DNA from: Cristatella mucedo
Lineage: Eukaryota > Bryozoa > Phylactolaemata > Cristatellidae
NCBI GenBank assembly: GCA_009760855.2
Contig: WPIO01000050.1
Coordinates: 1,242,001 to 1,306,000 of the forward strand
DNA length: 64,000 nt
Direction of reading: 5' to 3'
Notes under the pieces: generated by a model
What the model saw: the letters and a program-made list of their open reading frames with translations, nothing else
The model's database searches: none
Told to the model about the DNA's origin: nothing
Program-made: the position numbers and the translations under genes
In this document: one piece after another, positions 1-64,000 of the stretch
Layout: each line of letters begins with the position of its first letter
Numbering within the stretch: position 1 is the first letter of the stretch

Positions 1-505
1 AAGAGCACTCCGGAGTGTCATGTTCACTGCGCCAGTGAGGATATCAAGGCTTCCGGTCGAGTCTGAATGCAGGTCAAGAAAACCTGCACCACAAACCGAT
101 CTGAAAACTTATCCTCGTCAATCCTTTGCAAGTTACGTCACTTGACAAGTTTGACCTTACCCCGTACGTACAAGGAAGCAGGAACAGTAAAAGGGACCGA
201 ACAATGATCTGAGAGGGTCAGTGGGCACGCCACAAGGTCAGTGAGAGAGCATCCGTATAGTGTCGGGAGAAAGCATTGTTCAGAGGCAAAGCAGGCGTTC
301 GCTGGGAGAGGCAGGGAAGATAGAGCCTGATCTGCGCCTGATGTGTGACGATGCTGTGATCAGCAAAGTCCTTACGCTAATGTACTCCTTACATATGGCC
401 AATAGGTAAGCCATTGACGAAGCCCAGCATCAGGCGACTAATGTATGCTATATCTCTTGACGTCTGCTGTGAATTTTTGAGCTCTCAAATACGTATGCAC
501 GAGTT

Positions 506-515
<10 letters not shown>
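1..515. other. Intergenic sequence, nothing recognised
   Basis: No coding pattern, RNA gene or repeat of the families found elsewhere in this window is visible. The short open frames here have no recognisable domain and low-complexity ends. Confidence 0.5.

Positions 516-558
<43 letters not shown>
516..558. repeat. (GA)n microsatellite
   Basis: About 21 uninterrupted AG dinucleotides. Arg-Glu or Ser-Leu runs in open frames across it are artefacts of the repeat. Confidence 0.95.
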
Positions 559-560
<2 letters not shown>

Positions 561-1180
561 TCGTTGACCACTCACGTCCACGCTCTGTTTCTGCGAGACT
601 ACACTAGCAATGCCGCCGCCCGAGCCACCATGTTGTAATAAAACAGGAGCGAACTCCATCGGGCGCGTGACCACGTGATCTCGGATTAAGACGAATGCGA
701 GCGGTGCGCATGGAACGGCGTATGCAAACATCTTCACGAGCTTCAACTCGCATGCAATTCCGCACGGACACTGGCAGTGGGCCTGCACACGACCACTCTA
801 CCCAGCTATCCCATCTCAACTGCCTTCCCTCTCCTTGTCGTGACTTAAACCATCGTCCAACCACCGCCGCTGTAAATCAAAATGGCCCATTTACCGGCCG
901 CAGCCCTAGAAACTTCACTAAGCCATAAACACCGCTAGGCGTAAAGTGGCCACGGAGGGAATAAGTGAATAATCGGGCGATAGGCCCAATTAGCCCATAA
1001 GCTACGAATACGTACCGTTTTGCACTACAACCAAACAGCTGGATACATCCCTTCCAACGATAAAGAGCGAAATAGGCGAACCGAGCTGGCTGTTGTGCTG
1101 TCCGTCTTGTGCGAATATCACTAAGTTGTTCTACCTCTTCGGTTTGTTCATTCTCTGCAGTTCCAGAAGCCGACTAGTCT
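559..1180. other. Intergenic, no gene recognised
   Basis: Moderately GC-rich sequence. Overlapping short open frames on both strands have no domain, signal peptide or conserved motif. No repeat family member was recognised. Confidence 0.45.
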
Positions 1181-1348
1181 GGACCAGCTGCTGTCTCGGT
1201 CGCAGTGCGAATGTCTACAACGTGCCAGTGCGAGCCGTACATTTCAATCCCATCTGCTCCATCGGGACCAGCTGCTGGCCTGGGCACTCTGTGCGCGTCT
1301 GCAAGGGGCCAGCTCATGCCACATTGACCTCGATCCCACCTCCTGGAC
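1181..1348. repeat. Diverged tandem duplication, two 84 bp units
   Basis: Two head-to-tail units each begin GGACCAGCTGCTG (1181 and 1265) and stay alignable through TGCCAG/GGCCAGC and TCAATCCCATC/TCGATCCCACC. The period is 84 bp, a multiple of three, so an overlapping plus-strand frame (1093-1380) stays open. No known protein is recognised there. Confidence 0.6.
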
Positions 1349-2028
1349 TGACCTTGGTTGCCTGGACAAGGGGCGAGTAAGTTGTGCAGCCAGCGACTGA
1401 GAACGGGAGGCTTTAAGAACGATCTCTATCCGAGTCCGTGTTCGCCGGTCACCAGCCCAGCAGGCGAATTTTCCTCGTAGTGCACCACCCAGAGGCCTTT
1501 TCCACTTGGTGACCTGTGGAGCTAGCGGCTTGAGTTGCTCTCGTTCTGGAAGCCCTGGAGCCAGAAGCGTGGCATGAAAAGATCATAACCAGGCCATTGC
1601 CGTCGCTGCGTGCTGCCATGCTCCTAATAGTGGAGTGGCGAAGCTCAACAATCGCTTTACCCGACGGACGATAGGCCGAGCGGCGAAAATTCACTGTCAC
1701 GCCACAGAGCTCGAACGACCGCACCAATATTTGTTATTTAAAGATGGCCACACTGTCTAGCCAAAGCTGTCCCTGCGGGCCGGGCTAGCGGATTCTTCGC
1801 TCCAGCTCTCTGAGTAATGCTGCAGCGCCAACGTCGTGCAGTCACAACGACCAGATCGTGAACTTCACAGCGCTCAAGTACGGCTCGCCACAAAAATTCT
1901 TGACATCGAACTCTAGCCTCGTCAATAGCCTCGAAAATCGCTCGCCAATAATCCTGCTGCCAATTGGTCAGTGCGGAAAGGCAGGCATGGCTCCCCGACT
2001 CTGTCGCTGGATCAACCAAACAGCGGCG
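1349..2028. other. Intergenic; unrecognised minus-strand open frames
   Basis: Two minus-strand frames (1449-1727 and 1738-2028) have a fairly protein-like composition. They match no family I know and lack clear starts or splice signals. The second runs antisense into the LINE that begins at about 2029, so its apparent start is spurious. Confidence 0.35.
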
Positions 2029-2683
2029 ACTGCTTACTGGCCTACCAGCATGTGTGATCAGGCGATTGCAGCTGGTGCAAAACTCTGCAGCTAGGCTTGT
2101 CTGTCGTGAGCGTCGCAGTTGCCACATTACTCAACTTCTTGCCGACCTGCACTGGCTACCAGTCAAGCAACGAATTGACTTCAAGGTTTTGTCGCTCACT
2201 TTTAGGTCTCTTCATTCCATGGCTCCAGCCTATCTCTCCGATATACTACCCCATCAGGCCAAGCATGGTACCATCCGCTCTTTGGAATCCAACAGTCTAG
2301 AAATACCTCGTACAAACCTTGAATCCTTTGGAGACCGTGCATTTGGTTCATATGCTTCCAAAGCCTGGAACTCCCTCCCGACCTGCGTCAGAATATCCCC
2401 TGACCTGACCACATTTAAAAGGAACTTAAAAACGCATCTATTGAGGACAGCATTTAGTGGGTCCCTGTGATTCGTCCTTCACGTGCTTATGCGTGCTGAC
2501 ACTGTGCATGCTGCCACTAACCACATTTGCATGCAGACCCTGTGCATGTCACCCCTAACTATGTTATTCATTTTGTTTGTTTTTCAAGCATGATCTTACT
2601 TATCATTCAATTGCATTTCCCTTTGCTGCAAATGTAAAGCGCCTAGAAAGAGATTAAGTTCTCTGAGGGCGCTTTATCAAGTA

Positions 2684-2728
<45 letters not shown>

Positions 2729-2730
2729 AG
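2029..2730 (+). mobile_element. LINE A, 5'-truncated 3' end
   Basis: An L2/CR1-group non-LTR retrotransposon fragment. It opens inside the RT C-terminal region at the sequence for TGLPACVIRRLQLVQNSAAR and runs in frame to the ORF stop near 2470, including HWLPVKQRIDFKVLSLTFRS and AWNSLPTC. A 3' UTR follows, then the family hairpin (about 2636-2683) and an (ATT)n tail at about 2683-2728. The coding part has few lesions, so it is a relatively young copy. Confidence 0.93.
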
Positions 2731-2936
2731 CACGATCATGCTAGGCTTTCAACCGGACTGCGGTTGATCTTGGCCTGTGGGAAACTAAGTCGACTAAGGA
2801 TTAGAGTTTGATCGATGCCGAGGCGATGCTCAGCGTGGGAGATGCAATGGTTCATTGCTCTACCATACATTCATCAGCTGCCCCAACGGCGACCCCGGGG
2901 CAGCTGAGCCTCAGTTTTCTCGTCGGTTCCGTGGCT
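2731..2936. other. Intergenic, nothing recognised
   Basis: Short stretch between the LINE tail and a minisatellite; no feature seen. Confidence 0.4.
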
Positions 2937-3205
2937 GGAGTTCGATGAAGTTTGATCACTGATCTTCGATGGAGTTTGATCACCAATGAAGTTTGATCAC
3001 CGATGGAGTTCGATCGCCAATCCCATATGGAGTTTGATAACCGATAACCGATGGAGTTCAATAACCGGTCACCGAAGGAATTCAGTCGTGGTGGGGTTCG
3101 ACCACTGATCACCTTTGGAGTTCGATTTCTGATGAAGTTCGGCCACCAATGGAGTTCGATCATCCATGGAGTTCGACTACCGTTGGGTTTCGACCACCGA
3201 GGGAG
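2937..3205. repeat. Degenerate ~20-22 bp minisatellite
   Basis: About a dozen imperfect copies of a unit close to GATGGAGTTCGATCACCAA, with GTTTGATCAC and GTTCGACCAC variants. Copies differ in length and sequence, so the array is old. A minus-strand frame across it reads RS/N-rich repeats and is not considered a gene. Confidence 0.85.
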
Positions 3206-3576
3206 CGCGCGAGTTATGTGATCCGCCGAACTCTCGCTCGACTGAACAAGACAAACTGGTACGTCCAGACCACATTTTAGAATATTCGCATCACCAATCA
3301 GTGTCGGGCGTTTTAACAGCTCCCCAAGCCATCGCCGCGAAATAGCTTGTTCCACGAAGACAGTGAAGGAGCCGACTGAATACTGAATGCTAGAATCAGC
3401 TACACCGACAGCTGACTTTGGGCCCTCAAGCTGTCGCTAGATTATCGCCTCTCAGTACCGACTCCAACTAGGCCAAGTTAAAGTGCGCTGAGTCGTCAGC
3501 TTCGCGAAGCTACTACAGGCCCCCTACGACGTTACCGCCGATTTGTAGACGCCCCCACGGTAACGATGCACGCGTC
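3206..3576. other. Intergenic, nothing recognised
   Basis: No coding pattern or known repeat seen between the minisatellite and the SINE. Confidence 0.4.
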
Positions 3577-4066
3577 GCACCAAAGAGCCTAGGCGGTAGT
3601 CTTTCACGGACCGAAGTCGTGGGTCCGAATCCTGTGGTGGGCGATCCTCTACTCTCCTACTGCCGACTATGGCTCATCCTTTTCAGCGGTCCTGAGCTGC
3701 TACTTCCATGCTGCCCACTACCTCAACTGCTCTCCTGACTCTGCTATGCTTCCCACTTTCTCTTTGTTGCGTGAGACGAAGTCTGTTGGCTACCGAATGC
3801 GTACCGAAAGACGCTTAGGCTGTGAGTGGGCTATACAAAACTCTCCTGCGTAACACCCACATGATCTTTATGACTTTGTGGAGTTACAGACGGAGATACA
3901 TTGCATTACATTTATCGCCGCTGCAAGTGGTGGTGATAGCCGTAAAGGTTCGAAAGCCGTAAACGTAAGCCATTGCGTAAGTCGTTGCGTAAGCCGTTAC
4001 GTAAGCCGTAAGGGCTCTTCTGTCGCCCTATACGAAGAGGCTGTTAAATCAGCTAGTATATTCTTT
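3577..4066 (+). mobile_element. tRNA-derived SINE split by a LINE B 3' end
   Basis: The head (3577-3650) has an A-box-like GAGCCTAGGCGG and a B box GGGTCCGAATCC. The body resumes at about 3910 (TTATCGCCGCTGCAAG, GTGATAGCCGTAAAGG) and ends AAGAGGCTGTTAAATCAGCTAG. A LINE B 3' end fills the gap. The body also has an expanded 12 bp minisatellite of CGTAAGCCGTTG-like units (about 3950-4012) that other SINE copies lack. Confidence 0.85.
3651..3912 (+). mobile_element. LINE B 3' end inserted in a SINE
   Basis: Matches the 3' end of the LINE B copies at 18.85-19.09 and 49.15-49.42 kb, from ACTCTCCTACTGCCGACTAT to GGAGATACATTGCATTACATT. It interrupts the SINE between its GGGCGATCCT and TTATCGCC blocks, so LINE B was active after this SINE landed. 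No clear target-site duplication is visible. Confidence 0.88.
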
Positions 4067-4330
4067 ATCGTCGATTATTTGCACGGCGCCTTTTGCTGAG
4101 TTTCACACGCATCTAGCTGCCCGGCGAAGACAAAGCACACGTGAGCGGTTCCTCGAAAACGACGCCCTGCCATCAGCTGTAGCCGTCGCCGGTCCAATGT
4201 AAGTCCTCAAGATCCGCCACGTACGCATCGAGCTCTCGTCTGCACGTGGCTGTATGAGTTCAAGCTCGTCGTACGTCGGACGGAGGTGATCAAGCCGAAG
4301 CGTCGCGTTCAGTATTCTCTTCACTGTGAG
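4067..4330. other. Intergenic, nothing recognised
   Basis: A short minus-strand frame is present but matches nothing recognised. Confidence 0.35.
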
Positions 4331-4745
4331 TTATAATAATAATAATAATAATAATAATGCACTTGATAAAGCGCCCTCAGAGAACTTAATCTCTTTCTAG
4401 GCGCTTTACATTTGCTGTAAAGTGAAATGCAATTGAATGGTAAGTAAAATAATGCTGGAAAAACAAACAAAATGAATAATATGGTTAGGGGTGACATGCA
4501 CAAGGTCAGCATGCAAATGTGGTTAGTGGCAGCATGCACAGTGTCAGCACGCATAAGCACATCAAGGACGAATCACAGGGACCCACTAAATGCTGTCCTA
4601 AATAGGTGTTTTTAAGTTCCTTCTAAATGTGGTCAGGTCAGGGAATGTTCTGACGCAGGTCGGGAGGGAGTTCCAAGCTTTGGGAGCATACGAACTAAAT
4701 GCACGGTCTCCAAAGGATTTAAGGTTTGTACGAGGTATACGAGGT
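4331..4745 (-). mobile_element. LINE A 3' end
   Basis: A reversed LINE A end: an (AAT)n tail at 4333-4359, then the hairpin, the 3' UTR with its repeated CATGCTGAC-type motif, and the last RT-ORF codons (NLKSFGDRAFSSYAPKAWNS) up to about 4735. It is truncated at its 5' side, where different sequence begins. Confidence 0.92.
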
Positions 4746-4966
4746 ATAGCTATTTCGTCTCGTCTTTCTAACTTAGTCCCTGACACACGGCCAAGGAGCA
4801 TCGAGTAAGAAACAGCGGCAACAACGTCGCTACGTCTGCGGCGTTCTGCTGCCCCCGCATCTACCTGGAATCGTCGCCCAATCCAGGCCGCACAGTCTCC
4901 ACTTCCGTCCAAGTCGGTGTAAGCCTTGCTGAACTTTATCGTCACCTGATTCGTGTGTGCCGACAT
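4746..4966 (-). pseudogene. Possible LTR-retroelement gag-like remnant
   Basis: About 73 residues open with an N-terminus containing VTIKFSKAYTDLDGSGDCAAW. This resembles the 'xxFDGSGDxxxW' opening of Ty3/Gypsy-type Gag proteins of invertebrates. It is only a short broken fossil fused to the LINE A end; no protease, RT or LTR is seen beside it. The resemblance is from memory and could be chance. Confidence 0.25.
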
Positions 4967-5902
4967 AGTTTAAAGTTGAAAATGCAAGCGGCGCATTCGC
5001 GATGGCATGGAGCCAAAATACTGCGGCGGCGAGCTTAAACGCGCTCGTTTCCAATCGTACGCTGGCAGCGGGCCAGCGCCCGACCGCTCTCCCCGGCGCT
5101 TCCCCCGGCGCAATTCTCCGGCCTCCGCAGGCCGTGGGGCGAACCTCGTGGAACTGTCACTGCCGCAGATTGCCCATGAAGCTGCAGATGCGTCATCAAC
5201 TCTCCAGTGGGCCCCAAACTTGCCGAAGCCCGAAATAACAAGGCCATCGGTCCATAAACTATAAATACCACCAATCATCCACAGTGCAGGTCGTCTTACA
5301 GAAAGGATAACTCAGAGACAGGAAATGACAACTCTAAGTGCAGCCTATTCAGCGGCTTCATTCACTTAGCTGCAGCAGTCTGCTGGGGGTGGTCCCCTAC
5401 ACATACGCGGCCGTGGCTGAATCCATTTCAGTGCTAGGTAACAGGTACTCACGCTCTGCAGCCGTGTATTACATAGAAAATATTAATTAAATATAGTATA
5501 ATACGCATATACTAATATGTAAATATGTGTGTGTGTTTGTTTTTGAATATAGGGCGAAAATAAAATATGAAATAAAAATACGATCGCCAGTGGCAGCAGG
5601 GATCTCGCGAAATCTCGCCAACCGAGATCTTTCCAGCCGAGATCTCTCGCTAACTCACAGCGGTCACGAGCGAGGTAGTCAGAGAATGCTGGTTAGCTTT
5701 AATTTAACCACCGACCGAGTTAAAAAATCTAAGAACTGCGTTACATAAAGATATTAAATTCAAAGATTGATTTTTTTCGCTTCCTCCAGTGGCTGTCCTC
5801 GTCAACTCGCCCGGTCTTCCATTAGACCGATGTCGTGGTCCTGTGGTTGATGTTGCGCACGAAAGTGCAGCAGCAAGACCTACGTGCGATACTACGCCAA
5901 TG
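4967..5902. other. Intergenic, no gene recognised
   Basis: A GC-rich part (about 5000-5200) followed by AT-rich sequence (about 5460-5580). Overlapping short frames on both strands have no recognisable motif. At about 5625-5650 there is a small GAGATCT-type repeat. Confidence 0.4.
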
Positions 5903-5998
5903 CACGCACGCTTCCTTTGCAGCAAGCTTGAATTTCCGAGAAAGAGATTCACTTCTGTAAGGGCGCTCTATCAAATGTATTATTATTATTATTATTCA
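5903..5998 (+). mobile_element. LINE A' tail-only copy
   Basis: Only the last ~95 bp of the element: GCTTCCTTTGCAGCAAG, a degraded hairpin (GAGAAAGAGATTCACTTCTG ... GGGCGCTC) and an (ATT)n tail. The GCTTCCTTTGCAGC start marks the older A' subfamily. Confidence 0.8.
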
Positions 5999-6657
5999 TG
6001 TTATTACATTATGACGACGTTGGCGAAAACGATTGGGGTAGGGCAGAAACGCACCAACCACTCTTGCGCCATGCGCTCTTGGCCAGCGGCGGTGAGCAGC
6101 CATTCGGAATAATGGCGGGCGGTTGGAGGACGCGCCGATGCCCTCGCCGATCATGCCTTGGGCACATTGTCGCGCCTAGTCGGGGACGCGATCTTGCACT
6201 TCCTGCTCGGACGCGAGTGGCGCCGCAACAGAAGCGTCACCGCGCTGGGCTCACGGAGCGGAGCCGAAAGAGAGTTCAGAGAGACTATCCGCTAGCAGCT
6301 TCTCCGCAGATTCTGGCTGCTTACTTCGGTGCGGTGCCGCGATCGCTGCTTAGAAACGGTTGCGCCACCGCGGTAGCCGGGTGGCGGAAGCCTCTCGGCG
6401 AAAGCCAGTAGCCGGACGCTCTCTAACCAATCACGGGCCGCCGCCGCCACCGCCGTCGCCACAGCGTTTGCAATGCATTCGGAGAACGCAACCGACCTTG
6501 CCGGACGGAGGCGATCCATGCTACTACCGCCGCCCTCCCGGGTCCGGAGCGTCCGCCTGCGTCCGGCGTTCGACGGCGAGCGGCGGACGTTGGCGGACGC
6601 TCCTGCAGCCGGCGACGGAAAGCCGTCGAGAGTGTCGACGGAGACTGCTGATGACCT
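5999..6657. other. CpG-rich sequence, no gene assigned
   Basis: GC- and CpG-rich DNA with long overlapping frames on both strands. The minus-strand frame 6292-6807 begins inside a minisatellite and continues as low-complexity Arg/Ala-rich sequence. No domain recognised. It could be a CpG island or an unassigned exon. Confidence 0.35.
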
Positions 6658-6793
6658 GCTCTCCCTGACCTTCGCTCCCTGACCTGCGCTCCCTGACCTT
6701 CGCTCCCTGACCTGCGCTCCCTGATCTGCGCTCCCTAACCTTCGCTCCCTGACCTTCACTCCCTGACCTTCGCTCCCTGACCTGCGCTTCCTC
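6658..6793. repeat. 14 bp minisatellite
   Basis: About nine and a half copies of CTCCCTGACCTTCG or CTCCCTGACCTGCG, largely alternating T/G at the variable base. Because 14 is not a multiple of three, open frames across it show a 14-residue Gly/Gln/Arg/Ser period that should not be taken as a protein. Weak relics of a similar unit occur at about 7395-7465. Confidence 0.93.
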
Positions 6794-6826
6794 GTGTGCT
6801 TCGTCATCCGTCAATAAAAAAAAATC

Positions 6827-6994
6827 CTAGCTGATTAAACAGCCTCTTTTTGTATAGCGACGGATGAGCCTTTACGGCTATCACTACCGCTTGCAGTGGC
6901 GATAAAGAATCGCCCACCGCAGGAATCGAACCCACAGCCTCGGGACCGAGGTCGTAAAAGCAACCACCTTACCTAGTGTGCCATCATGGCTCAA
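6827..6994 (-). mobile_element. tRNA-derived SINE
   Basis: Reversed SINE. On the plus strand it starts CTAGCTGATTAAACAGCCTC and includes GCGATAAAGAATCGCCCACC. The B box complement is GGAATCGAACCC and the A box complement CCACCTTACCTAGTGTGCCA. It lies beside a second copy of the same family. Confidence 0.92.
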
Positions 6995-7059
6995 GGCGGC
7001 TCCGTCGATAAGCGCGACGGATTGACTTAAAAAGAATAATAAAATAAACAACGGTTGAG

Positions 7060-7222
7060 GTTGATTTAACAGTCTCGTTCGTATAGCGACAGAAGAGCCT
7101 TAAAGGCTATCACCACCGCTTGCATAAGCAATAAAGGATCGCTCAAAGCAGCATGGAATCGAAGCCACGACCTCGGGACCTTCGTCGTGCAGAGCAACTG
7201 CTTTATCCGGTGGTCATCGCGG
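7060..7222 (-). mobile_element. tRNA-derived SINE, second adjacent copy
   Basis: Same family and orientation as the copy ending at 6994, separated by about 65 bp of A-rich sequence. It is more diverged, with a degraded B box (GGAATCGAAGCC). Confidence 0.88.
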
Positions 7223-7597
7223 AATCATTAACGATGGTCGTTGAGGAGCTCCAACATCGAGAAGTCGCAACAGCAGCGACGACGGCGGCGGCGGCGGAGA
7301 CCACGTCGGCGGCAGTGTCGCAAAGCCATCGCTGCTACAGGGTCCTCATTTTTGTCTCGTCAGCGCTCGCTAATCACTGACTCGGAAACTGAACGCTCGA
7401 CCTGCGCCCCTGACCTGCACTGCGTGACCTACGCACCCGGACCTGCCCTCCCTGACATGCGATCCGAAATCGAACAGCCCTCGCCGATTATTATAGCACC
7501 AACGACCATTTATTATCGCACCGAGCACGAAAAGGTCAAACTATACGGTGCTCGCTGCTGGCTAGCTGCCGAATCGGCGAATCAGAGCGACGTCGCG
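7223..7597. other. Px1 3' flank with candidate polyadenylation signal
   Basis: Contains a (CGG)n-rich patch (about 7270-7300), relics of the 14 bp minisatellite unit, and a minus-strand AATAAA at 7509-7514. That signal lies about 85 bp beyond the Px1 stop, a suitable distance for its poly(A) signal. Confidence 0.5.
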
Positions 7598-8719
7598 CTA
7601 GCCGCTAGCCGCGGCGCATGGCTGCAGCTCGCCCGGCGCGTAGCCTCTAGTCGTGAGCGCGGGCCAGGCGCCGCAGAAGACCTTGACCCAGGCTCGCGAG
7701 CTGGCAGCAAAACGCTTGACGTGCGAGCGCGTGCTCGAGAACGGACAGCTCACGAGCGGCGCCGTCGGCTGGCCCGTCGCCATCGGGTCCTTTTCGGTGA
7801 TGTTGTAAGCCAGGGAGAAGTCGGAAGTGAGGAAAATGAAGTGATTCGTCGGCGAGTCTCTGCTGAAAGAATACATTACTGGCGTAACTTTGGAGGTATA
7901 GTTAAACGGCACCGCCGCCCACACGCTGGCCTTGTTGGCAATCGTTTGAAAGTAGGTGGTGTCGTTCGCCGCATCGGGAGTGAGGTCCCACTGCGCCATC
8001 ACCCTGCCGTTGAAGTCGCGCACGACGCCAAGCGAGTGCAAGCCCATGAGCGCCACGAACTGCTCGGCTGTTAGGCCGAGCTTGGCGGCGAACGCCAGGA
8101 CCTGCTCAATGGTCCAGCGGCGGTCCGGGTATACGACGACGGCGTCCGTGTACGGCGCCGTCTTGCAGTCGGCGCGACCAAACACGACCTGCACGCCGCA
8201 CACTTTCGAGTTATTCTGGTCGAACACGGCGATTTTCAGCGCCGCCACGGCCGAGGCCTGCCACAGGTCGGCGTGCGTTAGAGTGCAGTCGGCGAACTGC
8301 GGCGCCCGCAGAAGCCGGTCGCGGAAGTCCGACAGGGCGGCGATCGTGAAGTTGAGTCCGTTGTTTCCCGGGTTGTTGACGTTGACGCAGCCCTCGCAGC
8401 CGTAGCCGGCGCACGAGTGGAACGCCAGCCGCACGCTGCCGGCGATGAGAGGGCGGTACGTTCGGCCAAACGCGTCTTTGCCGACTGTGCTCTGGAGCAG
8501 GCTCGTAAGCTGTCGCAGCAGCACGACGACGTGCTGCTGCGACAGGCGCCCGCTGCCCGTCGCATCGCGGCAGCCGCCGGTCAGCGAACCGAAGCTTGAC
8601 GGCTCGTCGGCCTGGCCAGCGGCGGCGGCGGCAACTGTGCCGGCGAAGAGCGTCAATGCCACAGCTAGCGCCGCTGCGGCAGCCGCGCTGGCGGAGGCGC
8701 TCGGTCCGGCAGCGGCCAT
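7598..8719 (-). CDS. Px1, secreted class I-type heme peroxidase
   Basis: A 373-residue, single-exon member of the plant-type heme peroxidase superfamily (PF00141), which reduces H2O2 using heme. An Ala-rich signal peptide spans residues 1 to about 35, so the protein is probably secreted. The distal pocket reads RLAFHSC (Arg97, Phe100, His101). The proximal ligand is in ALMGLHSLG (His228), with Trp244 sixteen residues later and Asp300 in LTSDFSL. These fit the His-Asp-Trp triad of ascorbate and cytochrome c peroxidases, but the distal aromatic is Phe where those have Trp. DLWQASAVAAL matches the APX 'DxxQLAGVVAV' helix. Ten cysteines, including CAGYGCEGC, fit extracellular disulfides. Substrate unknown. 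The ATG is supported by the signal peptide and by alignment with Px2 and the two pseudogenes. Confidence 0.93.
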   Translation of the reverse strand: MAAAGPSASASAAAAAALAVALTLFAGTVAAAAAGQADEPSSFGSLTGGCRDATGSGRLSQQHVVVLLRQLTSLLQSTVGKDAFGRTYRPLIAGSVRLAFHSCAGYGCEGCVNVNNPGNNGLNFTIAALSDFRDRLLRAPQFADCTLTHADLWQASAVAALKIAVFDQNNSKVCGVQVVFGRADCKTAPYTDAVVVYPDRRWTIEQVLAFAAKLGLTAEQFVALMGLHSLGVVRDFNGRVMAQWDLTPDAANDTTYFQTIANKASVWAAVPFNYTSKVTPVMYSFSRDSPTNHFIFLTSDFSLAYNITEKDPMATGQPTAPLVSCPFSSTRSHVKRFAASSRAWVKVFCGAWPALTTRGYAPGELQPCAAASG

Positions 8720-8807
8720 TCAGACGATCGGTAGTGCAGGAGACTCGCACAAACGGCGCGACTGGCAGTGCACGTCGCGTCGCAATGCCGCTCGGCTGTG
8801 GCGTTGC

Positions 8808-8820
8808 TCTTATGTAGCCA
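8808..8820 (-). promoter_or_regulatory. Px1 TATA-like element
   Basis: On the minus strand this reads GGCTACATAAGAG, about 92 bp upstream of the Px1 ATG. The same GGCTACATAA core lies at a matching distance before Px2. The adjacent GTGCAAAGCG block is also shared between the two promoters. Confidence 0.6.
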
Positions 8821-8910
8821 GCTTCGAGTGCAAAGCGCCTGGGGTATGCACTCGGGGCTCTGGCCGCTTGCCAAGGCGCTCTACGGCCACTGACGCCAGG
8901 CGCCAGAGAC

Positions 8911-8919
8911 TCAGCTCTC

Positions 8920-8962
<43 letters not shown>

Positions 8963-9019
8963 GTCTCTCTGTCTCTCTCTGTCTCTCTCTCTATCTCTCT
9001 CTCCCTCCTCCTCTCTCTC
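8911..9019. repeat. (TC)n tract with TCTG interruptions upstream of Px1
   Basis: About 100 bp of TC repeats broken by TG. In the Px1 direction it reads as a (GA)n tract starting about 190 bp upstream of the ATG. It could act as a GAGA-type element, but this is only positional. Confidence 0.9.
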
Positions 9020-9916
9020 ATCTTGGTGGCTTCTGCCCGGGAGCGCGGTCTCGCGCGGTGAGAGCCGTCGTCTGCATGGTGGCACAGGGGTGAGTTAGTC
9101 TGAAGTGGGCGCTTTCGCACCACGCAGCTGGGCTAGGAAGGCAGTGACTTGGTCTGGGGTGGCCCAGCCTCGCTCGTTCGGTGGCCCGGCTTCCGGCGGG
9201 TGTCAGCTCCCTCCTCCCATCCGGGGGTAAGGTTTTCTTGCACTTCACGACGCCAGGTCACGGGTTCGAGTCTCCGAGCGGGCAATCGTTCGTTACCCAA
9301 TAAAAGTTGGCTTGATAGCTGCTAAGTATCTTTTTTATGTACGAACCAGGTTACAAAATCGTAGTGATTTCGCATAGATGCTCTCTCACACAACAGACGG
9401 TAGAGGCACGGATCGGCCCCTGGCACGCCTCAGCAGTTCGGCAACCACCGTAATTCACAACAAAAAACATGTTTCGCGAAGCTGCTATATTGATTGCGTA
9501 ATAACACTGCGCTGAGCTAAACGTGCAGCCATAAAAGCTCACGCCACTTCGCACGGGAGTCCTCGTGCAATCAGGCTGCAGAGGTCACTGCCGCTACCTC
9601 AGTCAGCCGCCACAAGTTCAGCCGCAATCCAGCACTAAACTGCTGCATTTAGCCCAAGTTTTGATCGCACGTTCTGGGAACCGCGATTATGTGCCCATAA
9701 TATTTCGCGAAATTTCGACGAATATGGAGGTCCAAAAATGGGAAGGTATTTTTTATTGAAGCTTTGCTTGACCTAGTGCCTGTCTTTTGAAAATTACATT
9801 TGGCTCACCGTTCCGGCTGGACAAATTTCCCATTCAGCCTATGTTGAGGGCCTATATAGAGATTTAGTTCTCTAATAACACTACACAACCATCTTATTGT
9901 TATTATTATTATTATT
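9020..9916. other. Intergenic; isolated B-box-like motif
   Basis: No gene recognised. At about 9256-9282 the sequence GGTCACGGGTTCGAGTCTCC looks like a Pol III B box, but no matching A box or cloverleaf was found. It could be a relic of another tRNA-derived SINE. The end (about 9850-9916) carries a vestigial LINE-like tail with (TTA)n. Confidence 0.4.
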
Positions 9917-10283
9917 GCAATGTAATGTATCTCCGTCTGTAACTCCACAAAGTCATAAAGACCGTGTGGGTGTTACGCACGAGAGTTTTGCGTAGCGCGC
10001 ACAGCCTAAGCGGCTTTCGGTACGCATTCGGTAGCCGACAGACTTCGTCTCACGCAATGAAGAGAAAATGGGAAGCATAGCAGAGTCAGGAGAGCAGTTG
10101 AGGTAGTGAGTAGCATAGAAGTAGCAGCTCAGGACCACTGGAAGAGGATGAGCCATAGTCGGCAGCGGGAGAGTAGTTATCGTTGCGTCGGAATCGTGGA
10201 AGCGAGTTCCACAGTCTAGGACCTGCAGAGCTAAAGCTTCTGTCGCCAACGGTCTTTAAGCGGAGGAAAGGAATAGCTAATTA
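9917..10283 (-). mobile_element. LINE B 3' end
   Basis: Reversed LINE B: AATGTAATGTATCTCCGTCTG tail complement, then the conserved 3' UTR blocks (GTGTTACGCA, CGGTACGCATTCGGTAGCC) and the last ORF codons, ending in the region for AVPFLRLKTVGDRSFSS. 5'-truncated. Confidence 0.9.
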
Positions 10284-11107
10284 ATGCAGCCGCCGCTGCA
10301 GCCGCCGTTGCTGGGCAGGGTTCCCATCGATTGCGCAGGTCAAAGTTCTTCGTTCGTCGGAGCAATTCGGGCTGCTCCTTGAATCGGAAAAGACGAAGCG
10401 TCTGCAGAGGCTCGACCGAGACCGAGGCTCGTCACATGACCGTCTGCAGAGGCGCTGTTCGCTGATGCGCGAACAGCGTGACCGCACGGGTGGCTTCGAC
10501 GCCAGCGAGCACTAATTAATGCGTCGAAACGCATCAGTGAAACGTCTTCAGCAAACCATGAGCTCGACACACTCGTGTGAAATTCCTCGGGATGCTTGAA
10601 CGCATGAAGACCTGCTTTGTTATTACCTGGCGTCTGCACGTGAGTGAAAAAGCTGACATAAATAGCTCGTAGCAGAGGCTAGGGCCGTTTTTTACGCGCA
10701 GAGCGCAGTAATAGTAATCTTACACAGCGGCAGTCTGTGACAGCCCTCCGCTCGACCTGTCGTCGGGCTGGGTAGCTCGACCGAGCCACAGGTCTGCTAG
10801 CTCCAGCACCGAAACCTTTATTTCAAGCTACGCCAGCCAAGCCCAGTCTACACACACACTAGACGGCTGCCGGCGTCGAGGGATCTCGCCCTCTCCTCCC
10901 GTTGTACTCCTCCGAGGCAGCCCGTATACTCCACGCATGCACTGTTGTTCGCACTGTCGGGCCATTGCTCGTTCCGAATCCGCCCGACAGCTTGGGTCGG
11001 AAGTCGCATCCGTCGGTGAGTGCGCGGCGCAGGTTGATCTTACGGCCTTAGCCTTTAGTGCAGCTCCTACGGCCGTTTCCGGTCGTGTCGTGCAGCGGGA
11101 AAAAAGA
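10284..11107. other. Intergenic, nothing recognised
   Basis: GC-moderate sequence with short overlapping frames on both strands (10281-10487, 10340-10639, 10828-11154). None has a recognised motif. Confidence 0.4.
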
Positions 11108-11279
11108 CTAGCTGATTTAAAAGCCTCTTTTTTTATAGCACGACAGGAGAGCATTAACAGCTATCCCCGACGCTTGCTGTGGCAACAAAGGATCGTCGAG
11201 CGCAGGATTCAAACCTGCGACCTCGGAACTTCGGAGTTCGTGAAAACAACCGCCTTACCTTGTACTACTACGCCGCCAC
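11108..11279 (-). mobile_element. tRNA-derived SINE
   Basis: Reversed SINE starting CTAGCTGATTTAAAAGCCTC, with B-box complement GGATTCAAACC and A-box complement CCGCCTTACCTTG. Substitutions throughout indicate an old copy. Confidence 0.88.
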
Positions 11280-12184
11280 TGTCAGGGTTTTGAACGACGA
11301 ATGAACATCTGAGTGTCGTACGCCCAGCGTGGTGTTACGGCTCGAAAAGCTCATTGCCTTAAACGCCCCAAAATGCTAAGTGACATGTTTGGAGACTCGC
11401 TCTGATATAGCTTCCGTCAACATTCCCCAGCTCCTTCAGACATCGAATTGAGAAGCAATTTCCGGACTGGTGAAGGAATGATACTCAAAATATTTTCCGA
11501 ACGCCGACGATGAAGTGCGCGTAAAACCTGGAGCATAACGGATTGATTATGGTCCGTTACAGCATATGTAAAATGCAAGAGGTAAGACTCTCTGAGGGCG
11601 CCATGCAAATTTACTGTCATTGTAAATATTTGCATTGTATCAACTCAAGGAAACTTTAGCCTTGCGCGGATAAGCAACGCTGACATTACCGCGGCGGCGA
11701 CGAGCAGTGACGGCGCTCTCAACAAGCCGCAGGGAAAAGACTGACAAAGTCTCGTTTTGACTTCAGCGGCGCGTGAACCAATTGGAAACTTTTCGCCGTC
11801 GCAGAGCAGCCTCGCCGGCTACCCGACGCATCGCGGTAACTGTGCTGCAAAACATTCAGGTAGACCAGCTAAACTTGGCCACCGGTTCTGTTACAAATCC
11901 AAGCCAAACGCAACCAATAGCATGAGCACATTTTGGCAGAAAGGCTGCGGACTCTCTTCCTTTGTGCAGACATGAGCGACTCGGTGGGAACTTGGTCGGT
12001 CCAAGGTTTATCAAGAAAATATCTCTCGATTGCAATCGAATTACACTTCATTCAGCAGCACCTGCAGCCTCGGTATAGATTGCGGGCCCAGAGCTTTCAG
12101 CAACCAAGATGGTGAACTCGACCCCCGCAGTGTATGTACAGCACTTTAATAGAGGTCAGGCCCCATCGGGCATTATAAAAATTA
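11280..12184. other. Intergenic, nothing recognised
   Basis: No domain-bearing frame. A weak CTCTGAGGGCGCC near 11591 resembles the LINE A hairpin and may be a vestige. Confidence 0.4.
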
Positions 12185-12213
12185 AGTATATATATATATA
12201 TATATAATATATA

Positions 12214-12254
<41 letters not shown>
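12185..12254. repeat. (TA)n microsatellite
   Basis: About 70 bp of nearly pure TA. It sits where the reversed LINE A copy should have its (AAT)n tail, so it probably replaced or grew from that tail. Confidence 0.93.
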
Positions 12255-12255
<1 letters not shown>

Positions 12256-12256
<1 letters not shown>

Positions 12257-13085
12257 TCGCTGCAAAGTGAAATGCAATTGAATGGTAAGTAAAATCATGC
12301 TTGAAAAACAAACAAAATGAATAACATAGTTAGGGGTGACATGCACAGGGTCAGCATGCAAATTTGGTTAGTGGAAGCATGCACAGTGTCAGCACGCATA
12401 AGCACATCAAGGACGAATCACAGGAACCCGCTAAATGCTGTCCTAAATAGGTGTGTTTTTAAGTTCCTTTTAAATGTGATCAGGTCGGGGGATGTTCTGA
12501 CGCAGGTCGGGAGGTAGTTCTAGGCTGTGGGAGCATACGAACTAAATGCACGGTCTCCAAAGGATTTAAGGTTTGTACGAGGTATTTGTAGACTGTTGGA
12601 TTCCGAAAAGCGGATGGTACGATGCTTGGCCTGATGGGGTAGTAGATCTCAGAGATAGGCTGGAGCCATAGAATGAAGGGACCTAAAAGTGAGCGACAAA
12701 ACCTTGAAGTCAATCCGTTGCTTGACTGGTAGCCAGTGCTGGTCGGCGAGAAGTGGTGTAATGAGGCAACTGCGACGCTCATGACAGACAAGCCTAGCTG
12801 CGTAGTTTTGCACCGGCTGCAATCGCCTGATTGCACATGCCGGTAGAGCAGCGAGCAGTGAGTTGCAGAAGTCGAGACGGGAGGTCACGAATGTGTGGAC
12901 CAACTTAGATGGCATATCCTTATCTAAACAAGCCTGAATTTTTACCAACGTTATGAAGCTGAAAATAGACAGATTCGACTGTGGAGCTGATAATGTCGTC
13001 TAACGAGAGGTCGCTTCGGAATATGACACTTAGATTTCAAGCTCATTCAACTGGACATATGCTGGCAGAGCCAATTTTGAGTTGG
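12256..13085 (-). mobile_element. LINE A, 3' third
   Basis: Reversed copy covering the 3' UTR and the RT C-terminal region, including LDFCNSLLAALPACAIRRLQ and HWLPVKQRIDFKVLSLTFRS. It continues to the sequence for the region before SSTVKSAYFQLHNIAK and breaks off at about 13085. Two moderate open frames remain. It lacks the hairpin tail, which is replaced by the TA repeat. Confidence 0.92.
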
Positions 13086-13205
13086 CCGATTCGACACTAT
13101 CTCCTCTGCCATTCAGCGCGCCGGCCCCGGCAAGTCGTCGTCGTCACAGGAGCTCGGCGGCCGGATCGGTCGCGACAGATTGCAAGCCAAAGGTGCTCAG
13201 GCGAC

Positions 13206-13265
13206 GTCTGCGGCTGGCAGGGCAGGCACGCTGGCGTGAGCGCGCCTGCCCTGCCAGCCGCAGAC
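13206..13265. repeat. Perfect 22 bp inverted repeat, 16 nt spacer
   Basis: Arms 13206-13227 and 13244-13265 are exact reverse complements (GTCTGCGGCTGGCAGGGCAG...). The spacer is ACGCTGGCGTGAGCGC. RNA from either strand would form a very stable hairpin. It sits at the edge of the CpG-rich region. Confidence 0.95.
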
Positions 13266-14778
13266 TGGATGAGTATTCCAGTTCAAGCGCGCACACGCGG
13301 ATTCGTTTCATGGAAGCACGATCTCGTTTTGACGAAGGCTCGGGCGCACGGGGGGGGGGGGCGGGGGGCATCGACCACTAGCCACCAGGGAACCACCGGC
13401 CACCGGCCTTTCGCCAGCGTCTTGCCGCCGCGAGCAAGCGCTTCGCCGGCACTTTTCAAGCGTCCGCTGTGGCGGTGGCGACGCCAGAGGGCAGGCGCGA
13501 ATTTTCCCTCCCCTACCGTGGCGCTGGGGGGGAGTGGTCCCCCTGGTCTCCCTTCTTCCTGCACCCCGAAACCGACGCGACCGACAAAGAAATTGAGCTT
13601 CGATTCCACTCGACGAGCGTCCGCCGCCGAGTGGTTTGCGACGAACAAACGCTAAGACAGTGCGCTGCACTGTTTTGCCGCTTCCGAATCTGGCCGCGGC
13701 GCCTTCTTATAAAAGGTAATTTTATCGCTTTGTGCACGCCACGGAAAGATTTCTTAAGCCTGACCTTGGGGGGAATAACTCCCACTACTGGCCGCCCTAC
13801 CCCCTTGCCCCCTCCAGAGTAAAATCCTGGCTCCGCTGCTGACTGTCTGCAAAAGAACCTGGCACCGGTTGCGTCCGCCGCGTTTGCGGCGAAGGAATTT
13901 GAGCTCGGTAGAAGCCGCTAGAAGGCGTTCGCTGCACAGCGCCGGGCAGAGCTATGAGGTTGAGCCCGCACGGCGGCGCGAAAACAGCCATCACCAATCG
14001 CACGGGCGCTCCTCCAACTTCGGCCGCCGCCGGAGCCGCAGTTTCTCTCGGCATTCGCTCCGCACTCGCGCCCCAGCAGTCGGACGGATTCTCAAGTGCG
14101 GCGGCAGCGGCGGCGGCGGCGGCTGCGAATCCGCTCACTCAGTTGGCTGTCCCGGAAGAGCGGCGGAACTGCAGACAGCGGCGGCGCCGGCTCCCTTCGC
14201 CGCCGCGAAGCGTCGCCTCGCGCGGCGCAGCGGGCGGCGAGGCGACGCGGTTTGGCAATCCTTACGCCGCAGCATCGATCCGATTGGCTGAGCGCGCAGC
14301 GGCGCTGGCGTCTCGCCAATCGAGCGCTGCCCTCCCCCAACGAGCCTTCGCTCTGGGATGCGCTCTTGTCTGGCACGCTTCGGCTCGGCCGATCTGCGAG
14401 CGCGCGCTGGCAAAGAGTGACGTCAGCCAGTGCAGAGTGACGTGAGCTGGCTCAGAGCAACAAGCGTGCGGTTAGCTCGACGTGCACCCGGACCTCGTTG
14501 GGCGACCGCTTGCCGCTGTTACACGCCACGCCGCGCGGTGTGCGACTTGCGCATCAAGACGGAACAGTGTTGCAACAGCAGCAATCGTAGTAGCGCTAGT
14601 CTCTGCCGACGCGCGACTAATGCTGGCGATGCCCGAAGCTCGCAGCGTGGCTAGCGACTCGCAGGTATATAGGTGCTGCGCCAATGCGCACCGGTACTCC
14701 GACGGAACGCAGGAACGCGCCAGCGACGAAGGGCGGCACTCCAATCAACACGTAACAAGTCCATATCAATAAAGTAGA

Positions 14779-14850
14779 CAAGTCTGCTTGACAGTCGCGG
14801 AGAGCTGCAGGCTGTCAAAGGCAGTCACGACGTACACCAAAGGCTCTTGT
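14779..14850 (+). other. Short conserved peptide segment, possible exon
   Basis: Reads TSLLDSRGELQAVKGSHDVH then QRLL and stop. The segment at 59589 reads TSLFDSDERLQAFNNCHEIH then QRLGG. The two align without gaps and differ mostly by conservative changes (D/E, V/I, L/F), which suggests past selection on protein. Both are preceded by an AG that could be a splice acceptor. Function unknown. Confidence 0.35.
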
Positions 14851-15160
14851 GATGTAATGTTTTGTATTGTAATGTATCGCCGTCTGCAACTCCCTAAAAC
14901 CGCAGCGACTACTATATGGGTGTTACGCAGGAGAGGTTTCTAAAACGCACACAAAGCCCAAGTGGGTTTCGGTACACATTTGGTAGCAAACAGACTTCGT
15001 CTCACGTAAATTAGAGAAAGATGAAGAGAGTGAGAAAGTGAGAGCCCCAGAGCAGTTTAGGTTGCGAATAGCGTAGAGGTAGCAGTTCCGGACCGCTGGA
15101 AAGAATTTGCCATGGTCGGCAGTAGGAGAGTAGATGTCGTTGCGTAAGAATTGTAGTCTT
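14851..15160 (-). mobile_element. LINE B 3' end, old
   Basis: Reversed LINE B 3' end (AATGTATCGCCGTCTGCAAC tail, GGTGTTACGCAGGAGAG, GGTTTCGGTACACATTTGGT). More diverged than the copies at 9.9 and 22.6 kb. Confidence 0.87.
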
Positions 15161-15312
15161 ACTTCAGAAAAAAAATGTTACTAGCATCGTGTGCAGCTTC
15201 CACGTCCAGGCGGAAAAGGCCACAAACACGGCTCGCCAACCCGCTTAGGCTGAATTCTTATCTTCAATGAGATAATTTGTAAGCCGGCCTCCGTAATCGT
15301 ACACACGCATAA

Positions 15313-15362
<50 letters not shown>

Positions 15363-15530
15363 ATTTTATGTATAATAAGTTATAGTAATTATATATGTTT
15401 GATATATATATATATGTATATTACAATTATAACATAATATGTATTATATACTACATTATAACTATATGCATATATAAATATAATGTATTATAAGCATACC
15501 TGATTATAAAAAATTAAACGGTAAATATTA
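15161..15530. other. AT-rich intergenic with (TA)n
   Basis: TA microsatellite at about 15316-15362 and AT-rich unique sequence after it. No gene seen. Confidence 0.6.
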
Positions 15531-15627
15531 TAAACATGCCTAATTAGCGTAAAAATTTATATATATATATATACTTATTTATATATATATATACACACAT
15601 GTTTACGCTAATAATCAGGCATGTTTA
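15531..15627. repeat. Inverted repeat around a TA-rich loop
   Basis: The left arm 15531-15553 (TAAACATGCCTAATTAGCG) and right arm 15602-15627 are reverse complements apart from a 3 nt gap. They enclose a TA-rich 48 bp loop. It may be a small MITE-like element or a cruciform; a partial third copy of the motif lies at about 15494-15508. Confidence 0.75.
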
Positions 15628-16199
15628 CTCAATCAGTCAAGCCGCGAGCGCCAAGCCAGCAGCTGCCAGCGAGGGCGCTGCGACGCGACGATTGGCAAGC
15701 CGTCATTGGTTGGCTCGAAAACCGCTTCCGCGGCCTGACTCGTGGGTTCGTCTTTCGAAAGTGCCGGTTTTGCAGCACGCGCTTTCATTGGTCGAGCCAG
15801 GGAACGCGGTTTTCTGTCGCCGTCTGTGAGGTCTGATGCCTGATATGATGAGAATGTCGACGTAGCTACGGGTGCGAAGCCGGAAGCATCTCTGGTTTGC
15901 GGCGCGACTAATCGCAGCCTTTACGACCGCGAACCGGTGGGCATCCGGCCAACCGCGAGCCGACCCCGCGAAGCGCCCCTCATCGCCTTTCCCGGAAATA
16001 GCGACGCGAGATTACGCGAGCATAGGATACGTAGTATTAGCTATTCGAATGGCTTTTTATCGATTGGTAAATGGATATACTGCGAAGCAATAGCAATTTA
16101 CATTATAAACTTCGGGCAACTGCGGTTTTTCTTCCGACCTAAACAAATGATGTTACAAACTTACCTAACAAATTTCATGCAATTGCGCTTGCACGTTAT
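15628..16199. other. Intergenic, no gene recognised
   Basis: GC-richer sequence at 15640-15970 with several ATTGG (CCAAT-box) motifs, then AT-rich sequence. Frames at 15599-15829 and 15937-16227 have no recognised domain. Confidence 0.4.
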
Positions 16200-16755
16200 A
16201 GTGCGACAGCTGTCATTACATTCATAGCTGTCATTCAACTGCTTTTTAAATTCCAAATAATAGGAACAGCTTTCCGGGGAAACAAATAAATTTTCGTAGT
16301 ACAGCGTATGGGCTTTCTTAAGTTATGGCCTCCAACGGCCGGGCCAGCCCACCTCCCTACGTGATCGAACTTCGATGCAGCTTCCACTCCAACAATAAGC
16401 ATTTCGAAAATTTGGTTTTGATTTCAAATTATAAAAATAATGTTCCGAATTGACCAATCAAATTTCAAAATGTCTAGCGTGGGCGTTCTCATGTTATGGC
16501 CTCTTGTGGCTTGCGCCAGCCAGCTATTAACACGCTTAAACTGTGAGAGAGCTGCCATCTACACAACAGGCATTTCGCAACTGTGGTTTTGATACCACAT
16601 TATAGAAAACCGTGTTCCAGGTTTACTCACCAAAATTTATGGCAAAGCACTTGGGCGTTCTCAAGCTTTGGCCTTCTATCGCACGAGCCATCCCGGATCG
16701 ATACGTTTTCAAACTACGGTACAGCTGAAATTTCCACAATAAGCTTTGAGAAACT
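16200..16755. repeat. Degenerate ~170 bp tandem repeat
   Basis: Three to four imperfect head-to-tail units. They share GCATTTCGAAAATTTGGTTTTGA (in part), ACCGTGTTCC, AATCAAATTTCAAAA and GGGCGTTCTCA-GTTATGGCCTC blocks. Clear unit starts are near 16398 and 16570, with an older one before. A detached relic is at 19195-19400, on the far side of the LINE B copy. Probably a fossil satellite array. Confidence 0.65.
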
Positions 16756-17723
16756 TTGTTTTGGAGAACCACTTTACATGGTGAGATTGGCTTACCCGCT
16801 GAATTACGAGCAATTGCTCATTGTGTACATTTTCGTGAAGATTCCTTTCGGTTTACATACAAACTTCAAAAAACGTGCCGTGCTAAGCGCGTGCTTGAAC
16901 GTCGGCCTAAGAAATCGGTGACTGATGCAGATCTAGTCAATTTCAAAGATTTTCTTTGAGAGTTTACACAAATTTTGAAAAAGACAAGGCTTCTTTTTTC
17001 ATTCGAAAACTGAATTTCTGCCAATCATAAAAAAACAGATTTATAAGACAGTAGACAATTTACTGGAAAATGCTGAGAGGTCCGACTCGCCATATATTAA
17101 CGGCTCAGCCGGCAAGTTTTCAGTATTCTTTACTGAAGAAATTGTGCACATTCGTGACTGCACAAAACCCCTCCGAGTTAATCCATTGTGGAATTACAAT
17201 ATGTGACCTTCCTTAAAAAGTTTTCTGAGGTTACTACATGCGATGTGGCTACCTTAATATAATCTAGTAAAAAGACCTCGTCCCCTGAAGACCCTATGAT
17301 ATCATTCTGCGGTCTCCACTGACAAAATAACTAAGCACTGCCATAACCGAGATTTGTAATGCTTCTTTGAACAAAGGGGTCTTACCCAAGTTATTCAAAT
17401 CGGCAATCGTTAGACGCATATGTAAAAAGCCTGGATTCGATAGAAGGGTTTTTTGTACACTATCACCCAGTTTACCTTCTTCCTATTTTGTCAAAGATTC
17501 CTAAAAAAATTGTCGCTAAGCAGCTGGCTGTACATATTGAAAAGAATGAAATTTCAGAAGCATTTCAATAAGGTTATATAGGCAGCACTCCACTGAAACT
17601 GCTCTCCTTCGTGTTAACAATGACATTCTACGTGGCAACGATGGCGGGAATGTCACTTCTCAAGCACAGCTAGATCTGTCAGCTGCCTTCGACACCATTG
17701 ATCACGATGTTCTGTTTTAGCGA

Positions 17724-18065
17724 TTGAGAACAACGATCAGTCTGGAAGACGAGGCACTGGCATGGTTTAAATCGTACTTGTCTGGTCGTGTTCAATCCGT
17801 GTCGTGTGGGGTTCAGGTCGCACCCACGAGATCAGTCACCTATGGAGTCCCTCAAGGGTCCGTAGTCGGTCATTTGCTGTTCTTCATTTATACTCAACCT
17901 CTGAGAAACTTGATTAAGGCCCGTGGATTAGCATATCACTTTTATGCTGACGATACTCAGCTGCATTTGTCATTCAAACCGCCGGAATCTGCTGCAGCAA
18001 CTGATAAACTGAATACTTGCCTTGCCCAAATTGATCCCGGATTTCGAAAAATTTCTTGGAACTAA
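17724..18065 (+). pseudogene. LINE B reverse transcriptase core fragment
   Basis: A 113-residue open stretch with RT motifs: AWFKSYLSGRVQSV, YGVPQGSVVGHLLFFIY (fingers/palm) and YHFYADDTQLHLSF, holding both catalytic Asp residues. It ends at a stop soon after the palm; the element is broken on both sides, so this fragment is not an active enzyme. Confidence 0.85.
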
Positions 18066-18740
18066 ACGACGATAAAAACAAAGTGCTTCTCATGGGACAA
18101 ACTAAGCGTGTGGCTGGATTAAAATGCATTGGTCTTTTAATAGGATACGCTGTTTAGCGACCATCACCATGAACTCGAAATTTAGGTGTCGTTCTCGGCA
18201 AGGGTCTAAATTTTAAAAGCTTCATTCAGAAGACTGCTTCTACAGCACGTCCGATCTTCATCACGTCCGATCGCTATCTAAGATTAGGACCTATCTTCCG
18301 CAGTGGTAGTAAAAGATTTAACTAACTCCTCAGTTCTGTCTTGGCTTGATCTTTGTAATTACCTTTTGTCTTGGCTACCTAAATAAGCGACTAGGCCACT
18401 GCAAATGGCTATGAATTTGGCTGCAAGGCTAGTTTTCAAGTCCCAGAGGTTTGACCATGTGCCTCCTTTGCTAAAAGAGCTAGGATAGATGCCGGTTGAT
18501 CAACGGACACCGAGCAAAGTTCTTACTCTGATCCACAAGGCCCACCACGGCTTGACTCCTCCATACCTAGCTGAATTGCTGCACCAGTTTCAGCCTCCTC
18601 ATGCCATCAAGTCCTCTATGGACAATAAGTTGGCTGTTCCATTCCTCCGCCAAATTGCCATTGGCGAAAGAAGCTTTAGCTCTGCAGGTACTTTACTGTG
18701 GAACTCGGGTCCACGATTTTTAAGCAACGATAACTATTCT

Positions 18741-18848
18741 ATTGCGTATCACTTTGCAGCAAATGTAAAGCGCCTAGAAAGAGATTAAGTTCTCTGAGGG
18801 CGCTTTATCAAGTGCAATATTAATATTAATTAATAATAATAATAGTCT
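18741..18848 (+). mobile_element. LINE A tail nested in LINE B
   Basis: ATTGCGTATCACTTTGCAGC, the full family hairpin and an ATT/AAT-rich tail. It interrupts LINE B between AACGATAACTATTCT and TCTCCTTCTCTCGACTATGG. The left junction shares a few bases with LINE A itself, suggesting microhomology. Confidence 0.9.
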
Positions 18849-19083
18849 CCTTCTCTCGACTATGGCAATCATTTCCAGCGGTCCTGAGCTGCTACTTCCA
18901 TGCTACTCATTACCTCAACTGCTCTTCTGACTCTGCTATGCCTCCCAATTTCTGTTTGTTGAGTGAGACGAAATCTGTTGGCAACTGAATGCGTACCGAA
19001 AGCCGCTTAGGCTGGGAGTGGGCTATAGAAAAAATTTCTAATGTAACACCCATATAGTCTTTGTGGCTTTGTTTAGTTACAGA

Positions 19084-19143
19084 AGGAGATACATACATAC
19101 ATACATACATACATACATACATACATACATGCATACATACATA
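19084..19143. repeat. (CATA)n microsatellite grown from a LINE B tail
   Basis: About 14 CATA units follow GGAGATACATAC directly, the normal LINE B terminus. The array therefore seems to have expanded from the LINE tail. A minus-strand frame with an MYVC run is an artefact. Confidence 0.92.
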
Positions 19144-19194
19144 AGTATTTACAAGATTGTTTTCAGGCAATAACTTCCAATGATCAGGCCAGGC

Positions 19195-19400
19195 CTGAAA
19201 TTTCGAAACTTTGATATAACAGCCATTACCATATTGGATTTCGTGAATTGCGATTTCTATACCAAATTTTCAAAAACCGTGTTCCGGATTTAACAATCAA
19301 ATTTCAGAACGTAGTGCTTGGGCTCATGCGTGTCAATGGGAGCCTCTCACATGCTGCAATGCTGCCCAGTGTGGCCTCTTTGGTCACGGCTGCATGCTAT
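19195..19400. repeat. Detached relic of the ~170 bp tandem repeat
   Basis: Shares GCGATTTCTATACC, AAAAACCGTGTTCCGGATTT, AATCAAATTTCAGAACG and GTGGCCTCTTT with the units at 16.2-16.75 kb. With LINE B and its tail removed, the two pieces would be adjacent, consistent with LINE B having inserted into the array. Confidence 0.6.
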
Positions 19401-19589
19401 ACTCAGCATACGACCGAAATCTTGCAGTCGCCATACGCAACCAGTTAAGTACACCACTGAAATCTTTTCCAACCAACAAGGCGAAAGGCTCGCGTTAGCG
19501 TTTACGAATACCAATAGCAATAATGGTAATAATAATAACAGAAATTAACTCGCATAGCACTAAAAGACATCATAATCTCTCTCCGGGCG

Positions 19590-19800
19590 CTTTCCATGCT
19601 ACTCACTACCTCAACTGCTCTCCTGAATCTGCTATGCTTCCCAATTTCTCTTTGTTTGGTTAGAGGAGGTCTGTTGGTTACCGAATTCATACCAAAAGCC
19701 GCTTAGGCTGTGAGAGCGCTATACAAAACTCTCCTGCGTAACACACACATGGTCTTTATGACTTTGTGGAGTTACAGATGGAGATACCTTACAAATGCTG
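19590..19800 (+). mobile_element. LINE B 3' end
   Basis: From TTCCATGCTACTCACTACC through the 3' UTR to GGAGTTACAGATGGAGATAC. 5'-truncated. It abuts a reversed LINE A' fragment. Confidence 0.88.
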
Positions 19801-19945
19801 TAAAGGAAGCATGATCTGTGGGAACACTCACAATGTCAACAAGGTTAATATGGCTGGAGGTGTCATACACATTGTCATCACGTAAATATGATTATTGGTC
19901 GCACCCACAGTATTAGCAGGCGTAGATACAAAAAAGACAAATCAA
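19795..19945 (-). mobile_element. LINE A' 3' UTR fragment
   Basis: Reversed A' sequence: AATGCTGTAAAGGAAGCATG, then the GTGTCATACACATTGTCATC and AGTATTAGCAGGCGTAGATA blocks, ending in the region equivalent to the ORF end. The hairpin is missing. Confidence 0.7.
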
Positions 19946-20056
19946 AGAGACTCATTCTGTTGCGTATCACTTTGCAGCAAATGTAAAGCGCCTAGAAAGA
20001 GATTAAGTTCTCTGAGGGCGCTTTATCAAGTGCAATATTATTATATTATTATTACT
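19946..20056 (+). mobile_element. LINE A tail-only copy
   Basis: ATTCTGTTGCGTATCACTTT, full hairpin and an ATT-rich tail. It starts at nearly the same internal point as the tail copy at 18741. Confidence 0.88.
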
Positions 20057-20099
20057 CAGCAAGTAGTCTGTGAGAAGCAGCTGCCTGTGTAGCTTCTTT

Positions 20100-21180
20100 T
20101 TAAATGCCATCCGTTTATATCTTGGTGGGAGACTCCATAGTATTGATGTGAATTGACAAAGATCATCCGAGGAACCAATAAAGTATGGGGAACCTCAGGG
20201 CTCTGTGCTTGGTCCAGTTCTTTTAACGGCTTATCCTCTCCCTCTTGCCGATGTAATTGACAGGCATAAATCTAAGTTGTCACTTCTATCTAGATGACAC
20301 TCAGTTGTACCTTAGCTTTGACACCTCTCAGCCCTCCAGCAAGTCGAATGTTCTTAAATCACTGGCTGAAGGTATTGATGACATTCGCACACGGATGGCG
20401 GCAAAGTTTCTTAAATTGAATGTGATAAAACAAACTTTCAATTTAATGGAAAACTAAGTGTGATTCAGAAATTGCAAAGTTAATGCCTTCTATCGGCTCT
20501 GCCAACACGTCCTGTTGATCTGCACGAAATCTGGGTGCCCTGTTCCAAAGTTACCTTTCATTAGACGACCACATCATCTCCACAGTCAAGTTTGCCTACG
20601 TTCAGCTACATAACATTGCTAAAATTCTGGCTTGCTTAGAAATGAATACCACATCTAAATTGGTTCGTGCATTTTTGGCATCCCGTCTCGATTTCAGAAA
20701 CTCACTTCACGCTGGTCTACAGGCGTGTGTAATCAATCGCTAACAGTAGGTGCAAAACTATGTAGCTAGGCTCGTCTGTCATGAGCGTCACAGCTACCAC
20801 GTCACACCCCTTCCTGCCGAAATCACTTCCAATTGACGTAACGGCATCTCCTGACATGACGACATATACAAAGAACCTGAAACGCATCTATTTATCGCAA
20901 AATTTAGTTGGCCCATGAGATTGGTACTTTCCGAGTTAATGCCTGCTGACACTGAGCATGCTGCCTCTTGCGATATTTGCTTGTTGATCCTGTGCATGTC
21001 ATCTCTAACCATGCTACGCTTGGTGACATTGAGAATGCTACCACTAAATATTCGGTCACGCTTTCTTTGTAGAATATGTAAAGTGCCTAGAAAGAGATTC
21101 AGTTCTTTGAGAGCGATTTACTTATGCATTGTTATTATAATCATTGTTATCATTAAAATTATTGTTATCAACAACATTCT
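20100..21180 (+). mobile_element. LINE A', RT to 3' end, degraded
   Basis: Old plus-strand copy. It covers the equivalent of GVPQGSVLGPVLFTVY (here TATGGGGAACCTCAGGGCTC), the YADDTQLY region (here with YLDDTQLYLSF, catalytic Ala-Asp altered), VKFAYVQLHNIAKI, and a 3' UTR ending in a degraded hairpin near 21078-21120 and an ATT-rich tail. Many stops and frameshifts. Confidence 0.88.
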
Positions 21181-21309
21181 CACTTAGAAAGTCATTAACT
21201 TTGCAGATATTGTGACAATAAGAGCAAGCAAACTGTTTCGGAAAAATATAGTGGTGCTCGAAAGTTGGCACCACTGGCCCTCCAGATTGGTTCATGAAGC
21301 ATTACTCTT

Positions 21310-22060
21310 TTGACTACGCTCGTAATCTGAGCGTTCTATTATAAAACGACTTGTCCCTGGATTAGCACATTTCCTCCGTTGTCAAGTCGGCCAAATTTCT
21401 GCTCAGGCGTAGTGCCAAAATCAGAGCTCCGGCAAGGGTACTGCAAACTAGTTCACGCTTTTGTGACACCGCGTCTAGATGGCATTCAGTCCTTATATTA
21501 TATATCTCTCTTTACCGTGAGCTTAGTCGTAGGTAACCGGTGCACAGCTCAGCAGCTAGCTTAGTCGTTCGTCAAGGGCATAGCTGCCACATCACTCCAT
21601 TTACGTCCGAGCTTCACTGGCTCCGAATCCAGCCTAGAATAGAATTCTAAGCCCTTTGTCTGGCTTGCAGGTCACTTAACGCACTCGAGCCAGCCTTGAC
21701 CCTCCGTGGCCTCTTTGCTTCCCAGAGTGGTCTAGCGCCATCTGCCCGCTGCTCCCCAGTAACTCGTAATTTCATCGTACGTCGAACTAAATTGAAATAT
21801 ATTGACGATCAAGCCTTCAGCTCGTATTAGCCGAGATTTCGGCGCTTGCTTCCAGCTGCAGTCACCAACTGGTTGGACCTCTTCTCGTTTAAATCTTTGC
21901 TAAAGACGCGTCGGTCCCGACGAGCTTTCCCCTTTGACGCAGGGAACTTATCGGCTTTGTTCTTGTGCGTGTTGCATGCGCCGTACCCGTGACTAATTTG
22001 GTGCAAGTTCCCAGCAGCCAAAGGTCCGATAAAACAAAGGCCCTGTGCGTCGCCGTGTTT
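21310..22060 (+). mobile_element. LINE C 3' coding fragment (segment I)
   Basis: A third L2/CR1-like family, seen as broken frames reading LVHAFVTPRLD, SSAARLVVRQGHSCHITPF, ELHWLRIQPRIEF and RRTKLKYIDDQAFSSY. These match the generic C-terminal region of such RT ORFs. The whole stretch is collinear with 29.1-29.8 kb, so it is part of a duplicated segment rather than an independent insertion. Confidence 0.72.
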
Positions 22061-22139
22061 ATTGTATCATGCTTGTTTTACCTAGGCACGTGCGTGCGCC
22101 TTTGCCTGCATTTGTAAGAATAGTCGGTCACCGTTTGCG

Positions 22140-22495
22140 TAGCCATCCGCGGGCACAAAGCGGCTGAGCGGCTGACGTCATAGCTGCGCTCTGGCTGTGA
22201 GCAGGCCACTCAGCGCGCCCGAGAGCTCTGCAGAGGCTGACGCAGAGCACCGGTGGCTGCGTTCGCTTTTAGCGCCTCGCGCTCGCACTTACAGCCGGAG
22301 TGAGCACGCTCGGGTGGCTCCGAAAAGCTCTGGCCCGTGATGCGACGCACGGCCGCGAGTGGCACCGGCAGGACGATGCTCGAGGTAGCGCCGAGGCCTC
22401 GTCCGGCTGGCGAGCCATCGATCGGAGGCCGCCGCGAGAAGCCACGGTCGCCTTCGGTCTGCTCCGCCACACGCAAAATTACTGACAGCTAAATA
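22140..22495 (-). promoter_or_regulatory. Orphan peroxidase promoter module (segment I)
   Basis: Aligns with the Px2 upstream region: GTAGCCATCCGCGGGCACAAAGCGG then TGACGTCA (22173-22180), then CGCGCCCGAGAGCTCTG and CTCGTCCGGCTGGCGAGCC. No peroxidase codons lie on the low-coordinate side, where Px2 has its gene; LINE C sequence is there instead. Whether it still drives transcription is unknown. Confidence 0.6.
22376..22492 (+). CDS. Small ORF conserved in peroxidase promoter modules
   Basis: 38 codons opening MLEVAPRPRPAGEPSIGGRR. The ATG and the APRPxPAGExxIxGR core recur at 30188 and 46016. A fourth copy at 37468 has the ATG but loses the frame. It points away from the peroxidases. It may be a genuine micropeptide or first exon, or passive conservation of duplicated DNA. 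Confidence 0.3.
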   Translation: MLEVAPRPRPAGEPSIGGRREKPRSPSVCSATRKITDS

Positions 22496-22577
22496 GCTTT
22501 GTTAGCTAACTGGTACGCCGAACTTGGAGATTCACGAAAAATGCAGCTGAACTTCTGCAAACTTTGATGTCGTCCTT

Positions 22578-23033
22578 ACGTATTGTATCTCCGTCTGTAA
22601 CTCCACAAAGTCATAAAGAGAATTTTGCAAAGCGCACTCACAGCCTAAGCGCCTTTCGGTACGCATTCGGTAGCCAACAGACTTTGTCTCACGCAACAAA
22701 GAGAAAGTGGGAAGCATAGCAGAGTCAAGAGAGCACTTGAGGTAGTGAGTAGCATGGAAGTAGCAGCTCAGGACCGCTGAAAAGGATGTGCCATAGTCGG
22801 CAGTAGGAGAGTAGTTGTCGCTGCTTAAAAATTGTGGAAGCGAATTCCACAGTCTAGGACCTGCAGAGCTAAAGCTTCTGTCGCCAACTGTCTTTAAGTG
22901 GAGGAATGGGACAGCTAATTCATTGTCCACACAGGACCTGAGGGCGCGAACAGGCTGAAACTGATGCAGCAGTTCAGCTAGGTACGAAGGAGCCAAGCCG
23001 TGGCGGGCCTTGTGGGTCAGCGTAAGAACTTTA
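22578..23033 (-). mobile_element. LINE B 3' half, relatively young
   Basis: Reversed copy with a 154-residue open frame that includes MAPSYLAELLHQFQPVRALR, LAVPFLHLKTVGDRSFSSAG and LWNSLPQFL, followed by the 3' UTR and GTATTGTATCTCCGTCTG tail. It interrupts segment I relative to segment II, so it postdates that duplication. Confidence 0.92.
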
Positions 23034-25720
23034 CCTTATCCCACATTTAGCCAATTGGCAAAGACTTTAGCTCTGACCTTGCGCGCGCATGCTGTGAAAC
23101 TAAGATCCATCCATGAACATCGCGATGCGGTGCTGACGGCTGAGCAGTGTATAGCAGCATATATACGTATTGAATGCGGAGAAGAGTGTGGATGTCTAAT
23201 GATGGAATAATAACGGTTGACTAATGGGATAATAATACATATAATAATGAAGAATAATAATGGATGACTAATGTGAAAATAATAAAAGCAATAAAATTAA
23301 ATAATAATAAAGGAATAATAATAAATAATGGATGACTAATGCGGAGAAGAGTTGTGGATTTGCTCCAAAATAAGAGGCGCGAGAGACATCCGAAGCAAAA
23401 TTTAGAATTTAAAAATTCTACTCACTAAAATTTACTGAAAAATAATTCTAAATAATAAAAATAATAAATATGAAATTTACTCACGGTAAATGTCGCGGCT
23501 AACCAGCTAGTCAGGTGAAAGTATTTCGGTACGGTTACGGGTACGCGGCTGCAAGCAGAGTGCAATAAATGACGGCGGCAGGCTTGAACCTACAGCGGTT
23601 AATCTACGATGCGTCAAGGCCTACTGTGGTCGGCTTTTCGTGAGCCGGCTACAGCCTCTGTGGAGCACGTGACCGTTCAAGCTTGCTGCTTCGAAATTGC
23701 AACTACTCGAACTGTTGGGTTGTGGACTTATTCTTGTTGCAACCGTTCTCCGACTGCGAGACATTTACAAACACCGTCTGCTGCACTACAGGCAACGTTA
23801 CTGCGGCCCAATCTGGCAAAATGCCAGACGAGGAAACGCGTTTTTTCCAATGTCCAGTGTAGTGCCAATTCTAAGCGTGGCATGTCGCCGCTACTGCACG
23901 ATGGCGGAGAGGACGGCCTGTCTATGTCGCAAGGTCGACGTTTTCAGGGCGACTACTTTTTCATTGCTTTCCGATTTGAAGAAACCTTTCCTCTCGCGTG
24001 TCATAATAACTGCGCGACTTGGTCTAAGATAATCCCACTGACATTTCCAACGGTGACATGCTATTCTCTCATTTTCGAGAACGTGACTTTCGATCGTCGT
24101 CACGCCGGTCACGAAGAGTATACGTCCGGTAAACCGACGTATCGCAACGGCGAATGCGTTGGACTTCGTGTACCGATTCGCAGGAGCTTACCTGTTCATT
24201 ACGTTTCGAAAGCTGGCCCGTGGGTGTGTGCTTTTAAGAGACTTTGGCATAAGATGTTGTCCATCTTAATCCAAAGACTGTCTAACTAAACTAAAGGCCG
24301 ACAAGACTTGACTGCTGAGGCCAGACTACCAGCACTGAGCTTGGCAAGACGAGGCTGCAATGGCTCGAGCACCAATGGCGCCGGGTTGTCTGCTCCTCCT
24401 TGCGATGTGTGTAAGAATCTCATGCTAGAATGAGATTGCTTCAGGTATCTATTGAGACTGCCCAACGGATAAATAGGCTCTCGTCTGTCTCCAGTGTAGT
24501 AAAGTGCAGATGACATGAACCAATGAAAGGTTTAGGGCTCTGGTGAGTCTTTCAATACCAGCTCGTTGGTGGGAAGGCTGTTGGCGAGGAAGATGAATTT
24601 AGTATACCAACTGTGACAGTGTTGAGGACAGAAACAAATATTTGTAACGGAGCAAAGGCGAAAACGTGTCCCCATATCTTTGGATTTACCTGACAGCCAC
24701 TAATCCTCCTTCGTCTGCGAGAGCTTCCCGCTACGTAAGCCATCATCGGGCCGCCGATTTCCATTTCTCCAGGATGCAGCCTCTTGTGTCAGGAAAAAGC
24801 AGCAGCACCCAGAGGCAGCAGAACTCCGACGTCTTAGCACCCTGTCAGGGATTTAAGTATCGCCCTGATCAAGAAGATGCAAACGCCCTCGGAAAATCGT
24901 AAGCACATTGCGCAGCTTTCTGCAAATAAATGCAGTGAGCTTAAAGACGTGAACAGAGTTCGACAACCACTTACAAGGCGCTCCAAATTATCTGTAGAAA
25001 TACCTGCTTGCCGATAATCATCCTTAGTCTGTGAAAATTTCACAAATCTTCGGTAGCAACTTGTGTTAGAGCCTTACAAGGTAGTGACGCCGAACGCTGA
25101 CACTTGCCGTACTTCCTTTATTGGTTTTCTAGTACGGCCGAATGCGACCTTTATTTAAGGAAGCAGTGAAACGGCGGCGCCAGCTGGATTGAGGCTGATA
25201 ATCATCATTCGCGATTGAGCGAATACCTTTGGCAGTGGCCTTATAAATGCCGGCGTCATAAGATAGACAGGAAGTTGCGGTTCCGGACTCGGCGTCGGCA
25301 TTTGAACTCAATTGAGCTCTAGTGCGGAAAGCCGTTGGTGCGCGTGACTGTTTTGTCCGGTCAAGTGTCTACAGAAGCTGTTCAATTTCCAGCAAAAAAC
25401 TAAATTTGACATAATATCCGTGAGCCTGGGACAAGCAAGTTGTAATTCCTTTCCGAAGATACTCCATGCTGTTATTCATAATTCTTGAAATCTCCTTTGC
25501 CGAGAGACCAACATGGCGTATTATTCGTTCAACTTCATCTTTCATTAATTTGCGTGTCCTTTTAGCATCTACTAGTGATTCTTGGCATAGGTCTTCTCAA
25601 AGTCTTTGCAAGTCAATCTCAAGAGAGTGGAGGTTAACAAGTTCATTGAAGTTCATTTTTTGATCATGCAGTCTTTTCTGAATGCATTCAGTCTACCTTC
25701 AGGTATTGTACCGAAAATAC
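23034..25720. other. Segment I, remainder; diverged duplicate of segments II and IV
   Basis: Non-repetitive DNA collinear with 30.37-31.45 kb (shared GGCTTGAACC-TACAGCGGTTAATCTA, GTGAGCCGG, GAGCACGTGACCGTTCAA, ATGCCAGACGAGGA, GGCGACTAC-TTTTCA) and, further on, with 61.9-62.1 kb (AATCTCATGCTAG..., CTCGTTGGTGGGAAGGCTG). A block at about 25262-25375 matches 43.1-43.19 kb. AT-rich simple sequence lies at 23215-23480. No recognised gene. Confidence 0.6.
23609..24289 (+). CDS. Unrecognised 226-codon open frame in segment I
   Basis: The longest non-transposon open frame outside the peroxidases. It has no signal peptide, membrane segment or motif I recognise. The collinear sequence in segment II (about 30.87-31.44 kb) is not open in this frame, which argues against conserved coding. 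Reported only because of its length. Confidence 0.18.
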   Translation: MRQGLLWSAFREPATASVEHVTVQACCFEIATTRTVGLWTYSCCNRSPTARHLQTPSAALQATLLRPNLAKCQTRKRVFSNVQCSANSKRGMSPLLHDGGEDGLSMSQGRRFQGDYFFIAFRFEETFPLACHNNCATWSKIIPLTFPTVTCYSLIFENVTFDRRHAGHEEYTSGKPTYRNGECVGLRVPIRRSLPVHYVSKAGPWVCAFKRLWHKMLSILIQRLSN

Positions 25721-26057
25721 TATAATAATAATAATAATATTGCACTTGATGAAGCGCCCTCAGAGAACTTAATCTCTTTCTAGGCGCTTTACATTTGCTG
25801 AAAAGTGATACGCAATAGAATAGTAAGTAAAATCATGCTTGAAAAACAAACAAAATGAATAACATGGTTAGGGGTTACGTGCACTGGGTCAGCATGCAAA
25901 TGTGGTTAGTGGCAGCATGCACAGTGTCAGCACGCATAAGCACATCGAGGACGAATCACAAGGACCCACTAAACGCTGTCCTAAATAGGTATGTTTTTAA
26001 GTTTCTTTTAAATGTGGTCAGATCAGGGGATGTTCTGATGCAGGTCGGGAGGGAGTT

Positions 26058-27119
26058 CTAGGCTGTGGGAGCATACGAGCTAAATGCACGGTCTCCAAAG
26101 GATTTAAGGTTTGTACGAGGTATTTCTAGACTGTTGGATTCCGAAAAGCGAGTGGTACGATGCTTTGCCTGATGGGGTAGTATATCTGAAAGGTAGGCTG
26201 GAGCCATAGAATGAAGAGACCTAAAAGTGAGCGACAAAACCTTGAAGTCAATCCGTTGCTTGACTGGTAACCAGTGCAGGTCGGCGAGAAGTGGAGTAAT
26301 GTGGCAACTGCGACGCTCACGACAGACAAGCCTAGCTGCAGAGTTTTGCACCAGCTGCAATCGCCTGATCGCACATGCTGGTAGGCCAGTAAGCAGTGAG
26401 TTGCAGAAGTCGAGACGAGATGTCACGAATGCATGGACCAACTTGGACGTGGTATCCTTATCTAAACAAGCCCTAATTTTAGCAATGTTATGAAGCTGAA
26501 AATAGGCTGATTTGACTGTGGAGCTGATGTGGTCGTCTAACGAGAGGTCGCTTTGGAATATGACGCCTAGATTTCGAGCTGATGCAACTGGAGATATGCT
26601 GGCAGAGCCGATTTTGAAAGTCAGCCTTTCCAATTTCTGAATAACACTAGGTTTGCCCATAACTAGTAAGTTAGTTTTATCATCGTTTAGTTTTAGAAAA
26701 TTTGCTGCCATCCATGATCGGATGTCATCAATGCATGCAGCAAGTGAGTTGAGAGAATTTGAGGTGCTCGAAGGCTGGGAGGGATCAAAGCAAAGGTACA
26801 ACTGAGTGTCATCCGCATAGAAGTGAAAGCCTAGATTGTGCTTGGCAATCACATCAGCAAAAGGGAGAGTATAAACGGTGAAAAGGACCAGACCTAGCAC
26901 AGAGCCCTGAGGTACTCCATATTTTAGAGGTACTTCAGATGATCTTTGTCCATTCACGTCAACACTCTGGAGTCTCCCACTGAGATAGGACCTGAACCAC
27001 TGCAGAGCAGTGCCAGTGATGCCCAGGCGAGATGAGAGGCGCTCTAGAAGTACTTTGTGATCGATGGTATCAAAAGCTGCCGAAAGATCGAGCAAAACAA
27101 GAAGAGACACTCTACCCAT
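26058..27119 (-). pseudogene. LINE A reverse transcriptase, C-terminal two thirds
   Basis: 353 open codons from LLVLLDLSAAFDTIDHKVLL through YGVPQGSVLGLVLFTVY and FHFYADDTQLYLCFD, with intact catalytic Asp residues, to the C-terminal region with HWLPVKQRIDFKVLSLTFRS. A frameshift separates it from the N-terminal part, and it ends slightly early (SSYAPTA) compared with the copy at 59.2 kb. Confidence 0.92.
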
Positions 27120-28405
27120 GTCTGCATTCCTAATAGGTCGTTGTATACCCGAAGCAATGCTGACTCTGTGGAGTGATTAGCTCTAAAGCCAGACTGGAAC
27201 TTACTAGCAAGGTGTGAGGTTTCGATATACGAGTTCAGCTGGTCTGCCACGACCCGTTCCAGTGTCTTTGATAGGATTGGTAGAAGGGAGACTGGGCGGT
27301 AGTTGCTTAAGTTCTCTTGGTCTAGTGTAGCTTTCTTGAGAAGTGGCCTGACTACAGCTTTTTTGAAAGGTGCTGGGACCTGACCTGAGGCTAATGACAT
27401 ATTAATGATGTAGGTTATACATGGCAGCAGCAGATCAATGCAACGTAGGAGCAGGACAGTGGGAATAGGGTCCAGTGGACTTGTTGTCTTCTTTGATTGA
27501 GATACGAGCTTTAGGACTACATCACTAGTGACCTGTTTAAATGCAGACATTGAGGCGCAGCCAGGAACCGAGGAACAGCATTCTAGTGGCAAGGTTGTCA
27601 TCGCAGGGATGGATTCCCTGATTTTGTCTATCTTCTGCACAAAGAATCGAGAGAAGCGATCGGCTAGATCATCACAAGGATCATCAGGTAAGGAGCTAAC
27701 CTGGGAACGGTTGAGGAGATGGTTTATTGTCGACATCAGCATTTTTGGATTGTGCATCTGTGATTCAACAATGTTTCTATAGAAGCTAGACTTAGCCTTT
27801 GCTAGGATCGATTGGTACGACCTACAGTAGTCTTCATATGCCTGTCGATGGACAGTCAGTCCGGATCTTTTGTATGCCTTTTCAAGCTTTCGTTTAGTAG
27901 ACTTGGCTAGTTTAATGTCTGTGGTAAACCATAGGCCGTCTGGGCGGGGGGGCACAGTGCGCTTTGTCAAAGGTGCAAACTCGTCGAGCGTGTCAGCTAG
28001 TGTCGTGTTGTAGCAATCTACCAGTGATGACAGATCGAAGGGAGGACTGAGCAGCAGAGGCGAAGCAGATATGCTCGCACGGACAGCATCGATGTCAAGG
28101 GTCTTGAGGTTTCGCGATTCACAGGTTATTTTAGAGGAGAATGTGGGCACACACTGTAGATTGAATGAGATCTGCATGTGGTCAGATAAGCAGGATTTGG
28201 TGATAATTGGTGATGACAAAGTGCAGTTGTATGAGAAAATCTGGTCGAGTTTGTGACCCTTGATGTGAGTAGGGCACGCCATGCACATGAGCCACAAGAG
28301 ACAATGAGTCAGTCGATGCACGAAATTCGGTGCTGAAGGTCTCCGACAAGTTATCAAAGTGAACGTTGAAATTACCCATAACGAGGAAGGATCGATTTCT
28401 TGCAC
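27044..28405 (-). pseudogene. LINE A endonuclease C-terminus to RT N-terminus
   Basis: 453 open codons: endonuclease end (GHKLDQIFSYNCT, CLSDHMQISFNLQ), a long linker with TKRKLEKAYKRSGL and SSFYRNIVESQ, and RT fingers (AVVRPLLKKATLDQENLSNY, SGFRANHSTESALLRVYNDL). It then shifts frame before the palm. The Met at 28405 is not the native start. Confidence 0.9.
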
Positions 28406-28502
28406 ACAGAATGGAAATGAGATCGGAGAAATCTTAGATAAAGAAGGATTTAGTACCTGGTGGGCGATGGACTACTGCCACTATCGGTAGCTTCTTTTCG
28501 GA

Positions 28503-28826
28503 TTAGACCAAGACAATTGATTCAAAAGACTGCTTCGAGGGTACTGCAAATGGCTTGAAGTTGATTTTTGGCCGCACAATAATAGCAACTCCACCTCCAG
28601 TTTTGATCGATCTAGGGGTGTGAAAGAACGAGAAACCAGATGGGGTAGCGTCTTTTATTGTTGGGCAGTTTATCGATTTTAGCCACGTTTCAGTTAGGGC
28701 GAGCAGGTCGATACCATTTTCAGAAATGAGGTCGCCTATTACCAGAGGTTTATTGCGCATGGAGCGAGGATTCCAAAGGCAAGCGTTAAGTCTGGCCGAT
28801 GAAGTTACAACAGGCCTGATGACCAC
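28503..28826 (-). pseudogene. LINE A endonuclease N-terminus
   Basis: 107 codons with the APE-type endonuclease opening: ARLNACLWNPRSMRNKPLVI (catalytic Asn) and DLLALTETWL (metal-binding Glu), then GGGVAIIVRPKINF. A stop follows, and the next endonuclease part continues in another frame. Confidence 0.9.
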
Positions 28827-29095
28827 TTAGTTAGAGAGATTTACAGTGATGCATGTGGGGAAGCGTTCTGAGCGGCTCGAGACAATGCTAGGAATACCAA
28901 ACGAGCGGGTACTCAGCTCGCAGTTCCAACCCAACGAGCAGCGTCTGACCTGGTGGTTCCGGCCACCGCGGCGGCTACTGGGTGCTTTTCTTTTGTAAAT
29001 GCATAGTTCATGAATCTTAGCAACAACATTAATATCTAGGAATGCATTTGATCTACGATGACGAAGCGATAACAGCTGTTGGCGATCATAACTAA

Positions 29096-29850
29096 CATGC
29101 TGGGTAATCTGGGCGTGCTATTCCAAAACGATGCTTTACTGGCTGAGCGCATTTTCTCCATAGCCAAGGAGACCGACTTCCTACTCAGGAGTATTGCCGA
29201 AATCAGATCCGGCTCACGTAGGAGAACGACTAGCTAGTTCACGCTTTGGTAACAACACGGTGTCTAGATGACAGTAAATCGCTCAGTTAATGTCTTCTCG
29301 CCTGTGACCTGAATTGTAGGCAGGTGTTAGACAACTCAGCAGCTAGCCTGGTCTTTCGTCACAGGTGTAACTGTTACATCATGCAACGTCCGTTTGAGCG
29401 TCACTGGCTCTAAATCAAGCATCCAATCAAATACCCGACCAGTTTTCTGGCTTAACGCTCTTAAGCCAGCCTTGACCTATCATTGACCTCTGCTTCTGCA
29501 CAGCAGTCTAGCTACAGCCACTTCCCAGTGTCTAGTCCTTTCGCCATAGCTCGAACTGAATTTAAATCTTTCAATGATCGGGCGTTCAGCTCGTTCTAGC
29601 CGAGATATTCCGGTGCTTGCAGTCACTAACTACTATCGATTCCCACCATTTAAATCGTTTCAAAGGCATTTTGTCTCGATCCGCTTTCTCTTCGTCCCGG
29701 CGATTATAACGGTTTGGCTCCTCTGTGCTTTTCGTGCCTGCCCGTGACCGTATCAGCGAAAGTTACTAGCCAGAAGCCCGATAAACCGATCGCCTTGAGC
29801 GTTATCGGGTTTGCTTTTGCATTCTTGCAGCACCACGGCGCGCCTTGTGG
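29096..29850 (+). mobile_element. LINE C 3' coding fragment (segment II)
   Basis: Broken frames opening LGNLGVLFQND and later matching the segment I copy at 21.3-22.06 kb block by block (ACTCAGCAGCTAGC, CAGCCTTGACC, GATCGGGCGTTCAGCTCGT). Its collinearity with segment I extends past the LINE, showing they were duplicated together. Confidence 0.72.
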
Positions 29851-29869
29851 CTTTGGCCTGGATTTCTAA

Positions 29870-30290
29870 GCATAGTCAGCCGCCGCTTGTTTGGTCAGCC
29901 GCGGGTACAAAGCGGGCAAATCACTAGCGTCAGAGCTTTGCTCTCGCGAGGCCGCAAAGCGCGCCCGTGCGCTCTGCGGCTATTTTTGCAGGTCGCCGGA
30001 GCCTGCTCTTTTGCGTTCAGCGTCGCGCGCTAGCACCTGGAGCCCTGTTCCCGCTTTTACTTTTCGCACTCGCTCGCATTCGGAGTCGGAGCGAGCACCG
30101 GCGAGCTGGCGGCACCAAAAAGTCTCGCCAGAGAGCAACGCAACGCGCTGCTGCGAGAGACACCGCCGAGGCGGCGGCGGCGGGGCAATGCGTAAAGTAA
30201 CGCCTAGGCCTCGTCCAGCTGGCGAGCCGCGGATCGAAGGCAGCCGCGCGAAGCTACGGTCGCCGGCGGCCTGCTTCGCGATACCTGAAA
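29870..30290 (-). promoter_or_regulatory. Orphan peroxidase promoter module (segment II)
   Basis: Aligns with the Px2 and segment I modules: GTCAGCCGCGGGTACAAAGCGG, CGCGCCCGTGCGCTCTG, CTCGCATTCGGAGTCGGAGC, and CTCGTCCAGCTGGCGAGCC. The CRE is degraded here (CTAGCGTCAG). As in segment I, LINE C sequence stands where a peroxidase would be. Confidence 0.58.
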
Positions 30291-30376
30291 AAATCTACTA
30301 TGCTGACAAGTTGGGGATTAAAAGAAAACCCCAGCTGAAAGTTTGCGAACTTAATATGGTGCTCAGCCAACATTAA
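30188..30376 (+). CDS. Small ORF conserved in peroxidase promoter modules
   Basis: 62 codons opening MRKVTPRPRPAGEPRIEGSR and continuing KLRSPAACFAIPE. The ATG position and the PRPRPAGEPxI core match the ORF at 22376, and less closely the one at 46016. No domain or signal peptide. It diverges from the peroxidase orientation. Confidence 0.3.
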   Translation: MRKVTPRPRPAGEPRIEGSRAKLRSPAACFAIPEKIYYADKLGIKRKPQLKVCELNMVLSQH

Positions 30377-32060
30377 GCATATTGGCAGAGACTATAGTTC
30401 TGAGCCTTACGCGACTTGCGAAAATATGCTCACGCCGCGAATATCGCGAGGCGATAGGGGAGGCTGAGCAGCATTTAAACATAGCACATAGCAGCTATGC
30501 ATGCGAGAAAATCAAGAACTTGGAATAAATGCCGTAAATGCCACAGCTAGCCAGCAGCGATCCATTTGAAAGTTTGAAAGTAATGCTGAACACCTGGCAC
30601 GTCGCAGTGAATTTATTGCGCTAATGAATGCAGCAGGCTTGAACTAACTACGGTTAATCTAGTAGATTTCAATGGATATATATTAAGCAGCTACGGTAAC
30701 AAAGATGGATACCATAGTTGAAGCTCTGCGTGTTGAAAATGGGAGCCGTATACGGCTCAAGAAGCCGGAGATTGTAATGATTTTACACCAAAGCTCAATA
30801 ATGGCTGCTTATAATGTGCCGGCGTCTGGTACCTTAGCCTAGACTTAAGATTTGAAAAGCAAAGTGTGTGTTCTTCGTGAGCCGGTCGTAGCTACTATGG
30901 AGCACGCGACCGTTCAAACTTGCACCGAAATTGCAACCATTCGAACTGCTGAGGTTGTGGTGGACTTCTGAAACAAGGCAAGCGGCTTCCTCTTACTGCG
31001 AGCCTATACGGATGACGTGTGCGCTACCGGTACTGTGACTGCAGCCAACCCCTACTACATGCCAGACGAGGAGCTTTGTTTTGCCTACGTTCAGTGTAGT
31101 GCCTATGTTGTATGTTGCATGCTGCTGCCGCACGATCTATCACTAGCCATTCGATCGCGCTTCCTCTACAGCAAGCATAAAGGGCCTAGAAGGAGATTGA
31201 GGTCTTTGAGCGCCCTAGATCAAGTCTATTTTTATTATGATTAATATTACTATTACTATTATTATTATTATGGGGACTGCGTGCGCATGTCGCAAACTCT
31301 GCTTTTTCACGGCGACTACATTTCACCTGCTTTCCGACTTGGGGAGACTTATTCTCTCGCGTGTCAAATTATCCGCTGTGACTTTCTCGATAATGTTCGA
31401 CATTGACTTTGCCACCTGGTGAATGCTATGCCTTCATCTCCAATTAAGTGAATGTCGATCGGTTACGTCCGTGCTACGGTTTGCTCGAGAAAGATGTGGC
31501 CGACGCTCAGTTGGGACTCGCCGGTCTCCGGCCAAGTGAGGCGCTGACGTTCTCAAAGGCCAAGGATTCCGGAGAGGCTTAAAAGCGCATCCTATTGCTG
31601 CGACATCTGTCGCTAAAGGAGATGGAGACTGTGCCGCTGCGATTACAGCTTCAAAAAAGGGGCTGAAACTCTTTTGTGGTCGCTTAGGTTACAGTCTAAC
31701 GAGGTAGCGGCAGTACACGCCTCATTCAAGTGAGTACAGAAATCGACTTTTCAGCTACAACATTCTCCAGTATAATAAAGTAATAAGAATGTCAGAGACG
31801 ACAATTAAGGGTTCTCAGAAATTAGGCGACACATCCAACACCGTTACAAGCGCGGCGTAGTAGTACTCTGCGCCAATTTCCGTTAGGACGCAAGCACAAT
31901 GCTCGCGTCGGCGCTAGCTCTTACTCCCGCAGACAAATTGTGGTAAAGCCGCAACCATTGAACAACGGGCGGAAGCTCGTAGGCGAAGCCTCTGATAAGC
32001 ACATGCGCGTCAACGCCTATATTGGAACGCGGCGACGGAGAATAGCGTCCATAAATGCCA
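30377..32060. other. Segment II, remainder; duplicate of segments I and III
   Basis: Collinear with 23.03-24.1 kb (see segment I). Further right it is collinear with segment III: GATGTGGCCGACGCTCAGTTGGGACTCGC matches 39.05-39.08 kb, and CTGAAACTCTTTTGTGGTCGC through GGCGGCAGTACA-type blocks match 39.66-39.85 kb. A LINE tail interrupts it at 31150-31268. No gene recognised. Confidence 0.6.
31150..31268 (+). mobile_element. LINE A' tail-only copy
   Basis: TTCGATCGCGCTTCCTCTAC, a degraded hairpin (GGGCCTAGAAGGAGATTGAG ... GAGCGCCC) and an ATT-rich tail. Absent from the collinear place in segment I (about 23.9 kb), so it is an insertion specific to segment II. Confidence 0.85.
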
Positions 32061-32064
32061 GATT

Positions 32065-32097
<33 letters not shown>

Positions 32098-32275
32098 ATT
32101 GATATATATACTTATATATACATATATTTATTTATATCGCCACTGCCACCAGTCCGTAGCGTATTCTATTGTATTCTATTATATCCTATAGTCTATATTC
32201 ATCTTACTTCTATAGTCTTTATTTATCTACATCTATAGTTTATATTGTATTCTATTCTATTGTCTATTGGTCGGA
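32065..32275. repeat. TA-rich and TATTCTAT-type simple sequence
   Basis: A TA/TTTATA tract at about 32065-32135, then TATTCTATTG-like repeats to about 32265. Frames here are Tyr/Ile-rich artefacts. Confidence 0.8.
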
Positions 32276-32345
32276 TACGTACGGAGTGTTAACAGGTGCC
32301 TGGCGCCAGCCACAGCGAAAAGAAACTCTTCTCGTAAGACTGCTA
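32276..32345. repeat. Shared flank also found at 48063-48133
   Basis: TACGTACGGAGTGTTAACAG followed by GTGCCTGGCG aligns with CTACGTACCGAGGGTTAACA then GGTGCCCGGC at 48.06 kb. In both places a reversed LINE A' end follows at the same distance, so the pair was duplicated as a unit. Confidence 0.65.
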
Positions 32346-35300
32346 TTAAAAATAATATCTCACATTCGTGTAGCGCATTCAGAGAAGTTAATTTTCTTTT
32401 ATAGGCATTTAAGAATGCTGAAAAGGAAGCATAATTAAATAATTGGTAGCGGAATGTTCACCGTCAATAAGCAGAATTTGGTTAGAGGTTGGCAAGCGCA
32501 GGGTCAGCATAGAAATATGGTTATTGGCAGCCTAAATAATGTCTACACATATAGGCACACAAAAGACGAATCAATTGGACCCACTAAATGCTGTGATAAA
32601 TAGATGCGTACTTAGCTTGTTTTTAAATGTCGTGAAGTTAGGGGCACGCCGTGACGCCAGTCGGAAGTGAGTTCCGGGCTTTGGGACCATGCGAACTAGG
32701 CCACTGTCTCCAAAGGATTTTATGTTCGTACCAGGTATAGGTAAACAATTATATTCTGACCAGCGCGTGGTACGATGTTTATCATAGTGAGGAATTAGAT
32801 CTAATAGGTAGGCAGGAGCCAAAGAATTTAGGGACCTTCAAGTGAATGACAAAACCTTGAATTCGATGCGTTGCTTGGCTAGAAGCTAGTGCAGGCCGGC
32901 AAGAAGCGGTGTGGTGTGGCAACTGCGACGCACGCGACAGACACGCCTAGCTGCAGAGTTTTCCATCAAATGTAAGCGCCCAATTGCACATGCCGGTAGA
33001 GAGGATGCAATGAGTTATAAAAGTAGAGACCGAATATCACACATGCGTAGAACAATCTACATGTAGTATGCATGTCTCTGCCTCAGCAAGCCCAAATTTT
33101 AGCAATGGCTTGTAGCTGAAAGTAGGCGGACTAGACTTTGAAGCTGATATAGTCGTCGAGTGAATGATGACGTTGGAGCATGACGTATAGATTTCATGCA
33201 GAATCAACAGCAGATGTGGTTTTTGAGCATATGGATTTTGAGCGTTGGGTATTCCCATATCTAAATCACACTTTGTTTTCCCTTAGTAAGTTGGTTTGAT
33301 CATCATTCGTTTTAAGAAGGCTTGCGGCCATTCATGTAGGAATGTCATCAATGCATGCAGCAGGGTGTGTAGTGAATTCGCCGCGCTCAAGGACTTGAAC
33401 TTATCAAAGAAAAGATACAATTGAGTGTCATCTTCATAGAATTTACAGGCTAGATTACGCTTGGCGATCACATCGCCAAGAGGGAGAATATAAGCTCTGA
33501 AAAGAAGCGGTCAAGCACAGAGCCCTGAGGCACTTCATACTTCAATGATTACGAGGATGATCTTTGTCCGCTCACATCAATACACTGGATTCTCATACTT
33601 AGGTTGGACATGAACAATTACAATGCAATGCCAGTGATGCCCAGGCGAGATGAAAGGCGCTCAGGGACCAGGGACTTTGGGATCAATAGTATCCAAAGCT
33701 GCCGAAATATCAAGCAAAGCAAGAAGAGAGGCGTTACCAAAGTCTGCATTCCAGAAAAAGGTCGTTATGAGCCCTAAGCAATGCTGATTCTGTTAAATGA
33801 TTAGCTCCTAACCTAGATAGGTACTTACCAGCGAAGTTTGATGTGTCAGCATAAGAGTTCAGCAGGCCTGCTGAACTCGTTCCAGTGTCTTTTATATGAA
33901 CGGGAGAAGAGAGACAGGACGGAAGCTACTCAAGTTGTCTTGGTCTACCGTTGCTTTCTTAATTTAGCAACCCAAGAGCATTCTTATTAAAAGGGGCAGG
34001 GACATGAACTGAGGCTAAGGACATATTTATCATGTTGTTCACGCTTGGTAGCAAAAGATCTAAGCATCTTAGAAGAAGGACTGTGGGACTAGGGTCGAGA
34101 GAAATGGTAGCTATTTCGACTTCGAGATTAATTTTAGGATAAGGTCACTTAAGGTCTTCTTTAATGCAGACATCAAAGTAGAGCAAGGACTCGAGGGACA
34201 GGAGTCCTACTTTGATGTAACTGAGGCATGAAGTCCAGTAGATATGCTGTGACCTTATTGATCGACTCTCAGATCTTGTCTATCGGGCTGACAAAACATC
34301 CAGTGAAGAGATCGCTTAGGTTACCTTAAAGATCACTAGGTAGGGAGCAAACATGGGAGTGGTTAAGGAGACAGACGATCGTAGACTTTATCATGTTTTG
34401 ATCTTGCATCTGCTTATAAACCATATTTTCGTAGAAGCTAGCTGGAGTCGGTTTTTTCTAAGATCGACTGGCATGACCTACAGTAGTCTTCGTCCGCCTA
34501 ACGATGGGCAGTCAATCTTTATCTTGTATAGGCTTTCTTGAGCTTTCGCTTTGTTGACATAGATAGTTTAACGTCCGAGGTAAACCGTAGTCTATCTGCA
34601 CAAGGGTGGTCACTGCACGTAGTCAGAGGTGCAAACTCATTGAGCACGTTAGAAAGTACAGCGTTGTGGCATTCCACCAACGGCTACAGGTCTGATGGGG
34701 GATGACACAGCGATGGCGAAGAGGTATTTCACTCGGACAGCATCGATATTGAGGTTCTTGAGGTTTTCACAATTCATGGATGACTTTCAATGAGAAAGAG
34801 GATGGCACACACTGTATATTGAATGAGATTAGCATACAATAGTATGAGCAGAATCCGTTAATAATAGGTTACGTTAGCGAGTGCAAGTGGGGGAGAATAC
34901 TTCATCGAGTGTGACCCTTGTTGTGAGTAGGGTCATGCACATGAGCCACAGCGGAAAAATAGTTAGTCAGTCAGTTAGTTAGTCAGTTAGTTATATTAAT
35001 GTTAATGTAATTAATGTTAATAGTTAGTTGGTGTACAAAATTCAGCACATGAGGCGTCAGTTAAGTCGTCAAAATGAATTTAAAAATTACCAACAACGAG
35101 GAAGAGGAGGAGGAATCAATTTCTTGCAATCAAGATCGAAAAGATCAAAGATCGATGATCGATGATCTTTGATAGCTGGAGTGCTTTCTACCGGCTGGGT
35201 GAGTGACAGATTACTGACACCATTGGCAGCTCGTTGTCTTAGGTACTAAAAAAGAAGATATTCGAAAGATTGCCTCGAGAGAGAACTCTGCATTTTGTTT

Positions 35301-35595
35301 TTGAGGGGTAACTGGTGGCGACAACGGCGACTCCTTCAGTTTTCATTGATCTACCGTAAGAAAGAACGAGAAACCCGCTAGGGTGGCGTCGGTTATAGTG
35401 GGACTGTTTGTTGATTTCAGGCCGGTTTAGATCAAAGCTAGCAGGTCGAGATCGCTATCAATAACCATTTCATGCACTATTAGAGTTGCATTGCATATTG
35501 AGTGAGCATTCCAAAGACAAAACTTAAGTTGGGCATCCGGCGTAAAAGTAGGCCCGATGACTACCATGCTTGAGTGAATTATACCAGATTTCTCT

Positions 35596-35627
<32 letters not shown>

Positions 35628-35770
35628 GAGAGAGAGAGACGAGAGAGAGACGAGAGAGAGAAGGGAGACGAGAGACCTCGGGCAGAATGGCATGCAAAAA
35701 TACTTTGAATACCAAACGAGCGTAGCCTTTAGCCGCATCGGCGGCTCGGCCTGGGCTCCTCCATCTTTTA
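32346..35770 (-). mobile_element. LINE A', old nearly full-length copy
   Basis: Reversed copy collinear with the LINE A at 25.7-29.1 kb over the whole length. It has 3' UTR and ORF end (32.4-32.8), C-terminal region (to 33.2), RT palm (33.25-33.6; [11 protein letters not shown] replaces YADD), fingers (33.6-34.1), linker (34.3-34.9) and endonuclease (34.9-35.5). Stops and indels are frequent throughout. A (GA)n tract has expanded near the 5' end. Confidence 0.9.
35594..35672. repeat. (GA)n with GACGAG interruptions
   Basis: About 78 bp of GA repeats inside the 5' part of the old LINE A'. It is absent from the same place in the copy at 28.8 kb, so it expanded after insertion. Confidence 0.93.
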
Positions 35771-36051
35771 GCTAAAACCAATGTATTACCCTTGGCAGCA
35801 GCGAAGTGATCACGCAAAGCAAAATGACAATGGTAGAAAACCGTTGCTGGGCACTTACGATGATACCTCTTAGGCATTTTTAAGTCGTCGACGAAACTAA
35901 GGCAGAACGAATATGCATATTTGTAACAGTCGGCGAATGAAAGGCCTGTTTGAACTTGGCGGACGCAGCTGGAATCTGGAAGCGTCTGCGTGTAAATGGG
36001 CACGGAATTGGTGAGCCGTGATGACACACTAGGTACGGTGGTTGCTTTCAT
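35690..36051 (-). CDS. Unrecognised ~120-codon open frame
   Basis: Opens MKATTVPSVSSRLTNSVPIY and includes LPDSSCVRQVQTG, FADCYKYAYSFCLSFVDDLK and RKCPATVFYHCHFALRDHF before running into the GA repeat. The composition is protein-like but I recognise no family. It overlaps the SINE start at its N-terminus, which weakens it. It could be a degraded LINE 5' ORF. Confidence 0.22.
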
Positions 36052-36191
36052 GACCTCGGTCCCGAGGTCGTGGGTTCGATTCCTGCGATAGGCGATCCTT
36101 TATCCGTTATATACTGCACGTGGTGGTGATAGCCGTAAAGGCTCATCTGTCGCTAGACAAAAAGAGGCGGTTTAGGCAGCTAGAATTTTTT
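36011..36191 (+). mobile_element. tRNA-derived SINE
   Basis: GTGAGCCGTGATGACACACT head, A-box-like block, TCGTGGGTTCGATTCCTGCG B box, GTGATAGCCGTAAAGGCTC body and AAAAAGAGGCGGTTTAGGCA end with a T-rich tail. Confidence 0.92.
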
Positions 36192-36739
36192 TGTAACTGC
36201 GAAGGTACTAAGGGCAAAAAAGCAACCAGAGAACCAGTAAACAGGTCTTACTCTGTCGGTTTTTTGTATGTGGTATTTTGCAAGAACTTCAATTTTCGGA
36301 AGAGCATTCACAACGGACAAGAAAAACCGTTAGCGCTTCGTGGCTGGAGGTGAGAATGCGCTTCGTAAGATATGGCCGGTGCTGCATTCACGTATGTGTG
36401 AGCCTCTCTGCAGCCCAGAATATCCTTCCTTGCGTCACCGATGCACCGACTTGCTAACTTGGCGAGCGCGAGCTCTGCTACCGTCGCAGTACCAGCGTGT
36501 CTCGGTGGTACAACTGCAGCTGGCATTCTCTGCTTTGAGGCCCCTAATCTCATCCCAGTATGCGCCTAATGTCTGTCAGAGCCAGCAAGGTCAAGGCACC
36601 ATCACAAGCGCAGGCGGCGATGGCTTCGAAAAAAAAATCGGTACTGCCTTTTGACCGGCTAAGGTGGCGAGCTGGCAGAATTCACGTAGACGCACCCTGC
36701 CCACGTCGGCTCGTTCGATGGACCGGCGGGTTTAAAGGA
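36192..36739. other. Intergenic, nothing recognised
   Basis: No gene or repeat family member seen. Overlapping frames at 36308-36553 (-) and 36340-36654 (+) are unremarkable. Confidence 0.4.
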
Positions 36740-36993
36740 GCCCATCCCCCGCCTCTGCCGCTGCCGCTGCCGCCGCCACTGCCGCTGCCGCTGCCGCTGC
36801 CCCAGCTGCCGCTGTCCCAGCTGCCGCCGCCGCTGCCACGTCGCGGCCGCCTCTCTAGCGATCGCGAACTTCATTCGGCGTGCCTCGCCACCGCCACCGC
36901 TGCGCCGCCAAGCCGTGGGCTAAGCAGCGCCAACGCTCGACCGAGCGCCGCGGCGGCGGCGGCGGCGGCGGCGGCGCTCGGTCGAGCGGCGGC
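36740..36993 (-). pseudogene. Px3 pseudogene, 5' remnant of a peroxidase
   Basis: The minus strand opens MAAARPSAAAAAAAAAALGR, matching the Px1 start MAAAGPSASASAAAAAALAV. The 5' UTR just before it (CGGACGGTCGGTGGCGCCGG on the plus strand) matches the one before Px2. The rest is a (CTGCCG)n-rich expansion (about 36750-36840) with no peroxidase domain: no distal or proximal His motif. It is a truncated gene start still joined to its promoter. Confidence 0.7.
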
Positions 36994-37660
36994 CATTCGG
37001 ACGGTCGGTGGCGCCGGGACAAGCGCAACCGAGGCGACGGGCAATGCGACGTCGAATGCGGCTCGGCGGCTTGACCCTCGACCGCTTACGTTGGCAGCCA
37101 CGGGTGTCAAGTGGCTGACGTCAGCTGTGCCCTCTGGAGCAGCGTCTTAGCACGCCCGTGCGCTCTGAGACGATTGATGCATGGTGTCGAAGCCTTCATT
37201 TGCTTTCATAGTAGCTAGCTCTCACCTAGAGCGGGCACCGCTGCCGCTGCCTTGTGCTACTTATCTAGCCGATAGCTACGCACGTCAGCTCTGGCGCAGC
37301 CGCTTAGCACAAACTCTGCGGCGATTGATGCTGTCTTTGCCAGAGTCTTTGTTCGATTTCAGCATTTCGTGATTGCGCTCGGAGCCGACGTCAGCACGCA
37401 CCAGCCGGCTCCGAAGCGTGCAAGCGACTCGAAGCTCGACTGCTAGAGACGCCGAGGCGGCGGCGCAATGCACGAAGCAAGCCAGCGCCTCGTCCTGCAG
37501 ACGAACTGTTTAGCGAAGGCAGAAACACGTCACCATGGTCGCCTGCAGCATGCTCCAGACGACACCCGATTAGCTCTGCGACACGTGATGCATCGCCGCC
37601 AGCCGATTCTACTAACCAGTGGCCCTTAGTGTTCATGTAGGCGCATTTTCGTGCTTGTCG
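36994..37660 (-). promoter_or_regulatory. Peroxidase promoter module of Px3 (segment III)
   Basis: Matches the region upstream of Px2: CRE TGACGTCA at 37116-37123, CACGCCCGTGCGCTCTGAG, ATTGATGCATGGTG, CTTTCAT. It contains two diverged ~170 bp units, each with GACGTCAGC or CACGTCAGC, GGCGCAGCCGCTTAGCAC, GATTGATGC and TTTGTTCGATTTCAGC-like blocks. The ATG of the conserved small ORF is at 37468, but its frame is lost. Confidence 0.62.
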
Positions 37661-39097
37661 AAGCATGAGAATGTACGTGTCACGAACCGATTTCCCGCCA
37701 AATTTGGAGCCATACGTGACCGCAATTGAAATGAGAATCGAGCTACATTATTGCACCGTTTGTAAGGCAACTACGAATATGCCCTCATGCCAATGAGTTC
37801 GAGAGGAAGTTCTGGCAGCTGAGCAGCCAAGCCAATATGAGCATTTGGACAGGCTAGTCTTGAGAGGGTGTTGCTACCCTAATGATAAACGTACGTCGGT
37901 ATTTTATGGAAAAAAAGCTGCTGAGATTTGGATTAAGAGCCAATGCTATTCAGAAGTCCGTTGAGATTATTTCTGAGATCTTTGCTATGCTGCAACCTCA
38001 AAGTACCAATTACTGCAGCTGAGTTGAACTCGCGGCTGGTTATCGTCAAGGCAGATGTCAGAAGCTAATGTGCCCAACTAGCACAGGTGCAGGCCATAGG
38101 ACGTAGTAAACAAAAGTTGAAGCTTCGTGTGTTGCAATCATGAAGCCATATGCACGGCTCGAGAATCCACGCAAAATTGTGAAAATAGCCGTCGAATGCC
38201 CATGTTTCACGTACCACGTAATTATCTCAACTGAAGACGCGACGGACGACATGGTCGGTCCTACTGCTTCGGATATAGGTACTGTAGAGTCTTTCACTGT
38301 TGTAACTTGTGTTGAGACTGTCACTGCTTGGCAAACTGTGTTGAGGTTAAAGACTGCTGCTCCGATGCTGCGGAAACAGCTGCTTTGCTCTCCGCATCAG
38401 GCTACTGATTGTGTCTGAGCTAAATACGGTCATTTGACTGCAGCTCCTGTCATTACGCACGCGCCCAACGAGGAGCCCTGCTTCTGGGATGACGCACCAT
38501 GCACTGACGTGGCTACGTGTCGATCGCCTTGGGCTAAAGGTGATGGAAAGGACGGGCCGCCTACTTAACGAGTTCGTACGAGATCCCGCACGTTTCGGCG
38601 ACTCGCTTCCGCGTGTTTTCCTTCTCGGGAAGCTCCTTACCATGGGCATCATAATGTCTGGGAGCCTTCTTCTGCGATTATTCCGTCGTCTTTGCAACTC
38701 GATTGAAGCAATGCCGTGATGCTCAAGCGCATGCCAGCCTACCAGCTTCTTCGCGCGGCCGCTGGGAACACACCGTGCAGCGGTGCAATGCGTGCAATGC
38801 CATCAGAGCAACGGAATCAGGCAACTGCTGCAAGTTCTAGTCGCAGTCTAGTCTTCATGGTTCAATGCATTTGGAATCTCGGCGGATTCTTCAACAGTAG
38901 CTCAGCTGATACTGAGGCGATGCTAATAATTGACAGCAACTGAACGTAGGTCGAGGGTCGAAGGTCGCACGAGCAGTGTTCGGGCAGCAGGTCAGTTCTT
39001 CCTTGCCTCGTGTGCACTTTTACTGTGAAATCATTTCGGGTCTCGGTGTAGATGTGGCCGAAGCTGAATGGGACTCGCTGATCTCCTTCAGAGTGAG
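37661..39097. other. Segment III, no gene recognised
   Basis: Partly collinear with segment II: ATGCACGGCTC near 38150 against ATACGGCTC near 30755, and GATGTGGCCGAAGCTGAATGGGACTCGC at 39.05 kb against 31.49 kb. Open frames 38140-38418 (+), 38347-38697 (-) and 38489-38719 (+) overlap one another and match nothing recognised. Confidence 0.5.
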
Positions 39098-39568
39098 TAA
39101 ATAAAATAAATAAATAAATACTAGCTGATTTAACAGCCTCTTTTTGTATAGCGACAGAAGAGCCTTGATGGTGTTAAGTTACTGTCTCCGGCGGCAGCAG
39201 CACTAGTGGAGTCTCACGGAGACACGAAGACACGAGCGGGTGAACGTGAGCTGTGAACGAGACTCAAATCTTTATTCCCCCAGCGGGTACATATACGAGC
39301 TAGGGGCCGACTCACCTGAGATAAGGGAGTGCATCCGTGGTGAGCCACCGTGGTGGGCCACACGCCCACATCAAAGGCCGCAGCTAGCCAACCGCCCAAC
39401 CACCCAACGAGAGCGGGGCACACACCAGTGGCCGAGAAGCAACAGGCACACACAACAATGGCTATCACCACCACGTGCAGTGGCGATAAAGGATCGCCCA
39501 CCAAAGGATTCGAACCCGCGGCCTCGGGGCCGAGGTCGTGAAAAGCAACCGCCTACCTAGTGAGCCAA
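39098..39568 (-). mobile_element. tRNA-derived SINE split by a solo LTR
   Basis: The reversed SINE begins with an (AAAT)n tail at about 39098-39119, then CTAGCTGATTTAACAGCCTC. It resumes at 39458 with ATGGCTATCACCACC, the B-box complement GGATTCGAACCC and the A-box complement CGCCTACCTAGTGAGCC. The 286 bp between is a solo LTR. Confidence 0.92.
39172..39457 (-). mobile_element. Solo LTR inside the SINE
   Basis: 286 bp with TGTT...AACA ends, flanked by a 4 bp direct repeat ATGG (39168-39171 and 39458-39461). On the minus strand it carries a TATA-like TATATG and an AATAAA signal about 45 bp apart, as an LTR should. The superfamily is not determinable from the LTR alone; a 4 bp duplication suits Ty3/Gypsy-like elements. 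A fossil left by LTR-LTR recombination, younger than the SINE. Confidence 0.8.
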
Positions 39569-39895
39569 AAGGCTTGTGCTTCTTGAAAGGTACTACAGCG
39601 CAGGCTGTTATTACGATAGCAATCGCTAGAGAAGTTGAATACACGAACGGCACGATGACATCTTCAAAGAAGGCACTGAAACTCTTACGTGGTCGCTTAC
39701 TTTAGAGCCTATAGAGGTGGCGGCAGTACATGCCTCAATCAGCCGAGTTTAGGAATCGAGTTTCCTGCTACAACGTTCAACGATACATTCAAACGCAGTG
39801 AGAATATGAGAGACGACTACTTAGAGTCCTCAGCAATTATGCGATACATCCGATATCGGGAGAGCACCTTAACCACTAGCCCAAACGGTAAGTCG
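39569..39895. other. Segment III end, duplicate of 31.65-31.86 kb
   Basis: CTGAAACTCTTACGTGGTCGC, GAGGTGGCGGCAGTACATGC and GCGATACATCCGATATC blocks align with segment II. At about 39857-39895 the complement reads like a tRNA A box (GGCTAGTGGTTAAGG), which is also present at 49.45 kb. Confidence 0.55.
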
Positions 39896-40230
39896 CTCAG
39901 TGTCTATAGGCATAAGCACACAAACAACAAATCACTTTGATCCACTAAATGCTGCGAAAAGCATATGCTTTTAGGTTCTCTTAAATGTTTTCAAGTCAGA
40001 GAATGTCGTGACGCCAGCCTGATGAGTTCTAGGCTTTGGAACCATATGAACTAAAGGCATGGTCTTCAAAAAATTCAAGGCTCGTGATAGGTGCGGCTAT
40101 GCGATTCGATTCCAAAAAGTGGGTGATACGATGCTTAGCCAAGTGTGGGAGTAGATCAGAGAGGTATGCTTGATGGCCGGATTGGTACGCAGAGGGGTAT
40201 GAACTAAACAGACGCTGCCCCCTTTTTGTA
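39896..40230 (-). mobile_element. LINE A' fragment
   Basis: Reversed end of the RT ORF: YLSDLLPHLAKHRITHFLES and FEDHAFSSYGSKA. Collinear with 49.48-49.77 kb, including the sequence before it, so it was duplicated rather than inserted twice. Confidence 0.82.
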
Positions 40231-40612
40231 CTCAATAGTGTTCAAATCAATTTAATTGTATTATACATTTAAATGAAACTGTTGACTGTCCTGAAAATGT
40301 TACGACAAATTGATCCTGCTTGCAAAATTTAGTCCTGCTAAATTTAAACTGTTTTTTTCACAGATAAAAAATTAATTTCTTTTTATTTCTGACACATAAT
40401 CCTTGTCAAAAGCCGGATTTGTGACAAGTCATCACTCTGGCATTATCACAGCATTGGGACCGACAGTCGGTCAAGGTGATTGTTTTCGGATTTAAGACTC
40501 TTTTAGATCTACGTTTCCATGACGCTGCTCTTTTTGCTTGTACCTCCAAAAATTTAAAAATGCTTCCTTGATCATAATTTTCTTGCTTTCAAATCCAATT
40601 TAACTATACTCT

Positions 40613-40701
40613 TTATCCATGTGACGTCGCAAACAGCTTACCCGAGTCATCAGGACATACCTGATGACTCGGGTAAGCTGTTTCCGACGTCACATAGATA
40701 A
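40613..40701. repeat. Near-perfect 42 bp palindrome from an inverted duplication
   Basis: Arms 40613-40654 and 40660-40701 pair with about two mismatches and a 5 nt spacer. The related transposon copy at 52.52-52.56 kb has only the right arm, so the left arm was created by copying the right arm in reverse. Confidence 0.92.
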
Positions 40702-41328
40702 TAGGTTGAATCTACCAAATACAAAAATACTTTTTCTGATATCTATTAATAACGTTCTTTTACAGTTGTTTGAGTTTTGGGTGACAAAAGACAGATCCTT
40801 AATTTTCATGTAATTGTTAACAGTGTATTTTGAATGTGATTTATACTGAGTTACAAGCTTTATCACGAAAACAAATTCCATCGCTTTTACGCTGAATTAA
40901 ACTCAAAACTTCTGCATGGCCATGCAGTTCCATGTTTTGTGAAACCAAGCACTTAATATAGTCAAATATTCTTTTCAAAAGTATTTCGATAGCGTTTTTC
41001 TCCAATTGAATTTCAATTTCAATGACTGTGTCAATTCCAGTAGCATTATTTAACTAATGATCAGCAGCTTAGCTTTCTTCCATGTAGTAAATGTTTTGTT
41101 GTAAGCTAAACTGTTATCATGTAAAGTTATCTTTTCTTATGGCTTCTTAGCTCAAACAGTTTTTTATCGACAGCTTTCAATTGATGATATAAACAATGGG
41201 AAGAAACATCAGTAAGCAGCTTTGTTAATTGTTCAATATAATGACCACAAGTGATTCACTTCCTCTCCCTTTACTAATCGACATTTAAACCACGTTGATG
41301 GGATTGAACGTTCACAGGTTATTGATGG

Positions 41329-41518
41329 TGAGCCGTGATGGCACACTAGGTAAGGTGGTTGCTTTCACGACCTCGGTCCTGAGGTCGTGGGTTCGATTCC
41401 TGCAGTGGGCGATCTTTTATTGCCACTGCAAGCGGTGGTGATAGCCGTAAAGGCTCTTCTGTCGCTATACAAAAAATATGCTGTTAAATCTGCTATGATT
41501 TATTTATTTATTTTTAGT
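41329..41518 (+). mobile_element. tRNA-derived SINE inside hAT copy 1
   Basis: TGAGCCGTGATGGCACACTA head, A box, GTCGTGGGTTCGATTCCTGC B box, GTGATAGCCGTAAAGGCTC, and a (TTTA)n tail. The homologous site in hAT copy 2 (about 53236-53250) is empty, proving insertion after the duplication. Confidence 0.95.
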
Positions 41519-42240
41519 AGATTATTTCTGCATTGACAATGAAACGATAACAGAATAATCATAAAATTACTAAGAGCCTGTAATATTATTGATAGCTTTA
41601 TTATCGGATCAAGTCTTACGTAGCCAAAATCGTGAAATTTTAGTACAGCATGAACAACCTTATTTTTTGAATTTCTACCTGGTTTGGAAAACTCTCCAAT
41701 CGTATTATTTCAGCCTATGCCAGCAAGTTACGTGTCTTGTTAAATCAGCTCAACAACGTCGTCTTCTGTATTTTTCGTAGCATAGATAGTAGCATCTCTC
41801 TAGACTGCGTTATCTAGCAAGTTTTGGTTCATCCCTCTCTTTACCATTTTTTAAGATAGTTGTTTGATGTCCGTAGTCTTGTAATCCAAGCTATAAACAC
41901 TATAAACGCTCGGTAATATTCATCTTGAATTTTTTCGATAAATTCGCGATTAATTCAATCGACAAATGTTATTTCTTTTCAGCTTCTTTCTTTTCTGTTT
42001 GTTTACGATACTTTATTTTGTCTTTGGATCGTGGAAAAATATCGTATCTCTTTTATAGGCCAGATGTGAGCAAATTCTTAATTGACATGGCGTGTTAGAA
42101 AACACGTCTTTGCAATTACACTTTGAAAGTATAAAATCAATTGACATTTAAACCATTAGGTCAAAAAAGTTGAGTAAAAACACCTAAACTGTATTAACTA
42201 TTAAATAAACAAAACTATATTTCGGGAAGCGCCACAAATA

Positions 42241-43075
42241 AATACCTAATAATAATAATAATAATGCATTGATATAGCGCCCTCACAGAACTCAATCTCT
42301 CTCTCTCTCTCTTTATCTCTCGCTCTTTACAATTTCTTCAAAGTAAACAAGATCGAGTGATTAATGGTAGCATGCTCAATTAAAAACAGGATTTACATGC
42401 TTAGGGCTGACATGCACAGGGTCACCATGCAAGTGTGGTTAGTAGCATTAGGCACAGTATTAGTAGGCATAAGCACATAAAGAACGAGTTATAGTGACCC
42501 ACTATATGCGGTGATAAATAGATGCGCTTTTAGCTTCTTTTTAAATGTGAACTAGTCAGGAGATGTCGTGACGCAATTCGGGAGTGAATTCCAGGCTTTG
42601 TGAGCATACGAACTAAAGGCATAGTCCCCGAAGGATTTTAGTTGTGTACGAGAAATACATTATATATATATATATATATATTTTTCATAACGTCCTCAGA
42701 AGCCTCATTTTCTTTACCGGCACTTGGCATTTGCTGATAAGGAAGCATTATCATGAGGTTCGTGCGAGCAGGAACAATGTTAACAAGAATAACATGGTTA
42801 TTTGGTCAAGAGTGTGGCTCTTGATGTGAATTCTTGCACATGAGCCATGAGAGAAAATTGGTGAGTGAAAAGTGCTTGAAAGTCGGCGCTTGAGGCATCA
42901 GAAAAGTTGTCAACGTAAATTTTAAAAGTTGTCCACAACGAGTAAAGATCGATTTGATTTTTTCTTGCACATAAAATCGAAAATGAGACCAGATAAATCT
43001 GAGATAAAAAAAAAAGTAGCTAGTACTTGAGAGCGATAGGCCACTTCCGCCATTAAAAGCTTGTTATTGGATGAG
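42241..43075 (-). mobile_element. LINE A' 3' end and endonuclease fragment
   Basis: (AAT)n tail at 42248-42266, degraded hairpin (TAGCGCCCTCACAGAACTCA with a CT expansion), 3' UTR to about 42650, a TA tract, then a part equivalent to the endonuclease region (TTGTCAACGTAAATTTTAAA, AGATCGATTTGATTTTTTCT). The RT core is deleted. Collinear with 53.99-54.88 kb. Confidence 0.82.
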
Positions 43076-43716
43076 CTCCAAACAATGTAAGGTAAACAGG
43101 CAGGTGTGGTTTCAGACTCGGAGTTGGAATTTGAGCTCTAGGCCTGGGAGCCGTCGGTGCACGTCCTGGCCGCAGTCGAACGGCTGAAACCATCTGCCTC
43201 TGTCAAATGGACTTGTCAGCGTTCGGGATGCAGACTCTATATGCTAACGTAGGGGTGCACTTCACCGCTACTGTGCTTTGCGCTACCGTCGGCACACTTG
43301 CGTTTACTGGCGCCGCATCTGGGAGCCGCCAGCCGTGCAAAAGGGTTCGGGCGTCACCGGCATTCGTCGCACGCCGGCCGAGACTAGCACCAGCACGATC
43401 GCCATGTTTGCAGCCTCGCTCTGACAGGACGTGCAAACCACAGGCCACAGGCTGAAACGATGCCGACACGTTGCCGACGGCATCATCGAGCTGCACTTTT
43501 CGAGCACAGCGCCTCCGGCACATCCGGCCGCTCGCTGTCTGCACGCCGGTGGCATCGTAGAAAAGAGCGGCAAAATGAATGCCATGACAGAATTATTTCA
43601 GGAAAGTAATGGATTCGTCAGAAATGCAATCTAGTCAGAATTAAATGCAATCTGGTTAACGCACGCTGGGTGTCACACTCGTACCTCGCAGCAAATCTCT
43701 CGAGGCGACGCGGGCA
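43076..43716. other. Px2 3' flank; unassigned open frames
   Basis: The block 43090-43190 matches 25.26-25.38 kb. A minus-strand frame 43304-43585 reads CTSCQSEAANMAIVLVLVSAGVRRMPVTPE. It resembles CASRRNSVATAAIVVALVSADARLMLAMPE in a plus-strand frame at about 14.55-14.64 kb. This may be a diverged repeat or a small shared exon; no function recognised. No canonical AATAAA was found for Px2. Confidence 0.35.
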
Positions 43717-45534
43717 TTAGCCGCTGGCCACGGCGGTAGCAGGCAGCAGCACACTCGACGCGTAGCCTCTGGTCGTGAGTACGAACCAGGCGCCGCAGAA
43801 GGCCTGGGCCCAGTCCGTCATGCTCGCCGCGAAGCGCAAGACGTGCGAGCGGGTGCTCGAGTACGGACAGCTGTCGAGCGGCGCCGTCGGCTGGCCCGTC
43901 GCCGTCGGGTCCTTTTCGGTGATGTTGAAGGTCAGGGAGAAGTCAGAAGTGAGGAAAATTAAGCTGTTATCCGGCGCATCTTTGCTGAACGAATACATTA
44001 CCGGCGTCGAGTTGGACGTGTAGTTGAACGGCACAGCCTTCCACTGCTTGGCCTGGTTGGCGATAGTTTGAAAGTAGGTGGGGTCATTCGCCACATCGGC
44101 ACTGTGGTCCCACTGAGCCATCACCCTGCCGTTGAAGTCGCGCACGACGCCGAGCGAGTGCATGCCCATGAGCGCCACGAACTGCTCGGCCGTCAAGCCG
44201 AGCTTGGTGGAAAACGCAAGCAACTGGTCAATGGCCCAGCGGCGGTCCGGGTACGCGATAATGGCGCTCGTGTACGGCGCCGTGTCGCAGTCCGTGCGAC
44301 CGAACAGGACCTGCAAGCTGCACACGCTCGTGTTCTGCGTGTTGAGCGCCGAGTTTTCCAGCGCCACGACGGCCGCGGCCTGCCACAGGTCGGCGTGCGT
44401 GAGAGTGCAGTCGGCGAACTGAGGCACCTGCAGGAGCTGACTTCGGAAGTTCGACAGGGCGGCGATGGTGATGTTGAGCCCGTTGTTTGACGGGTTGTTG
44501 ACGTTGATGCAGCCGCCACAGCTGTCGCCCGCACACGCGTGGAACGCCAGCCGCACGCTGCCGGCGATGAGGGGGCGGTACGACGCACCTAAGGCGTTGG
44601 CGGCGAGCGCGCTCCTGAGAAGGATGTCGAGCTGCTGCTTCAGCACGGTGACGTGCTGCTGCGACAGACGCCCGCTGCCCGTCGTGCTTTTACAGCCGCC
44701 GGTCAGCGAGGTGAAACCCGACGGATTGGTCAGCCCGGTCGTGGAGGCGGCCTTGGCCGGTCCGGTGGTGAGTGCAGCAGTGATCGGCCTGGTCGTGGAC
44801 ACAACAGTGCTCGGCCCGGTCGGGGATGGAGCCTTGGTTGGCCCGGTCGTGGTCGTGGACGCGGCCTTAGCCGTGGTCGTGGACGCTACTGTGGCCGGCC
44901 CGGTCGCGGACGGAGCCTTGGTCGGCCCGGTCGTGGTCGTGGACGCGGCCTTAGCCGTGGTCGTGGACGCTACTGTGGCCGGCCCGGTCGTGGACGGAGC
45001 CTTGGTCGGCCCGGTTGTGGTCGTGGACGCGGCCTTAGCCGTGGTCGTGGACGCTACTGTGGCCGGCCCGGTCTTGGACGGAGCCTTGGTCGGCCCGGTC
45101 GTGGTCGTGGTCGTGGACGCGGCCTTAGCCGTGGTCGTGGACGCTACTGTGGCCGGCCCGGTCGCGGACGGAACCTTGGTCGGCCCGGTCGTGGTCGTGG
45201 ACGCGGTCTTAGCCGTGGTCGTGGACGCTACTGTGGCCGGCCCGGTCGTAGACGGAGCCTTGGTCGGCCCGGTCGCAGTGGTGGACGCGGCCTTAGCCGT
45301 GGTCGTGGACGCAGTAGCGGCCGGCCCGGTCGTAGACGGAGCCTTGGTCGGCCCGGTCGTGGTCGTGGACGCGGCCTTAGCCGTGGTCGTGGACGCTACT
45401 GTGGCCGGCCTGGTCGTGGACGGAGCCTTGGTTGGCCTGGCGGCGGCGGAGGCGGCTGGCCCCGTGCAGAGTGCCAACGCCAAAGCCAGAGCAGCCGCGG
45501 CAGCCACCCCGGCGTTATGTCGAACGGCGGCCAT
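43717..45534 (-). CDS. Px2, secreted heme peroxidase with mucin-like stalk
   Basis: 605 residues, single exon. A hydrophobic signal peptide spans residues 1 to about 30. A Thr/Pro/Ala/Lys-rich stalk spans about 33-270, made mostly of seven ~28-residue repeats (TTTAKAAS, GPTKAPS, TTGPATVAS) rich in potential O-glycosylation sites. The peroxidase domain spans about 275-605. Key residues: distal Arg328, Phe331, His332 in RLAFHAC; proximal His459 in ALMGMHSLG; Trp475; Asp531 in LTSDFSL. This is the same mixed pocket as Px1, with which the domain aligns along its whole length. Probably cell-surface or mucus-associated; substrate unknown. ATG supported by signal peptide and shared 5' UTR. Confidence 0.93.
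   Translation of the reverse strand: MAAVRHNAGVAAAAALALALALCTGPAASAAARPTKAPSTTRPATVASTTTAKAASTTTTGPTKAPSTTGPAATASTTTAKAASTTATGPTKAPSTTGPATVASTTTAKTASTTTTGPTKVPSATGPATVASTTTAKAASTTTTTTGPTKAPSKTGPATVASTTTAKAASTTTTGPTKAPSTTGPATVASTTTAKAASTTTTGPTKAPSATGPATVASTTTAKAASTTTTGPTKAPSPTGPSTVVSTTRPITAALTTGPAKAASTTGLTNPSGFTSLTGGCKSTTGSGRLSQQHVTVLKQQLDILLRSALAANALGASYRPLIAGSVRLAFHACAGDSCGGCINVNNPSNNGLNITIAALSNFRSQLLQVPQFADCTLTHADLWQAAAVVALENSALNTQNTSVCSLQVLFGRTDCDTAPYTSAIIAYPDRRWAIDQLLAFSTKLGLTAEQFVALMGMHSLGVVRDFNGRVMAQWDHSADVANDPTYFQTIANQAKQWKAVPFNYTSNSTPVMYSFSKDAPDNSLIFLTSDFSLTFNITEKDPTATGQPTAPLDSCPYSSTRSHVLRFAASMTDWAQAFCGAWFVLTTRGYASSVLLPATAVASG
44797..45438 (-). repeat. 84 bp coding minisatellite of Px2
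   Basis: Seven units of 84 bp (one lengthened by 6 bp) plus partial ends encode the stalk. All length changes are multiples of three, so the frame is held. Units are very similar in DNA, indicating recent homogenisation and probable copy-number variation between individuals. Antisense Gly/Arg- and Val-rich frames are artefacts. Confidence 0.93.
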
Positions 45535-45599
45535 TAGGACGGTCGGTGGCGCCGGCGATGAGTGCGACCAAGACAGCAGGCAGCACCTTGAATGCCGCT

Positions 45600-46141
45600 C
45601 GGCTGCAGCCGACGGCAGTTTATGTAGCCAACCGCGGGTGCAAAGCGGCTGACGTCAGCTCTGCCCTCTGGCGCAGCCCCTACTACGCCCGAGAGCTCTG
45701 CCGCGACTGAAGCGTTGACCATTGACGCCAAAGACTTTATTCGCTTTCATCGTCTCGCGCTTCCCTTCAACCTGGAGCGAATGCTACCACCGCCGCCGTG
45801 GGCCACTTATCAAGTCACGTAGCTGTGCACGTCGGCTTAGGCGCAGCCGCTTAGCACTCCAACACAATCTGCGACCATTGATGCAGTGCACCAGAGTCTT
45901 TGTTCGCTTTCAGCTTCGCCAGCCCCGGACCTTGATCTGACGTCAGCACGCCCGGCCGGCTCCGAAAAGTGCAAGTGACGTGACTCGCGGCTGCTGGAGG
46001 CGCGGACGTGGAGCGATGCACGAAGCAAGCAAGCTAGCGCCTCGTCCTGCTGGCGAATCGTTTATCGCAGGCAGAAACGAAGCCACGGTTGCCGGCAGCA
46101 TGCCTCACAATTCCCAATCAGCTGTGCTACACGCGAGGTAA
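45600..46141 (-). promoter_or_regulatory. Px2 promoter with TATA-like box and two CREs
   Basis: In the Px2 direction: CRE TGACGTCA at 45938-45945, a second at 45650-45657, then GGCTACATAA (TATA-like) at 45621-45630, about 90 bp before the ATG. Two diverged ~170 bp units (sharing GGCGCAGCC, GCGACCATTGATGCA and CTTTRTTCGCTTTC-type blocks) make the module internally duplicated. CREs suggest CREB/ATF-type control; this is motif evidence only. Confidence 0.65.
46016..46141 (+). CDS. Small ORF conserved in peroxidase promoter modules
   Basis: 41 codons opening MHEASKLAPRPAGESFIAGR and ending at a TAA exactly at the junction with the Px4 pseudogene. It shares the APRPAGExxIxGR core and ATG position with ORFs at 22376 and 30188. 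It runs divergently from Px2. Coding status unproven. Confidence 0.3.
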   Translation: MHEASKLAPRPAGESFIAGRNEATVAGSMPHNSQSAVLHAR

Positions 46142-46502
46142 TATTTCTGACGGCGACGCAGCCGCTGTAGCCGTCGCCGGCACAGGTGCGGCTGGCTTTT
46201 GGTGCGCGCGCCGGCCGTGAGCTGGCGGAACTCGATGCCAAACGCGTCCTCTTGGCCGAACTGCTCAAACTGGAGGTCGAGCAGTCACAGCAGCACGGCG
46301 CAGCGCTGCTGTGACAGACGCCAGCCGCCAGTCGTGCTGCGGCAGCCGCTGGTAAGAGAGTTGAACGCCAACGGTGGCTGGTCGGCGGCCCTGCCCGAGC
46401 TCGACCGGCATGGCCCAGCCCGGGCCAGCCTCAGCACGAGAGCTCAAACTCGGCAGAGGCGACCGCAGAGGCCGCTGGGCGGTGTCGAGCCGCGGCAGCC
46501 AT
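46142..46502 (-). pseudogene. Px4 pseudogene, N-terminal half of a peroxidase
   Basis: Starts MAAAARHRPAASAVASAEFE at 46502. In broken frames it then carries the equivalents of SLTGGC, GRLSQQ and the CAGDSCGGCINVNN block (here CAGDGYSGCVAVRN). The distal His is lost (SRTCAG replaces FHACAG). Several stops and frameshifts. It ends where the Px2 promoter module begins, so it stands head-to-tail upstream of Px2. Confidence 0.78.
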
Positions 46503-47335
46503 TAGAATCGTCTTAGTCGTCCGATTCGGATCGTCAGCTCTCGTAGGGGCAGACAAACTCCGAGGTAATATCGATGTCCATCGATCGTACGCTGCGCGTC
46601 TTCCTACGGCCAAAAGCAGTTTTATTACTAACATTCGATGCAACTTATCTGGGCTTCTGCTGTCGATAATTCCCCCACTGACTTTGTGCCATGCATTGAT
46701 CGTAGTTTTTTCCAGATAAAACACTTCCAATTCAGAATAACAAGACTTTACGGAAATGTTTATGCTGTTGCACAATACCATCAATGCTATACCGCTTTCG
46801 AAAATTCTTGCAGCTTGGCAACAGCTCCGCGCCAGCACCTGTACGTTTCATAATTGTAAGCCTTCTCATAGCAGTTATCTTGGTAGTTTGTTTTCGCGAG
46901 CTCCATCAAGTATGCTCAGCTTATAGAAAATTGCGGTCTTTGTTTCACTAGTGAGCGCCAAAATTCTGTGCAGGGCACCCCAGTGTTCGAGGAGCTGCAT
47001 CTCTCAGGTTCATTGCAACAAAGCAAGAGCTTGCGCTGGGCGAATGTAAATAGGGTGTCTTGCGATTGCAGTCGTCAAAGGACGTTCGTAGTTTGTGCCT
47101 CTCGGAAACATTTTTTTATGGCAAACTCAGCTCTTCGACATACATTTTAGTCATCTCTTTTGCCAATCGATATCTAGCCTTATAAGACCACATTGGCTTT
47201 TTTGTTTCTCATGAACTATTTCTTTCATTTAAAGTGTTTTTTAACGTTTAGTTTCGGATATGTTTGATAATCACCTAAAAATCAAAGCTGATTGCTCAGT
47301 GTTCAACAAAGCTTATGTAGCATTACAAGAAACAG
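46503..47335. other. Intergenic, nothing recognised
   Basis: Mostly AT-moderate unique sequence. Frames at 46431-46838 (-) and 46968-47150 (+) show no domain. Confidence 0.45.
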
Positions 47336-47992
47336 CATGTGCGATCAGGCGATTGCAGCTGGTGCAAAACTCTGCAGCTAGGCTTGTCTGTCGTGAGCGT
47401 TGCAGTTGCCACATTACTCCACTTCTCGCCGACCTGCACTGGCTACCAGTCAAGCAACGGATTGAATTCAAGGTTGTGTTGCTCACTTTTAGGTCCCTTC
47501 ATTCTATGGCTCCAGCCTATCTCTCCGATATCCTACCCCATCAGGCCAAGCATCGTACCACCCGCTTTTCGTAATCCAACAGTCTAGAAATACCTCATAC
47601 AAACCTTAAATCCTTTGGAGACCGTGCATTTAGTTCGTATGCTCCCAAAGCCTGGAACTCCCTCCCGACCTGCGTCAGAACATCCCCTGACCTGACCACA
47701 TTTAGAAGGAACTCAAAAACACACCTATTTAGGACAGCATTTAGTGGGTCCCTGCGATTCGTCCTTGATGTGCTTCTGCGTGCTGACACTGTGCATGCTG
47801 CCACTAACCACATTTGCTTGCTGACCCTGTGCGTGTCACCCCTAAACATATTATTCAATTTGTTTGTTTTTTCAAGCATGATTTTACTTACCATTCAATC
47901 GCATTCCATTTGCAGCAAATATAAATCGCCTAGAAAGAGATTAAGTTCTCTGAGGAGCTTTATCAAGTGCATTATTTTCATTATTATTATTA
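47336..47992 (+). mobile_element. LINE A 3' end
   Basis: From CAIRRLQLVQNSAARLVCRE through HWLPVKQRIEFKVVLLTFRS and AWNSLPTCVRTSPDLTTF to the 3' UTR, a slightly shortened hairpin and an ATT-rich tail. One stop near 47572 and few other lesions; 5'-truncated at a point close to the copy at 2029. Confidence 0.92.
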
Positions 47993-48062
47993 TAAATAGC
48001 AGATGTGTAGCCCTTATAGAGCGCCATTCCAAATCCATAGCGTAGAGCATTTTATTTTGTCA

Positions 48063-48342
48063 GCTACGTACCGAGGGTTAACAGGTGCCCGGCGGGAGCC
48101 CTAGAGCACAGGAACTCTCCTCGCTAGACGCCTACTATTATCAATAATAAGCATAAATTTTTGTAGCCGCCTCCGAGAACTTACTCTGTTTTTAGGGAAC
48201 TTTACATATGCTGAAAGGGAAATATAACTGAACGGTTAGTATTAGAATTTTCAATAGCAACAAGCAGTACGTGGTTAGAGGTTTTCCATGCACAGGGTTA
48301 GCATGCAAATATGCAAATTTGGTTAGTGGCAGCATATGCATA
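48063..48342 (-). mobile_element. LINE A' 3' end with duplicated flank
   Basis: 48063-48133 is the flank shared with 32.28-32.35 kb. 48134-48342 is a reversed, diverged A' end (GTAGCCGCCTCCGAGAACTT hairpin remnant; GGTTAGAGGTTTTCCATGCA; GTTAGTGGCAGCATATGCAT). A short TA tract follows. Confidence 0.75.
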
Positions 48343-48875
48343 TATATATATATATATTTCATTTGTATAGCGCCCTAAGAGGATGTAATCTCTGTTCAAG
48401 CACTTCTCATATGAGCCATATAGCTTCACATATAGCCAGCATATGAACACTCAACCAATAGGGCTTCGCGAGAGAACGACCTATTGCCGTCGATTGGCTG
48501 CAAGCTCTGGGTCCGAATAAAAATTTTTAGATGATCTAAGGACATCATTTGTATAGGACAGAAGAGCGTTAATGGCGATCACCACCTCTTACAGTACGCA
48601 ATCAAGGATCGCCCACTGCAGTCGAACTCGAACCCACGAGGCCTGGATCGTGAAGAACGAGCACGGTAACTCCTGGGCGAAGGCCCCTGGGGGGGAGGCG
48701 TCCTTATTTAGAAAGCCGCATTTGCTGCTGCTGCGGCAAATAGATCCCGCGTAGTATGCACCTGAATGATTTATACAAGCCGGTAGACGCTGGGTACTTG
48801 TAATGTAATTCATTTGTATAGCGCCCTAAGAGAACTAAATATCTATTCATATACCACAGGCTAATGCACACTATC
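48343..48875. other. Short LINE-like tails and a SINE relic
   Basis: Two TTTGTATAGCGCCCTAAGAG motifs (about 48360 and 48811) look like reversed tails of another LINE or SINE family. A degraded reversed SINE lies at about 48530-48660 (ATTTGTATAGGACAGAAGAG, GGCGATCACCACC, GAACTCGAACCC). No gene seen. Confidence 0.5.
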
Positions 48876-49415
48876 GGTTTGAGCACGTGTCACCTCTGCT
48901 GGAAGAGCTAGGATGGTTGCCGGTTTAGCAAAGGATACAGAGCAAAGTTCTTACGCTGACCCACAAGGCCCGCCACGGCTTGGCTCCTTCGTACCTAGCT
49001 GAACTGCTGCATCAGTTTCAGCCTGTTCGCGCCCTCAGGTCCTGTGTGTACAATAAATTAGCTGTCCCATTCCTCCGCTTAAAGACAGTTGGCGACAGGA
49101 GCTTTGGCTCTGCAGGCCCTAGACTGTGGAACTCGCTTCCACAATTCTTACGTAACGACATCTACTCTCCAACTGCCGACTATGGCACATCTTTTTCAGC
49201 GGTCCTGAAATGCTACTTCTATGCTACTCACTACCTCAACTGCTCTCCTAACTCTGCTATGCTTCCCACTTTCTCTTTGTTTCGTGAGACGAAGTCTGTT
49301 GGGTACCGAATGCGTACCGAAAGCCGCTTAGGCTGGAGTGCGCTATACAAAACTCTCCTGCGTAACACCCACATGTCTTTATGACTTTGTGGAGTTACTG
49401 AAGGAGATACATTAC
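48876..49415 (+). mobile_element. LINE B 3' half
   Basis: From GGTTTGAGCACGTGTCACCT through MAPSYLAELLHQFQPVRALR, LAVPFLRLKTVGDRSFGSAG and LWNSLPQFLRND to the 3' UTR and GGAGATACATTACAT. A 134-codon open frame remains (48980-49384). Confidence 0.92.
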
Positions 49416-49479
49416 ATATCTCCGCCAGACCTTGGTCGGGGCGAGCACCTTAACTACTAGGCCAAGCGGTACGTCACGC

Positions 49480-50455
49480 AGTGTCAGAACGCATGAGCAC
49501 GCAAACAGTAAATCACTTGGATCCACTAAATGCTGTGATAAATGGATGCTTTTAGCTTCTTTTAAATGCTGTCAAGGTAGGGAATGTCATGACGCCAGTC
49601 GGATAAGAGCTCGAGGCATTGGGACCATATGATTTAAGGATATGAAAAGATTTAAGGTGCGTACGGGTGCGGCTACACAATTAGATTCCAAAACGTGGAT
49701 GGTTCGAATGCTTGGCCTCTTGGGGGAGTAGATCTGATAGGTCGGCTTGAGCCAAGGAGTGAAGGGACCTAAACGCGATTGACAGAATCTTGAGGTCGGC
49801 GCGCTGGTTGACTGGAAGCCAGTGCAGCTCGGCGAGAATTGATGTCATGTAGCAAGTAAGACGCTCACGATAGACAAGCCTAGCTGACGAGTTTTGCACC
49901 AGCCGCAAGTACCTTGGTTGTACAGGCCGGTAACCATCAAGCTGTGAGTTACAGAAGTCAAGACGGGATATGTCACAAATGCATGTACCAATCGAGATGT
50001 AGTACTCCTTTTCTAAGCAAGCCCCAATTTTAGAAAGCTAAGTAGCTGCAAGTAGGCACACTTGACTGTGTAGCTCATATGGTCTTCGAATAATAAAACC
50101 ACTTTATACCTGGATGCCTATATTGTGTTCACGTTCAGCAAAAGATTAGCAGGCAGAGCTGATCTCGAGCCTCAGGTTTTCCTATTCCTATTAATATATA
50201 TATATAAATATATATATATTATATATATATATATATTTCCTATTTCCTATTTCAGAATCACCCTTGGTTTTGCCCGTAACTAGTTAGTTGGTTTAATCAT
50301 CATTCACTTTGAGAATTTTTGCTGACATCCATGTACGGATTTCATCGCATGTGCAGCACGAGAGTTTAGAAAATTCAACTTTCTAGAGAGCTTGGAGTGT
50401 TCAGTGCTAATGTACAACTGAGCGTCATCTGCATTGATGTGAAACCCTAGCCCTT
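49480..50455 (-). mobile_element. LINE A' fragment
   Basis: Reversed C-terminal region of the RT ORF (LVQNSSARLVYRERLTCYMT, ELHWLPVNQRADLKILSIAF) extending to the palm region near 50430. A TA tract (50187-50236) lies inside. The first ~300 bp, plus an A-box-like segment before it (49440-49475), are collinear with 39.85-40.2 kb. Confidence 0.82.
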
Positions 50456-50479
50456 CCTGTTTGCCACTGCATTTCCTGG

Positions 50480-50640
50480 GTCCTTCGGATTTGCCCTCTG
50501 TGTGCTCATGCCTGCGGACATTGTGCATACTACCACTAACCGTAATCATAAGTACACATCGTGCAAGTTATCTCTAACCATATTATGCTTTTGAAACCGT
50601 GCATGCTACTCCTAACAATGTAACGATTGCTCCCTTACCG
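50480..50640 (+). mobile_element. LINE A' 3' UTR fragment
   Basis: Forward copy of the 3' UTR blocks (GTGCTCATGCCTGCGGACAT, ACTACCACTAACCG, GTTATCTCTAACCATATTAT, GCATGCTACTCCTAAC). Hairpin and tail absent. Confidence 0.65.
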
Positions 50641-50714
50641 CACAGACAAAATGCCAAAAAAAGATTTTGCTGTCGGTTTGCAGCCTAAGGAAACTAGTGC
50701 ACAAGTCGCTCAAA

Positions 50715-53700
50715 CTGTGGTGTGCCAAGGATATTGTGCGCTTTCGGAACGAACTACACAGATGTTGACCCTTTTTGCATTCATTAATGTTCAAATCAAT
50801 ATACAATCAACAGAAAATCATAACTTAGAATATTTACGTTCCGCAACGGTCTAATTAATATTTAATCTTATAAGATTGCAATACTGACATTTTAAATGTA
50901 AAAACAGTGATAAAAAGTGACTTTGTATTGAAATTACAAAACCTTATCAAACGATTTTCCTTGATTTCACCGTAGCAAAGGGGTCAATGGCTTCATTAAA
51001 ATTACCTGAGAATTGCCAAATTTCTTAAACGGTCTTACCCCATTGAAGCCCAGAAATATTACAGGTTTTTATTTACCGAAAGATCTCAACAGCTGGCTAT
51101 TGATAAAGCAACCATCAGAAGACATTCAATAGAAATGCGTAGATTTGGAAATGCATCATCCCAATATGCAACAATAAAATGTACATGATCCATTGGAGTT
51201 TTTAGTAAATTTTTTATTTGAGTCCTAAGCCACATTTAGCAATCTTCAAATGTCCGGTATTAATCGTTCACCATCGTCGTTGGTGTCGTAAAATCATTCT
51301 AAATTCATGCAACTTTCACGCAATACGTCGGTATCCGTTTCATAGAGAAGAGTGAGTTTTCATATCGAGTAGGAGTCGAAACTTTACGTCTATGTTCTTT
51401 ATCATCAAAAGTCGTGTCGCTATCTCTAGTTGAAGATCGTTGCTCATGCTCTTCATGACACGCGCTTTTTCTCTCTAGGTCCTTAATCCGGTGTCTATTG
51501 CATGTTATGAGCCGTGATGGCACGGTATGGTAAGGCGGTTGCTTTCAGGATGGCATGGTAAGGTGGTTGCTTTCACGACCTCGGTCCCGAGGTCGTGGGT
51601 TTGATTCCTGCGGCGGGCGATCCTTTATCGACACTGCAAGCGGCGGTGATAGCCGTAAAGGCTCTTCTGTCGCTATACAAAAAGAGGCTGTTTAATCAGC
51701 TAGGATCTATTGATTTATTTATTATTTATCTGGATATCCTCTTACGTCGCTTGTTTCTTATCTCAATTTCAATGCTCTCCAATCTAGGCATTTATCTTTG
51801 GCAAGTTTTGCAACCTTTTCATGTTCAAATCGCTGCAAATTTCGATTACTTCTTGCTTCAGTGATTCAAAAATGGCTACTGCTTCTCTAAGATTCATCGT
51901 AGCAATGTGCAACCCCTTTTGTATTGGTTCAATTTTTTCGAAAATAGTGTTCTGGTATTCCAGTAAAACTATTAAGTCAAAATTTAATCAGCTTGAAAGC
52001 AACGTTGCTGCGTTATTTCTGGTTTCAGAACTCATTCATAGGTCTTCTGACATGCTTTTCAGCAGCTCTACTAAGTCCTTCAAATATAGATTTAACAGCT
52101 TCTGTTGGGGCACTTCAGCGTGTGTCAATTGCTGGCTTCACAGTTAAAGACAGTACTTTTTACAATTTATCACAACGTAGTGTCGAACGAGAAAAAATTA
52201 AACTTTTGACTGTCCCAAAAATATTGCGACATCTTGAACCTGATAGCAAAACGTACTCCTGCTAAATTTCAATTGTGGTTGTTGCAGATAAGAGACAATG
52301 CTTTGAGATTTCTGACACATATTCCCTGTTGAAATTCGGATGTGAGTCCAGTCATCACAGCAGCGTTATCATAGCATTTCAACCGACAGTTGGTCAAGGA
52401 GATTTTTTCGGATTTACGATTCTCTAGAACTACCTTTTCAGGGCTTGCTACTTTTTTTGCGTGTACTTCTAAAAATCAAAACATGCTTCTTTGATCATAA
52501 CTTTCTTTCAAAATCCACATCAACGCACCTGATGACTCGGGTAAGCTATTTCTAATGTCATACCTAGATCATGAGTTGAATAGACCAAAATACAGTAGTA
52601 CTGTTTTCTTATATCTGTCAATAACTTGCTTTAACAGTTGCTTGACATTTTGGTGACAAAAAACGAATCCTGGATTTTCTTACGAATTGTAAATGTGTTT
52701 TTTGAATGTGACTTATACTGAGTAACAAGCTTGATCGCGAAAAGAAAATTTCAAACGTTTTAACGCTCATCTAAACTCAAATCCTCTGCATGGCCATACA
52801 GTGCCAAGTTTTGTGAAACCAAACACTTAAGATAGTCAAGTATACTTTTCAAAGTTATCTCGATGACCTTTTTCTTCGATTGAATTTCAGTTTAACTACT
52901 GCGTCAATTCCAATACCATTGATTAACTTCTGATCAGCAGTTCAGCTTTTTTCCATGTAGTAAAAGCTTTGCTGTGGATTAAACTGCTCTCATGTAAACG
53001 TGTCTTTTCTGATTATTTTTTTATTTTTTTTTATCCATAAGATAGCTCAAACAAAGATCGACAACTTTTAGTCACTGCTCAAACAAAGATCGACAACTTT
53101 TAGTCATTGATATACACAAAAGGCAGCAAAAATAGTAAGCAGCTTTCTTAATTGGTGAATATAATAACCACTGGTGATTCACTTTCTCTCCCTTTACTAA
53201 TCGATATTTAAACTACGTTTATGTAATTGAACGCTCACAAGTTACGAATATTGTTTCTACGTTGAAAATGAAACGATCCCAGAGTAAACGTGTTGTTACT
53301 AAGATCCTGTAATATAATTAATAGCTTTGTTGTTGCATCAAATCTTACGTAGCCAGCATCATGAAATTTTAGTATAGCATGAACAAAAATACTTTCTGGT
53401 TTTCTTCCAGATTCGGTAGACTCTCCAATCTCATCATTTCCGCCAATGCCGTCAAGTTACTTGTCTTGTTAAATCAGCTCAACAACGTCGTCTTGGGTAT
53501 TTTTTTAAGCGTAGATGGCAACATCTGTCCAAACTGCATTAACTAGCAAGTGTTTGTTCATCCCTCTCTTTTCCATGTTTTAAGACGGTAGTTTGATGTC
53601 CGTCGTCTTTTAATCCGGGCTCTATACAGTGCAAACGTTCGGCATTGCACATCTTTGATTGTTTCGAGAAACTCGCGATTAATTTACTCGACCCTTGCGA

Positions 53701-53975
53701 TTCGTTTTAAGCTTTTCCCTTGTTTCCGTTCATTTGCTCCACTTTATTTTTTCTTGACATGGCTGAAAATTATTGAATCACTTTTATAGGCCAAGTGTGA
53801 GCAAGTTCTTTATAATAATGGCGTATTGAAATATACGTCTTTACAGTTACACTTGGAACGTATAAAGTCGATTGACATTTTAACCAATAGGTCCCAAATG
53901 TTGAGTGAAAAGATGTAGACTGTATTAGCTATTATATAGACAAAACTATATTTTGGGAAGCGCCGCGAATAAATG
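50715..53975 (-). mobile_element. hAT transposon, ZMYM1-like, copy 2 (longer)
   Basis: Degraded reversed hAT-superfamily transposon, about 3.2 kb. Transposase blocks in order: DUF4371-like NLALYGHAEDLSLDE (about 52.8 kb); YDNAAVMTG (about 52.36 kb), like the YDGAAxMSG of the catalytic domain; FGTVKSLIFS and KPAIDTR (about 52.1-52.24 kb), before the usual TRWxA, whose Trp codon is here a stop; and the C-terminal dimerisation block DAFPNLRISIECLLMVALSI then ASC (about 51.08-51.17 kb). Stops and frameshifts abound, so it is inactive. A SINE sits inside. Candidate left end ACTGTGGTGTGCC; TIRs unproven. Confidence 0.78.
51508..51731 (+). mobile_element. tRNA-derived SINE with duplicated A-box region
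   Basis: The head contains two tandem ~30 bp units (about 51516-51549 and 51550-51579), each with an A-box-like GGTAAGGCGGTTGCTTTC or GGTAAGGTGGTTGCTTTC. A single B box (GGGTTTGATTCC), normal body and (TTTA)n-like tail follow. Inserted within hAT copy 2, in the part missing from copy 1. Confidence 0.93.
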
Positions 53976-53984
53976 CATAAAAAT

Positions 53985-54384
53985 AACAATACTAATAATA
54001 ATGAATTTGATATAGTGCCCTCAAAGACTTCAATTTCTTTCTTGGCACTTGACATTTGCTACAAAAGAAGCAAGATCGAATGGTTAGTGGAAACATGCTC
54101 AATAAACAACTGGAATAAACATGGTTAGTGGTGACATGCACAGGGTCAGCATGCAAGTTTGGTTAGTGGCAGCATGCAGTTTCAGCCCGCATGCACACAT
54201 AAAGAAGGAATCACAGCGAACCACTAAATAATGTGATAAATAGATGCGTTCTTAGCTTCTTTTTAAATGTGGACTATTCAGGAGATGTCATGACACAAGT
54301 CGATACTGAGTTCCAAGCTTTGGGAGTATACGAACTAAAGGCACGGTCTCCAATGGATTTGAGATTTTGTATTACGTATAATAC

Positions 54385-54433
<49 letters not shown>

Positions 54434-55690
54434 TAATAAGATAGGCTAGTATATATATATATATATACATGTATGTACATACATTTTCATAACGGCCGCA
54501 CCGACCTTGATATCTTTATCGGCAATTAGCATTCGCTGTTGAGAACCATTATCAAGCGGTCTGTGGGAGCAGGAACAATGTCAAAAAGAATAACATAGTT
54601 ATTTGTTCGAGAGTGTGGCCCTTGATGTAAGGTCCTGCACATGAGCCACAAGAGATAATGAGTCAGTCAGTGCTTCAAATTCAGCACTTAAGGCATCAGA
54701 TAAGTTATCAACCTGAATTTTAAAATTATCCATTATGAGAAAAGATCGATTTCTTGCACAAAAAATTGAAATGAGACCAGAGAAATCTGAGATAAAGAAG
54801 TAGTTGGTACCTGGGGGTGATAGGTCACTTCCACCATTGGCAGCTTGTTGTCGGATGAACTCCAAACAACGTAATGCTTCTCCGTCTGCAACTCTACAAA
54901 ACCACAAAGACTATGTGGATGTTAAGCAAGAGAGTTTTGTGTAGCACACTCACAGCCTAAGCGACTTTAGGTACGCATTCGGAAGCCAATAGACTTCATC
55001 TCACGGAACAAAGAGACAGCAGGAAGCATAGCAGAGTCAGCAGAGCTGTTGAGGTAGTGAGTTGCATTGAAGTAGCAGTTTAGGACGGCTGGAAAGAATG
55101 TAGTATAGTCGACAGCAGGAAAGTCAAGAACGAGAGATTCGAAAGACGACTTCAAGCGGACTCCAAACAGTTGAAATTGAGGTCGGAAAGGGGGCCAATG
55201 ATGACAGCACCGTGGGTTTTGATCAGTTGATCGGAGTCGATCGAGCAAGAAGGAAAAACCAGTTGTTGGCGTTGCGTCGGTAATAGTTGGGCAGGTAAGC
55301 GATTCTAGCCAGAACTTGATCAAAGTGAACAGGTATAGCCCCTTTTTTAGTCATTACTTCGCGTGTTATGAGGGTTTTATCGAGCGAAAATTCTAAAGAC
55401 GAGGATTGATCTGGACGCCCGAGGTTATAGCATGCTTGATGACCACTAAGTTAGAGCGATTAACTGCGTGCGGCGCTTGGCGGACGTTGCATAGGGCGGC
55501 ACGATATACTGCGGGAAATAGCAAGCCTGCAGGGCGTCCGGCAGGGTAGGGTTCGGCCGCCGCAGCGACTTCTGATTAGCCGCCGTTTTTTAATGATCAA
55601 TCCACCTACCCTAGCAACAACAATTGCACCCAGACATGCACTTGAACGATGATGGCGCAACTATAGATAATAGGCACGCAGGATAAAACC
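53985..55690 (-). mobile_element. LINE A' fragment, interrupted by LINE B
   Basis: AAT-rich tail, degraded hairpin, 3' UTR (to about 54370), TA tract (54383-54432), then endonuclease-region sequence (FISDFSGLISIFCARNRSFL; MDNFKIQVDNLSD). It continues after the LINE B insert with FWLESLTCPTITDATP and the 5' region that matches 28.8-29.09 kb (GATGACCACTAAGTTAGAGC). The RT core is deleted, as in the collinear copy at 42.2-43.1 kb. Confidence 0.82.
54868..55125 (-). mobile_element. LINE B 3' end nested in LINE A'
   Basis: GTAATGCTTCTCCGTCTGCA tail complement through GGTACGCATTCGGAAGCCAA to GTAGTATAGTCGACAGCAGG. It splits the A' endonuclease sequence. The collinear A' copy at 43.08 kb ends at the same region without it. 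Confidence 0.88.
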
Positions 55691-56205
55691 AAACGGGCAG
55701 ATGAGTGAACCGCTAACCTGAGGCAAACCTGAAGTCGTGGGCTGCCTCTTTGGGTAGGCCGTGGCACTTTGGAGATCAGAAGTAAGCAGAAGTGATTATA
55801 TTTTGTTACCGGTGTGACGTCAAGAGTTGGCGGCTTGGCCGGAGCGTGAGAGCAATCCTGAGAAGGAACGCAGCGAAACCTGGCTGCAAAGCTTCCGCGA
55901 TGACTCGACGCACGGTGTGACAAATTGACGAGTGGCTTAAGCAAATAATAAGCGAAGCGAATCAAAAGCGGAGAATGGTTTGAGAGCGCGAAAGCGCGTC
56001 GGCGAGACGTCGCCGACCCCTAAGGCATCATCGAGGCATAAATCTTGAATAAAATAGAGATTCTGAGGACGAGAGCGCTGGGAGTGGAGCGGAGAGCACA
56101 GTCGAGGCAGTCTCCGTGACCCTCTCTCGTCCTCGGGCTCTTGAAGTTGACTTCTGCTCTCGGCGCGTCCGCCCCATAAAATGACGGGATAGTTCACTCT
56201 TCGTG
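55691..56205. other. Intergenic, no gene recognised
   Basis: GC-moderate sequence with a TGACGTCA at about 55814 and a plus-strand AATAAA near 56049. Overlapping minus-strand frames carry no motif. Confidence 0.4.
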
Positions 56206-56961
56206 TTTATAAGGACTTAAGTAATTTGCTGGCTAATGCTGGAAGTCTCACTCCTCGGATAGTAATGGCTCAGCCGAAAGGTTTTCCGCAGTCATTGCTT
56301 AAAGCAATTGTTCGTATGTGTGCCACCATCAAGCCTGCTCCGACTAAAGCAGTCGCCGAATCGCAATCTGCGATCTTCCCTGAAGGACTTCCGAGTATTT
56401 ACATGCGATGCGGCTACCCTAATAAGGTCTAGTAAAAATAGCTTTCTCCTGCAGACCCTATACCGTCTTATTTGTGATCTTCACTTGCAAACAAACTTGG
56501 CCCAGCAGTAAACGAGATTTCTAATGCTTCTCTGAAAAAACGTGTTGAACCCAAATCCTTCAAATTGGCCACCGTTAAACCGATACTTCATTAGATACAG
56601 AGGTCCTGGCCAACTATCGGCCATTTTCCCTTTGTCCTTTTTTGACAAATATTCTTGAAAAAATGCCCGCTAAGCAGCTGTTAGCAACCATTGAAAAGTG
56701 AAATATTAGACAATTTCAATCGGGGTTCAGCGGCAGTATTCTACTGAAACTGCTCTGCTCTGTGTGACCAGTAAAATCATTGGCAGCTGTGATGACGGAA
56801 ACGTCGTGGCCCTAGTGGTGCTAGATCTATCAGCTGCTTTGCACACCGTTGATTACGAAATCCAACTTGAACGATTGAGAACAACTATCAGTCTGGCAGA
56901 CGAGACACCGGCGTGGTTTCAATCGGGCTTATCCGATGGTGTTAAATCCGTGCCGTTTGTG

Positions 56962-57060
56962 CTGTAATGTAACGTATCTCCGTCTGCAACTCCATACAGC
57001 CACAAAGACTATGTGGGTGTTACGCAAGAGAGTTTTGTATAGCTCACTCACAGCCTAATC
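56962..57060 (-). mobile_element. LINE B tail nested in LINE B
   Basis: About 99 bp: GTAATGTAACGTATCTCCGT to CTCACTCACAGCCTAATCGA, the reversed terminus of the same family within its own RT sequence. Confidence 0.88.
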
Positions 57061-57423
57061 GACCGGACCATTCAATCGAGATCCTTAAGAGTCCGCCCTT
57101 GGTCCGTTGCTGTTTAATATTCATACTCAACTTCTGTGAAAAGTAATTTGGGTCCGTGGAATAGGCCATCACTTTTACGCTAACGATACTCAGCTGTTTT
57201 CGTCATTAAAACTGTCAGAGCCAGCTGCAGCGACTGACAAACCAAATGCTTGCCTAGCTCAATCATAGATTTCAGCAAATTTCCTTAAGCTAAGCGACGA
57301 TAAAACAAAACTGCTGCTCATACGACACTCCAAGCGTGTGACTGGACTAGAAGACGTTGCTCTTCTAATAGGTGATGCTGTTGTGCGACCATCATCATGT
57401 GCTCGGGGTTCAGGCGTCTTCGA

Positions 57424-57600
57424 CATCTGGCTAACATAACAATAACAATAATAATAATTCACTTTATAAAGCGCCCTCAGAGAGCGTAATGTCTTTCTGG
57501 GCACTTTACATATGCTGCAAAGGATGCATGGTCGAATTGTAGTATTGAAAATAAGTGCAGTAGCAGACGAACTTTGTGACAATAGTCCGATCCCCACGGC
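57424..57600 (-). mobile_element. LINE A' tail nested in LINE B
   Basis: AACAATAATAATAATT tail complement, AAAGCGCCCTCAGAGAGCGT hairpin and GCAAAGGATGCATGGTCGAA, an A'-subfamily 3' UTR. Confidence 0.82.
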
Positions 57601-57664
57601 AGCCCCCATACCGGAGCGGGGACAGCATACGGTGACAGCGAGCTCCCACAGGGTACTTGCAGCG

Positions 57665-57800
57665 ACTAGCAACGTAATGTAAATCTATCGCCGTTTGTAA
57701 CTCCACAAAGCTACTCGGACTATGCTGGGTGTTACGCTCGACACTTGTGTACGGCGCACCTAAACTGTAAGCCCCTTTCGGTGTGCCTTCGGCTTGGTTT
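57665..57800 (-). mobile_element. LINE B tail, diverged
   Basis: GTAATGTAAATCTATCGCCG, ACTCCACAAAGCTACTCGGA and GGGTGTTACGCTCG match the reversed LINE B terminus; substitutions are frequent. Confidence 0.75.
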
Positions 57801-58085
57801 AGACGGAGAGCTAGACCAAGAACGGACCTTGTGGAACTCTGCTGATGACTGATCTGCGTGATATTACGTCAACCGCCCAACAGTACTTATTGAACTAGAT
57901 CGAACAAGTACGATCAAAACCACACCAGAGCCTCATCCACTAAATCGAAATTGTGGGAGCTTCGTCAAGAAGACTGCTTCCACGGCTAGCCATCGGGTTC
58001 GATTGCAATCTAAGATTAGGAACTGTCTTTCAGGGTGGCTTGCCACTGAATTCAACTAGCTCCGTAGTTCTGTCTCAGCTAGACT

Positions 58086-59228
58086 ATGGTAATTCCCTTT
58101 TGGCGGGGCTACCGAAGAAATTCGTCTTGGCCACTGCAGCTGAAGATAACAATGGCTGCAAGGCTACTTCACAAATCTCAGAGGTTTGATCATTTTGACA
58201 ATTCTTTGCTGAAAGAGTTAGGATGGCTTACATGGTTGATCAACGGATACAGACCTCTAAAATATGGAGTACCTCAGGGCTCTGTGCTAGGTCCGGTCCT
58301 TTTCACCGTTTATACTCTCCCTCTCGCTGATGTGATTGCCAAGCACAATCTAGGCTTTCACTTCTATGCGGATGACACTCAGTTGTACCTTTGCTTTGAT
58401 CCCTCCCAGCCTTCGAGCACCTCAAATTCTCTCAACTCACTTGCTGCATGCATTGATGACATCCGATCATGGATGGCAGCAAATTTTCTAAAACTAAACG
58501 ATGATAAAACTAACTTACTAGTTATGGGCAAACCTAGTGTTATTCAGAAATTGGAAAGGCTGACTTTCAAAATTGGCTCTGCCAGCATATCTCCAGTTGC
58601 ATCAGCTCGAAATATAGGTGTCATATTCCAAAGCGACCTCTCGTTAGACGACCAAATCAGCTCCACAGTCAAATCAGCCTATTTTCAGCTTCATAACATT
58701 GCTAAAATTAGGCCTTGTTTAGATAAGGATACCACGTCCAAGTTGGTCCATGCATTCGTGACATCTCGTCGCGACTTCTGCAACTCACTGCTTACTGGCC
58801 TACCAGCATGTGCGATCAGGCGATTGCAGCTGGTGCAAAACTCTGCAGCTAGGCTTGTCTGTCGTGAGCGTCGCAGTTGCCACATTACTCCACTTCTCGC
58901 CGACCTGCACTGGTTACCAGTCAAGCAACGGATTGACTTCAAGGTTTTGTCGCTCACTTTTAGGTCTCTTCATTCTATGGCTCCAGCCTATCTTTCAGAG
59001 ATACTACCCCATCAGGCAAAGCATCGTACCACTCGCTTTTCGGAATCCAACAGTCTAGAAATACCTCGTACAAACCTTAAATCCTTTGGAGACCGTGCAT
59101 TTAGCTCGTATGCTCCCACAGCCTGGAACTCCCTCCCGACCTGCATCAGAACATCCCCTGACCTGACCACATTTAAAAGAAACTTAAAAACATACCTATT
59201 TAGGACAGCATTTAGTGGGTCCTTGTGA
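58086..59228 (+). pseudogene. Chimeric open frame across a LINE B/LINE A junction
   Basis: 380 codons. About the first 56 are LINE B sequence read out of its native frame; at 58252 the frame enters LINE A's RT (PLKYGVPQGSVLGPVLFTVY, YADDTQLYLCF, HWLPVKQRIDFKVLSLTFRS, AFSGSL). The RT lacks its fingers and the DLSAAFDTID motif, so it is not a working enzyme. The start codon is fortuitous. Confidence 0.85.
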
Positions 59229-59505
59229 TTCGTCCTCGATGTGCTTCTGCGTGCTGACACTGTTCATGCTGCCACTAACCACATTTGCATGCTGACCCAG
59301 TGCATGTAACCCCTAACCATGTTATTCATTTTGTTTGTTTTTCAAGCATGATTTTACTTACTATTCTATTGCGTATCACTTTGCAGCAAATGTAAAGCGC
59401 CTAGAAAGAGATTAAGTTCTCTGAGGGCGCTTTATCAAGTGCAATATTATTATCAAGTGCAAGTGCAATATTATAGTTCTCTGAGGGCGCTTTATCAAGT
59501 GCATT
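58252..59505 (+). mobile_element. LINE A, young 5'-truncated copy
   Basis: Begins at CCTCTAAAATATGGAGTACC (the PLKYGVPQGSVLG codons) and stays open to the natural stop near 59228, including FHFYADDTQLYLCFD. 3' UTR, intact hairpin and tail follow. The terminus is partly duplicated: AGTTCTCTGAGGGCGCTTTA plus TCAAGTGCA occurs at about 59415 and again at about 59476, separated by AAGTGCAATATTAT-like sequence. Confidence 0.95.
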
Positions 59506-60208
59506 ATTGTTGTTATTATTACATTATTATTTTAATACAATAATACATAATACAATATTATACTATATTATGCATGATCGAATGAAGACAAGTCTGTTTG
59601 ACAGCGACGAGCGGCTACAGGCGTTCAACAATTGCCACGAGATACACCAACGGCTTGGCGGCCTAGAGCTAGTCTCGGCTCGAATTTAAGCGCCGGGCAG
59701 CCCGGTCGTTGATCCGAGTGTCAACATTTGCTTGGCGACACTCGCTCGGCCGGGCCGACCTCAATAGGCTAAGGAGGCCCCCGTGGGCGTCGGCGATCAG
59801 CTTACGGGCGGAACGGACGAGCCGCGCGTCGCCGAGTGTTTGATGTAGAGATGTGACGTCAGACCCACTTTGAGCAGAACAAAGCCCGACTGCCGACAGA
59901 AACGTCGGAAAGTAAGTCGCACTGTCCGCACGGCGGCTGCGCGCGCGGACGGCGTTATCTTCGGACGTTTGTCAGACGAGCGAGCGACAGAGGAGTCATA
60001 TAGCAGCCAGTTGGCGGACGTGCAGAGAACCGCCACCACCGCCGCCGCCACCACCGTCGCCGTCGCCGTCGCAGCCGCCGTCGCTAGAATGGAGCGAGGT
60101 TACGAAGCGTCCTCAGTGCAAGTGGGCTGCAAAGACGCCGACCTACAAGGCAATCCTCCGGAACCCATCGCCCGCAATTCAACGCAATCCGCTGGGATCC
60201 ACCACAAA
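59506..60208 (+). other. CpG-rich region, possible promoter and first exon
   Basis: After an AT-rich patch, the peptide TSLFDSDERLQAFNNCHEIH (59589 on) matches the one at 14779. CpG-rich sequence follows, with CRE TGACGTCA at 59854-59861, CATATAGCAG near 59998, a GCC/GTC-rich 5' UTR-like stretch, and an ATG at about 60090 in a good context (AGAATGG) reading MERGYEASSVQVGCKDADLQ. The frame is soon captured by a LINE tail at 60209. Possibly the first exon of an unidentified gene. Confidence 0.35.
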
Positions 60209-60302
60209 TTCCTTTGCATCAAATGTAAAGCGCCAAGAAAGAGATTAAGTTCTCTGAGGGTGCTTTAACAAACGTATTACTATTATTATTATTATTATTA
60301 GC
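60209..60302 (+). mobile_element. LINE A tail-only copy
   Basis: TTTGCATCAAATGTAAAGCG, hairpin with a G/T change in the distal arm (GGGTGCTTTA), and ATT-rich tail. Confidence 0.87.
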
Positions 60303-60859
60303 CACCACAAATTAGCAGCGTGGCCCTCCAATTTGGATTACGTGCTACGCTACGCCATCAGTCGAGTGCAACCAGAGCCTTTCGCGTCATCCTCGAGCGT
60401 AAGTTCTCTTGCAATCCACTGCACCCGATCGCATGTAATATCATGCAATCCACTGCACCCGATCGCTGTAGCCCAGGCCGTAGTACCGCGATTAGTTTCA
60501 AAGAGGAACGCTGACTTTTAAATGGGAGCTTGAATTTTGACATTGAAATGCAGATTATTTTGGCTTTTGGCTGAACAAAAAGGAAAATTTAGTCTACTCA
60601 ATTCCTGGTTTTGGTAAGCAACTGCGTGGTTTTGTCGTAGGTTCATTTTCTCTTCTGGCCTGGCAAGCGCTGACGGGTGCAAAGTTTACCGGATACCAAA
60701 GTTCTAGCGAGCGTCCACGTGGGTATTCAAATTCTTTAAGACCTGCTCTTAAACCGTACCTATTGATTCCGATGGCCTTACCTGATTAATTTACGCGTCA
60801 CCTGATATGAAACACTTGCTGCAAGTGTCAGCCGTCCAGTCGGCGTGTGACATCGGTGT
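60303..60859. other. Intergenic, nothing else recognised
   Basis: Apart from the direct repeat, no coding or repeat-family sequence was seen. Confidence 0.4.
60411..60468. repeat. 24 bp direct repeat, 34 bp period
   Basis: GCAATCCACTGCACCCGATC plus GC occurs at 60411 and 60445. Short exact tandem-type duplication in otherwise unassigned sequence. Confidence 0.9.
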
Positions 60860-61765
60860 GCGACATGCTCTTAAAGTTGGCTCTGTCAGAAAATCTCCTG
60901 TTGAGTCTGCATGAAATATAGGTGTCATGTTCCAAAGTGACCTTTCATTGGACGACCACGTCAGCTCCATAGTCAAGTCTGCCTACTTTCAGCAGCATAA
61001 GATTGCTAAAATTCGGGCTTGTTTAGACAAGGATAACGCATCTGCCTTGGTACATGCATTTGTGGCATCCCGTCTTTACTTCTGTTAACTCACAGCTTGC
61101 TGGCCTACCAGCCTGTGCAATCAGGTGCCGACAGCTGGTGCAAAACTCTGCAACTATGCCCGTCTGTCGAGAGCGTTACAGTTGCTACATCACACCAATC
61201 AGTTTTCGCCGACCTGTACTGGCACCCAGTCAAGCAACGGATCGACTTCAAGGTTTTGTCACTCACTTTCAGGTCCCTTCATTCTTTGGCTCCAGCTTAC
61301 CTATCAGATCTTCTCCCCACCAGGCTAAGCACCGTTCCAACCGCTTTTCGGAATCTAAGTGTATAACTATATCTCCTACAAACCTCAAATCTTTTTCAGA
61401 CCATGCCTTTTGTTCGTATGCTCCCGAAGCCTGGATATCACTCCCGAACTGCATCACGATATCGCCTGACTTTCCCACATTTAAACAGAAACTAAAACGC
61501 ATCTATTTATCACACCATTTAGTGGGTCCCCGTGATTCTTCCTATAAGTGCTAATATGTGCTGAAACTGTTGCATGCTGTCACTAACACCACTTGCATGC
61601 TGACCCTGTACATGTTGCCCCTATCCATGTTATTCTGGTTGTTTATTGAGCATGCTACCACTAACAAATCGATCGTGCCTCCTTTGCAGCAACTGTAAAG
61701 TACCTTCAAAGAGATTGAGTAATCTGAGGGCGCTTTATCAAATGCATTATTATTACTACACCCCC
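60860..61765 (+). mobile_element. LINE A', RT C-terminal region to tail
   Basis: From the region before SIVKSAYFQQHKIAKIRACL through LAGLPACAIRCRQLVQNSAT and YLSDLLPTRLS to NLKSFSDHAFCSYAPEAW. The 3' UTR, a degraded hairpin (AAAGTACCTTCAAAGAGATT ... GAGGGCGCTTTA) and an ATT tail follow. Frameshifts split it into several frames. Confidence 0.9.
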
Positions 61766-62729
61766 ATAGAGTGTCTAAAACTGAAATAGAGGGTGACAAA
61801 GACGAAAAATTGAGGCAATGCCAGAAATGAGCATACTCAGTCGAAGTCGCAATTACTCGTGCGACGGTGCAGAGAGGTATGCTTTTCTGTGAGCCGTGAG
61901 TACAAATCTCGTACGCTAGTCTGAGATCGTTTTAGGATTATAATGAGATAGGGCAGCAGCGTAAAGGCACGTAGCTAAGTGCTCAGCCATGCAAAGCGCT
62001 GACAACGTGAGCGTCTGAAAAGCAGAGGCTTCTGGTGGTGTATTGAAGCCAAACTCGTTGGCGGGACGGCTGCCGATAAAGAAGATGAAAACGCGACTCT
62101 TAAAATTACAGCTTCAAAGGCAGAGTTTGAAAGTTCTCAATGGTAATTAAAGTTAAAGCTTGACGACGTAGCGAAGGCGAATGTGGACACCTGCCAAAGC
62201 TGGTTGTACCGGTAGTTTATTATTACTGTGCTGGTAGTTTATTATTACTGCCGACGGTGGCCTTCAGCTAAGGAGATGCAGTAAAATCCTGCGTTCTAAA
62301 TCGGCTAGATCGTGACGGAGATTAATTACTCGTGGTAACTAAATTACAATTACTTGAAACGGATCATATGACAATCGATTGCCGAGGCAGCAAGATAGCC
62401 GAAAATCTGTAAAAGACATGGATAAATGTCTAGTTCCCAAACGCTAATGTGCCAGCGTCATCGTTTGTTGGTAATTCCTAATACATTTCGCAGCATCAAA
62501 ATTCCTAGTTGAGTACACAAAATCGTGAAATCTTGTTTTTTGCAGTCTTCTTTGCTTTAACTTCGCTTTTACTCAGGCTATTAACTTTAACTTTAACTGT
62601 TTTTACTAAGACTCTGGCAGACGTATTCGATCGCTTTGGCAAATGTGTTGAAGTAGACTTGTGACAATGCACTTAAGACGAAATGTTCATTCCTGGGCTT
62701 TGACTTTCCTTCATTCTCATTATTTCTTA
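61766..62729. other. Segment IV, diverged duplicate of 24.4-24.65 kb
   Basis: AAATCTCGTACGCTAGTCTG and CTCGTTGGCGGGACGGCTGC with GAAGATGAA align with segment I at 24.41-24.6 kb. ATTACAGCTTCAAAG and following sequence resemble 31.64 and 39.66 kb. No gene recognised. Confidence 0.5.
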
Positions 62730-63768
62730 ATAATAATAATAATAATAATATTGCACTTGATAAAGCGCCCTCAGCGAACTTAATCTCTTTCTAGGCGCTT
62801 TACATTTGCTGCAAAGTGATACGCAATAGAATAGTAAGTAAAATCATGTTTGAAAAACAAACAAAATGAATAACATGGTTAGGGGTTACATGCACTGGGT
62901 CAGCATGCAAATGTGGTTAGTGGCAGCATGAACAGTGTCAGCACGCAGAAGCACATCGAGGACGAATCACAAGGACCCACTAAATGCTGTCCTAAATAGG
63001 TATGTTTTTAAGTTTCTTTTAAATGTGGTCAGGTCAGGGGATGTTCTGATGCAGGTCGGGAGGGAGTTCCAGGCTGTGGGAGCATACGAGCTAAATGCAC
63101 GGTCTCCAAAGGATTTAAGGTTTGTACGAGGTATTTCTAGACTGTTGGATTCCGAAAAGCGAGTGGTACGATGCTTTGCCTGATGGGGTAGTATCTCTGA
63201 AAGATAGGCTGGAGCCATAGAATGAAGAGACCTAAAAGTGAGCGACAAAACCTTGAAGTCAATCCGTTGCTTGACTGGTAACCAGTGCAGGTCGGCGAGA
63301 AGTGGAGTAATGTGGCAACTGCGACGCTCACGACAGACAAGCCTAGCTGCAGAGTTTTGCACCAGCTGCAATCGCCTGATCGCACATGCTGGTAGGCCAG
63401 TAAGCAGTGAGTTGCAGAAGTCGAGACGAGATGTCACGAATGCATGGACCAACTTGGACGTGGTATCCTTATCTAAACAAGGCCTAATTTTAGCAATGTT
63501 ATGAAGCTGAAAATAGGCAGATTTGACTGTGGAGCTGATGTGGTCGTCTAACGAGAGGTCGCTTTGGAATATGACACCTAGATTTCGAGCTGATGCAACT
63601 GGAGATATGCTGGCAGAGCCAATTTTGAAAGTCAGCCTTTCCAATTTCTGAATAACACTAGGTTTGCCCCTAACTAGTAAGTTAGTTTTATCATCGTTTA
63701 GTTTTAGAAAATTTGCTGCCATCCATGATCGGATGTCATCAATGCATGCAGCAAGTGAGCTTCTTAAG
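62730..63768 (-). mobile_element. LINE A, young 5'-truncated copy, inverted
   Basis: (AAT)n tail at 62730-62750, hairpin, 3' UTR, and an open RT C-terminal part (SLAACIDDIRSWMAANFLKL to AFSGSL) ending at about 63768. Nearly identical to 58.43-59.46 kb in opposite orientation. The first few codons of the open frame (MISLLR) are flanking sequence. Confidence 0.95.
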
Positions 63769-64000
63769 AGTGAAATCAAGCCACGGTTATCGCCTGACTA
63801 CCAGATAATTTTTCTCCGGACTTAACTATATTGCAAATATATCAAGACGCTTTTCCTTTGGCCAATGAGAAGATGAATAGAGTGAGAAATAACTTTCCGC
63901 ACGATGCAACGTCTCTAGGCTTATAACGACATATTTTCGCATCATTCAACGTCATAAAAAACTCTCGCAGCTGTTACTGAACTTCATCATACTAGGCTGC
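63769..64000. other. Intergenic, nothing recognised
   Basis: Short unique sequence to the window end. Confidence 0.4.

Follow-up and report, generated by a model that had tools for sequence, protein, structure and literature searches.

An expanded family of probably secreted, intronless heme peroxidases in Cristatella mucedo pairs a distal Phe with a proximal Trp

Introduction

Secretable PF00141 peroxidases have been described in metazoans and other unikonts under the name of 'putative ascorbate peroxidases', among them AqAPx of Amphimedon, CaroAPx1 of Caligus and the APX of Hydra viridis (PMC4232752, PMC4420034). Trees published with 490 and 500 sequences place this secretable metazoan clade ahead of the secreted classes, and a change from Trp to Phe at the distal position is reported on the side of the ascorbate peroxidases (PMC4232752, PMC4420034). 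An explicit list of pocket residues was not found in the published descriptions of the clade in these two papers, and its electron donor is described as still unverified (PMC4232752). Two PF00141 putative ascorbate peroxidases are reported among the Hydra transcripts that are specific to the basal disc, and adhesive polymerisation or an antioxidant role is discussed for peroxidases there; the Hydra proteins XP_002161794.1 and XP_012561209.1 are named for this tissue (PMC5080974). On the plant side, APX-R proteins carry a published signature that includes Phe41 and is without Arg172 (PMC8069737).

Whether the radical resides on the porphyrin or the proximal Trp has been studied in CcP, APX, LMP and engineered forms (PMC8907084, PMC8317151). 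According to the published account, the factors bearing on a Trp radical are the absence of a cation about 8 Å from the Trp and the presence of Met230 and Met231, with shielding by the Trp211 region and, in LMP, a Cys as further factors; a cation site engineered into CcP destabilises the Trp radical (PMC8907084). Phenol oxidation is reported to be faster in Trp51Phe CcP and Trp41Phe APX, and a Trp51 analogue that donates no hydrogen bond gives CcP a 64-fold higher guaiacol kcat without abolishing the Trp191 radical (PMC8317151). Here we analyse a window of 64,000 nucleotides (the whole stretch of DNA under study) from the bryozoan Cristatella mucedo, in which two members, Px1 and Px2, of an expanded, intronless Px family are found.

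Two peroxidase genes in the window

Px1, a heme peroxidase of 373 residues, is encoded on the minus strand at 7598–8719 by an uninterrupted open reading frame with an ATG start and a stop. Its paralogue Px2, of 605 residues and with the same pocket, is encoded by an open frame on the minus strand at 43717–45534. Both match PF00141 in the Pfam scan with E values of 3.5e-21 (Px1) and 6.4e-21 (Px2) and bit scores of 76.5 and 75.7, the cutoff being 27, and their cores are 71% identical. A chance open reading frame is ruled out for Px1 by the Pfam match and the paralogues. The initial annotation had spoken of an 'animal-type' protein, a label that is not borne out, because the only Pfam match is PF00141, of the plant/fungal/bacterial-type superfamily. 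In the NCBIfam scan of four family proteins no meaningful name was obtained: Px1 gave 0.084 to an unrelated mutase, the paralogue L011 gave 3.1e-06 to the C-terminal part of KatG, and two of the four were without a match. Pattern scans of viral and genome contig collections returned 87 and 70 matches, none of which was confirmed as a relative.

Residues 1–35 of Px1 (8615–8719, minus strand) form an N-terminal hydrophobic leader, a probable signal peptide by a hydropathy rule. Residues 34–262 of Px2 (44749–45435, minus strand) stand out by composition (Thr 37%, Ala 21%, Pro 12%, Ser 10%) and by a period of 84 nt in the DNA behind them, with one step of 90, and this stretch reads as a mucin-like stalk. 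The 84-nt minisatellite occupies 44706–45599 within the Px2 frame. It opens long frames on the opposite strand at 44465–45652, which are most likely a by-product of the repeat. Nine cysteines are common to Px1 and Px2 at the same offset. Each protein has five N-glycosylation sequons; three coincide (Px1 positions 123, 273 and 306), a fourth pair is off by one residue (169 versus 170), and one in each is unmatched.

A paralogue family in the genome

In the genome from which the window is taken (572 Mb, 688 contigs), at least 34 matches to Px1 are found at E 0.001 or better. Px1, Px2 and two other long open frames share a stretch of about 96 kb on a single contig. We examined 32 loci, of which 28 have a Px1-matching frame of 180 residues or more, and kept the 23 that are full-length. 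The five partial or damaged frames left out of the tree are L018, L020, L024, L027 and L028; those that reach the Trp column (L018, L020 and L027) all carry Trp (3/3), and where the distal motif is recognisable it has Phe (L028) or Leu (L024). PF00141 was above the cutoff in all 10 of the other 21 full-length members that were scanned, and L014 has one further Pfam match, below the cutoff.

The distal Arg, the distal Phe, Asn119, the proximal His, Trp244 and Asp300 (Px1 numbering) are each present in 23/23 members, and the distal His in 22, being Ser in L015. Cys103, Cys108 and Cys185 are likewise found in all 23, Cys325 in 22 and Met225 in 19. To be noted, the set holds near-copies (L013/L023, L002/L003 and L016/L017), so that a count of 23/23 does not amount to as many independent events. 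By a simple hydropathy rule, 20/23 members have a Met followed by a hydrophobic leader (not recognised in L003, L006 and L015), and the family is probably secreted. Two paralogues have particular architectures. One of 806 residues (L010:184-2601) has a long Thr/Ala-rich C-terminal tail with a hydrophobic end and is perhaps membrane or GPI anchored. The other, with Ser for the distal His (L015:1474-2670), has no clear leader and is otherwise intact; it is perhaps a non-enzymatic or altered form.

The heme pocket

The pocket residues first assigned to Px1, namely Arg97, Phe100, His101, His228, Trp244 and Asp300, are indeed found at these numbers. In three MAFFT modes they align on R48, W51, H52, H175, W191 and D235 of CcP, respectively, and the MnP counterparts of Phe100 and Trp244 are F45 and F190. 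The distal motif R97-L-A-F100-H101 is encoded at 8417–8431, proximal His228 at 8036–8038 and its partner Asp300 at 7820–7822, all on the minus strand. By hhalign of the 23-member family profile against single references, the posteriors are 0.9997 for His228 on CcP H175 and 0.97 for Asp300 on D235. Trp267 (7919–7921, minus strand) takes the place of CcP Trp211 with a posterior of 0.95 and is Trp in 22/23 members.

Trp244 itself was proposed to be the proximal Trp, and the alignments agree: it occupies the CcP Trp191 site in all three MAFFT modes and with a profile posterior of 0.94. The values are similarly high against the other class I references (0.98 for the Trp of pea APX and 0.90 for that of E. 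coli KatG). Against class II they are 0.65 for MnP Phe190 and an unsure 0.49 for LiP Phe193. The class III comparison is also unsure, at 0.47 for HRP and 0.57 for ATP A2, where hhalign picks another residue than MAFFT does; the class III references have an insertion ahead of the Trp244 column. A misalignment of Trp244 is ruled out by the three alignment modes and the posteriors, and by alignment Trp244 is the proximal Trp. The pairing of a distal Phe with a proximal Trp is thereby confirmed for Px1 and Px2, and it is kept in 23/23 full-length paralogues; the Phe/Trp pocket is therefore a fixed family trait. The accompanying statement that class II and III enzymes have Phe at both sites fails for two of the three class III references, which have Leu in the Trp244 column. 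An AlphaFold2 model from the two aligned core sequences of Px1 and Px2 reached a mean pLDDT of 36.6, too low for a pocket structure.

Placement among the peroxidase classes

Px1 and Px2 show what is expected of the superfamily, with PF00141 above the cutoff, the distal Arg/His and the proximal His/Asp. Set against class I, the proximal Trp is present throughout the 23 members, but the classical distal Trp is Phe in every one of them. Trees were built with eight references, namely CcP, APX and KatG of class I, MnP and LiP of class II, and HRP, ATP A2 and soybean seed-coat peroxidase of class III. In the tree from the L-INS-i alignment, the family forms a single clade (93/95) with class I apart (94/87), and it stands outside class II (MnP and LiP) and class III (three references), each supported at 100/100. 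A grouping of class III with the family in this tree is weak (84/62) and absent in the two other runs. Without KatG, or with E-INS-i, the family (95/97 and 97/97) lies between class I and a joint class II and III (61/67 and 92/86). Two of the three trees thus show this intermediate position, one of them with weak support, and the L-INS-i tree does not; eight references and the long branches that the tree program flagged do not suffice to fix the exact branching order.

In the AU test the family joined with CcP alone (p 0.021) or with APX alone (p 0.023) was disfavoured; joining the family with class II (p 0.25), or class II with III (p 0.31), was not rejected. It had been expected that Px1 and Px2 would branch near class I and not inside class II or III. 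The second part stands, since the family is outside both secreted classes, but it is not in class I either by the AU test. Single-template profile scores in local mode are highest for CcP (176) and APX (143), followed by ATP A2 (89), KatG (83), soybean (82), HRP (80), MnP (73) and LiP (46). Seven PDB matches of Px1 are at E 0.001 or better, all of them class III chains; a class III query matches those seven chains at 1e-60 or better. The best two PDB matches of Px2 are also class III, with APX and CcP chains lower, at E up to 1. A class III placement from these matches is rejected, as the proximal half is class I-like and the profile scores favour CcP and APX, and membership of class II or III is rejected on the basis of the trees. 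Judged from the alignments and trees, the Px family is a lineage of its own, in none of classes I, II and III.

The proximal cation-site-like string

Trp244 opens the string W244-D-L-T-P-D-A-A-N252 (7964–7990, minus strand). Ser229, Asp245, Thr247 and Asn252 of Px1 fall on S174, D191, T193 and D198 of MnP, with posteriors of 0.95, 0.69, 0.82 and 0.83. We take Ser174, Asp191, Thr193, Thr196 and Asp198 of MnP to be the ligands of the class II proximal calcium site, which Ser229 together with Trp244-Asp-x-Thr/Ser-x-x-x-x-Asn in Px1 and Px2 would then resemble. In the Px1 clade Asp245 is found in 7/7 members, Ser229 in 6/7, Thr or Ser at 247 in 7/7 and Asn or Ser at 252 in 7/7, and Asp245 occurs in 0/16 members outside it. 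Other positions known from CcP are partly kept: in Px1 and Px2 Met225 lies on Met172 and Trp267 on Trp211, while Ile295 and Phe296 are found in place of Met230 and Met231, and Val233 at the place of LMP Cys197. Met at the Met231 place is present in 0/7 members of the Px1 clade and 14/16 of the others. The sister clades mostly keep the Met172, Met231 and Trp211 equivalents of CcP and never have Asp245.

Selection, broken copies and other features of the window

Over 333 codons of Px1 and Px2, dN is 0.19 and dS 0.35, giving a dN/dS of 0.54. The segment of residues 206–260, which contains the proximal His and Trp, is the lowest of six (0.079/0.345, dN/dS 0.23), and in residues 151–205 dN exceeds dS (0.265/0.170). 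Within the Px1 clade dN/dS ranges from 0.33 to 1.15 over 21 pairs; the top two values, 1.0 and 1.15, come from the very close pairs L003–L004 and L002–L004. Constraint on the Px genes is real overall, yet loose.

Sequence comparison finds a copy of the Px upstream region and leader at 36918–37588 (minus strand), with no peroxidase body found behind it, which we read as a gene copy that was truncated or recombined. At 46143–46419 (minus strand) tblastn found a remnant of another Px copy, broken into two pieces and with an in-frame stop. Further broken pieces are located elsewhere in the genome (C453:1190018-1190209, C453:1221291-1221488 and C517:8691-8957). Such pieces recur 1.3–1.4 kb 3' of L003, L004 and L002, and also 5' of Px2; the recurring arrangement of gene and broken piece suggests a joint duplication of both.

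A TATA-like element, GGCTACATAA, at 8810–8819 (minus strand) is common to the aligned upstream regions of Px1 and Px2 and lies 90–100 bases ahead of the Px1 ATG; its function as such is putative. The upstream sequence common to the two genes suggests that they would have arisen by DNA duplication and not by simple retroposition. A CT-rich simple repeat is found upstream of Px1 at about 8916–9020. Elsewhere in the window, reverse-transcriptase frames with RVT_1 matches in Pfam are present at 26058–27119, 27044–28405 and 58086–59228. By DNA repeat and similar protein text, 62967–63779 and repeats such as 12252–13080 are more copies of the same element, and together these constitute a LINE-like family. 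Short interspersed repeats at about 6840–7230 and 11110–11260 look tRNA-like by eye; ARAGORN found no tRNA in the window, and Rfam gave no match there at the gathering threshold.

Proposed function and alternatives

We favour, with moderate confidence, the reading that this expanded, intronless and probably secreted PF00141 family, apart from classes I, II and III, carries out extracellular phenol or tyrosine oxidation through the standard peroxidase cycle. The catalytic set of Arg97, His101, Asn119, His228 and Asp300 is present in Px1 and Px2. In such a cycle Arg97 and His101 would split H2O2, and His228 with Asp300 would hold the heme. Phe100, unlike Trp, can give the ferryl oxygen no hydrogen bond, so the ferryl should be readily reactive towards phenols. 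The likely job would be to oxidise phenols or protein tyrosines outside the cell by one electron at a time, serving cross-linking or defence in a mucus or matrix in which the Px2 stalk would retain the enzyme. Trp244 would most likely serve in a structural role or as an electron relay. For Px1 and Px2 a porphyrin radical seems more likely than a stable Trp radical, since a class II-like cation site appears to lie next to Trp244. Px1 and Px2 would most likely catalyse H2O2-dependent extracellular oxidation of phenols or tyrosines and not of ascorbate. By analogy, the family may represent a natural version of the Trp51Phe/Trp41Phe design, suited to extracellular phenols or tyrosines.

The name of the metazoan clade (PMC4232752) would imply secreted ascorbate peroxidases, and the second-highest profile score of the family is that to pea APX. 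However, Px1 and Px2 have Asn at the place of the ascorbate-binding Arg172, and 0/23 members have Arg there, which rules out a canonical APX. Arg172 is described as critical, with APX-R lacking it and using other donors (PMC8069737), and ascorbate use by the metazoan clade itself is given as unverified (PMC4232752), so we consider secreted ascorbate peroxidases very unlikely. It might also be argued that the Px copies are in decay and no longer serve as enzymes, given the several broken copies, the dN/dS of about 1 in the two very close pairs and the Ser in place of the distal His of L015. Against this, the catalytic residues of Px1 and Px2 are intact and both frames open, and among the six segments the one that contains the proximal His and Trp shows the strongest constraint; decay is highly improbable here.

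A CcP-like mechanism, in which the second equivalent of compound I resides on Trp244 as a cation radical and is fed by an extracellular protein partner, is harder to dismiss but still rather unlikely for Px1 and Px2. Trp244 sits on CcP Trp191, CcP gives the top profile score, and Met225 and Trp267 occupy the places of Met172 (19/23 members) and of Trp211 (22/23), which helps seal the redox Trp in CcP. The CcP radical moreover survives the loss of the Trp51 hydrogen bond (PMC8317151). But Ile295 and Phe296 are at the Met230/Met231 places and Val233 at that of LMP Cys197, and Ser229, Asp245, Thr or Ser247 and Asn252 lie where a cation site would be, a site that destabilises the radical when built into CcP (PMC8907084). 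The cation-site argument is not conclusive, because LMP forms the radical despite a cation. The local residues of Px1 and Px2 thus appear to bear on a Trp radical both ways, more against it than for it. With Met231 mostly kept and no Asp245, the sister paralogues fit the radical idea better than Px1 and Px2 do. We tentatively raise, as a doubtful proposal, that the Px1 clade would form porphyrin radicals and the sister clades extracellular CcP-like Trp radicals, perhaps with a secreted protein donor; if true, the two clades are a ready-made natural test of what sets the location of the radical.

Comparison with known systems

The Px family shares with yeast CcP the proximal Trp, the Met172 and Trp211 equivalents and the top profile score; it differs by the distal Phe and, in Px1 and Px2, by the missing Met230/Met231, the cation-site-like residues, the leader and the cysteines. 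Engineered CcP Trp51Phe and APX Trp41Phe (e.g. APEX2) have a distal Phe and keep the proximal Trp, as Px does (PMC8317151), whereas in Px the pairing is natural, fixed and set in a cysteine-rich, probably extracellular scaffold. Class II MnP and LiP resemble Px in the distal Phe, in secretion (predicted for Px) and in the Ser229/Asp245/Thr247 cation-site-like string, but have a proximal Phe, and where MnP has Asp47 next to the distal His, Px1 has Ser and Px2 has Ala. With class III HRP the likeness lies in the distal Phe and in the Cys spacing His+2/His+7 (HRP Cys44/Cys49); in the class III references, by contrast, the Trp244 column holds Phe or Leu and is preceded by the insertion. Plant and algal APX-R proteins have Arg38, Phe41, His42 and His163 with no Arg172, a signature also present in Px1 and Px2 (PMC8069737). 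APX-R is described as chloroplast-targeted in green photosynthetic eukaryotes (PMC10669542), whereas Px has a leader and extra cysteines.

The secretable metazoan clade stands in print between class I and the secreted classes, and the Px family, too, lies outside I, II and III in our trees. Judged from the published trees, the placement of the Px family is compatible with that clade, and the Phe/Trp pairing is in keeping with a type of secreted animal peroxidase known from earlier work. The proposal of an 'unusual subgroup' therefore holds in part: the family is its own lineage, but the superfamily, the secretable metazoan clade, the distal Trp-to-Phe change and an APX-R with Phe41 and without Arg172 are already published (PMC4232752, PMC4420034, PMC8069737). 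The extent of the expansion and the mucin-like stretch are observations on the Px family, the metazoan clade being compared by its published description. What looks new is modest and consists of how far the family has expanded, its mucin-like extensions and the splitting of radical-controlling residues between paralogous clades. The Px family thus adds a case of plant/fungal-type peroxidase expansion, with mucin-like extensions, in Cristatella mucedo, and its fixed Phe/Trp pocket with varying cation and Met positions provides natural paralogues that differ at the determinants of the radical site.
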